DNA of 36,941 nt from Bacillota bacterium. Its GTDB lineage: Bacteria > Bacillota > Bacilli > Alicyclobacillales > SLC66. The notes under the pieces were generated by a model, which saw only the letters and a program-made list of their open reading frames with translations, was not told the DNA's origin and ran no database searches. Each line of letters starts with the position of its first letter. The stretch's first letter is position 1. Where the stretch lies: NCBI GenBank assembly GCA_026627345.1, contig JAPNUP010000090.1, positions 1-36,941 of the forward strand, written 5' to 3'. Made by a program: the position numbers and the translations under genes. Shown here one piece after another: positions 1 through 36,941 of the stretch.

Positions 1-115
1 GCATCCTCGTCCCCGTGACGTACTTCGCTTCGGCCCACTGCCGTCGCGGACCGAAACGAAGTAGCCACTCGTCCTGTACTTCCGAATGACGAAGGCGGCG
101 ACGCCAGAGCGCCAT
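1..115 (-). CDS. Unrecognised protein, N-terminal part, cut by window edge
   Basis: An ATG at 115 on the minus strand follows an AAGGTGG-like ribosome binding site and opens a frame with no stop to the window edge. It gives about 38 residues starting MALWRRRLRHSEVQDE, rich in Arg and Trp. The start lies 26 bases after the leuA stop, so it could be the next gene of the leuA transcript, but it does not look like the N-terminus of LeuB, LeuC or LeuD. It also contains a 16-bp inverted repeat at 21-63, which is unusual inside coding sequence, so the frame may not be real. No function is proposed. Confidence 0.3.
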   Translation of the reverse strand, partial: MALWRRRLRHSEVQDEWLLRFGPRRQWAEAKYVTGTRM

Positions 116-141
116 CAAGTCCACCTTAGCGGAATACCGTC

Positions 142-1689
142 TTAGTTCGCAGCTGGCAAACCCTCCTGTAAAAGTAGCCGGTGTGCGCGAACAGCCTGAT
201 TACAAGCAGACATGTAAGCGCGCGATACTGCCATGATGACGTCGCGATCAATACCGACACCACGGTAGGACACACCGTCCACACTGACCATAACGGCTGC
301 TTCCCCGTTGGCGGTTTCACCACTTGCAATCGAGTGTAGTTCCAAATCCACAAAAACGACATCCAACGGGATGGCTTGCTTAATGCAGTGGATAATCGCT
401 TCGACCGGTCCTTCACCGTTGCCTGAGTACGACGACGCCTCGCCGGTTTCATTGTCAACGATCGTCACCGACGCCACACGAGTCATCTGGTTGCTTGTAA
501 CTACCTGGATATCTTTGAGTGAATATGGATCAATGACCACATCGATCGTGTCACCCACCAGCGAAATGAGTTGATCATCCGAAACCCGTTTGCTCGCATC
601 CGCCAATTCCTTGAAACTGATAAACAGATTATCGAGCTGCTTGTCTGTCAAAGCGACGCCAAACTCACCCACGCGTTTTTTCAATGCGTGCCGTCCCGAG
701 TGTTTGCCAAGCACAATCATGCTACGTGGAATACCGAGAGCCTCAGGATCCATGATCTCGTACGTACTGCGATTTTTCAGTAGACCGTCTTGATGAATGC
801 CAGCTTCGTGGGCAAATGCATTGCGCCCGACAATCGCCTTGTTGTACGCGATCGGAAAATTCATCATACGGCTGACAAGGCGCGAGGTCGCGTAAATCTC
901 TTCACGTCGAATCCCCGTCACCACGCCGAGCGTTTCACCACGTGTGGCAATCGCCATCGTCAGTTCTTCTAGCGAGCAATTGCCCGCTCGTTCGCCAATG
1001 CCGTTAATGGTCGCTTCGATGTGGGTCGCACCGCCGCGAATCGCGGCCATACTGTTGGCCACCGCGAGACCGAGATCGTTGTGACAGTGTGCGCTATATT
1101 CGACCGTCTCGCCCTGGCGTGCCTGTGTGCGCACCATGCGAAACAGTCGTTCGTACTCGTCAGGCAGTGCGTATCCTACAGTGTCTGGAAGATTGATAAT
1201 CGTCGCACCCGCCGCGATGACCGCCTCCACCATCTCGATCAGAAACTCATCGCCTGTACGCGTGGCATCCATCGGTGAAAATTCGATGCGGTCGACAAAC
1301 TGCCGGGCGTATGACACCATGTCGCGAGCCATTCCCAGTACCTCTTCCCGACCTTTTTTCAACTGAAAGTCCAAGTGAATCTGCGAGGACGAGATAAACA
1401 AGTGCAGGCGACGCCGCTGTGCACTCTGTGTGGCTGCCAAGGCAGCATCAATGTCGCCGCGCAATGCCCGCGCAAAACCGCAAATTTCCACACCGGTCAC
1501 GGTTCGTGAAATCTCCTCCACGGCAGCAAAGTCGCCCGGACTAGAAGCAGGGAATCCAGGCTCGATCACGTCGACGCCGAGCTTTTGCAGTTGCTTCGCG
1601 ACGCGGATCTTCTCGTGTGGGAACAACGATGCGCCAGGTGACTGTTCTCCGTCACGCAGTGTGGTATCAAAAATGGTAATGTGTTTCAT
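142..1689 (-). CDS. leuA: 2-isopropylmalate synthase
   Basis: LeuA condenses acetyl-CoA with 2-oxoisovalerate to 2-isopropylmalate, the first committed step of leucine synthesis in the cytoplasm. The start at 1689 gives 515 residues, the usual length of the long bacterial form, and follows AAAGGAG. Near the N-terminus is the DTTLRDGEQSPG motif of the DRE-TIM aldolase barrel. Further in are the metal-binding HCHNDLGLA segment and the NGIGERAGNCSLEE motif. The last 120 or so residues form the leucine-sensing LeuA dimer domain. The open frame continues upstream to 1965, but that part overlaps the T-box antiterminator and terminator, so it is not coding. Expression is very likely controlled by leucine tRNA charging through the T-box. 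I do not see leuB, leuC or leuD beside it. Confidence 0.96.
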   Translation of the reverse strand: MKHITIFDTTLRDGEQSPGASLFPHEKIRVAKQLQKLGVDVIEPGFPASSPGDFAAVEEISRTVTGVEICGFARALRGDIDAALAATQSAQRRRLHLFISSSQIHLDFQLKKGREEVLGMARDMVSYARQFVDRIEFSPMDATRTGDEFLIEMVEAVIAAGATIINLPDTVGYALPDEYERLFRMVRTQARQGETVEYSAHCHNDLGLAVANSMAAIRGGATHIEATINGIGERAGNCSLEELTMAIATRGETLGVVTGIRREEIYATSRLVSRMMNFPIAYNKAIVGRNAFAHEAGIHQDGLLKNRSTYEIMDPEALGIPRSMIVLGKHSGRHALKKRVGEFGVALTDKQLDNLFISFKELADASKRVSDDQLISLVGDTIDVVIDPYSLKDIQVVTSNQMTRVASVTIVDNETGEASSYSGNGEGPVEAIIHCIKQAIPLDVVFVDLELHSIASGETANGEAAVMVSVDGVSYRGVGIDRDVIMAVSRAYMSACNQAVRAHRLLLQEGLPAAN

Positions 1690-1781
1690 CTCTCGTCCAC
1701 TCCTTTTCTCTCTAAACGGCGTAGCCGCTGATTCTTCTTGCAGACGGTCGCGCGACCGCGCCACGTATCTGAGACGACCTC

Positions 1782-1831
1782 TAAAAAAATACACAGGCCT
1801 TCGTCTCTTATGCTCAAGAGACGAAGGCCTG
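1782..1831 (-). terminator. T-box-controlled terminator
   Basis: A 16-bp perfect stem (arms near 1794-1809 and 1816-1831, core CAGGCCTTCGTCTCTT) with a 6-nt loop is followed on the minus strand by a run of seven T at 1789-1783. Its 5' arm lies directly after the T-box sequence, which is the standard layout of a T-box attenuator. Confidence 0.93.
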
Positions 1832-2045
1832 CGCCCCGCGGTACCACTCCTGTTGATGGACTCCTGTCCACCCACTCGTAGTCTCCACCTTTTAGCAAAG
1901 GCAGAAACCTCCCTGTAACGGGGGATACCGTCAAGGCATAACCGAATCCGGGTCCGCCGAGCCACTCCCGGACGAGTTCAGAGGACTGTGCGGCTGCCTT
2001 TCACCACTTCGGCAACTCTCTGTTCGACACAACCGACTCCTACTA
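1782..2045 (-). promoter_or_regulatory. T-box leader, probably leucine-specific, upstream of leuA
   Basis: Read on the minus strand, positions 1850-1836 carry the T-box antiterminator signature GAGTGGTACCGCGG, followed at once by an intrinsic terminator hairpin. About 200 nt upstream is stem I, with the AGAGAG element near 2020. A CUC triplet at 1976-1974, at the end of stem I, is the best specifier codon and would read leucine tRNA, which fits leuA downstream. Uncharged tRNA(Leu) would stabilise the antiterminator and allow leuA transcription. The T-box class is certain. The specifier assignment is by eye and less sure, as is the exact 5' end. Confidence 0.92.
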
Positions 2046-2114
2046 CTTCCGTTCGTTGCGTTGTCGACTATGATAACGACATTTTCGAAATTGTAACACT
2101 ACTCAAACTCATCG

Positions 2115-2507
2115 TCAATACTTTCCACTGGCACCCGTGAATTCGGGTTCTTCTACCTGCGCTCGCCCTTCGTGATGAACGGCCACATCCACACGACCGC
2201 CAAACACTTGTGCCATCGCCTGCGCGACCGACAACACCAACGATTGCACAGACCCATCCTCTGGCGCGCAAGCGCATACGAATAGGCGGTGCTGAAGTGG
2301 CCAGTAGACGACCTCCAAAACATCAGGAAACGGCTCCTGGCGCATGCGATAACGAATCGAGTCAGGCAGTGATGCCAGTGTCGTCGTTTCAAACACACTG
2401 AGACCAAACTGTTCAATCACTTCTTCGATGCGAGCCCGCACAGCGAGCAGTGGGCAACCTGCCTCTTCTCGCAATACTTTGGCATCGGATATTTCATAGG
2501 TCAACAC
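2115..2507 (-). CDS. Unknown 130-residue protein downstream of a ydaO-type riboswitch
   Basis: I do not recognise this protein. It starts with GTG at 2507; a weak GGGATGAGA element lies upstream. It is a soluble protein of mixed composition with no signal peptide or membrane segment. The N-terminal half is acidic and helix-rich (residues about 8-35), the middle contains FPDVLEVVYWPLQHRLFVC, which looks like two beta strands, and the C-terminus is charged. It has cysteines near residues 18 and 78-80. It sits alone between the bshB2 operon and the leuA T-box. A leader of about 400 nt precedes it, containing a c-di-AMP-type riboswitch with no other gene in between, so its level should follow c-di-AMP. 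That would suggest a role in potassium, osmotic or cell-wall homeostasis, which is inference only. Confidence 0.72.
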   Translation of the reverse strand: MLTYEISDAKVLREEAGCPLLAVRARIEEVIEQFGLSVFETTTLASLPDSIRYRMRQEPFPDVLEVVYWPLQHRLFVCACAPEDGSVQSLVLSVAQAMAQVFGGRVDVAVHHEGRAQVEEPEFTGASGKY

Positions 2508-2533
2508 GATGTTCTCATCCCATTTCCCGACTT

Positions 2534-2570
2534 AGACCTGACCTCGCAAACTTGCGTATTCCGCAGGTCT
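2534..2570 (-). promoter_or_regulatory. Nested inverted repeats just before the riboswitch-controlled gene
   Basis: AGACCTG at 2534-2540 pairs with CAGGTCT at 2564-2570, and an inner CGCAA/TTGCG pair lies inside. The structure ends about 27 nt before the GTG start at 2507, with no T-run after it. It could be the expression platform of the riboswitch, perhaps acting on translation, but no alternative pairing was worked out. Confidence 0.35.
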
Positions 2571-2582
2571 CAAGGTTATGAT

Positions 2583-2603
2583 CACTCACACCTTATGTGA
2601 GTG
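2583..2603. repeat. 8-bp perfect inverted repeat in the leader
   Basis: CACTCACA at 2583-2590 and TGTGAGTG at 2596-2603 are separated by 5 nt. This is a stable hairpin in the leader between the riboswitch and the downstream gene. No T-run follows on either strand. It may belong to the expression platform or be a protein-binding palindrome. Confidence 0.5.
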
Positions 2604-2717
2604 TCCGTCAAACGATCATCAGCAGGGATACTTCGGGAGAAAGCTGAGGAATACGTGCGCTTGGTCAAACCACGACCATCTGTGAGGAAAGATCGAATCA
2701 GCGCGTCGTACCTACAC

Positions 2718-2868
2718 TTTCAACGCTTGCGAAGTTAGCTGACGGATTCGGGTGGAATGCTCACCCTACTTCGCGCCGTGGCGCGAAGATTCACCCCAGT
2801 TATCTTGGGTCCCCCGCTTCTTGAATGCGGCCCGCATACAAGCGGCCGGCAGCAAAAGAATTCAGCGT
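2718..2868 (-). promoter_or_regulatory. ydaO/yuaA-type (cyclic di-AMP) riboswitch aptamer
   Basis: On the minus strand the region carries in order the conserved segments of the ydaO aptamer: GCGGGGGACCCA near 2816, GGGGTGAATC near 2797-2788, a variable CTTCGCGC hairpin (2769-2789), GTAGGG, and CCGAATCCGTCAGCTAAC followed by TTCGCAAGCGTT (2751-2720). The family binds c-di-AMP and usually turns off potassium uptake, osmolyte or cell-wall genes when c-di-AMP is high. Here the only gene downstream is the unknown protein ending at 2115. The aptamer assignment rests on conserved primary sequence. I did not fold it. Confidence 0.88.
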
Positions 2869-2924
2869 GACGAACGAACCAAAAATAAATCTCTACCCCA
2901 CACCACCTCTCGTTGACTACCACC

Positions 2925-2933
2925 ATGATACCA
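2925..2933 (-). promoter_or_regulatory. Extended -10 promoter for the riboswitch leader
   Basis: On the minus strand TGGTATCAT (2933-2925) matches the extended -10 form TGnTATnnT, with no convincing -35. It would start transcription near 2918, about 50 nt before the riboswitch, leaving room for the whole aptamer. The bshB2 operon lies upstream without an obvious terminator, so read-through is also possible. Confidence 0.45.
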
Positions 2934-3030
2934 CAAAAAGCCGGTTTCCTTCTTGCGTCCACACAAAAAACCTTGCCACCTGACTACACGCAAAGGGTAC
3001 CCAGCTAGCATTGAGTTTCCCTTGAAAAAG

Positions 3031-3696
3031 TCACGACTCTCGATACAGTAGTTGATACTCATGTCCCGTCAGACGCGCGATACCTTCCTTCTCACTGCGC
3101 CAAAGCCAGTCATTCATCTGCGATTGCGTACGGTGCGCGCGAAAGGCTAGGAACTTGGCACGAGCGTATGGCGTGACATCGATTTTTTGAACCTGTGCTT
3201 TGCTAAACCCGTGGCGTTCGGGACGACTCGCAACGTTCTCCCACGTGATGAAAGACAGTTGGGCGCCTCTGTGCTCCTTCTCCCAAAGCAGATAGGCAGA
3301 CGTCGCGGCAGCTCCGATCGCACAATGATCCGGGTGCCCACCGAGCCGTTCATGAAAAGTCACGACGACATCGGCCTGTAGCTCCCGTAGCCAGTGCAAA
3401 ACGCGTGCTTTGAGATATCCGGAAGGCTGTATCTCGAGCGTCTTGTCGCGCAGACCCAAAAAGACGAGACGCTCGATGCCAAGCGCACTGCAAGCCTCAC
3501 GCAACTCCTGTTCTCGCAGTTGCCAAAGGGTTTCGCGCGTGGCGGTCACAGGCACGCCTAAGCGACGCCCCATCTCCCCTTTCGTCGCGCACACGAGGGT
3601 AACGCGATCCCCCTCGGCCGCGAACTTTGCCATCGTGCCACCACAGATAAATGTCTCATCATCCGGATGTGCCAAAACGACAACTACATTTCTCAT
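3031..3696 (-). CDS. bshB2: PIG-L deacetylase of bacillithiol synthesis, BshB2 type
   Basis: This 221-residue LmbE/PIG-L family protein should remove the acetyl group from N-acetylglucosaminyl-malate, the second step of bacillithiol synthesis in the cytoplasm. The zinc-binding motif AHPDDE is at residues 9-14, and HPDH, the second metal-ligand motif, is near residue 120. Length and motifs are typical. The ATG overlaps the stop of the upstream yojF homologue by ATGA, and yojF-yojG(bshB2) pairing is known from Bacillus subtilis, which favours BshB2 over BshB1. It is the last gene of an operon headed by a heterodimeric ABC exporter. Other PIG-L substrates cannot be excluded from sequence alone. 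Confidence 0.88.
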   Translation of the reverse strand: MRNVVVVLAHPDDETFICGGTMAKFAAEGDRVTLVCATKGEMGRRLGVPVTATRETLWQLREQELREACSALGIERLVFLGLRDKTLEIQPSGYLKARVLHWLRELQADVVVTFHERLGGHPDHCAIGAAATSAYLLWEKEHRGAQLSFITWENVASRPERHGFSKAQVQKIDVTPYARAKFLAFRAHRTQSQMNDWLWRSEKEGIARLTGHEYQLLYRES

Positions 3697-4022
3697 GACT
3701 CTTCCTCTCCTCTCATGGGAAACGGCCGCAACGACACTTCAAGCGTGCGAGCCAAGCGCTCGATATCGTCAAAACCGATGACGATGAGCATATCGTCCGT
3801 CACTTCCATATGTGTCAGGTCATCGACGTGAATCATTCCACTGCCATCGTCTAGTTCTAAGTACACACGATATGAACCGTCGCCTTTGACATGCCCCCGC
3901 GAAAGCACGGCCGACCCATTGCGCCAATAGGCGCCTGGGTTGACCTCCAAATGCACGTAAACACGCTGACCGGTCCAATCCTGTAATCGATTCGCTACCA
4001 CACTCGCCTGCAATCGTTCCAT
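3693..4022 (-). CDS. yojF: YojF family protein, partner of BshB2
   Basis: A 109-residue DUF1806 (YojF) protein. The start MERLQASVVANRLQDW at 4022 is chosen because it follows an AAAGGGG element. The longer upstream frame would run into the ABC transporter gene. The protein is small and soluble, with a beta-rich middle (VYVHLEVNPGAYW, YRVYLELDDGSG) and no catalytic motif that I can see. In Bacillus the gene lies next to the bacillithiol deacetylase gene, and here it overlaps bshB2 by 4 nt, so the two are translationally coupled. It begins 40 nt after the ABC exporter gene. Its biochemical role is not established. Confidence 0.85.
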   Translation of the reverse strand: MERLQASVVANRLQDWTGQRVYVHLEVNPGAYWRNGSAVLSRGHVKGDGSYRVYLELDDGSGMIHVDDLTHMEVTDDMLIVIGFDDIERLARTLEVSLRPFPMRGEEES

Positions 4023-4062
4023 CTGTACTTTCTTCCCCTTTCGTTGCCGACAATCCTTGTGG

Positions 4063-5907
4063 TCACAAACGGGCTGCCACGTGCGCTGACTGACTTTGTA
4101 CAGGCGGGTTTCCGTCTGTCTGCCGGCTCGTTTCGACCCCGGACTCCGCCACGAGGTTCGCGTATAAACCGCCGGAAGCCACCAATTCCTCGTGCGTGCC
4201 GTGCTCCTTGAGGGCACCGCGTTCAAGAACGTAAATTTGATCGGCATGGCGGATCGTCGACAGCCGATGCGCGATCACGATCGTCGTACGATTGGCTGAG
4301 ACAGCCGCGAGTCCCCGCTGTACTAACTCTTCCGTTTGACTATCGAGGCTGGCGGTGGCCTCATCGAGGATAAGGATACGTGGATTTTGGGCCACTACCC
4401 TGGCGAACGAGAGCAACTGACGTTCGCCCATCGACAAATTCGCCCCTTTGCCAAGAAGTAGCGTGTGATACCCTTTGGGTAGCCGCATAATCAGATCATG
4501 CGCTCCGACCGCTTGCGCCGCGGCCACAACAGCTTGCTCGCTAACGTCTTCGCGAAACAGTCGGATGTTATCGAGTACCGTCCCCGTAAACAGATGAACG
4601 TCTTGTTGCAGCAAGCCGACGACGCGATGCAGGTCGTCCTGGGCAAACGACGAAATGTCCATGCCATCAATCTTGATCGCACCTTGCTCTGGCTCGTAAA
4701 AGCGGGTAAGCAGACTCATGAGCGAGCTTTTCCCAGCCCCAGTCGGCCCGACAAATCCGATCATCGCACCCGGTTCGATCGCGAAGGATATATCTCTTAG
4801 CACTGGCGCACCTGGATTGTAGGAGAAAGTCACGTGATCAAATACGACGCCCCCTCGGAGCTGCCCCACTTGCACAGGTGTGATCGGTTGCGCCGGATCC
4901 TGAATCTGAGGTGTTTGCGATAAGACCCGACTAATACGCTCGGCGGCAACCATAGACGACTGTAACGTATTCCACTGCTGCGTGATGGAGTTGATCGGGG
5001 CAAAGAAGTTCTGTATGTACGTGATATACGCGTACAAAGTGCCAAACAAGATGACCTTGTGCAAGACAGCCCCGCCGCCAAACCACACCACCGAAGACAC
5101 CGCCACTTTACCTAGTAGCTCAAGGGTCCGGTTAAATAGTGTCGATAAACCGTACTCGCGCACGTTCGCTTGGCGATGGCTTTCAATCATCGCCTCATAG
5201 ATACGCTCTTGCCTGTTTTCCTGGTGAAAAATCTGAATCAGCCGCATGCCAGCCAAATTCTCTGCGAGAAAAGAAACGACGTTTGACAAACGCGTACGCG
5301 TTGCCTGATAAGCCCCTTTCAAGCGACTGCGAAACAAAAGCGACACTGCAAAAATCACTGGGATCACGATCAGACAATACAAGCCGATACGTACATTCAG
5401 TTCGAGCATCGCGAACATAATCATCAGGATCGACAAGCCGTCACGAACCAAGCTGAGAAAGAATTGCGTAAAAAACTGGCTGACCGTTTCCGTGTCACTC
5501 GATACATTGGTGACCAAGCGACCCAGCGCGTTGCGATCGAAAAAGGACATAGACTGCTTCTCGATATGCTCGAATAGTCGCAAGCGAATAGATTTAATCA
5601 CGTTTTGTCCAGCATATTGCAACATCATGATCTGAGAAAAGTTGGCAACCACGCCGATCACGACGGCGGCAATGTAGATGACGCTGACCCAGAGCAACCC
5701 GTGCGCATTTGGATGCGGCCCGGAGATGTCGCTGTCGATCGCGACTTTGACCAGATACGGCTGCAAAACAGAACTCCCGTTATAGATGACGACCAAGATA
5801 AATACGACGGTGAACTGCAACCAGTAAGGCTTGGCAAAAGGTAGCAGTCGAGTCAGACTGCGCATGCCAGTAGCTGGCAACTGTTCCTTGGCTTGCACCT
5901 GGCTCAC
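4063..5907 (-). CDS. ABC exporter half-transporter, second subunit of a heterodimer
   Basis: A 614-residue fused ABC exporter subunit: six membrane segments in about residues 25-320 (type I exporter fold), then an ATPase domain. Walker A is GFVGPTGAGKSS and Walker B is ILILDEATASLD, with the catalytic Glu present. The signature is LSMGERQ rather than LSGGQ. The GTG start at 5907 follows GGAGG and overlaps the stop of the upstream subunit by GTGA, so the two are made together. This subunit has the good Walker B and a non-canonical signature, the partner the reverse, as in heterodimeric multidrug exporters of the YheI/YheH (BmrCD) and TM287/288 kind. The substrate is unknown; co-transcription with bacillithiol genes may hint at thiol or electrophile export, which is inference. 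Confidence 0.9.
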   Translation of the reverse strand: MSQVQAKEQLPATGMRSLTRLLPFAKPYWLQFTVVFILVVIYNGSSVLQPYLVKVAIDSDISGPHPNAHGLLWVSVIYIAAVVIGVVANFSQIMMLQYAGQNVIKSIRLRLFEHIEKQSMSFFDRNALGRLVTNVSSDTETVSQFFTQFFLSLVRDGLSILMIMFAMLELNVRIGLYCLIVIPVIFAVSLLFRSRLKGAYQATRTRLSNVVSFLAENLAGMRLIQIFHQENRQERIYEAMIESHRQANVREYGLSTLFNRTLELLGKVAVSSVVWFGGGAVLHKVILFGTLYAYITYIQNFFAPINSITQQWNTLQSSMVAAERISRVLSQTPQIQDPAQPITPVQVGQLRGGVVFDHVTFSYNPGAPVLRDISFAIEPGAMIGFVGPTGAGKSSLMSLLTRFYEPEQGAIKIDGMDISSFAQDDLHRVVGLLQQDVHLFTGTVLDNIRLFREDVSEQAVVAAAQAVGAHDLIMRLPKGYHTLLLGKGANLSMGERQLLSFARVVAQNPRILILDEATASLDSQTEELVQRGLAAVSANRTTIVIAHRLSTIRHADQIYVLERGALKEHGTHEELVASGGLYANLVAESGVETSRQTDGNPPVQSQSAHVAARL

Positions 5908-7712
5908 GCGGACACCTCCTCTGACTCTGTCTGTTGTAGTTGATAGGTCGTGGCATAAAGGCCAGCTTGCGCTAACAGTTCTTCGTGTGTCCCGCGCTCA
6001 GCCAGTCGTCCGTCTTCGAGCACCAAGATCAGATCGGCGTGACGAACAGCAGAGAGACGGTGTGCGACAATGATTGTCGTCTTTTGCGCTCGCAATTCAC
6101 GCAAGCGTCCGAGGATCTGCTTTTCAGTCGCCATATCAACCGCAGACAGGCTGTCGTCAAGGATCAGCACCGGCGCTTGTTTGAGCAAGGCGCGGGCGAT
6201 CGCTGCGCGCTGCTTTTGCCCTCCGGATAAAGTGACACCCCGCTCGCCGATTTGCGTGTGCATACCGTCGGTAAAGCGACTAATATCCTCAGCCAGACAA
6301 GCATCCTGAGCTGCCGCCATAATCTCCTCATCCGTGGCGTCCGCGCGCGAGAATGCAATATTGTCCGCGATGGTGGCAGAAAACAGGAATCCGTCTTGTG
6401 GCACATACGCAATAGCACGGCGCAAGTCCGCCAGACGTAGTTGACGAATATCGACACCGTCCAGATACACGCTTCCTTTCGGGGCCTCGAAAATGCGTGG
6501 CAACAGATTGACCAGCGTCGTCTTGCCAGATCCTGTCCGACCGACGATACCGATCGTCGCGCCCGCCGGCGCCTCAAATGAAATATCCTCGAGCGCGTGG
6601 TGCTGTCCGTCCGGGTACTGAAAAGCCGGAAGCGACACGCGCAAATCCCCGTTTACCTGTGGGAGTGACACGGCATTCGGTGCATCAGCAATTTCCGGAA
6701 CCTCACCGAGCAAGATCGACAGCCGCGTAAGCGATGCCGACGCGCGCTGGTAGTTGTTGATCACAAAGCCGATCTGCTGCAAAGGCGTAATAATCATACC
6801 GAGATACATGGTGAAAGCGACGAAGTCGCCGAGATTGATCGTCCCTTTCAAAGTGAGGTACCCACCGTATGACAGTGCGATCGCAAAGCTCAGTGAACCC
6901 ATTAAAGGAATAAAGGACTGAAACACTGCGCTGCGGCCAATCATCGCCATCTGGCGGCGCACAATCTCCTCAACCCGTTCCCCGAAGCGGCGCGCTTCAA
7001 CGCGTTCATTGGCAGTGGCTTTCACTAAACGCACAGCAGCTAAACTCTCCTCGGTGAGATCGGCCATATCCGACAGCGACTCTTGCACCTGTCGAGATGC
7101 GTCTCTGATCCGCGGGCCAAAGCGAATAATAAACACAGGCACGAACAACATGGGAATCATACTGACCAGGGTCAGTTCAACACTAATCGTACGAAACGTC
7201 ATAAACAGAGTCGCGATCAGCAAAAAAACGGCATTGGTCAAAATGTTCATTCCGCCAGACAGCGCTTCGCGCACGGCACGTACATCATTCATCGCGTGAT
7301 TGAGCAGATCGCCAATACTGCGTTTGCGAAAGTAGCTAGTCGACAAAAGCTCCCAGTGCGCAAACAGTCGAAAGCGCAGGTCGTACTCGAATCGCCGACC
7401 GATTTGCCCGTTGCGAAACTGACCGATACCAAAGAGCAAGACTGCAACGACGCCCACGATCAGCAGCAAGAGTGCGTAGTGAACGATCAGTGCCGAATTC
7501 ATCCGACCTTTATCCAGCAAATTGGTGAACTGCCCTAGGATGTTCGGGAATTGCACGGCCACAAATTCAGACGCGATAATGGATAGAATCGATAGCGCGT
7601 AGGCATAACGCTTGTTCCAAAGAAATTGACGCAACAAAAAACGGGGGTCTTCGATGGGACTCACCTCGACATCTATTCTCGTTATATTTAGTATACCGAA
7701 AGATTGCTTCAT
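5904..7712 (-). CDS. ABC exporter half-transporter, first subunit of a heterodimer
   Basis: A fused membrane/ATPase exporter subunit of up to 602 residues. Six membrane segments lie in roughly residues 40-330. The ATPase domain has Walker A GIVGRTGSGKTT, a canonical signature LSGGQKQR and Walker B VLILDDSLSAVD. The residue after Walker B is Asp where catalytic subunits have Glu, the mark of the degenerate nucleotide site in heterodimeric exporters. It is the first gene of the operon ABC-ABC-yojF-bshB2. The start is uncertain. ATG at 7712 has only a weak GGGG element, and a GTG nearer the VSPIEDPRF segment (about 7667) would also fit, removing about 15 residues. Confidence 0.9.
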   Translation of the reverse strand: MKQSFGILNITRIDVEVSPIEDPRFLLRQFLWNKRYAYALSILSIIASEFVAVQFPNILGQFTNLLDKGRMNSALIVHYALLLLIVGVVAVLLFGIGQFRNGQIGRRFEYDLRFRLFAHWELLSTSYFRKRSIGDLLNHAMNDVRAVREALSGGMNILTNAVFLLIATLFMTFRTISVELTLVSMIPMLFVPVFIIRFGPRIRDASRQVQESLSDMADLTEESLAAVRLVKATANERVEARRFGERVEEIVRRQMAMIGRSAVFQSFIPLMGSLSFAIALSYGGYLTLKGTINLGDFVAFTMYLGMIITPLQQIGFVINNYQRASASLTRLSILLGEVPEIADAPNAVSLPQVNGDLRVSLPAFQYPDGQHHALEDISFEAPAGATIGIVGRTGSGKTTLVNLLPRIFEAPKGSVYLDGVDIRQLRLADLRRAIAYVPQDGFLFSATIADNIAFSRADATDEEIMAAAQDACLAEDISRFTDGMHTQIGERGVTLSGGQKQRAAIARALLKQAPVLILDDSLSAVDMATEKQILGRLRELRAQKTTIIVAHRLSAVRHADLILVLEDGRLAERGTHEELLAQAGLYATTYQLQQTESEEVSA

Positions 7713-7787
7713 TGGCGACCCCAGTGACGAACTTTCGCGACAAAACCTTCTCTATGCAGCGTCGCTCAAGAGCCCTTCGATCCTACA

Positions 7788-9164
7788 TCACACGTTGACC
7801 GTTCGCGTGCGAGGGTGTATGCCAAGGCGCAAGCCGCCTGTGATACGCAGTGAAACGGATGGTTCCGGCTGAGCGATCGACCCGCTTGCACCGATGTCAA
7901 AAGTAAAAGCCTGACTGAGTCGTGCCAATATGAGTGTCGTTTCCATCATCGCGAACTGCTGTCCAATACAAGACCGAACACCGCCGCCGAAAGGAAAATA
8001 CGCATAGCGCGGCCATCCTTTAGGCACTCCGTTGGCAAATCGCTCAGGTGAAAAGGCAAGCGGTTCGTCAAACCATTCTGGCGAGCGATGAACGGCGTAC
8101 GGGCTGATCAGAAAAACGGCGTTGCGACGAAAAGAGTGACCGCCAATCTCTACATCAGAGGCAGCCTCACGCAGCAGAAGCCAGGCAGTCGGATACAGGC
8201 GCAAGGTCTCCTGAATCACTTGAGCCGTATAAGTGAGCCGAGACAGGTCGTCATACGTAGGAACTCGTCCATCTAATACAAGATCCACTTCCGCTTGCAG
8301 GCGCTCTTGTACTGAGTGATGCGTGGCTAGGAGATAGAGCGCCCACGACAGTGCGTTGGCTGTCGTCTCATGGCCCGCGATCAAAATCGTAATCAGTTCG
8401 TCGCGTACTTTCTCACGACTTTGCGGCCAGTCCTCGCATGCTAAATGCCTCATCAACATGTCGAGCAAATGTCCTGCGCTCGCTGCATCAGAGCCGTCTT
8501 GTATGTCTTTCGAGGCGCGATCCATACAGCTGTCCAGATACCCGTTTAATGCGGTCAATGCGTGTCGAAAAGCCAGTTGTCCCGGTGTCGGCCAACTGAC
8601 TGGTGGTGCGACCGGCGCATACAGCTTGTGGGCGCTGTAGCGCACACACTCGTCTACTGCAGCGCCTAGTAAGGATTCTGCTGACTCGCGTTCATCTCCA
8701 AACATCGTGCGCATGATGACGCGCAGCGTCAGCGACATGAGGTCTGCGCTGACCAACCGCTCTGTTTGTCCACTTTGGATATCCTGGCGCCATGACTTGA
8801 TTTCCTGATCGGTCAAGCGGACGATCGTCTCGGCATAGCTCTGGATCTGCATCAGATGAAACGAAGGTTGCATCATGCGACGGTCTAGTTGGTGCACAGA
8901 CCCTTCTGAAGTCAGCAACCCGTCGCCAAGCGTCTCGCTCAAAATCCTAGAACTGCGGCCTTTGACGAAGTGAGGTTCCTTGTTCACAAGCACTTCCCGA
9001 ATCACTTCTGGATCATTGAGCACAAAGGAGGGTTTAGCACGCGCTGAACTAAGCGCCACGATATCGGCGACGCCCCTTACGCCAAGAAGAAATCCTAACG
9101 GATCTCGGCGAAAGTGAAAGAAATTCGCCACCCGGCTTCCCGGAGCGGCCTGTAAAGTCGCCAT
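7788..9164 (-). CDS. Cytochrome P450 monooxygenase
   Basis: A 458-residue soluble bacterial P450. The I-helix oxygen-activating motif AGHETT is near residue 266, the K-helix ExxR is in ETLRLYPTAWLLLR, and the heme-thiolate loop FGGGVRSCIG gives the axial cysteine near residue 400. There is no fused reductase domain and no ferredoxin gene beside it, so electrons must come from elsewhere. The long-chain type N-terminus and the PTAWLLLREA segment resemble P450s acting on fatty acids or terpenoids, but substrate cannot be told. The start at 9164 is preceded by a GGGGG element. A better-spaced GAGGAG at an ATG at 9178 is out of frame. It is transcribed alone after the ndh terminator. Confidence 0.93.
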   Translation of the reverse strand: MATLQAAPGSRVANFFHFRRDPLGFLLGVRGVADIVALSSARAKPSFVLNDPEVIREVLVNKEPHFVKGRSSRILSETLGDGLLTSEGSVHQLDRRMMQPSFHLMQIQSYAETIVRLTDQEIKSWRQDIQSGQTERLVSADLMSLTLRVIMRTMFGDERESAESLLGAAVDECVRYSAHKLYAPVAPPVSWPTPGQLAFRHALTALNGYLDSCMDRASKDIQDGSDAASAGHLLDMLMRHLACEDWPQSREKVRDELITILIAGHETTANALSWALYLLATHHSVQERLQAEVDLVLDGRVPTYDDLSRLTYTAQVIQETLRLYPTAWLLLREAASDVEIGGHSFRRNAVFLISPYAVHRSPEWFDEPLAFSPERFANGVPKGWPRYAYFPFGGGVRSCIGQQFAMMETTLILARLSQAFTFDIGASGSIAQPEPSVSLRITGGLRLGIHPRTRTVNV

Positions 9165-9199
9165 GTCCTTGCCCCCATTGCCTTTTCTCCTCTAGGGAA

Positions 9200-9208
9200 A
9201 GTGTACCA
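9200..9208 (-). promoter_or_regulatory. Extended -10 promoter of the P450 gene
   Basis: On the minus strand TGGTACACT (9208-9200) matches the extended -10 pattern, about 35 nt before the P450 start. No clear -35 was seen. The ndh terminator lies just upstream, so the P450 needs its own promoter. Confidence 0.5.
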
Positions 9209-9256
9209 CAGTTGGTAGCGTAAAGCGGAACAAAACCAGCACAGAGAATACACCAA

Positions 9257-9283
9257 AGCCCTGTTCCGTAAGGAACCAGGGCT
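9257..9283 (-). terminator. Terminator after the NADH dehydrogenase gene
   Basis: AGCCCTGTTCC (9257-9267) and GGAACCAGGGCT (9272-9283) form an 11-bp stem with one bulged base and a GTAA loop. On the minus strand the stem is followed by TTTGGTGTATT, a broken T-run. It lies 33 nt after the ndh stop. Confidence 0.6.
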
Positions 9284-9315
9284 CCATTCTCGCAGCAGCG
9301 CGTATGTCTTGCGCG

Positions 9316-10380
9316 TTACTTTTCCACGTGCTTTTTATAGTTCCAAAGCACCCCACTTTTGAGCAATCGGGGAATCTTTCCGGACAATTCCATGCCCTTC
9401 ACTGAGCCAAATCCGGCCGTCTTACCCAACGACCCGAGCGCGCCCCGATTTTGGTACTGGCGCAGGCCTGGCGCCCGTCCGGCCCAGGCGTCAAGCATCG
9501 TCTGCGCCGCATACTCGCCGTGAAATTCAGCCAATTGTGCAGATGGCGGATGTTCAGACGCAGCACAATCGCCAATCACGTAGACGTTTGGATCCTCTGG
9601 CAGTTGCAACCACTCATTGACGAGTGCTCGACCGATAGAATCTGTCTCACAAGCCAGTTGCTTCACCAGTGGGTTGGCTTGGATTCCTGCTGTCCACACT
9701 AGCCGATCAAACGGCAACTCGCCCTCTTCAAAGACAATCCGATCTTCCAGAACCTCTTGTGTGTTGACACTGTGCATGATTTTCACATCGTGTTCCAATA
9801 ACCAGTTCTCCACGTACTCTTGAATCTTGGGAGAAAATCCCTTCAACACACGTTCATTGCGATCAATGATGGTGACGTTCAGATCGTGTCGCGTCTCGCG
9901 CAGTTCTGCCGCCAATTCGATCCCTGTGAGCCCAGCGCCAATGAGTACCACTGACCGATAAGCGTCCAAGGTGAGAATCTCATGGCCTGTGACTTGCGCA
10001 CGTTTTAGACTTTGCAGGCCCAGCGAATACTCTTCCGCACCTGGTATGGCATGGAAACGATCTACACATCCCAAGGCCACGACCAATGTGTCATAAGCAA
10101 TCGGATCTTGTTCACGCATGACAACGCGCTTTTGCGCCTGATCGATCTCAAGGACCTCGTCGAATACTGTACGAAGCTGTGGATGCGACGGAAACGCAAT
10201 CGTCACATTGCTAAGTGAGGCTGTGCCCGCAGTAATACTGTAGAACTCCGTCTTAAGCGGGCTTTTAGGCAGTCTGTCAATCAGAACCACGTCTACATCG
10301 TCTGGCAACTTGTCCAGCAAAGTTCGGAGCAAATACATTCCGCCGTACCCGCCGCCGATCACTACCAATTGGTGCCGCAT
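9316..10380 (-). CDS. Type II NADH dehydrogenase-like FAD oxidoreductase
   Basis: A 354-residue protein of the pyridine nucleotide-disulfide oxidoreductase fold, similar to Bacillus YumB/YutJ. The FAD dinucleotide motif VVIGGGYGGMYLLRTL is at residues 5-20, the NAD motif VVLIGAGLTGIELAAEL is near residue 150, and the second FAD contact, NVYVIGDCA, is near residue 280. Such enzymes pass electrons from NADH to menaquinone without pumping protons. A C-terminal amphipathic stretch ending in a lysine-rich tail fits peripheral membrane attachment. The start at 10380 follows GGAGG at ideal spacing, and the longer frame upstream covers the promoter. The alternative is another quinone- or ferredoxin-linked NAD(P)H oxidoreductase of the same fold. 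Confidence 0.88.
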   Translation of the reverse strand: MRHQLVVIGGGYGGMYLLRTLLDKLPDDVDVVLIDRLPKSPLKTEFYSITAGTASLSNVTIAFPSHPQLRTVFDEVLEIDQAQKRVVMREQDPIAYDTLVVALGCVDRFHAIPGAEEYSLGLQSLKRAQVTGHEILTLDAYRSVVLIGAGLTGIELAAELRETRHDLNVTIIDRNERVLKGFSPKIQEYVENWLLEHDVKIMHSVNTQEVLEDRIVFEEGELPFDRLVWTAGIQANPLVKQLACETDSIGRALVNEWLQLPEDPNVYVIGDCAASEHPPSAQLAEFHGEYAAQTMLDAWAGRAPGLRQYQNRGALGSLGKTAGFGSVKGMELSGKIPRLLKSGVLWNYKKHVEK

Positions 10381-10411
10381 ATCCCTTACCTCCAAACACC
10401 GAATCCTACTG

Positions 10412-10440
10412 AGTATAACCTTCCCCACTCGATACAACAA
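10412..10440 (-). promoter_or_regulatory. SigA-type promoter of the NADH dehydrogenase gene
   Basis: On the minus strand TTGTTG (10440-10435), a 17-nt spacer and TATACT (10417-10412) lie about 30 nt before the ndh start. The -10 is near consensus, the -35 weak. Confidence 0.65.
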
Positions 10441-10477
10441 TCGCCGTGTTTTCATTAAAGCTGTTTCATAGGCAAAA

Positions 10478-10499
10478 ACTATCGTTAGACTATCGATAG
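10478..10499. repeat. Tandem 11-bp repeat upstream of the ndh promoter
   Basis: ACTATCGTTAG (10478-10488) is followed directly by ACTATCGATAG (10489-10499), a single mismatch apart. The second copy contains the 10-bp palindrome CTATCGATAG. It lies about 40 nt upstream of the -35, a position suited to an activator or repressor of ndh. Confidence 0.55.
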
Positions 10500-10515
10500 A
10501 CATAAAGTGACTGCT

Positions 10516-10552
10516 CAAAAAGACAGGAGACCGGATGTCCGATCCCCTGTCT
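10516..10552 (-). terminator. Strong terminator after the YjcZ-like gene
   Basis: Arms 10521-10534 and 10539-10552 pair over 14 positions (two G-U pairs) around a 4-nt loop. On the minus strand five T follow. It lies 13 nt after the stop of the small gene. Confidence 0.9.
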
Positions 10553-10565
10553 GTTGCCCCGGATA

Positions 10566-10682
10566 TTAGTACACCGGAACCGTGGTGCACTGCTGGGTGT
10601 AAGCAGGCACGAGCAAGAAGAACAGCACGAAGATGATCAGAAATACCACTGCCCAACGGGTATATCCTCCGAAAGCTCCCAT
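10566..10682 (-). CDS. YjcZ/SscA-like 38-residue membrane mini-protein
   Basis: This gene is below the usual ORF length cut-off but well supported. An ATG at 10682 follows GGGAGG at good spacing, the frame codes for 38 residues, and a strong terminator follows. The protein starts MGAFGGYTRW and continues as one hydrophobic helix (AVVFLIIFVLFFLLV), ending in a short Cys-containing tail (TQQCTTVPVY). A Gly-rich N-terminus plus one membrane helix is the pattern of the YjcZ family, several of which (for example SscA) act in spore coat assembly or germination. It stands as a single-gene unit with its own terminator. The family assignment rests on composition and layout. Confidence 0.82.
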   Translation of the reverse strand: MGAFGGYTRWAVVFLIIFVLFFLLVPAYTQQCTTVPVY

Positions 10683-10803
10683 GTCGGGTCCCTCCCGTCT
10701 TCAATTGTGTTGGTGAACACTGTATAGTAATGTGTCCACGCGCTAATTGGGAAGGGCGGGTGCCCTGACTGCGCGAGACATCGCGCCAAATTAGGCTTAC
10801 CCG

Positions 10804-11175
10804 TTACTGCGCGTTGTAGAGGACACGACTTTGCAGCGCAATGACAAATAATTCATTTGATTTACCCTCCATGATCTTTTGCAAAGCCGTGATGAAACCT
10901 TCTGCGTCACCTTCGAGGAACGGATTTGGCAAAAGTAAGCCATTGTCGTCTACCGCATAAATAAGTTCACTGTCGCCGGAGAAGCTAGTGCCCTCGCGTT
11001 TAGCCCACAGCATCAGGCATTCCCCGGGCAATGACAAGTCTTGCTGCATCCACGCTGTAACGTGCCGGCAGACTTCGTTCGCATCGCCGCATGAGTACCC
11101 GCTTTCCCACATCGTTGTGCTGTAGCCATGCCGCTTCAAAAAATCTGCAAACGCCATCCATATACTTTTTGCCAT
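10804..11175 (-). CDS. Unknown 123-residue protein
   Basis: I do not recognise it. The ATG at 11175 follows GGAGG at 8 nt, so the gene is probably real. The protein is soluble, with no signal or membrane segment, and has three Cys in the first half (near SGYSCGDANEVCRHV and PGECLML) and an acidic middle (SGDSELIYAVDDNG). The N-terminus MAKSIWMAFADFLKRHG looks like an amphipathic helix. It lies between the 55-residue gene and the YjcZ-like gene, all on the same strand but separated by a terminator on the upstream side. No role is proposed. Confidence 0.7.
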   Translation of the reverse strand: MAKSIWMAFADFLKRHGYSTTMWESGYSCGDANEVCRHVTAWMQQDLSLPGECLMLWAKREGTSFSGDSELIYAVDDNGLLLPNPFLEGDAEGFITALQKIMEGKSNELFVIALQSRVLYNAQ

Positions 11176-11248
11176 CTCACGTGCCTCCTAGACCGAGTCA
11201 GTGCCATTGTGCGCGCATCTATCACTATATTACACCACACGACAAACA

Positions 11249-11292
11249 AACCAGGCAGTGCATAAGCCATCTAGGCTATGCACTGCCTGGTT
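11249..11292 (-). terminator. Long-stem terminator after the 55-residue gene
   Basis: AACCAGGCAGTGCAT (from 11249) pairs with ATGCACTGCCTGGTT (to 11292), continuing inward through AAGCC/GGCT with one bulge, for a stem of about 19 bp. On the minus strand TTTGTTTG follows. It starts 11 nt after the stop at 11304. Confidence 0.82.
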
Positions 11293-11303
11293 ACGCAAAG
11301 AAA

Positions 11304-11471
11304 CTAACGAGCGATTTGATCGCGAACAGCCACGACGAGTTTCTGCGCCTTGCGAAGCTCCTTTTGTGCCTCGTCAAGCTTGCGAATCGCGCGATCGAGT
11401 TCGTAGATCTCCTCGCACTTTTTATAGCACGTCGTGCCGTGCGAACGGTGATGCGTCCGTTTCGTTGCCAT
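11304..11471 (-). CDS. Small coiled-coil protein, 55 residues, unknown
   Basis: The start at 11471 is chosen because GGGAGG precedes it at 7 nt; the frame extends upstream but without a binding site. The protein opens with a basic, His-rich stretch (ATKRTHHRSHG), then a CYKKC pair, then a charged helix from about residue 20 to the end with heptad-like spacing (LDRAIRKLDEAQKELRKAQ), which predicts a coiled coil. The Cys pair with several His could bind metal. It is a single-gene unit after etfA with a strong terminator. No family is recognised. Confidence 0.72.
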   Translation of the reverse strand: MATKRTHHRSHGTTCYKKCEEIYELDRAIRKLDEAQKELRKAQKLVVAVRDQIAR

Positions 11472-11531
11472 AGTAGGACCTCCCTTCGAACGATCTGCTA
11501 GCATCGTATGAAGGAAAGACTACAAAGGAAT

Positions 11532-11552
11532 GGACACCTACCATCGGTGTCC
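11532..11552 (-). terminator. Probable terminator after etfA
   Basis: GGACACC (11532-11538) and GGTGTCC (11546-11552) form a perfect 7-bp stem, followed on the minus strand by ATTCCTTTG. The T-run is weak. It lies 36 nt after the etfA stop. Confidence 0.5.
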
Positions 11553-11587
11553 AGAAATTTGGACGCATCACCCGCGTCAGGTATCTT

Positions 11588-12559
11588 CTATGCGAGTACC
11601 GTACGCAGCTTCTCCGTGAGCGCCGGCACAACATCAAACAAATCACCGACGATACCGTAATCCGCAACTTTGAAGATCGGCGCCTCCGGATCTTTGTTGA
11701 TTGCGACAATGACTTTCGAGTTGGACATACCTGCAAGGTGCTGAATGGCGCCGGAGATCCCACAAGCAATGTACAAGTCCGGAGTCACCACCTTCCCGGT
11801 CTGGCCAACTTGCATCGAATAGTCGCAGTACCCAGCGTCACACGCTCCACGAGAAGCGCCAAGCGCTGCACCTAGCACGTCAGCGAGTTCACGCAGCGGC
11901 GCAAAGCCTTCCGCGCTCTTGACTCCCCGGCCACCAGATACGATGATTTTGGCTTCCGTCAGATCCACACCTGTGCTCGCCTTTTTGACCACCTCACGAA
12001 TCACTGTGCGAAGATCGCTAGGAAATGCTACAGACAAGCTCTGTACGTTGGCAGTCTCACCACTCGCCGACGGCATCGCAAGGTTATTCGGACGCACAGT
12101 GGCTACGGTCAACTCGCCTGAGAGTTTGACTTTCGTAAATGCCTTCCCTGCGTAAATCGGTCGGGTGTATACGACCTCTCCGTTGTCAACATCCAGTGCA
12201 ATCACATCAGATGCCTGCCCAGCCTCATAGCGCGCCGCAATGAGTGGAGCTAGATCGCGTCCAATCGCCGAATGCGCCAGCAAGATCACCTGCGGCTGTG
12301 CGGCTGCAATCGCTTCTACCGCCGCCGCCAAATACGCATCCGGGTTATACTGTGCAACCTCTGGCGCATCTACGACATAGATCTGCTCCGCACCATACTG
12401 AGCTAAAACGTCTGCCGCTGCCTGTACCCCCTGACCGATCAAAAGTGCCGAGACCCTTCCACCTTGCGCGATTCGTCGCGCGCCACCTAGCGTCTCAAGC
12501 GTCACATTGCGTACTTCTTGTCCGCGCAAATCTGCCACTACAAGTACCTGTCTTGCCAT
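11588..12559 (-). CDS. etfA: Electron transfer flavoprotein alpha subunit
   Basis: EtfA (323 residues) binds FAD and, with EtfB, carries electrons from acyl-CoA dehydrogenases to the quinone pool. The C-terminal FAD domain is clear: VSGGRGVKSAEGF near residue 208, then GQTGKVVTPDLYIACGISGA near residue 255 and AINKDPEAPIF near residue 285. The start at 12559 follows GGGAGGG. It begins 26 nt after the etfB stop and is the last gene of fadR-etfB-etfA, the order known from Bacillus fatty-acid degradation operons. Regulation by FadR through the operator at 13982-13999 is expected. Confidence 0.96.
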   Translation of the reverse strand: MARQVLVVADLRGQEVRNVTLETLGGARRIAQGGRVSALLIGQGVQAAADVLAQYGAEQIYVVDAPEVAQYNPDAYLAAAVEAIAAAQPQVILLAHSAIGRDLAPLIAARYEAGQASDVIALDVDNGEVVYTRPIYAGKAFTKVKLSGELTVATVRPNNLAMPSASGETANVQSLSVAFPSDLRTVIREVVKKASTGVDLTEAKIIVSGGRGVKSAEGFAPLRELADVLGAALGASRGACDAGYCDYSMQVGQTGKVVTPDLYIACGISGAIQHLAGMSNSKVIVAINKDPEAPIFKVADYGIVGDLFDVVPALTEKLRTVLA

Positions 12560-12585
12560 CCGTAAACCCTCCCTCAGCGTTGTCC

Positions 12586-13353
12586 TTATAGCACCTTGCT
12601 CGTCTGTCTCAGTTCGCTCACAAGTTCTGCTACACGCGCCGCTGTATCGCCTTCGAGCACGCGCCCGCTGCCTTTAGCTGGCGGCAAAAACGTCTCCACG
12701 ATCTGCGCCCGCGGCGCAACAGTCTCTGCGCTTAAGCCGAGATCAGCCAGAGTCAGCCGCTCCACCGGCTTTTTCGCCGCTTTGCGGATTCCGATTAAGG
12801 AAGGATAACGCGGTTCATTCAAGCCTTGTTGCGCCGTCACCATCACCGGAAGCGCTGCCTCGACGATCTCGGTATCTCCCTCTGCATCGCGCTCCGCTGT
12901 TACCCGACCGTCCTCAACAGACAGCTTGGTAACCACTCCGATATGCGCGATGCCAAGCAGTTCAGCGGTGCGAAGTGCCACTTGACCCGACCCGTCATCC
13001 ACTGCTTGATTCCCTGCCAGAATCAGATCATACGGACGGGACTTGATCGTCGCTGCCAAAACTGTAGAAGCCGTGAACTCATCCCCGAACGCCGCTGGAT
13101 CATCGACGATGACCGCTTCGTCCGCTCCCATCGCCAAAGCGGTGCGAACCGCCTCATCGACACGGGCCGGGCCAATCGAAATCACCGTGACTACTCCATC
13201 AAATCGCTCTTTGAGCGCAATCGCTTCTTCCACGGCATACTCATCGTATGGGTTGATGACGAACTGCACGCCGTCTTCCTTGATTCGGCCGTCTTCAAGC
13301 ACGATCCGTGCTTCGGTGTCGAAAGTCTGCTTCAAGCACACCAAGATATTCAT
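12586..13353 (-). CDS. etfB: Electron transfer flavoprotein beta subunit
   Basis: EtfB (255 residues) is the AMP-binding partner of EtfA. The start MNILVCLKQTFDTEARI at 13353 follows CAGGAG and matches the usual EtfB N-terminus (the longer frame runs into fadR). Typical segments are NPYDEYAVEEAIALKE, ILAGNQAVDDGSGQV and the C-terminal KAAKKPVERL region that wraps around the alpha subunit. The gene starts 13 nt after the fadR stop and is followed by etfA. Confidence 0.96.
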   Translation of the reverse strand: MNILVCLKQTFDTEARIVLEDGRIKEDGVQFVINPYDEYAVEEAIALKERFDGVVTVISIGPARVDEAVRTALAMGADEAVIVDDPAAFGDEFTASTVLAATIKSRPYDLILAGNQAVDDGSGQVALRTAELLGIAHIGVVTKLSVEDGRVTAERDAEGDTEIVEAALPVMVTAQQGLNEPRYPSLIGIRKAAKKPVERLTLADLGLSAETVAPRAQIVETFLPPAKGSGRVLEGDTAARVAELVSELRQTSKVL

Positions 13354-13366
13354 AAAACCACTCCTG

Positions 13367-13996
13367 TCAGGAATTCTTGCCGATCCCGCCAATCAAAAGG
13401 GTGTACACGGGGTCCACCAACGTCTTCAAATTATATTTTGCGCCCGTAAAAATCCATGCGTTCACGGTCTCATCCAGTGTACCAAAGATCATACGACGCG
13501 CGATACGTGGATCAGGTAAGGACACAAACACACCCGCGGCTTGCCCGACTTCCAGAATCCGATCGAGCGTTCGGTGATAGGGTCGCATAATCGCTGCGAC
13601 CTCTTCACGCAGTGCCCGATCCGCCTGACGGATATGCACCTGCAGAACCATCGCCAGATCGGGATCCTCACCGAGCGTCGAGAAATGGGCTTCGATCAGC
13701 TTATGCAAGGCCATGAGGGGATCCGGGTGCTCCCCTTCCAACCACGTAGACAGCATTACGATCTGACCGATCGTCTCGCGCAAAACGGACATCAAGATGT
13801 CCTCTTTATTCTTGAAATACAGATACACCGTGCCATCTGCTACGCCTGCTTCGCGAGCAATCCGTGCCACTTGCGCACGATGGTAACCAGAAGTCGCCAT
13901 CACGCGAATGGCCGCCTGCAGTATCGCCTGATACTTCGCAGCGTCTTTTCCAAGTGCGATCTGACATCCCCCCGCGCCAACCGAATGAACATTCAT
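13367..13996 (-). CDS. fadR: TetR-family fatty-acid degradation regulator, FadR (YsiA) type
   Basis: A TetR repressor of up to 209 residues. The HTH region AREAGVADGTVYLYFKNKEDIL (split here: AREAGVADGTVYLYF, then KNKEDIL) is nearly identical to Bacillus FadR, which represses beta-oxidation genes and is released by long-chain acyl-CoA. The C-terminal ligand domain includes RMIFGTLDETVNAWIF, also FadR-like. It sits directly in front of etfB-etfA as in Bacillus, and a near-perfect FadR operator covers the start. The 5' end is odd. ATG 13996 lies inside the operator and only a few bases after the expected transcription start, with no ribosome binding site. The first 16 or so residues are not FadR-like. 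A rare start further in, or a 1-nt frame error, is possible. Confidence 0.9.
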   Translation of the reverse strand: MNVHSVGAGGCQIALGKDAAKYQAILQAAIRVMATSGYHRAQVARIAREAGVADGTVYLYFKNKEDILMSVLRETIGQIVMLSTWLEGEHPDPLMALHKLIEAHFSTLGEDPDLAMVLQVHIRQADRALREEVAAIMRPYHRTLDRILEVGQAAGVFVSLPDPRIARRMIFGTLDETVNAWIFTGAKYNLKTLVDPVYTLLIGGIGKNS

Positions 13997-13999
13997 TCA
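13982..13999. promoter_or_regulatory. FadR operator
   Basis: The minus strand reads TGAATGAATGTTCATTCG, a palindrome matching the Bacillus FadR consensus TGAATGANTANTCATTCA at nearly every fixed position. It lies immediately after the -10 element and covers the expected transcription start and first ATG, so binding should block initiation of fadR-etfB-etfA. This implies autoregulation. Confidence 0.88.
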
Positions 14000-14004
14000 A
14001 TCAA

Positions 14005-14033
14005 AGGGTACCCTAAGCGCATGATTTCGTCAA
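14005..14033 (-). promoter_or_regulatory. SigA promoter of fadR-etfB-etfA
   Basis: On the minus strand TTGACG (14033-14028), a 17-nt spacer and TACCCT (14010-14005). The -35 is near consensus, the -10 weak. Transcription would start near 13998, inside the FadR operator and 1-3 nt before the first ATG. Confidence 0.62.
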
Positions 14034-14061
14034 GCGTGGGTATATGCCCTTTGCCCTTGCA

Positions 14062-14097
14062 CAAAAAAGAGCACCCCCCATTTTAAAAGGTGCTCTC
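14062..14097 (-). terminator. Terminator downstream of the opp genes
   Basis: GAGCACC (14069-14075) and GGTGCTC (14089-14095) form the outer stem, followed on the minus strand by six T. It isolates the opp transcript from fadR. Confidence 0.85.
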
Positions 14098-14396
14098 AGT
14101 ATAGTACAAGTGTCGTCTCCTACAGTGATGCTGGGCTCGTAAAGGCACTGCAATCGCAGTTTCAAGGTGCAACATGGCAGCGGTGCCAGACTCATTTCAT
14201 GCGCAATGTCATGGAGCGACCCCAAAGAGCTTTCACAACGAACTGACGGGAATTTCTGGCTATACTTGACGCATCTGATGTGAAGACAACCAGACTCTTG
14301 ATGGATCAGGACACGTCCGACCATAGCGAGAAGGGCGCCGAAAGTTCCCAGAAATCGGAGGGGCAGACATAGCCCCTCCTTGTATGGATACAAATC
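14098..14396. other. Intergenic region between oppA and its terminator, no gene seen
   Basis: About 300 nt without a supported gene. A 126-residue frame on the minus strand (14393-14013) lacks a ribosome binding site, has no recognisable domain and runs through the terminator at 14062-14097, so I do not call it. The only structure seen is the hairpin at 14357-14379. Confidence 0.6.
14357..14379 (-). terminator. GC-rich hairpin directly after oppA
   Basis: GGAGGGGC (14357-14364) and GCCCCTCC (14372-14379) form a perfect 8-bp stem 18 nt after the oppA stop. Only GATTTCTGG follows on the minus strand, so it may be a weak terminator or a 3' mRNA stabiliser, with the true terminator at 14062-14097. 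Confidence 0.5.
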
Positions 14397-16127
14397 TTAA
14401 TTGCTCGGCGTCAAGTACCATTTCCAAGGGTAGAAATCGCCCAAGGATGAGAATACGACTCCATGCAGATTCTTCGAGTAGACCGTCAAAGAGTTGTCTG
14501 CAATCAGCTGGTTTGTAGGCTCTTGAGAATTCCAGAGCACCTGCCATTGATTGAGGATATTCTGACGGTACACTGGATTGTACGCTTTCAGACTGGCTTG
14601 TTCTGCAAGCAGTGTATCGTTTTCCTTCAACACGCTAGCGGGCGTCTCCCAGTCTTGAACGGTGGTGTTGAACGGCGCCGTGGATAGCCAGAGCGGCCGC
14701 GGGTCTTGCGGACCGCTGCCGAGGTCCCAGCCCTCGAGGAAGCCTTCGATCGGTTGCTTGCCGTTGCTGTCGTTATTCATCTCGTTTATTTGTTGCTGGA
14801 AGTTGATTGGTGGCAACAACTTCAGGTTGATGTGCACCGCACCTAGAAACTGCTTAACGAACTGGGCCATCTCCTGTGTGTTGGAGTCTCCAGACGCATA
14901 CGTGAGCGTCGGATTAAACGGACGGCCACCCGGCGTCATACGGAAGCCCGTCTTCTTATTGATCAAGAACCCTGCTTCGTTCAGCAACTCGTTCGCCTTC
15001 TCGGGGTTGTATGCATACGCGTTACTCAAAGTTTTATCGAAGTATGACACGCCTTCCGGGAATGGGCCGTTGGTCACAGTGAAGTAACCTTTATCGAGCG
15101 CATCACCGAGCGCGACGCGGTTGATCGCGTACTCGACAGCTTGACGGAACTTGACGTTACGGAACTCTTTGCCGTAGGTCACGTTATTTTGCCGCCATCC
15201 GAGGAAATCATAACCGTTAGCCGGCTCGCTGTTCTCCGCAAGGCTCGGATTGTTTTTCAGCTTGATGAAGTCTTGCGCATGCACAGTCGCCATCGTCACT
15301 TGACCCGATACCAGATCACCAACCACGACGTCCGGCGAGATGACTTTGATAATGCTGTTCGTGATGTGTGGTTCACCGAATACATAGTACGGGTTCGCCT
15401 TCATCGTCACCGACTGGTTAGGCACGATCGATTGAATGACGTAGGCACCAGAGCCGACGGTCGGCTTCTTGTTGAAGGAAGATGTCATCCACTTCGACAT
15501 CGGAATCTTGCCGAGCACCGAACTTGGAAGTGGCGTAATGAACGCCAAGTTCGAGCCTAGCTCTGTCGGATCGGCTTTTTGCACGGTGATCGAAAACTTA
15601 TAAGCCCCAAGCGTTTTAAATCCGGAAGGTGTCTTACCGTCAGGGAGTGGATTGCTTCCGCCGACGATCGCTTGAACAAAGCTACCATAAGAGCCGTCAT
15701 CCGGTGGGTTATTATAGGTCTTCGAGGCGAGCCAGTCGACGCCGAGCTCTACGTCCTTGGACGTGATGCGCTGACCATTCGACCATTTGGCGCTCGGCTT
15801 CAAGGTGAATGTGTAAGTTAAGCCATTCTTCGAAACGGTCGGCATATTAGCCAAATCGCCCATCAGTTGGTTCTGTGGGTTGACCGTCAAGATGCTGTCA
15901 AACATTGAAGATGTGACGTTCTGGTTGTACTCAGACGAGTCGAGTAGCGGAATGAAGTTCACACCGAGCGAAGATGATACGGTTTGAACGATCGTGCCGC
16001 CATTCGGAATGGCCGAGTGTTTTGCGGTGGATGCGGCGTCACTCGCAGTGGCCCCGCTACATCCTGCAAGCAGTGCGGAAAGCGACAACACGGCTGCAGC
16101 TGAAATCAAGCCAGTGCGCTTCTTCAT
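14397..16127 (-). CDS. Peptide ABC transporter substrate-binding lipoprotein
   Basis: A 576-residue SBP_bac_5 (OppA/DppA) family protein anchored outside the membrane. It has a lipoprotein signal (MKKRTGLISAAAVLSLSALL) ending in the lipobox LAGC at about residues 20-23, followed by a Ser/Ala/Thr linker. Family segments are the lobe-I region MFDSILTVNPQNQLMGDLA, the TFTLKPSAKWSNGQ motif near residue 105, and FRQAVEYAINR near residue 330. Length is normal. It follows AAGGGGG at good spacing, 62 nt after oppF, and is the last gene of oppD-oppF-oppA. Peptide specificity cannot be told. Confidence 0.93.
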   Translation of the reverse strand: MKKRTGLISAAAVLSLSALLAGCSGATASDAASTAKHSAIPNGGTIVQTVSSSLGVNFIPLLDSSEYNQNVTSSMFDSILTVNPQNQLMGDLANMPTVSKNGLTYTFTLKPSAKWSNGQRITSKDVELGVDWLASKTYNNPPDDGSYGSFVQAIVGGSNPLPDGKTPSGFKTLGAYKFSITVQKADPTELGSNLAFITPLPSSVLGKIPMSKWMTSSFNKKPTVGSGAYVIQSIVPNQSVTMKANPYYVFGEPHITNSIIKVISPDVVVGDLVSGQVTMATVHAQDFIKLKNNPSLAENSEPANGYDFLGWRQNNVTYGKEFRNVKFRQAVEYAINRVALGDALDKGYFTVTNGPFPEGVSYFDKTLSNAYAYNPEKANELLNEAGFLINKKTGFRMTPGGRPFNPTLTYASGDSNTQEMAQFVKQFLGAVHINLKLLPPINFQQQINEMNNDSNGKQPIEGFLEGWDLGSGPQDPRPLWLSTAPFNTTVQDWETPASVLKENDTLLAEQASLKAYNPVYRQNILNQWQVLWNSQEPTNQLIADNSLTVYSKNLHGVVFSSLGDFYPWKWYLTPSN

Positions 16128-16189
16128 TGAAAGTCCCCCTTAAAATGATGGTCTTTGTATGAATCCTTTGCCGAACCGACAACCTGCTC

Positions 16190-17194
16190 TCAAGCATACA
16201 AGTGGCAAGCGACAATCTGCCCGCCGCCATGATCCTTGAGAATCGGCCGCTCTGAACGGCAAACATCCATCACCTTCGGACAGCGCGTATGAAACGCACA
16301 GCCGGAAGGCGGCTTAGCTGGACTTGGCACATCCCCCACGAGGATGATTCGCTCACGCTGAACGTGGCGTTTAGGCTCCGGCGCAGCTGACAGCAGCGCC
16401 TGGGTGTAAGGATGCAACGGGTTGCTGTACAACAGATCCTTAGGCGCAATCTCCGCCATGCGACCCAAGTACATCACACCGACGCGATCGCTTACGTGCT
16501 TGACGACAGCCAGGTTATGCGAAATAAACACATAAGAGAGTCCAAACTCCTTGCGGAGGTCAGCTAACAAGTTAAGAATTTGCGCCTGAATCGACACGTC
16601 GAGCGCAGATACCGCTTCGTCGGCCACGATCAGTTTCGGTCGCAACGACAATGCCCTAGCAATCGCAATCCGCTGGCGTTGCCCGCCTGAAAATTCGTGC
16701 GGATACCGTTGCCGCGCGTCGGCGCTCAAGCCTACCGTCTCTAGCAGCCAAGCCACCCGGTCCTTGATCTCGGAACGCGACGCGGTCTTGTTCACCACCA
16801 TCGGCTCGGCAACTAGTGTCCCGACGCTCATCCGCGGATTCAGCGACGAGTACGGGTCCTGAAAGATCATTTGAAAATCTTTGCGCAAATGGCGCAGCTC
16901 AGATCCACGCACATGCGTGATGTCTTTGCCATCAAACTCAATGCTACCTTCTGTCGGGTCAAGAACCCGCATGATGAGGCGACCTGTGGTCGACTTGCCG
17001 CAGCCGGATTCGCCGACCAACCCAAGGGTCTCACCGCGATTCAGATGGAAGGAGACGTCGTCTACCGCCTTGATATCGCCCACCTTGCGACGGATAACAC
17101 CAGCGGTGATCGGGAAGTATTTCTTCACGCCCTTCACTTCAAGGAGTGTTCCCGTTGCCACGCCATCTTTTACAGACTTCTCTGTCACGCTCAT
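16190..17194 (-). CDS. oppF: Oligopeptide ABC transporter ATP-binding protein, OppF type
   Basis: A 334-residue ATPase that powers peptide import. Walker A is [12 protein letters not shown], signature [15 protein letters not shown], Walker [14 protein letters not shown]. The C-terminal oligopeptide/dipeptide extension has the Cys-rich motif [15 protein letters not shown], which in this family can hold a 4Fe-4S cluster. The start at 17194 follows GGAGG at 8 nt; the frame upstream lacks such a site. It follows oppD by 41 nt. Confidence 0.93.
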
Positions 17195-17235
17195 CACGAC
17201 CACCTCCTTCAATGAAGATCTGACTACACTTTTCA

Positions 17236-18201
17236 CTAGGCGAGAATACAGCGAACCGAATGGCCAGGAGACATCGAACGCAATTCCGGCATCGCCTCTC
17301 TGCACTTGTCCTGTACTAGCGTACAGCGGTCGGCAAAGCGACAGCCCACTGGGAAGTTCGCGGCGCTCGGTACGTTGCCAGGGATGGCATAGAGACGCTC
17401 GCGATCCTGATCGATCACCGGGATCGACTCCATCAATGCTCGCGTATACGGATGTAGCGGCTGATCGAAGATCTCATCAGCAGAACCCGACTCCACCACT
17501 TGCCCGCCGTACATCACAGCGACGTCATCCGCCATCTCGGCTACCACGCCTAGGTCGTGTGTGACGAGAATGATCGCTGTGCCCGAGTTCTCCTTAAGGC
17601 TACGCATAAGGTCCAGCACTTGAGCTTGAATCGTCACGTCGAGTGCTGTCGTCGGCTCATCGGCGATGAGCAACTTCGGCTCACACGCCATCGCCATGGC
17701 GATCATCGCCCGCTGGCGCATACCACCTGACAGCTGATGCGGATACTCGTTAACCACCTGCTCAGCACGCGGAAAGCCGACACTCTTCAGTAGACTAATC
17801 GCCTTCGCACGCGCTTGACTCTTCGACAGCTTGCGGTGGCGGATGAGCACTTCGCCAATCTGCTCACCGATCTTTAGCACTGGATTCAAGGCGGACATCG
17901 GCTCTTGAAAGATCATACCGATTTCGTTGCCGCGAACGTCGGTCATCTGTTTTTCAGATAACTTCGTCAAATCCCTGCCATCCAGCAGGATCTCGCCCTC
18001 GACGATCCGTCCCTGAGGCGCGGGAACGAGGCGCATCACCGAAAGGGAGGTCATGCTCTTCCCACTCCCGGACTCACCCACGATCCCTAACACCTTACCG
18101 CGTCCAACTTCAAAGTCCACGCCATCGACGGCTTTCACAGTACTTTGCCGACCTATGAAATAAGTCCGTAAATTCTTGACCTGCAACAGCGGCTGAGCCA
18201 T
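17236..18201 (-). CDS. oppD: Oligopeptide ABC transporter ATP-binding protein, OppD type
   Basis: A 321-residue ATPase, partner of OppF. Walker A is [12 protein letters not shown], signature [15 protein letters not shown], Walker [14 protein letters not shown]. The C-terminal extension carries [15 protein letters not shown], the same Cys pattern as OppF. The start at 18201 follows GGAGG at 6 nt. It is the first gene of the transcript, behind a SigA promoter and a leader of about 127 nt. The usual oppB and oppC permease genes are not upstream or downstream, so the membrane channel must be encoded elsewhere. Confidence 0.93.
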
Positions 18202-18334
18202 GTGGCACCTCCACAAATCTATAACGCCGTACGGCCCACAGGCCGCTTAGTCCAATAACGCTAGCACACGCTTTGCAAACTTTGCACAATCTCTACGGCA
18301 GAGACACAAAATCTTAAAATACTCTCCGCAACCT

Positions 18335-18362
18335 ATAATAGAGACTTGCAGTAAAAAGTCAA
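18335..18362 (-). promoter_or_regulatory. SigA promoter of oppD-oppF-oppA
   Basis: On the minus strand TTGACT (18362-18357), a 16-nt spacer and TATTAT (18340-18335), five of six matches in each element. Transcription would start near 18328. Confidence 0.75.
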
Positions 18363-18413
18363 CAGATCAGATGCGATCGCTACGTAGCAATGTTTTACTG
18401 CACTTGAGTAAAA
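18342..18413. repeat. TTTTACTGCA inverted-repeat elements at the opp promoter
   Basis: A TTTTACTGCA element lies within the promoter spacer (minus strand, near 18356-18346) and again on the plus strand at 18393-18402, facing the first. The second copy also forms its own hairpin, TTTTACT (18393-18399) with AGTAAAA (18407-18413). The first is flanked by GACTT/AAGTC. The placement over the core promoter and upstream of it suggests operators for an unidentified regulator. Confidence 0.5.
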
Positions 18414-18536
18414 TCTTTCTGACTATTACGGTAACACAATCGCAAAACAATCCCATGTGAAAAGTGTGTAAATTTAGTGTAATTGTGCGTCTAGAGTATA
18501 CGGATGTCCATGTACGGCGAACACGCGCTTTCTCTG

Positions 18537-18583
18537 AGGAAAAGAAACAGCTGCGGGACGCCACGTGGGCGCACCACAGCTGA
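18537..18583 (-). terminator. Terminator of the suf operon after the Rrf2 gene
   Basis: Arms starting with CAGCTG at 18549 and ending with CAGCTG at 18583 pair over about 15 positions with one mismatch. On the minus strand TTTCTTTTCC follows. It lies 30 nt after the Rrf2 stop. Confidence 0.85.
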
Positions 18584-18612
18584 TCAAGCGACCTCGATTC
18601 GAGGATCGCCGG

Positions 18613-19053
18613 CTACAAAGCCTGTTCCGGAAGCTGTTCTACAAGTACATCAGCCAGTGTAATACTGTTGAGCGCTTGCTCAATAGAACTGTTGAGTCGC
18701 ACCCATACGCTGCGCGTATGACAGTGCGTGGCACGCGAACAAAAGTCCGCCGGCAAGACACCGTCATCGCCTACACATCCGATCGGTGACATGCCGCCTT
18801 CTAGAGTGCGTACAATCTCCCCCATGCTGATTTCCTCGGGGGCGTGCGCTAACTGATACCCACCGCCTGCGCCACGCACACTGCTGACGACTCCGATCCG
18901 TCGCAGGGCACCAAAAATCTGATCCAAAAAGGCTTCTGGAATATCTTCTAGCGCGGCGATTTCGCGAAGCGGAACAGGCGCGTGCTGCCCACCATGTTCG
19001 GCGAGTCTCACCACAGCCCGTAATCCGTATTCTGTACGTTTCGAGACTTTCAT
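18613..19053 (-). CDS. Rrf2-family regulator, IscR-like, last gene of the suf operon
   Basis: A 146-residue winged-helix regulator. The N-terminus KVSKRTEYGLRAVVRLA, the wing SSVRGAGGGYQLA (residues 57-69) and the following EISMGEIVRTLEG are typical of Rrf2. Three cysteines at 93, 105 and 111 (C-x11-C-x5-C), followed by His112, could hold an Fe-S cluster; the last spacing equals that of E. coli IscR (C92-x5-C98-x5-C104), the first is longer. The start at 19053 is preferred to 19059 because GAGGGGG stands 6 nt before it. As last gene of sufCDSUB-Rieske-rrf2, with an IscR-type operator before sufC, it probably senses Fe-S status and represses its own operon. CymR-type sulfur control is the alternative. 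Confidence 0.87.
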   Translation of the reverse strand: MKVSKRTEYGLRAVVRLAEHGGQHAPVPLREIAALEDIPEAFLDQIFGALRRIGVVSSVRGAGGGYQLAHAPEEISMGEIVRTLEGGMSPIGCVGDDGVLPADFCSRATHCHTRSVWVRLNSSIEQALNSITLADVLVEQLPEQAL

Positions 19054-19129
19054 ACTCATCCCCCTCTGGAGATCGTCTCCTAAACGCTTCTGTAATGATC
19101 ACCCCAACCAACTGTTATAGTGCTCGGGG

Positions 19130-19444
19130 TCAGTCTGTAAGCTCCAGATAAACGACGTCTCCGTCTTGAACCACTTGATAGCGGCGCAGTGGGCTAATAG
19201 CCGGGAAGGCGACCGCTTTACCCGTCCGCACATCGAATTTGCCGCCGTGTTTTGGACAACAAACGATGCCTTCACCTTCAAGCCACCCGTCTGCCAAGCT
19301 GACACGTCCATGCGTACAGATATCGTCGATCGCATAGACGCCGTCTGCGAGATGCACGAGAAGGACGTCGTCGCCATCCGCATCCACGCGCTTCATCGCT
19401 CCTACAGGGAACTCCTTGAGTGACGCAACCGGTAGGCGCTCCAT
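19130..19444 (-). CDS. Rieske-type [2Fe-2S] ferredoxin
   Basis: A 104-residue single-domain Rieske protein. Cluster ligands are visible as CTH (near residue 44) and CCPKH (near residue 63), that is C-x-H and C-x-x-H, with an extra Cys next to the third ligand. It resembles the small ferredoxin subunits of dioxygenases and the NirD family. The ATG overlaps the sufB stop as TGATG, so it is translated with sufB. The location inside the suf operon suggests an electron donor or cluster acceptor for Fe-S assembly. This is inference; such ferredoxins are also found with ring-hydroxylating oxygenases, none of which is seen here. The cytochrome P450 of this window might also be a client. Confidence 0.9.
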   Translation of the reverse strand: MERLPVASLKEFPVGAMKRVDADGDDVLLVHLADGVYAIDDICTHGRVSLADGWLEGEGIVCCPKHGGKFDVRTGKAVAFPAISPLRRYQVVQDGDVVYLELTD

Positions 19445-20841
19445 CAACCGATGGAACCTTCCATCTCAAACTTGATGAGTCTGTTCATCTCTACTGCGTA
19501 TTCCATCGGCAATTCTCTTGTGAACGGTTCGATGAAGCCCATCACGATCATCCGGGTGGCTTCCTCTTCTTTCAATCCGCGACTCATGAGATAAAAGAGC
19601 TGTTCTTCACTCACGCGTGAGACGGTTGCTTCATGTTCCAACGTAACCGACTCGTTTTGAATCTCGTTGTATGGAATCGTATCCGAAGTGGAAAGATCAT
19701 CAAGAATGAGTGTGTCACACTTGATGTTGGATTTCGAGCGTTCTGCCTCGGGAGAGAAATGTGCGAGACCGCGATAGGTCACTTTTCCCCCGTGTTTGCT
19801 AATCGACTTTGAGATAATCGTCGAAGTACAGTCTGGTGCGGCGTGCACGACCTTGGCGCCTGCATCTTGGTGCTGTCCCGCACCGGCCACAGCAATCGAC
19901 AGAATCGTGCCCTTGGCCCGCGGCCCCACCATATAAACAGCGGGATATTTCATGGTCAGTTTCGACCCGAAGTTCCCATCGATCCACTCCATCGTGGCAT
20001 CTGCATAGGCAACCGCCCGCTTGGTCACGAGGTTGTAGATATTGGGCGCCCAGTTTTGAATCGTCGTATAGCGCGTTCTTGCGCGGTCTTTGACAAGGAT
20101 CTCGACGACCGCGCTATGCAGCGAGTTCGTGCTGTAGATCGGCGCCGTACAGCCCTCAACGTAGTGAACGAAACTGTCCTCATCGGCAATAATCAGCGTG
20201 CGTTCAAACTGCCCCATATTCTCCGAGTTGATCCGGAAATACGCCTGCAGAGGCACTTCACACCGTACCCCTTTCGGTACGTAGATGAAGCTGCCGCCGC
20301 TCCATACAGCGGAATTGAGCGCAGCGAATTTATTATCCTCAGGTGGAATGACCGTCCCGAAGTACTGTTTGAAGATCTCCGGATGTTCGCGCAGCGCGGT
20401 GTCTGTATCTGTGAAGATAACCCCGAGATCTTCGAGCTCTTTTTGCATCGAGTGATACACGACTTCCGACTCGTACTGCGCTGAAACACCTGCCAGGAAC
20501 TTGCGCTCCGCCTCCGGAATGCCCAGTCGATCGAACGTATTCTTGATCTCTTCCGGCACGTCTTCCCAAGTCTTTCCTTGGTGTTCTGAAGGTTTTACGT
20601 AGTACGTGATATCGCTGAAATCCAGCGTACCGAGATCCCCACCCCATGTAGGTAGCGGTTTTGCTTCAAAGAGCGCCAGTGAACGCAGACGAAAGTCTGT
20701 CATCCAGCCCGGCTCATTTTTCATGGTAGAGATTTCTTCAACCGTTTTGCGCGTTAGTCCCTTGGCAAAGCGAACAACTGAAACGTCTTTGTCGATGAAG
20801 CCGTACTGATAATCCGACACATCAGGAATAGTCTGACTCAT
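19444..20841 (-). CDS. sufB: Fe-S cluster assembly scaffold SufB
   Basis: SufB (465 residues, the usual length) forms the SufBC2D scaffold on which Fe-S clusters are built. Recognisable segments are [18 protein letters not shown] near residue 195, [21 protein letters not shown] near residue 230 (split for length: [10 protein letters not shown], then [11 protein letters not shown]), and the C-terminal [13 protein letters not shown] shared with SufD. The start [15 protein letters not shown] at 20841 follows AAGGTGG; a GTG 12 nt upstream is also possible. It starts 42 nt after the sufU stop and is coupled to the Rieske gene. Confidence 0.97.
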
Positions 20842-20883
20842 GCGGGTTTCCACCTTTCACGCTATCGATTCAATCATTAGTCC

Positions 20884-22519
<1,636 letters not shown>

Positions 22520-23818
22520 CTACTTCATCTTCCTCTCAAGAACCCGTTCCACAGCGGTGCGCATCGTACTGAGTGGCAGCTTCGCCAACACCGGATCAAG
22601 AAAGCCCCAAACCACCATCCGCTTCGCCTCGGCCTCCGACACACCGCGCGACATGAGATAAAACAGCTGTTCTTCATTGATCTGGCCAACCGATGCCGCG
22701 TGTCCGCATTTCACGTCGTTTTCATCGATGAGAAGCATGGGAATAGCGTCCGCACGACTCTCTTTACTCATCATCAGCAGTTTCTCCGACTGCTGTCCAT
22801 TGGAGCCACTGGCGCCTTTCAGGATGTGCGTGACACCTCGATAAACGGCGTTCGCGCGTCCTTGCATGACACCACGTGCAGTAGTGTCACTTTCCGTAAA
22901 CTTAGCTTCATGGACCATCCGCGCCGTCATATCCGCGTGCGCGCGGCCAGACCCGAGTGCCACTGTGTGGCTGGTACTGTGACTACCTGTGCCCACCAAG
23001 CGTGAGCCCACTTCCGCCACGGTATATCCGTCGCCGACTTCACCGAGCACCCAGTCCATCGAGCCATCACGTTCGACGATGGCGCGCCGGACGATCACAG
23101 CTGTACTGTGCCGTGGCAGGTCTTGCACCACGCCATCCGTCACCTTAGCCCCTGCTCCGACAAAAACTTCGCTTACTCCAATGTGCAAGTTGTCAGTGAG
23201 ATCTTGTGCTGCCAGGTAGGTCTCCAGCAGTGTGACCTCGCTTTGTTCGCCGCCTACAACGAGATTGTGGACAAACGAACCGCGTCCGCCTTCCAATACC
23301 ACATGGATAAATTGCAACGGGTGGGGACAGATCACGCCTTTCGGAACGTAGACATAGACTCCTTCGTTCCATAGCCCCGCCTGCAGCGCCAACCATTTGT
23401 CCTGATCATACGGGACAGCTTGATGCAGTCGGGTCAGTACGTCATTTGGGTACTGACGTGCAGCCTCTCGTATTGGCAAAAACCGAATGCCAAGCCGCTC
23501 TAAATCTTGTGTACCACGCGTATAGACGACTTGCCCATCTTGAACGACTAGCATCGGATGCTCACTGTCGGCTTCAAAATACGGCTGCGCCAGAGATTTC
23601 CACGTCTCATCAGGCATGAAGGCAGGCGCGACTTGCAACGAAAAGGCGTCCATTTTGCGACGACTGATGTCACTTTTCTCATATTTCGGGGCAGGAAGTT
23701 GCTCGTACACCGAAAGAGCCGCTGATCGCATCGCCAGAAGCTCAGAGCTGTCTCCACGTTCGGCAAACAAGGCTTGCGCCGGGGCACTGAGTCCAGATAC
23801 TTCCATAACTTCACTCAT
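22520..23818 (-). CDS. sufD: Fe-S cluster assembly protein SufD
   Basis: SufD (432 residues) is the SufB paralogue of the SufBC2D complex. The segments VYVPKGVICPHPLQFIHV and YLMSRGVSEAEAKRMVVWGF match SufD/SufB, and [19 protein letters not shown] near the C-terminus carries the conserved His. The start at 23818 follows AAGGGGGG. It begins 14 nt after sufC. Confidence 0.96.
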   Translation of the reverse strand: MSEVMEVSGLSAPAQALFAERGDSSELLAMRSAALSVYEQLPAPKYEKSDISRRKMDAFSLQVAPAFMPDETWKSLAQPYFEADSEHPMLVVQDGQVVYTRGTQDLERLGIRFLPIREAARQYPNDVLTRLHQAVPYDQDKWLALQAGLWNEGVYVYVPKGVICPHPLQFIHVVLEGGRGSFVHNLVVGGEQSEVTLLETYLAAQDLTDNLHIGVSEVFVGAGAKVTDGVVQDLPRHSTAVIVRRAIVERDGSMDWVLGEVGDGYTVAEVGSRLVGTGSHSTSHTVALGSGRAHADMTARMVHEAKFTESDTTARGVMQGRANAVYRGVTHILKGASGSNGQQSEKLLMMSKESRADAIPMLLIDENDVKCGHAASVGQINEEQLFYLMSRGVSEAEAKRMVVWGFLDPVLAKLPLSTMRTAVERVLERKMK

Positions 23819-23832
23819 TGTTTAAGCCCCCC

Positions 23833-24621
23833 TTATACGCCCGCTGCGATCGTTTCATCGACGATGCCCAGTTCTTCCTTGATCCAATCGTATCCTTGCG
23901 CTTCGAGCTTTTGCGCAAGTTCCTGCCCGCCCGAACGAACAATGCGACCTTGCATCATCACATGCACAAAATCCGGTTTAATGTACTGCAGTAAGCGCTG
24001 ATAGTGCGTGATCACTAATAACCCGAATTCCGCACCGCGTAAACTGTTGACGCCCTCGGCGACGATACGCAACGCGTCAATATCGAGGCCCGAATCGATC
24101 TCGTCTAAAATAGCGATCCGCGGTTCAAGCATGGTCAACTGTAGGATCTCGTTGCGCTTTTTCTCACCGCCTGAAAACCCTTCATTCAGGTATCGTTCGC
24201 TAAAGGAGGCATCCATGCTCAAAGACTTCATCTTCTGTTGCAATTCGCGATGGAATTTCAGTACAGGCACTTCATTGCCTTCACCGAGGCGGGCATTGCG
24301 CGCCATGCGGATGAAGTTGGCGTTCGAGACACCTGATACTTCACTAGGATATTGCATCGCCAGAAAGAGGCCTGCGCGGGCGCGTTCATCGACGCTCATC
24401 GCCAGCATATCCGCGCCGTCGAGTGTGACACTTCCGCCCGTCACCTCATACTTCGGATGTCCCATCAAGGACGAAGCAAGCGTACTTTTACCGGTGCCAT
24501 TCGGCCCCATAATGGCATGCACTTCACCGCCGCGTACTGTGAGATCCACGCCTTTTAGAATTTCCTTGCCTTCTACAGATGCCCGTAAGCCAGAAATCAC
24601 AAGCTCAGGAACGTTACTCAT
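23833..24621 (-). CDS. sufC: Fe-S assembly ATPase SufC
   Basis: SufC (262 residues) is the ABC-type ATPase of the SufBC2D scaffold. Walker A is [18 protein letters not shown], the signature region [13 protein letters not shown] has the SufC-specific form, and Walker B is [16 protein letters not shown]. The start at 24621 follows GGGAGG at 8 nt. It is the first gene of the suf operon, with the IscR-type palindrome and promoter in the 90 nt before it. Confidence 0.97.
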
Positions 24622-24663
24622 ATGGAAGTCCTCCCGCATTCATCACTGGATTGATCTAATGTC

Positions 24664-24676
24664 GACTAATTTAGTC
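24664..24676. promoter_or_regulatory. IscR type-1-like operator in front of sufC
   Basis: The minus strand reads GACTAAATTAGTC, a perfect 13-nt palindrome around a central A. It fits exactly the core GACTRWWWYAGTC of E. coli IscR type-1 sites. It lies about 7 nt after the predicted -10, over the transcription start, where an Fe-S-loaded Rrf2 protein would repress. The Rrf2 gene at the end of the operon is the obvious candidate to bind. Confidence 0.75.
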
Positions 24677-24682
24677 ATGTTT

Positions 24683-24710
24683 ATGCTATCATATGCCGCC
24701 AAAAAAGCAA
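24683..24710 (-). promoter_or_regulatory. Candidate suf operon promoter
   Basis: On the minus strand TTGCTT (24710-24705), a 16-nt spacer and TAGCAT (24688-24683), four of six matches each. Another possible -10, TATGAT, lies within the spacer. The palindrome at 24664-24676 would cover the start site. Confidence 0.5.
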
Positions 24711-24761
24711 GCGCGCACCGATTCGAGTAGACGAACATTGTATGTCACACGTATGGCAAAC

Positions 24762-24784
24762 AAAAAAGAGCCCTGTGCGGGCCC
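24762..24784 (-). terminator. Terminator after the DUF59 gene
   Basis: GAGCCC (24768-24773) and GGGCCC (24779-24784) pair around a 5-nt loop (one G-U pair), followed on the minus strand by six T. It separates the DUF59 gene from the suf promoter. Confidence 0.85.
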
Positions 24785-24803
24785 TTCTGCTGTTTGCTAT
24801 GCT

Positions 24804-25109
24804 TTAGAATAGATAGCGCATCACCGTTTTGGCTTCCTCGGACATCATTTCCTTGGTCCATGGTGGATCAAAAGTCAAATCGATCACCACTTGCTTCACA
24901 CCCATATCCTCGACCCGTTTCACAATCTCCTGTTGCAACTCTTCCATCGCCGGACACCCCACGGTCGTCAGAGTCATCCGCACGGTGACTTTGTCTCCGC
25001 CTTCTTCGATAAAGACACCGTAGATCATGCCTAAATTCACAACGTCAATTTGAATTTCCGGATCGAGCACTTCTTTGAGTTGCTCGTAAATCGCTTCCTC
25101 GGTCACCAT
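24804..25109 (-). CDS. MIP18/DUF59 family Fe-S assembly factor (SufT/PaaD-like)
   Basis: A 101-residue MIP18 family protein. Typical features are the EVLDPEIQIDVVNLGMIYGV segment at the N-terminus (residues about 13-32, given here in full at 20 residues), the TTVGCPAMEELQQEI motif with the conserved reactive Cys, and DLTFDPPWTKEMMSEEA near the end. Members such as SufT help mature Fe-S proteins. The start at 25109 follows GGGGGG. It has its own promoter and terminator, directly upstream of the suf operon on the same strand, which supports a role in Fe-S assembly. A metal-chaperone role outside SUF is the alternative. Confidence 0.9.
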   Translation of the reverse strand: MVTEEAIYEQLKEVLDPEIQIDVVNLGMIYGVFIEEGGDKVTVRMTLTTVGCPAMEELQQEIVKRVEDMGVKQVVIDLTFDPPWTKEMMSEEAKTVMRYLF

Positions 25110-25147
25110 AAAAAGTCCCCCCAACACGTACACTATTCAGCCCTCTT

Positions 25148-25176
25148 ATCCTACCGGATGAAAGCGCGCTTGTCGA
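25148..25176 (-). promoter_or_regulatory. Promoter of the DUF59 gene
   Basis: On the minus strand TCGACA (25176-25171), a 17-nt spacer and TAGGAT (25153-25148). Transcription would start about 30 nt before the ATG at 25109. Confidence 0.6.
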
Positions 25177-25200
25177 ATCCCTACCCGAATCAGCTCAAAG

Positions 25201-25491
25201 CTACGACTGATCTGCTTCTTTGCGCACCGTTCGCCGAACGACTCTGGCAGCAGGTGACCCGTTGGGCGATTCGCCAGTCTCTCCTGTGGTACCCAGCGTG
25301 TCCCCTTGCTCCATACGCAGTTGAATCTTGATCACATCAGACGGTGCAATGCGCCATGCCCGCTCGGCAAATGGGAATGTCTCTGCTGACAGTTCCTGAG
25401 CCCTGTGAAGACTCGACACCGTTAGGCGCACTTTATTCACATCAGCTTGCAGCATCTGTGCCACGTCTTCAATGGAATAACGCTTGGTCAC
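25201..25491 (-). CDS. Small protein with a MerR-like helix-turn-helix start
   Basis: A 96-residue protein not recognised as a named family. The GTG start at 25491 follows GGAGGG at good spacing; the longer frame upstream overlaps the divergent ppx promoter. The N-terminus TKRYSIEDVAQMLQADVNKV looks like the first helices of a MerR-type winged helix (a YSIxDVAxxL pattern), followed by VSSLHRAQEL and a segment that may be a wing. The C-terminal third is polar and probably disordered, then basic (RVVRRTVRKEA). It could bind DNA. It is transcribed divergently from the ppx operon across about 125 nt, so control of that operon is possible but unproven. Confidence 0.72.
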   Translation of the reverse strand: MTKRYSIEDVAQMLQADVNKVRLTVSSLHRAQELSAETFPFAERAWRIAPSDVIKIQLRMEQGDTLGTTGETGESPNGSPAARVVRRTVRKEADQS

Positions 25492-25513
25492 GGTATCCCT
25501 CCTGTTAGAGGTG

Positions 25514-25522
25514 AGTGTAGCA
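25514..25522 (-). promoter_or_regulatory. Extended -10 promoter of the small HTH gene
   Basis: On the minus strand TGCTACACT (25522-25514) matches TGnTAnnnT, about 23 nt before the GTG start. No clear -35 was seen. Confidence 0.45.
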
Positions 25523-25573
25523 TGAATTTGCCTTGGCTGACCTCCCCGTGCCCATGTAGCCATCGAATTTCTG

Positions 25574-25579
25574 TATAAT
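25574..25579 (+). promoter_or_regulatory. -10 element of the ppx operon
   Basis: A consensus TATAAT lies 38 nt before the TTG start at 25617. No good -35 is found at 16-18 nt, so an activator may be needed. The small divergent HTH gene lies just on the other side. Confidence 0.5.
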
Positions 25580-25616
25580 GAGGACAGGCTGACCACGGTA
25601 GGTAGGTGACACACGT

Positions 25617-27116
25617 TTGGATCGCACCGGCATCATCGATATTGGCTCGAACTCCATGCGCTTATCTATCATGCAGGAGTTTGCGAACGGCGGTTACTAC
25701 GTGCTCGATGAACACAAGTCTTCCCCTCGTTTATTCAACGAAGTCGGTCCGAGCGGGGAACTGACCGCGCGCGGCATTCAAGAGTTGACTGTCCATCTGC
25801 GCGAATTCCTCTCACTTTGCGACGCGTATGAAGTCAACCGCGTGATCGCCCTTGGCACCGCTGCCTTACGCGCCGCGACAAACGCGCAAAGCGTCGTCGC
25901 GGAGGTCAAGGATTCACTTGGCCTTGAGATCGAGATCATCAGCGGTCAGGAAGAGGCCCGCCTCGGCTATAGCGCCGTCATGCACACACTTACAGTGCAA
26001 GACGCCTACCTCGTGGATATCGGTGGCGGAAGTACAGAAGTCACCTTGGTGCGACAAGGTCGGTTGGTGGCGTCGTATTCTTTTGCGCTCGGGGCCGTCA
26101 CGATGAGCCGCGTCAAAGCGCCCGCTGGCACTGCGGGACTCGCGGTTTGGCGCCAGCTTGCGATAGACGCCTTTTCCCAACAAGGATTTATCGAGTTGAC
26201 GCCTGGCATTGAAGTCATCGGCATCGGCGGGACCATCCGAAACATCGCGCGCGTTCACCAAATGGCAGTCGGCTATCCCCTGTCGATGACGCATAACTAC
26301 GCGATGACTGGCGCGCAGGTCGAGGAAACGATGCGTTTTTTGGCTAATATGCCCTTGTCGCGTCGCAAAAAAATCGAAGGTCTCAGTCGAGAGCGCGCTG
26401 ACCTGATTTTACCCGGTGGCGCCATTTTGCTGGCGCTGCTCAGTTGTACCAGTTCGACGCGTTTGCGCATCAGTGGACGCGGGCTGCGCGACGGGGCCTT
26501 TTACACCCGCCGCTTCAGCGAATTCGCAGGGCCCCCGGGCAGTGTGCTAGACACCTCAGTGCTACATACCCTGCAGTGGTTTGGCGGCACGGAAAGCCAT
26601 GCGCGTCATGTAACAGCGCTGGCAGGCCAGATGTTTTCTGCCGCCGTGCAAGTAGGTCTATTGCCTCCACAAGCGGTAAACATTCTTTATGCGGCGGCTA
26701 TGTTGCACCGCGTCGGCGTCAACGTGAATTATTATCACTACGACCGCCATACATTTTATCTGATCATGAGTAGTTCCATATATGGGCTGACACACCGGGA
26801 AATTTTGCTGGCTGCCGCTGCTGCGTCTTATAAAAGTCGGCAAAAGATGCGCAAACTTTGTTCTCCGTACCTGAGTCTATGTCAAGATGGGGACATGGAT
26901 CTGGCTGCCCGCATCGGCGTGCTGATTCGCTTGGCAGAGACGCTGGACCGCAGGCACTCTGGCCGCATTCCCTCTGTTTCCTTGCGTCTGGTCGATAACC
27001 GTTTTGAACTATGGCTGCCACCTGGCTCGGAAGCGCAAGTAGAAATTTCCGCTACGATGGCGCTCGCCTCACACGTAAAAAAAGTTTACGGGCGCAACCT
27101 AGAGGTATGCATGTGA
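25617..27116 (+). CDS. Ppx/GppA-family phosphatase with a degenerate HD domain
   Basis: A 499-residue protein of the family that hydrolyses polyphosphate ends or pppGpp. The TTG start follows TAGGTG and places GIIDIGSNSMRL at residue 5, as expected. The ASKHA ATPase-like domains show VDIGGGSTEVTLV near residue 140 and GIGGTIRNIARVHQ near residue 203. The C-terminal part, from about residue 320, has the HD-like fold of long Ppx proteins, but the HD motif reads His364-Arg365 (MLHRVGVNVNYYHYDRH) where LHDIG and HHKH are usual, so the metal site is probably lost. It heads a four-gene operon with two kinase-fold proteins and a separate intact HD protein. Whether it acts on polyphosphate or pppGpp cannot be told. 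Confidence 0.9.
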   Translation: MDRTGIIDIGSNSMRLSIMQEFANGGYYVLDEHKSSPRLFNEVGPSGELTARGIQELTVHLREFLSLCDAYEVNRVIALGTAALRAATNAQSVVAEVKDSLGLEIEIISGQEEARLGYSAVMHTLTVQDAYLVDIGGGSTEVTLVRQGRLVASYSFALGAVTMSRVKAPAGTAGLAVWRQLAIDAFSQQGFIELTPGIEVIGIGGTIRNIARVHQMAVGYPLSMTHNYAMTGAQVEETMRFLANMPLSRRKKIEGLSRERADLILPGGAILLALLSCTSSTRLRISGRGLRDGAFYTRRFSEFAGPPGSVLDTSVLHTLQWFGGTESHARHVTALAGQMFSAAVQVGLLPPQAVNILYAAAMLHRVGVNVNYYHYDRHTFYLIMSSSIYGLTHREILLAAAAASYKSRQKMRKLCSPYLSLCQDGDMDLAARIGVLIRLAETLDRRHSGRIPSVSLRLVDNRFELWLPPGSEAQVEISATMALASHVKKVYGRNLEVCM

Positions 27117-27187
27117 AGTCCCTACGTTGAAGGTCTGATACCTGTGCCTTTGGCTCGCGAACGAAGTGTAAAAAAAGGAGTGTACGT

Positions 27188-27910
27188 ATGCGTTTGAAAA
27201 AAGCACGCGGTCTCGGTCGTACCATGCATTACCCGGGACGTCTTTTTATCGTCGAAGGAACGGACGGATCGGGGAAAAGCACGCAAATCTATCTGCTGAA
27301 AAGATGGCTCGAAGACAATGGCTACCCTGTGTTTTTTACGGAGTGGAACTCAAGCGAACTGATCAAGGCTGCCAACAAGAAAGCCAAAAAGAAAAACCTG
27401 CTGACCCCGACCACTTTTAGCTTGATTCACGCTTGCGACTTTGCGGATCGTTACGAAAAAATGATGCTTCCCCATCTGCGGGCGGGTTACATCGTGCTCG
27501 CTGATCGCTATGTTTATACCGCTTACGCACGGGATATGGCGCGCGGATGCGATCGCGAATGGGTCACCAATATGTACAATTTTGCCGTCAAACCCACAGT
27601 CAGCTTTTATTTCCAGACGCCGCTCGACATCTCTTTAGAGCGGATTCTCAGTTCGCGTCCGCAGCTGAAGTACCATGAAGCCGGCCTTGACCTCGGATTG
27701 TCCACCGATCCTGTGGAGAGTTTCAAGCTGTTTCAGGGCATGATCAAAAAACATTACGATTCTATGATTCACGACGAACATTTTACCGTTGTGGATGCCA
27801 CAGAGAGCGTGGAGCAGCAGCAGGCGATCGTACGTGATATCGTGCGCTCACATCTCGCCGACTACGAGTTTCCAAATCACCTGAGCACAGCAAAGGGGAA
27901 TGAACGATGA
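27188..27910 (+). CDS. Thymidylate-kinase-fold P-loop kinase, copy A, unknown substrate
   Basis: A 240-residue protein of the thymidylate kinase fold. Walker A is intact, GTDGSGKST with Lys30. The fold is marked by the DFADRYEKMMLPHLRAGYIV segment near residue 95 and by LADRYVYTAYARDMARG (the DR[YF] motif). Two dTMP kinase signatures are missing: the REPGGT loop reads TEWNSSE, and the AYQ after the DRY motif reads YARD. It is therefore probably not a housekeeping dTMP kinase. AAAAAGGAG precedes the ATG, 71 nt after the ppx stop, without a terminator. Its last 4 nt overlap the start of the paralogue. A phosphotransfer role using polyphosphate or a nucleotide is possible, by context only. Confidence 0.88.
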   Translation: MRLKKARGLGRTMHYPGRLFIVEGTDGSGKSTQIYLLKRWLEDNGYPVFFTEWNSSELIKAANKKAKKKNLLTPTTFSLIHACDFADRYEKMMLPHLRAGYIVLADRYVYTAYARDMARGCDREWVTNMYNFAVKPTVSFYFQTPLDISLERILSSRPQLKYHEAGLDLGLSTDPVESFKLFQGMIKKHYDSMIHDEHFTVVDATESVEQQQAIVRDIVRSHLADYEFPNHLSTAKGNER

Positions 27911-28626
27911 GTGACAATATATCCGCCCGTGTTCATCCGCTGGGTTTTTACGGCGCGGGTCTACCTTATTTGAGCCATGACGGGTACTCCGGAAAGTTGA
28001 TCGTGATTGAGGGTGCTGATTGTTCAGGGCGCTCTACACAAACAGCACTGCTCAAGCAATGGCTCGAGTACAATGGGCACGCGGTGGCGGACACTGGGAT
28101 CAAACGTTCCGACTTAGTCGCAGGGGTCATAGATAAGGCCAAAGACGGCAATGTTCTCGGGAAAACGACCTTGAGTCTTTTGTACGCGACTGATTTTGCC
28201 GATCAGCTGGAAAATAAGATCCTGCCAGCACTACGAGCTGGGTTTATCGTCATCGCCGACCGCTACATATTTACCTTAATGGTGCGCGACATGGTCAGAG
28301 GGGCCGATCGCGATTGGTTGGAGGAGTTGTTTGGTTTTGCGCTTATCCCCGATGTCACCTTCTATCTGCAACTGCCATCGGAAGTACTGCTGCATCGCCA
28401 TTTTCAAAAGCGCGGGTTCTTGGAATACTGGGAATCAGGGATGGATTTGTCGCTATCGACCGACATGTTCGAAAGTTTCAACCGCTATCAATCCATGTGT
28501 TGGGATCACTTTGAGGAGTTCGCCTCTGACTACGACTTTGTGACTCTAGATGGCGCGCGATCTGTGGATGAGGTGCAGGCGGACCTGCGTGCGCACATCA
28601 CGCGGCTGCTTGAGACATGGAAATAG
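27907..28626 (+). CDS. Thymidylate-kinase-fold paralogue, copy B, with altered Walker A
   Basis: A 239-residue paralogue of the preceding gene, clearly related along its whole length (YATDFADQLENKILPALRAG and IADRYIFTLMVRDMVRGADR match copy A). The P-loop reads GADCSGRST: the codon at 28030-28032 is CGC, so Arg42 replaces the Walker A lysine needed for phosphate binding in nearly all P-loop kinases. The REPGGT loop is also absent (DTGIKRSD). It may be a pseudokinase subunit that forms a heterodimer with copy A, since this fold dimerises, or it may have changed chemistry. The ATG overlaps the copy A stop by ATGA. The reading frame is otherwise intact, which argues against decay. Confidence 0.88.
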   Translation: MSDNISARVHPLGFYGAGLPYLSHDGYSGKLIVIEGADCSGRSTQTALLKQWLEYNGHAVADTGIKRSDLVAGVIDKAKDGNVLGKTTLSLLYATDFADQLENKILPALRAGFIVIADRYIFTLMVRDMVRGADRDWLEELFGFALIPDVTFYLQLPSEVLLHRHFQKRGFLEYWESGMDLSLSTDMFESFNRYQSMCWDHFEEFASDYDFVTLDGARSVDEVQADLRAHITRLLETWK

Positions 28627-29231
28627 CCGCCACATTCGGGGTTTCTCCGGAGCTTTGGCAGATCGCCATGCGCCTGATCACACGCTATCAAGCCAATCGA
28701 GCGCACAGTTTGCGCGTCACTGAGCACGCGCTCACTGTGTATGATCGACTGGAGGCACTGCGCGTGCTGTCCACTGGCGCCAACCAGCCGTCACGGGACG
28801 CCTTGGCGATCGCGGCGCTCTTACACGACATCGGGCATTATATCGCTGACCGTGGTCACCATCGACACAGCCGCTACCTCATTGAACACAGTGACCTAGC
28901 CGCGCCACTTTCGCCAGACTTACGCCAAGCGGCCGCAAGCCTTGCCTTTATGCACCGCAAGACTGCCCGTAAAGCGTGGTGTAAGGCACCGTTTACAAAG
29001 GATGAACAGGCACTGCAATGCGCCGCTATATTACGTCTGGCAGACGGTCTCGATCATGGTCGTGATCAAGCTATTAAGATTGTAGACGTGTCAAAGATCG
29101 ACGGGCATATATCTGTCACAGTGAGTGGACTCGATCGCGAGTTAACCGCGCGCATCGAGAAGCGCAAGGCAGACCTTTGGCCACTTGCGTTCCATCACTC
29201 ACTATACCTGAATAGACGCAAGAAACCGTAA
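28617..29231 (+). CDS. Stand-alone HD-domain protein related to the Ppx C-terminal domain
   Basis: A 204-residue protein with an intact HD phosphohydrolase core: HSLRV near residue 30, ALLHDIGHY with His70-Asp71, then DRGHHRHSRYLI near residue 80 and LRLADGLDHGRD near residue 140. This order matches the C-terminal HD domain of long exopolyphosphatases (LHDIG, then HHKHSYYLI, then LADGLDR). The first gene of the operon has the same domain with these residues lost, so this protein may supply the function in trans. The start overlaps the end of copy B by 10 nt with only a weak binding site, suggesting coupling. The 3' end overlaps the convergent terC-like gene by 37 nt. Substrate is unknown. Confidence 0.87.
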   Translation: MEIAATFGVSPELWQIAMRLITRYQANRAHSLRVTEHALTVYDRLEALRVLSTGANQPSRDALAIAALLHDIGHYIADRGHHRHSRYLIEHSDLAAPLSPDLRQAAASLAFMHRKTARKAWCKAPFTKDEQALQCAAILRLADGLDHGRDQAIKIVDVSKIDGHISVTVSGLDRELTARIEKRKADLWPLAFHHSLYLNRRKKP

Positions 29232-29863
29232 ACGAGTCCGACTGCAGCCATGGTGCCTAGAAGAGGGTAAAGTGGGCTGACAGGTAGCCACTGGCTCACC
29301 CCTGGATCGTGCGCGATCATGCCACCTGCCGTCCACGCAAGGACACCCGAGCCGATGACTTGCAGCCAGCGAAACCGTGCCAGAATATCAGCCATCCAGG
29401 CACTGGCAAACATGATCAGTGTAATACTGATCACGAGCCCCAACACAAGCGTCACTTCGCTGCCGGCTGCTACCCCTGCCAGCGCCACCACATTGTCCAG
29501 ACTCATGGCAACATCCGCCATGGTAATCACGCCGATCGCGGATAACAGTCCACTCGCCGGGCGGGCGGACTGTTCACTCTCTTTCGTCGGCAAGAGCAAC
29601 GATAAAGCGATGTAGGCAAGCAGCAGCCCACCGATCGCTTGGACAAAAGGAAACAATAAGGCGCGACCGACGAGTAGGGTCAAGATGATACGCAAACCGA
29701 CTGCCACTACCGTTCCGATCCAAACAGCCTTTTTCCGCGTCTGTTTGGGCAAGCGCAGTGTGGCCATGGCAATGACCAATGCATTGTCACCAGACAACAC
29801 AAAGTTCACCAGCGCCGTTTCACTCACTTGCCAGACATGCGCGAGAAGTGTGCTGAATTCCAT
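29195..29863 (-). CDS. TerC-family membrane protein (YjbE/YkoY-like)
   Basis: A 222-residue membrane protein with about seven helices. The TerC motifs are present in both halves: LVNFVLSGDNALVIAMA near residue 18 and ADVAMSLDNVVALAGVA near residue 115, whose Asp-Asn pairs probably bind metal. Bacillus relatives (YkoY/MeeF, MeeY) export Mn2+ and serve metalation of exported proteins. No yybP-ykoY manganese riboswitch is seen in the 80 nt before it. It is the last gene of the cation operon, overlapping the end of the HD gene on the other strand. Start ATG 29863 has AAAGGA 12 nt upstream, a long spacing. Confidence 0.9.
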   Translation of the reverse strand: MEFSTLLAHVWQVSETALVNFVLSGDNALVIAMATLRLPKQTRKKAVWIGTVVAVGLRIILTLLVGRALLFPFVQAIGGLLLAYIALSLLLPTKESEQSARPASGLLSAIGVITMADVAMSLDNVVALAGVAAGSEVTLVLGLVISITLIMFASAWMADILARFRWLQVIGSGVLAWTAGGMIAHDPGVSQWLPVSPLYPLLGTMAAVGLVYGFLRLFRYSE

Positions 29864-29943
29864 TGATAGATGCCATCCTTTATAAATGCGTTGCCTTCAG
29901 TATGTCAGAAGGACGGCCTCCACGCCATGGAATTCACTTCCAT

Positions 29944-30657
29944 TCACCTGTGTACATCGCGCCTTTTTCGCCACTGCCACAGCCCGTAGAGGCACAGCAG
30001 TAAGAGACTGACGCCACCGATTGCCCACAATTCTTTGGTATGACCGGCAGGATTCAAGAGTCGATGCCCAACGTAAGATTCCAGCGCAATCATCGGCCCT
30101 TGACCAACAACGGTGGCAATCGCAAAGGGTCCGAAACTCACCCGCGCCATACCTGAGGCGATGTCGACCGCCGATGAAGGCAACCACGGTTGTAGCCGCA
30201 AAAGTACGATAAAACCGAAGACCGACCAACCGCGCTCTTTCTCGATGCGCGCTCGCACATGCTCTACCTTTGGATGCTTGCGCAAGAAACGCTCCAACCA
30301 TATCTTAAGCGGGCCGTAGAGTGTGCGTCTTGCGATTACGTACAAAAGAAGCGCCCCTGTAAAGGCGCCCGCCCATGTACTGATATATCCGAGCCAAAAA
30401 CCGTGCACCAGCGCATTGCCACCCGCCAGCAGTGCAAAGGGCGCGAATGGTATAAATGTCTGCAAGACGATCGCTGCATAACTGATGAGTAAGCCGTAAA
30501 CACCACACGAGCGCACCAGATCTGGAAGACGCCACAATACACCAGAGCGATATAACCAGCTGATGGCGATTACAACGATACTCACGGCGACCACAAGTAA
30601 AGCCACGCGTTGCCAAGGGGCCTGCTGTGTTCCTCCTTTGCCTCGCGACTGACTCAT
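29944..30657 (-). CDS. TVP38/TMEM64 (DedA-like) membrane protein
   Basis: A 237-residue membrane protein of the VTT (SNARE-associated) family. It has a short polar N-terminus, then about six hydrophobic segments. The conserved middle shows FIPFAPFALLAGGNALVHGF near residue 68, WAGAFTGALLLYVIARR near residue 95 and LLRLQPWLPSSAVDIASG near residue 150, matching the family motifs for re-entrant loops. Related proteins are lipid scramblases or transporters; the function of this member is not known. GAGGGGGG precedes the ATG. It lies 36 nt after the Ca2+/H+ antiporter gene and 80 nt before the terC-like gene, all on one strand. Confidence 0.88.
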   Translation of the reverse strand: MSQSRGKGGTQQAPWQRVALLVVAVSIVVIAISWLYRSGVLWRLPDLVRSCGVYGLLISYAAIVLQTFIPFAPFALLAGGNALVHGFWLGYISTWAGAFTGALLLYVIARRTLYGPLKIWLERFLRKHPKVEHVRARIEKERGWSVFGFIVLLRLQPWLPSSAVDIASGMARVSFGPFAIATVVGQGPMIALESYVGHRLLNPAGHTKELWAIGGVSLLLLCLYGLWQWRKRRDVHR

Positions 30658-30693
30658 GAATTGCCCCCCTCTTCTACGCCCTGCGCCTACGTA

Positions 30694-31749
30694 TCAATCA
30701 AAGTAAAATAAAAGGGCCATAATCGCATAGGTGGCTGTGACCATCACGCCTTCGTACCAATGTGTCTCCCCGTCTAAGGAAACGAGACTGACCAAGACGG
30801 TGGATAAGAAAATGACCACAACCTCCATGGGGGGAAACACCAGCGTCAGTGGGCGCCCGATGAACAGACCTACCAGAACAAGCGCTGGAGCCACGAACAA
30901 AGCGATTTGCAGACTCGAGCCGATCGCAATCTCGACACTGCCATCGAGTTTGTTGCGGCGCGCTAGCAAAATCGCCGAGAAAAACTCAGGTGCGATTCCG
31001 ATCAGTGGAATGAAGATGAGACCGATGAACTGCTGACTGAGCCCCAGATGAGTCGCAACGGGTCCAACCGTCCCGACCAATTCATCACTAATGAAGGCAA
31101 CTAAAATGGTGGCAATCGCTAAAATGGTTCCTGCCACTGGCAACTTCAAATGCGCGTCGATCTGCTCATCGACCGCCCGTTCGCTCATAAACGCTCGGTG
31201 CGTAAACAGGGAGAATACGAAGCCAGCCAGATAGACGACCAAAAAGATGACTGAGACGCCGATGCTAAGGGCCTCCGTGCGCGCGCTCGTCCCTGTATGT
31301 AGAAATGCTGCCAAACTCGTGATAGTGAGACCAATTACAGCGAGAAACAGCATCACCGAGTTAACCCCTGCACGTTTGCGACTAAACTGCTGTACGCGAC
31401 TGCGCAGTCCACCGATCGTCATACACACACCAAGCGTAAGCAGTAAATTCGCAAGGATGCTGCCCATAATGCTGGCTTTGACCACCGTGTACAAACCTTC
31501 ATGGAGCGCAAAAGCAGCGATGATCAGCTCCACACTATTGCCGAACGTCGCCCCTAAAAGGGCGCCAATACTAGGGCCGAGTGAGGTCGACGCGGCTTCT
31601 GTAGCTTGTCCTATCCACTGCGCGAGCATGATGATGGAAAAAGCCGACAACAAAAATACCAGCAGCGCGGAGGCATGCATTTGTTCTGCGGTCCAGGCAG
31701 CTATACAGACCACCAGCGTGAAGACGATTCTTACAACGGACACCTTCAA
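30694..31749 (-). CDS. Ca2+/H+ antiporter of the CAX (ChaA-like) family
   Basis: A 351-residue membrane protein with about eleven helices, the length of Bacillus ChaA. The first alpha-repeat motif GATFGNSVELIIAAFAL, near residue 65, is canonical. The second repeat reads FIPLIGIAPEFFSAI near residue 253, where CAX proteins usually have GNAAEH: the acidic residue remains but Asn and His are replaced by Ile and Phe. Between the repeats lies an acidic cytoplasmic loop with RAVDEQIDAHL. The start is TTG 31749, with GGGGG 9 nt upstream. It should export Ca2+ in exchange for protons. Its position after the Ca2+-type P-ATPase gene supports this. The altered second motif may change ion choice. Confidence 0.88.
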   Translation of the reverse strand: MKVSVVRIVFTLVVCIAAWTAEQMHASALLVFLLSAFSIIMLAQWIGQATEAASTSLGPSIGALLGATFGNSVELIIAAFALHEGLYTVVKASIMGSILANLLLTLGVCMTIGGLRSRVQQFSRKRAGVNSVMLFLAVIGLTITSLAAFLHTGTSARTEALSIGVSVIFLVVYLAGFVFSLFTHRAFMSERAVDEQIDAHLKLPVAGTILAIATILVAFISDELVGTVGPVATHLGLSQQFIGLIFIPLIGIAPEFFSAILLARRNKLDGSVEIAIGSSLQIALFVAPALVLVGLFIGRPLTLVFPPMEVVVIFLSTVLVSLVSLDGETHWYEGVMVTATYAIMALLFYFD

Positions 31750-31777
31750 CTACGGTTTCCCCCGACCATCCAACGAT

Positions 31778-32101
31778 TCATTTGTTGACTGCTTGCGCGT
31801 CCACAAGTTGGTTATCGCCAGCATACCTATCAGAGGACGACTTGGTCAATAGCGAAGTGGGACCGTTTCCACCCACAAGGACGCTTTGTCCACGCCGATA
31901 GGATACCTCCGCCCCCCAGTCCGCGAACGCTTCGGCTACCAGCACGCGTGCCAGACGCGCTTTGTCCATCGCCTCTTGCGTGCCGGCAACAGACGAGACG
32001 AGTGCGGCACGACTGGATTTCGCTATTTTTGGCAAGATCCATACAGCCGACACAGCGCACAGACTGATCGAAAGTCCTCTCAAGACGTTTGCTTGGCCCA
32101 C
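31778..32101 (-). CDS. Small membrane-anchored protein of unknown function
   Basis: I do not recognise the family. From GTG 32101 the protein has 107 residues; other possible starts are a GTG at 32131 that overlaps the previous stop by GTGA, and a TTG further in. One hydrophobic segment (GLSISLCAVSAVWIL) near the N-terminus is followed by KIAKSSRAAL and a polar helix-rich part with REV/LAEAFADWGAE-like sequence, ending in a Ser/Asn-rich tail. The layout resembles small membrane proteins often encoded beside heavy-metal or Ca2+ P-ATPases. It lies between the 70-residue gene and the CAX gene with 28 nt to the latter. Antisense frames here are not convincing. Confidence 0.6.
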   Translation of the reverse strand: MGQANVLRGLSISLCAVSAVWILPKIAKSSRAALVSSVAGTQEAMDKARLARVLVAEAFADWGAEVSYRRGQSVLVGGNGPTSLLTKSSSDRYAGDNQLVDAQAVNK

Positions 32102-32127
32102 GGTGTCAAGTTCCCCCTCGTCAGCTC

Positions 32128-32340
32128 TCACATGCGCGGCAAGCGCACAAACTGCAACAGATTTTCCTTGGACTCTTTGCTCTTTTGCTTGATCGCATCG
32201 AAAAACTCCGTCAAAAAGGTGCTCCATACCGCACCTATGGCGCGCTTGTCAGCCCCTTTGGCAAACGACTCTACAGACAGATCGAGCGCCTCTTGCAGTA
32301 ACTTTAGCGCCTCATGCAGCTTTTCTTGCACGGTTGGCAC
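32128..32340 (-). CDS. Small helical protein next to the P-type ATPase
   Basis: A 70-residue protein. GTG 32340 follows GGAGG at 6 nt, a strong reason to call it. It is almost entirely helical and charged: VQEKLHEALKLLQEALDLS has a heptad pattern suited to a coiled coil, and the C-terminal half FFDAIKQKSKESKENLL is basic. No membrane segment and no Cys or His cluster. It begins 26 nt after the P-type ATPase stop and overlaps the following small membrane gene in some start choices. A regulatory or assembly role for the ATPase is conceivable, by position only. Confidence 0.75.
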   Translation of the reverse strand: MPTVQEKLHEALKLLQEALDLSVESFAKGADKRAIGAVWSTFLTEFFDAIKQKSKESKENLLQFVRLPRM

Positions 32341-32366
32341 GTGACACCTCCTTGACTCAGACAAAG

Positions 32367-35366
32367 TTACCGTACCCTAAGTAAAGTCGTTCCATTCGCA
32401 GGCCATCTAACGAAACCGCTCAGTGGCAAGACCAGCGCCCCGGCGATGGCGATGAGCAGTGCAGCGGGCGAAAGCGCCGTTGTATGGGTGATCCGAGCAA
32501 GCGGCGGCACATACATCGTCAGAAACAGTGAACAGCTACTGATCAGTGCCGTCATGTGCAAAGCGCGGTTATGCGTGACGGTTCTCTGTTCACCGCGTTC
32601 ACCGTCACGATACCAGATCTTCATCTGAAAAAGCTCCGATAAGATGAGTGACACCATGGCCATGGTGCGCGCGATGGCAGGATTCACAAATAACCTTAGA
32701 CCGACGCTATACACACCGAGAGCAGCCAAGGCAATCACCACACCCCGACCTAAAATACGGCGTAAATACGGCCCATCCGTCAAGTCATGTAGTGGCAACA
32801 ACTCGTCCTCAGTCTGTGGCGACGGAGGCTCCTGAGTCAGAAGGGCCAGGGTCGGAGCCGCATCGGTCAACAGATTCACCAATAAGATCTGTACCGGTAC
32901 CAGTGGCAAGGGCAATCCGAGAATGACAGCGAAAGCGGCAAATAAAACTTCTCCGATATTGCCGGAAAGCAGGTAGCCTACGGCGCGTCGGATATTGCCA
33001 AGTACGCCACGCCCTTCTTTGACAGCTTCGATAATCGTGACAAAGTTATCGTCCGCGATGGTCAACGCACTGGCTTCCTTGGCGACCTCCGTTCCGCTTT
33101 TGCCCATCGCAATGCCGACATCAGCCCGTTTGATGGCAGGCGCGTCGTTGACGCCGTCGCCAGTCATGGCCACGACGTTGCCTGTCGCTTGCAAAGCTCG
33201 TACAATCGCCAATTTGTGGTGCGGCGAGACACGCGCGTATAACACGATACTGTCACTATGTTGCTTCAACTCTTGACTGCTCATCGTATCGAGTTGTTCC
33301 CCTGTCAACATCACCTGCGCGTCGCGCGCATCCGAAGAGACCAGTCCGATCTGGCGCGCGATCGCCATCGCTGTATCCGGGTGGTCACCTGTGATCATCA
33401 CGACTCGGATTCCGCCTTCCTGACAGCGGGCAAGACTCTCCTTGACCTGCGGACGCGGCGGGTCCATCATCGCTACCAGGCCCGTAAAGACGAGTTGCGC
33501 CTCCATACTAGGTGGTACTTCCGAATGACGATCACCGCTATCTTCACCCTGCTCTCGCTCGATAACGCGATAGGCAACCGCCAACACCCGTAACGCCTGT
33601 CCCGCCAACCGGGCTGCCTCGTCGGCTGTCGCTTGACGTCGCTCTGGCGACAATGCCACCACATGACCTTCGACCAACATGTGAGTGCAACGGTCAAGGA
33701 CCTCTTCCACCGCTCCTTTCGTGATCAAGATTGGCGGTGCAGCGTCTGTCTCTTCTACGCAAACGACACTCATCCGACGAAGCTCTGAAGAAAAAGGCGT
33801 TTCGCGAACGCGCCTGAAGCGAGAGCGCTCTCGCTCCGGGTCGATCCCTGCCTTATGTGCAAAAGCGAGCAAAGCGGCTTCTGTTGGGTCGCCACTGACT
33901 TTTGCTTCTTGTATATGACCATCATCTTTGTGAAGGGTCGCATCACTACACAAGACAACCTGTCGCGCAAGTGTTTCTAGGTCTATTTGTCCATGGGAAC
34001 CCCCATCGCACGGTACAATGTCGCCTACGATCTCATACCCTTCGCCTGTCACTGCAAATGACCGCCCAGAAACGTACACCTGACGCACGGTCATTTCATT
34101 CATCGTAAGGGTGCCTGTTTTATCCGAGCAAATCACCGTGGTTCGACCAAGTGTCTCGAGGGCAGATAGTCTTCTGATCATCGCTTTGCGCTTGGCGACG
34201 CGACGCACGCCAGCAGTGAGACCGATGGTGATCAGCACGGGCAACCCTTCCGGTATGGCAGACGCCGCCAAGGTGAGACCTGTCATCCACATGGAGCCGG
34301 CTGGAAAACCGCGCAGTAGACCGACTGCCACCACAGTACCCACGGTCAGCACGATCCCGGCCACAATCCAGCGCCCGAGCGTCCGTAACCGCAGTTGCAA
34401 AGGAGTCAGGGAGACTTCAGGCGCTACCAGACTGTCTGCAATTCTTCCCATCTCGGTGCGTGCCCCGGTACTTTTGACGAGGATTCGAGCTCTACCGCGT
34501 GTGACAAGCGTCCCCAAGTATACACTGTGATTTGCGTCGGCCTTTTGTTCACCCGGTGCCGCCCAAGCTTCTGCCCCTCCTTTCGGCGGACGTTTTGACA
34601 CAGGTACACTCTCGCCAGTGAGACAAGACTCATCAACTTCGAAGTGGCTCGAAAGTGTCACCACCCCATCGGCCGGTACACGATCGCCGGCTGACAGGAT
34701 CAACACATCACCCGGTACGACTTGCGTGGCAGGTAGCGTCTGCTCAACCCCGTCGCGAACCACCAAGGCGACCGGTGTCTGCAGACTCGACAGCCCACTC
34801 GCCTCACGCTGAAGCCGTGTCTCCTGGCCCACAGACACGGCAGCATTGAGTGCGATCACAGCCACCATTGCCAGCCCGTCATAGAGTCGCCGGGTCAGAA
34901 ACGACACCCCGGCAACCCCGCAAAACGCAATGGTCATGGGATCCCGAAACTGCTGCAAGGCGAGCTTCCACCACGGCGTACGAGACACGTCTGGTAAACG
35001 ATTGGCTCCATAGGTACGCAAGCGCTCTGTGGCCTCTACCTGCGTCAGCCCATGCGTCAGATCGGGCAACGGGGCTGAGTCTGCCACAGGCGTGACCCTC
35101 TTTGCCAGCACATCGTTGACAAGGCGGATCAGTTCGTCGTCGGTGTGTCCCTCATCCGTGCGTACGTGTATGTCATCGTCGGTCCAAGTGACGAGGATTC
35201 GCCCTGAGCGCGTGTCTGCGGTCGCCTTACAACTGGGCCAGCGTCGCAGAACGCTCACTTGTAAGGCCTGTGCCAATTCATGATTTCCTCGCAGCCCAGG
35301 CGCTTCTAAGCGCAGACGACCAGGGAGAGCATGTACAACTGAACAAGTGGCCAACACCTGCCACAT
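32367..35366 (-). CDS. P-type Ca2+ ATPase with an N-terminal HMA2-like domain
   Basis: A cation pump of up to 999 residues. The first 100 residues form a ferredoxin-like HMA2 domain without the CxxC metal site (VVHALPGRLRLEAPG). The pump core follows: DESCLTGESVPVSK (actuator), the phosphorylated Asp415 in CSDKTGTLTMNE, and MTGDGVNDAPAIKRADVG (hinge). Ca2+ ligands of the SERCA type are all visible: IPEGLP in helix 4, GNIGE in helix 5 and NLLTD in helix 6. This favours Ca2+ export over heavy metals, which need CPC. The ATG at 35366 is too close to AAAGGGG; GTG 35357 is better spaced. It heads a cation operon including a CAX antiporter. Confidence 0.93.
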   Translation of the reverse strand: MWQVLATCSVVHALPGRLRLEAPGLRGNHELAQALQVSVLRRWPSCKATADTRSGRILVTWTDDDIHVRTDEGHTDDELIRLVNDVLAKRVTPVADSAPLPDLTHGLTQVEATERLRTYGANRLPDVSRTPWWKLALQQFRDPMTIAFCGVAGVSFLTRRLYDGLAMVAVIALNAAVSVGQETRLQREASGLSSLQTPVALVVRDGVEQTLPATQVVPGDVLILSAGDRVPADGVVTLSSHFEVDESCLTGESVPVSKRPPKGGAEAWAAPGEQKADANHSVYLGTLVTRGRARILVKSTGARTEMGRIADSLVAPEVSLTPLQLRLRTLGRWIVAGIVLTVGTVVAVGLLRGFPAGSMWMTGLTLAASAIPEGLPVLITIGLTAGVRRVAKRKAMIRRLSALETLGRTTVICSDKTGTLTMNEMTVRQVYVSGRSFAVTGEGYEIVGDIVPCDGGSHGQIDLETLARQVVLCSDATLHKDDGHIQEAKVSGDPTEAALLAFAHKAGIDPERERSRFRRVRETPFSSELRRMSVVCVEETDAAPPILITKGAVEEVLDRCTHMLVEGHVVALSPERRQATADEAARLAGQALRVLAVAYRVIEREQGEDSGDRHSEVPPSMEAQLVFTGLVAMMDPPRPQVKESLARCQEGGIRVVMITGDHPDTAMAIARQIGLVSSDARDAQVMLTGEQLDTMSSQELKQHSDSIVLYARVSPHHKLAIVRALQATGNVVAMTGDGVNDAPAIKRADVGIAMGKSGTEVAKEASALTIADDNFVTIIEAVKEGRGVLGNIRRAVGYLLSGNIGEVLFAAFAVILGLPLPLVPVQILLVNLLTDAAPTLALLTQEPPSPQTEDELLPLHDLTDGPYLRRILGRGVVIALAALGVYSVGLRLFVNPAIARTMAMVSLILSELFQMKIWYRDGERGEQRTVTHNRALHMTALISSCSLFLTMYVPPLARITHTTALSPAALLIAIAGALVLPLSGFVRWPANGTTLLRVR

Positions 35367-35407
35367 CCCCTTTCTCTATGCAGTGCTGCTGTATGTAGGT
35401 GCTATGT

Positions 35408-35437
35408 AGTATGAGCGCCTAGTGAGCCAGTATCCAA
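35408..35437 (-). promoter_or_regulatory. Candidate promoter of the cation operon
   Basis: On the minus strand TTGGAT (35437-35432), an 18-nt spacer and CATACT (35413-35408), about 45 nt before the ATPase start. Four of six matches in each element. Confidence 0.5.
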
Positions 35438-35501
35438 TGAAGGTTGTGGTAAGATAAATGCGGGATGAACGGCGGACACACAGAAGGAGGCGGCTAACCC
35501 G

Positions 35502-36599
35502 ATGACCGACGTGAGCCGTGCAAGCGTGTGGCGCTCCAAGCGCTTGTGGTCATTGCTTTGGGCCTTTGGTCTGCTTGCGCTTACGCTCAGCCTAGTCTTC
35601 AAGGAGCGAGCGCAGGTCGCGCAAGCGTTGCCGCTTTTATGGCACGCCGATCTTTGGATTCTGGCCGTTACAGCCTCGTGTGAGGTCGTCTTCTTCGTTT
35701 TGCAAGCGGTCGCAGCCTTTTTGTTGTTTCGCCTCTATGGGAAAAAAACGCGCGTCACCGCCCTCACAGCTCTCCTTTTTATAGCAACCATGATCAACGA
35801 GGTCTTACCCACTGCCGGTGTTTCCGGGACGGCGGGGTTTATCTACTGGTGTGAGCGCCTTGGCTATGGTCTACGCGACTCACTAGCCGTAAACATCTGG
35901 ATGACGGTCCTTAGCTATCTGGCCTTAGTCCCTGTGGCTTTGGTATGTGTACGCGCCGTGATACTCTTACCGGGGGTGCCCGGACGGTTGATTGCTAACA
36001 TGTTGGAGTTGGCCGTGCTCTTTGTCGGACTCATCGCGTTGGCGATCTTTTTGGTATACCGAATAGCCAAGCGAATGTCACATAGACAAAATACCGTCGC
36101 TCCCCCTCTTGACATGGAAAACTCCACAGGAATACGCTACTATGTGTTGCAGAGACTGATGCGCATCTGGCGACGTGCTCGCGCGTTCACCGCATCGCAT
36201 ACAACTCGTGAACTAAGCAAAGAATGGAGACAAGCCCGACACCATCCTGTGCCGCTCTTGCTCAGCACCCTGCTACTGGCAAGCATCTACGCGGTGCGCA
36301 TTATCATGTTGCGCCTTTGCATGCACGCCATTGGCAATGATCTCTCTTGGTCTCATGCGCTGTTCGTGTACTGCCTTACCCTGATGTTTTCCGTCGTGTC
36401 TTTAGCCCCGACTACACTCGGCGTAGTTGAACTGGCTCTGACCACGACCATGTCATGGTTTGGCGTTCCTTTGCCCGCAGCAGTTGCAGGGACAGTGCTT
36501 TATCGCTTGTCATCATTTTGGTTACCTATTCCAGTGGGTCTTCTCTGTCAGTGGACTTTGGGCAAACAAGTTAACTGGCGGGCGAAATCGGACTCGTAA
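35502..36599 (+). CDS. Flippase-like integral membrane protein (LPG synthase TM / UPF0104 family)
   Basis: A 365-residue membrane protein with about eight helices. The family pattern of the lysylphosphatidylglycerol synthase membrane region is visible in TMINEVLPTAGVSGTAGFIYW near residue 97 (split: TMINEVLPTAGVS, then GTAGFIYW) and in the C-terminal FSVVSLAPTTLGVVELALT, with the conserved P-x-x-x-G and G-x-x-E features. There is no synthase domain, so it is a stand-alone membrane part, possibly a lipid or glycolipid flippase. AAGGAGG precedes the ATG at 8 nt. It is divergent from the P-ATPase gene and followed 55 nt later by the NYN gene. Confidence 0.88.
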   Translation: MTDVSRASVWRSKRLWSLLWAFGLLALTLSLVFKERAQVAQALPLLWHADLWILAVTASCEVVFFVLQAVAAFLLFRLYGKKTRVTALTALLFIATMINEVLPTAGVSGTAGFIYWCERLGYGLRDSLAVNIWMTVLSYLALVPVALVCVRAVILLPGVPGRLIANMLELAVLFVGLIALAIFLVYRIAKRMSHRQNTVAPPLDMENSTGIRYYVLQRLMRIWRRARAFTASHTTRELSKEWRQARHHPVPLLLSTLLLASIYAVRIIMLRLCMHAIGNDLSWSHALFVYCLTLMFSVVSLAPTTLGVVELALTTTMSWFGVPLPAAVAGTVLYRLSSFWLPIPVGLLCQWTLGKQVNWRAKSDS

Positions 36600-36654
36600 C
36601 GCATATACTGTACGGATACCTTATGGTGCTGATGTATACTGAGGAGGATTTTTG

Positions 36655-36941
36655 ATGAACGAGGAACGGAACACGCCTGCCAATAACCGGCGACGAACGG
36701 AGGTCGATGGACGAGGAGACGACACGGCTGCACGTATTTTTAGTCAAGTCGTCACAACCGCTGTCGAAGATGCGATGGCGCGCATCACCCATAAAGGCGC
36801 GAAGACCAATGTTGCGGTGTTCGTTGATTACGATAATGTCTACTGGACGCTGATGAATCGGTACCGGCACGACCCAGACCATGAGGACCCCGCTCGCAAC
36901 CTGTTCGATCGCATATGGGAACAGTATGGCCTCGATAACAT
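36655..36941 (+). CDS. NYN-domain (PIN-like) protein, N-terminal part, cut by window edge
   Basis: The ATG at 36655 follows GAGGAGG, and the frame stays open to the window end, giving 95 residues. After a charged, probably disordered start (MNEERNTPANNRRRTEVDGR) and a helix (IFSQVVTTAVEDAMARI) comes VAVFVDYDNVYWTLMNRY near residue 53. This is the first strand and metal-binding Asp motif (DxDN) of NYN domains, which are predicted RNases. The remainder lies outside the window. It follows the flippase-like gene by 55 nt with no terminator seen. Confidence 0.82.
   Translation, partial: MNEERNTPANNRRRTEVDGRGDDTAARIFSQVVTTAVEDAMARITHKGAKTNVAVFVDYDNVYWTLMNRYRHDPDHEDPARNLFDRIWEQYGLDN

Follow-up and report, generated by a model that had tools for sequence, protein, structure and literature searches.

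Which gene does the c-di-AMP aptamer of this locus control, and does its product add a new member to the c-di-AMP regulon? The window, that is, the whole 36,941-nt stretch of DNA that was analysed, contained two RNA elements above the curated Rfam thresholds, a T-box and a c-di-AMP (ydaO/yuaA) aptamer (Table 1). The initial annotation had claimed a clear ydaO-type aptamer, and the covariance search upheld it with a significant match over the full length of the model. The coordinates and the description of the 130-residue gene ending at 2115 were also right, and the aptamer lies 5' of this gene on the same strand. The leader between them is long as proposed, but it measures 202 nt, counted from the last position of the Rfam match up to the GTG, rather than about 210 nt. 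We suggest, with a probability of about 0.72, that the aptamer belongs to a functional c-di-AMP riboswitch, placed in the 5' leader of a transcript with a single gene, which encodes a small cytosolic alpha/beta protein. Judged from sequence, a known riboswitch class appears to stand before a new, conserved and lineage-restricted target.

Table 1. Features of the locus, with positions in the window.
Feature	Position	Strand	Remarks
leuA, 2-isopropylmalate synthase	142-1689	-	Pfam HMGL-like, HCS_D2, LeuA_dimer
T-box leader	2065-1814	-	RF00230, 94.5 bits
Promoter-like site of leuA T-box transcript	2090-2118	-	TTGACG-17-TACAAT with TG; overlaps stop codon of small gene
130-codon gene, GTG start	2507-2115	-	52% identical orthologue; no family-library match
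Conserved ribosome-binding block	2514-2528	-	GGGAAAUGGGAUGAG; GGGAAA(U/C)GGG-UGAG common with orthologue
202-nt leader, aptamer to start codon	2508-2709	-	Without intrinsic terminator or internal sigma-70-like promoter
c-di-AMP (ydaO/yuaA) aptamer, RF00379 match	2842-2710	-	78.1 bits (gathering cut-off 38 bits), E 1.1e-16; model positions 1-134
Aptamer with P1 re-drawn	2868-2723	-	P1 2868-2864/2727-2723; P2 2817-2812/2734-2729; pairs checked in both species
Enlarged peripheral hairpin	2860-2818	-	UUCUU 2860-2856 with AAGAA 2822-2818, and inner CGGCCGC/GCGGGCCG pairing
Extended -10 promoter element	2925-2930	-	TGG-TATCAT, no clear -35; read from sequence

A search among 60 relatives found an orthologue of the small gene in one genome of the same genus, on contig JAPNUJ010000020.1 of the Bacillota MAG CF.Solf.bin.4, which represents a sister species. 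Its product is also 130 aa long. Over the first 110 codons, dN between the two genes was 0.34 and dS about 1.9, giving a dN/dS of about 0.2, and 61 of the 125 changes fell on third codon positions. Because of this orthologue and the low dN/dS, the 130-codon gene can be taken as real and under purifying selection. In the sister species the gene likewise follows an RF00379 aptamer (82.1 bits), with 201 nt to its GTG, and both species have the gene order yojF, bshB2, aptamer, gene, T-box, leuA, the T-box of the sister locus being identified by eye since Rfam gave no match in the stretch examined. The two aptamers are 81% identical, while the DNA upstream of them aligns no better than shuffled sequence, and therefore selection has maintained the aptamer. 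As the aptamer-gene pair occurs also in the sister species, the protein is a credible, lineage-restricted new c-di-AMP target. The proposal that it is a candidate member of the regulon thus finds support at the genomic level from the covariance score, the signature of purifying selection and the conserved pair.

The Rfam drawing of the window aptamer has two non-standard pairs in P1. A better P1 is available, in which ACGCU pairs with AGCGU, followed by GAA and then by a long hairpin. With P1 re-drawn by hand in this way, the aptamer seems to extend further 5' than the Rfam match, to about 2868-2723. In the sister locus, model positions 11-14 (P1) landed on the corresponding ACGCUGAAUUC element, and the P1 element placed there by Rfam is CACGCUGAAUUC, as in the re-drawn window P1. 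Because of this agreement with the orthologous locus, we consider P1 and P2 of the window aptamer to be intact and its peripheral hairpin to be enlarged, to about 43 nt compared with 19 nt in the orthologue and about 12 nt in the Rfam consensus. Formation of both stems is possible, by ACGCU/AGCGU and GCGGGG/CUUCGC in the window; P2 of the orthologue is GCGGAG/CUUCGC.

We also weighed leuA as the main target of the aptamer. Read-through into the T-box would then subject leuA jointly to c-di-AMP and uncharged tRNA-Leu, and the small gene would be incidental. In both species all of the parts share one strand and one order, and no terminator was found between the small gene and the T-box, which would favour such an arrangement. 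However, a good promoter-like site, which fits the T-box transcript, overlaps the stop codon of the small gene. The sister species has TTGACG-17-TATGAT with TG at the corresponding place, where the overlap with the stop codon is kept. Because this extended -10 site occurs in both species, leuA is most likely on its own transcript. The purifying selection on the small gene itself also speaks against an incidental role, and we regard leuA as an unlikely main target.

We return to the small gene as the probable regulated one and to its leader. The start of its transcript is probably marked by the extended -10 element, which has a counterpart in the orthologue (TGA-TATGAT at 1059-1064 of its locus) and lies about 85 nt before the start of the Rfam match in both species. 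A consensus promoter scan missed this site because it requires a -35. An intrinsic terminator and an internal sigma-70-like promoter were sought in the leaders of both species and neither was found. In the same two genomes, the leaders of an MreB-like gene, a dehydrogenase gene and a gene for another unrecognised protein of about 161 aa have a terminator hairpin and a U-rich tract. The leader of the small gene is long and poorly conserved, and little besides the ribosome-binding block is common to the two species. In both leaders the C-rich middle complements this G-rich block, which folding prediction placed mostly in pairs with the leader. When P1 and P2 were forced, the predicted accessibility of the ribosome site fell slightly, from 0.40 to 0.33 in the window and from 0.24 to 0.19 in the orthologue. 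Because the leader is without an intrinsic terminator and the block is predicted to be paired, we tentatively favour translational masking of the ribosome-binding site or factor-dependent termination as the expression platform, with masking as our best guess.

The missing terminator could also mean that the aptamer is a relic or has become uncoupled, so that it may bind c-di-AMP but has no platform, and expression of the gene is fixed. This would agree with the lack of a clear switch in the leader, considering the hairpin and U-tract of other long-leader members in the same genomes. The 81% conservation of the aptamer and the kept spacing to the start codon, despite the diverged flanking DNA, make such a loss of function improbable in our judgement. 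That the aptamer makes a free-standing regulatory RNA ending in the leader, with the gene using another promoter, would suit the long and poorly conserved leader but is hardly credible, as neither an intrinsic terminator nor a promoter-like site was found in the leader of either species.

In the favoured reading of a riboswitch-controlled small gene, transcription would start from the extended -10 promoter. At high c-di-AMP, as under high K+ or turgor, the aptamer would close and less of the 130-aa protein would be made, perhaps because the C-rich middle of the leader masks the ribosome-binding block, or possibly through a factor-dependent terminator; at low c-di-AMP the protein would be made. 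We assume this OFF response by analogy with the usual direction of the class. With c-di-AMP leaders of both kinds in one genome, those that bear a terminator and this one, which has no intrinsic terminator, the locus would be useful for asking how such leaders act.

What the protein does is a matter of more tentative suggestion. The initial annotation held that it resembles none of the known c-di-AMP targets, and no family match was obtained with Pfam, NCBIfam, PHROGs or PADLOC. A sequence search of the PDB with a five-row profile yielded only a repeat-protein artefact and chance matches, and weak single-sequence matches to an HD/RelA-like protein were dismissed as chance. AlphaFold models of both orthologues, resting on two sequences and with a low-confidence tail after residue 111, had a two-layer alpha/beta fold (pLDDT 74 and 76, pTM 0.69 and 0.72). 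With the orthologue model, the best five PDB matches in Foldseek were AdoMet decarboxylases or the decarboxylase-like domain of spermine synthase (probability 1.00, E 1.2-1.8e-3); with the window model, this fold took four of the first five places (probability 0.97-0.99, E 0.014-0.023). VIA-align gave the orthologue model a Z of 9.7 with spermine synthase, 8.1-8.5 with bacterial SpeD and 8.4 with DUF302, and tied the AdoMet decarboxylase fold with DUF302 and KA1 domains. The Pfam AdoMet_dc profile (PF02675) had no match at E up to 1. Homology to SpeD was not sustained in hhalign, where 36 of 60 column-shuffled controls scored as high as the real comparison. We take the AdoMet decarboxylase fold as a lead only.

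In SpeD of T. maritima, the self-processing serine and catalytic residues are S63, H68 and C83 (PMC10407285). When W-P pairs were aligned by eye, an uncertain alignment, S63 was replaced by D, C or G and H68 by V, L or T in five homologues, so the pyruvoyl-forming serine and the histidine seem to be absent from them. The own genome of the window also has a true speD. The protein might be a non-catalytic, prozyme-like partner of SpeD with the AdoMet decarboxylase fold, made at low c-di-AMP. We hold this specific role to be highly doubtful; if true, polyamine synthesis would be coupled to K+/c-di-AMP signalling, a connection of which we found no description. In more general terms, a non-enzymatic role is probable, in which the protein acts as a partner that adjusts osmolyte, polyamine or envelope metabolism.

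The aptamer-gene pair occurred only in the two species and was absent from the other 16 of the 18 genomes of the family that were searched; none of the family's other riboswitches in these 18 genomes precedes the 130-aa protein. In the other genera of the family, yojF-bshB2 was kept, but no aptamer, small gene or leuA adjoined it. A search with a two-row profile picked up clear relatives in two other families of the class: in a single genome of one of them (E 1.7e-15) and in a genus of the other (E 1e-4, falling to about 1e-46 after inclusion in the profile). The three distant homologues, which belong to these two other families, had no aptamer within 1.5 kb on either side. The check proposed in the initial annotation, whether homologues too follow a ydaO element, thus came out positive for the orthologue and negative for the distant ones. 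No further homologues were found in about 400 genomes across the phylum, nor did tblastn of a distant homologue match plasmids. By these searches, the protein family is small and patchy, with its c-di-AMP link confined to one genus so far, and the general impact of the finding is limited because this spread is narrow.

The own genome has two diadenylate cyclase genes and seven RF00379 elements including that of the window. Three of them start 3-7 nt before genes for secreted wall hydrolases (LysM/Hydrolase_2, PG_binding_1/NlpC and SH3/NlpC), and the others stand before an MreB-like gene, a short-chain dehydrogenase gene, and an unrecognised gene followed by a creatininase-superfamily gene. Among the targets named in published summaries are transporters of K+ and amino acids as well as genes for wall remodelling and osmotic functions (PMC7266159).

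Several other arrangements were noted. In many genomes of the family a c-di-AMP aptamer precedes the gene for the unrecognised protein of about 161 aa. At most of these places a creatininase-superfamily gene comes next, and the leaders that were checked have a clear terminator hairpin. Within the family this gene has a far wider spread than that of the window, and as an orphan c-di-AMP target its product may be the better candidate. Both species of the genus have an aptamer before an MreB/Mbl-like gene, and the gene after it shows a weak YceG-like match. An aptamer also stands before the gene for a radical SAM protein similar to lysine 2,3-aminomutase, a possible source of beta-lysine, which is an osmolyte precursor. 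Another lies before a gene like dapB (dihydrodipicolinate reductase), a step in the synthesis of lysine and cell-wall precursors.

Compared with known proteins, the 130-aa protein shares its predicted alpha/beta topology and size with SpeD of class 1b and its catalytically dead relatives, the N-terminal domain of spermine synthase and the trypanosome prozyme, and by eye a W-P pair ends the corresponding strand. It differs from SpeD of class 1b in that its profile similarity does not exceed that of shuffled controls and no serine occupies the S63 position. DUF302 proteins (1q9u and 1j3m) are similar to the predicted models, with a VIA-align Z of 7.8-8.4 and an rmsd of 2.7-3.1 for 91-94 residues, but they fell outside the Foldseek top 50 and there was no Pfam DUF302 match. 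The RNA element departs from its class in the enlarged peripheral hairpin, in the 202-nt leader without intrinsic terminator, and in a target family absent from the family libraries and from the available literature, which does not cover the founding surveys of ydaO targets. In its full-length covariance match, its core loop sequences and its P1/P2 pairing, it resembles the other members of RF00379.
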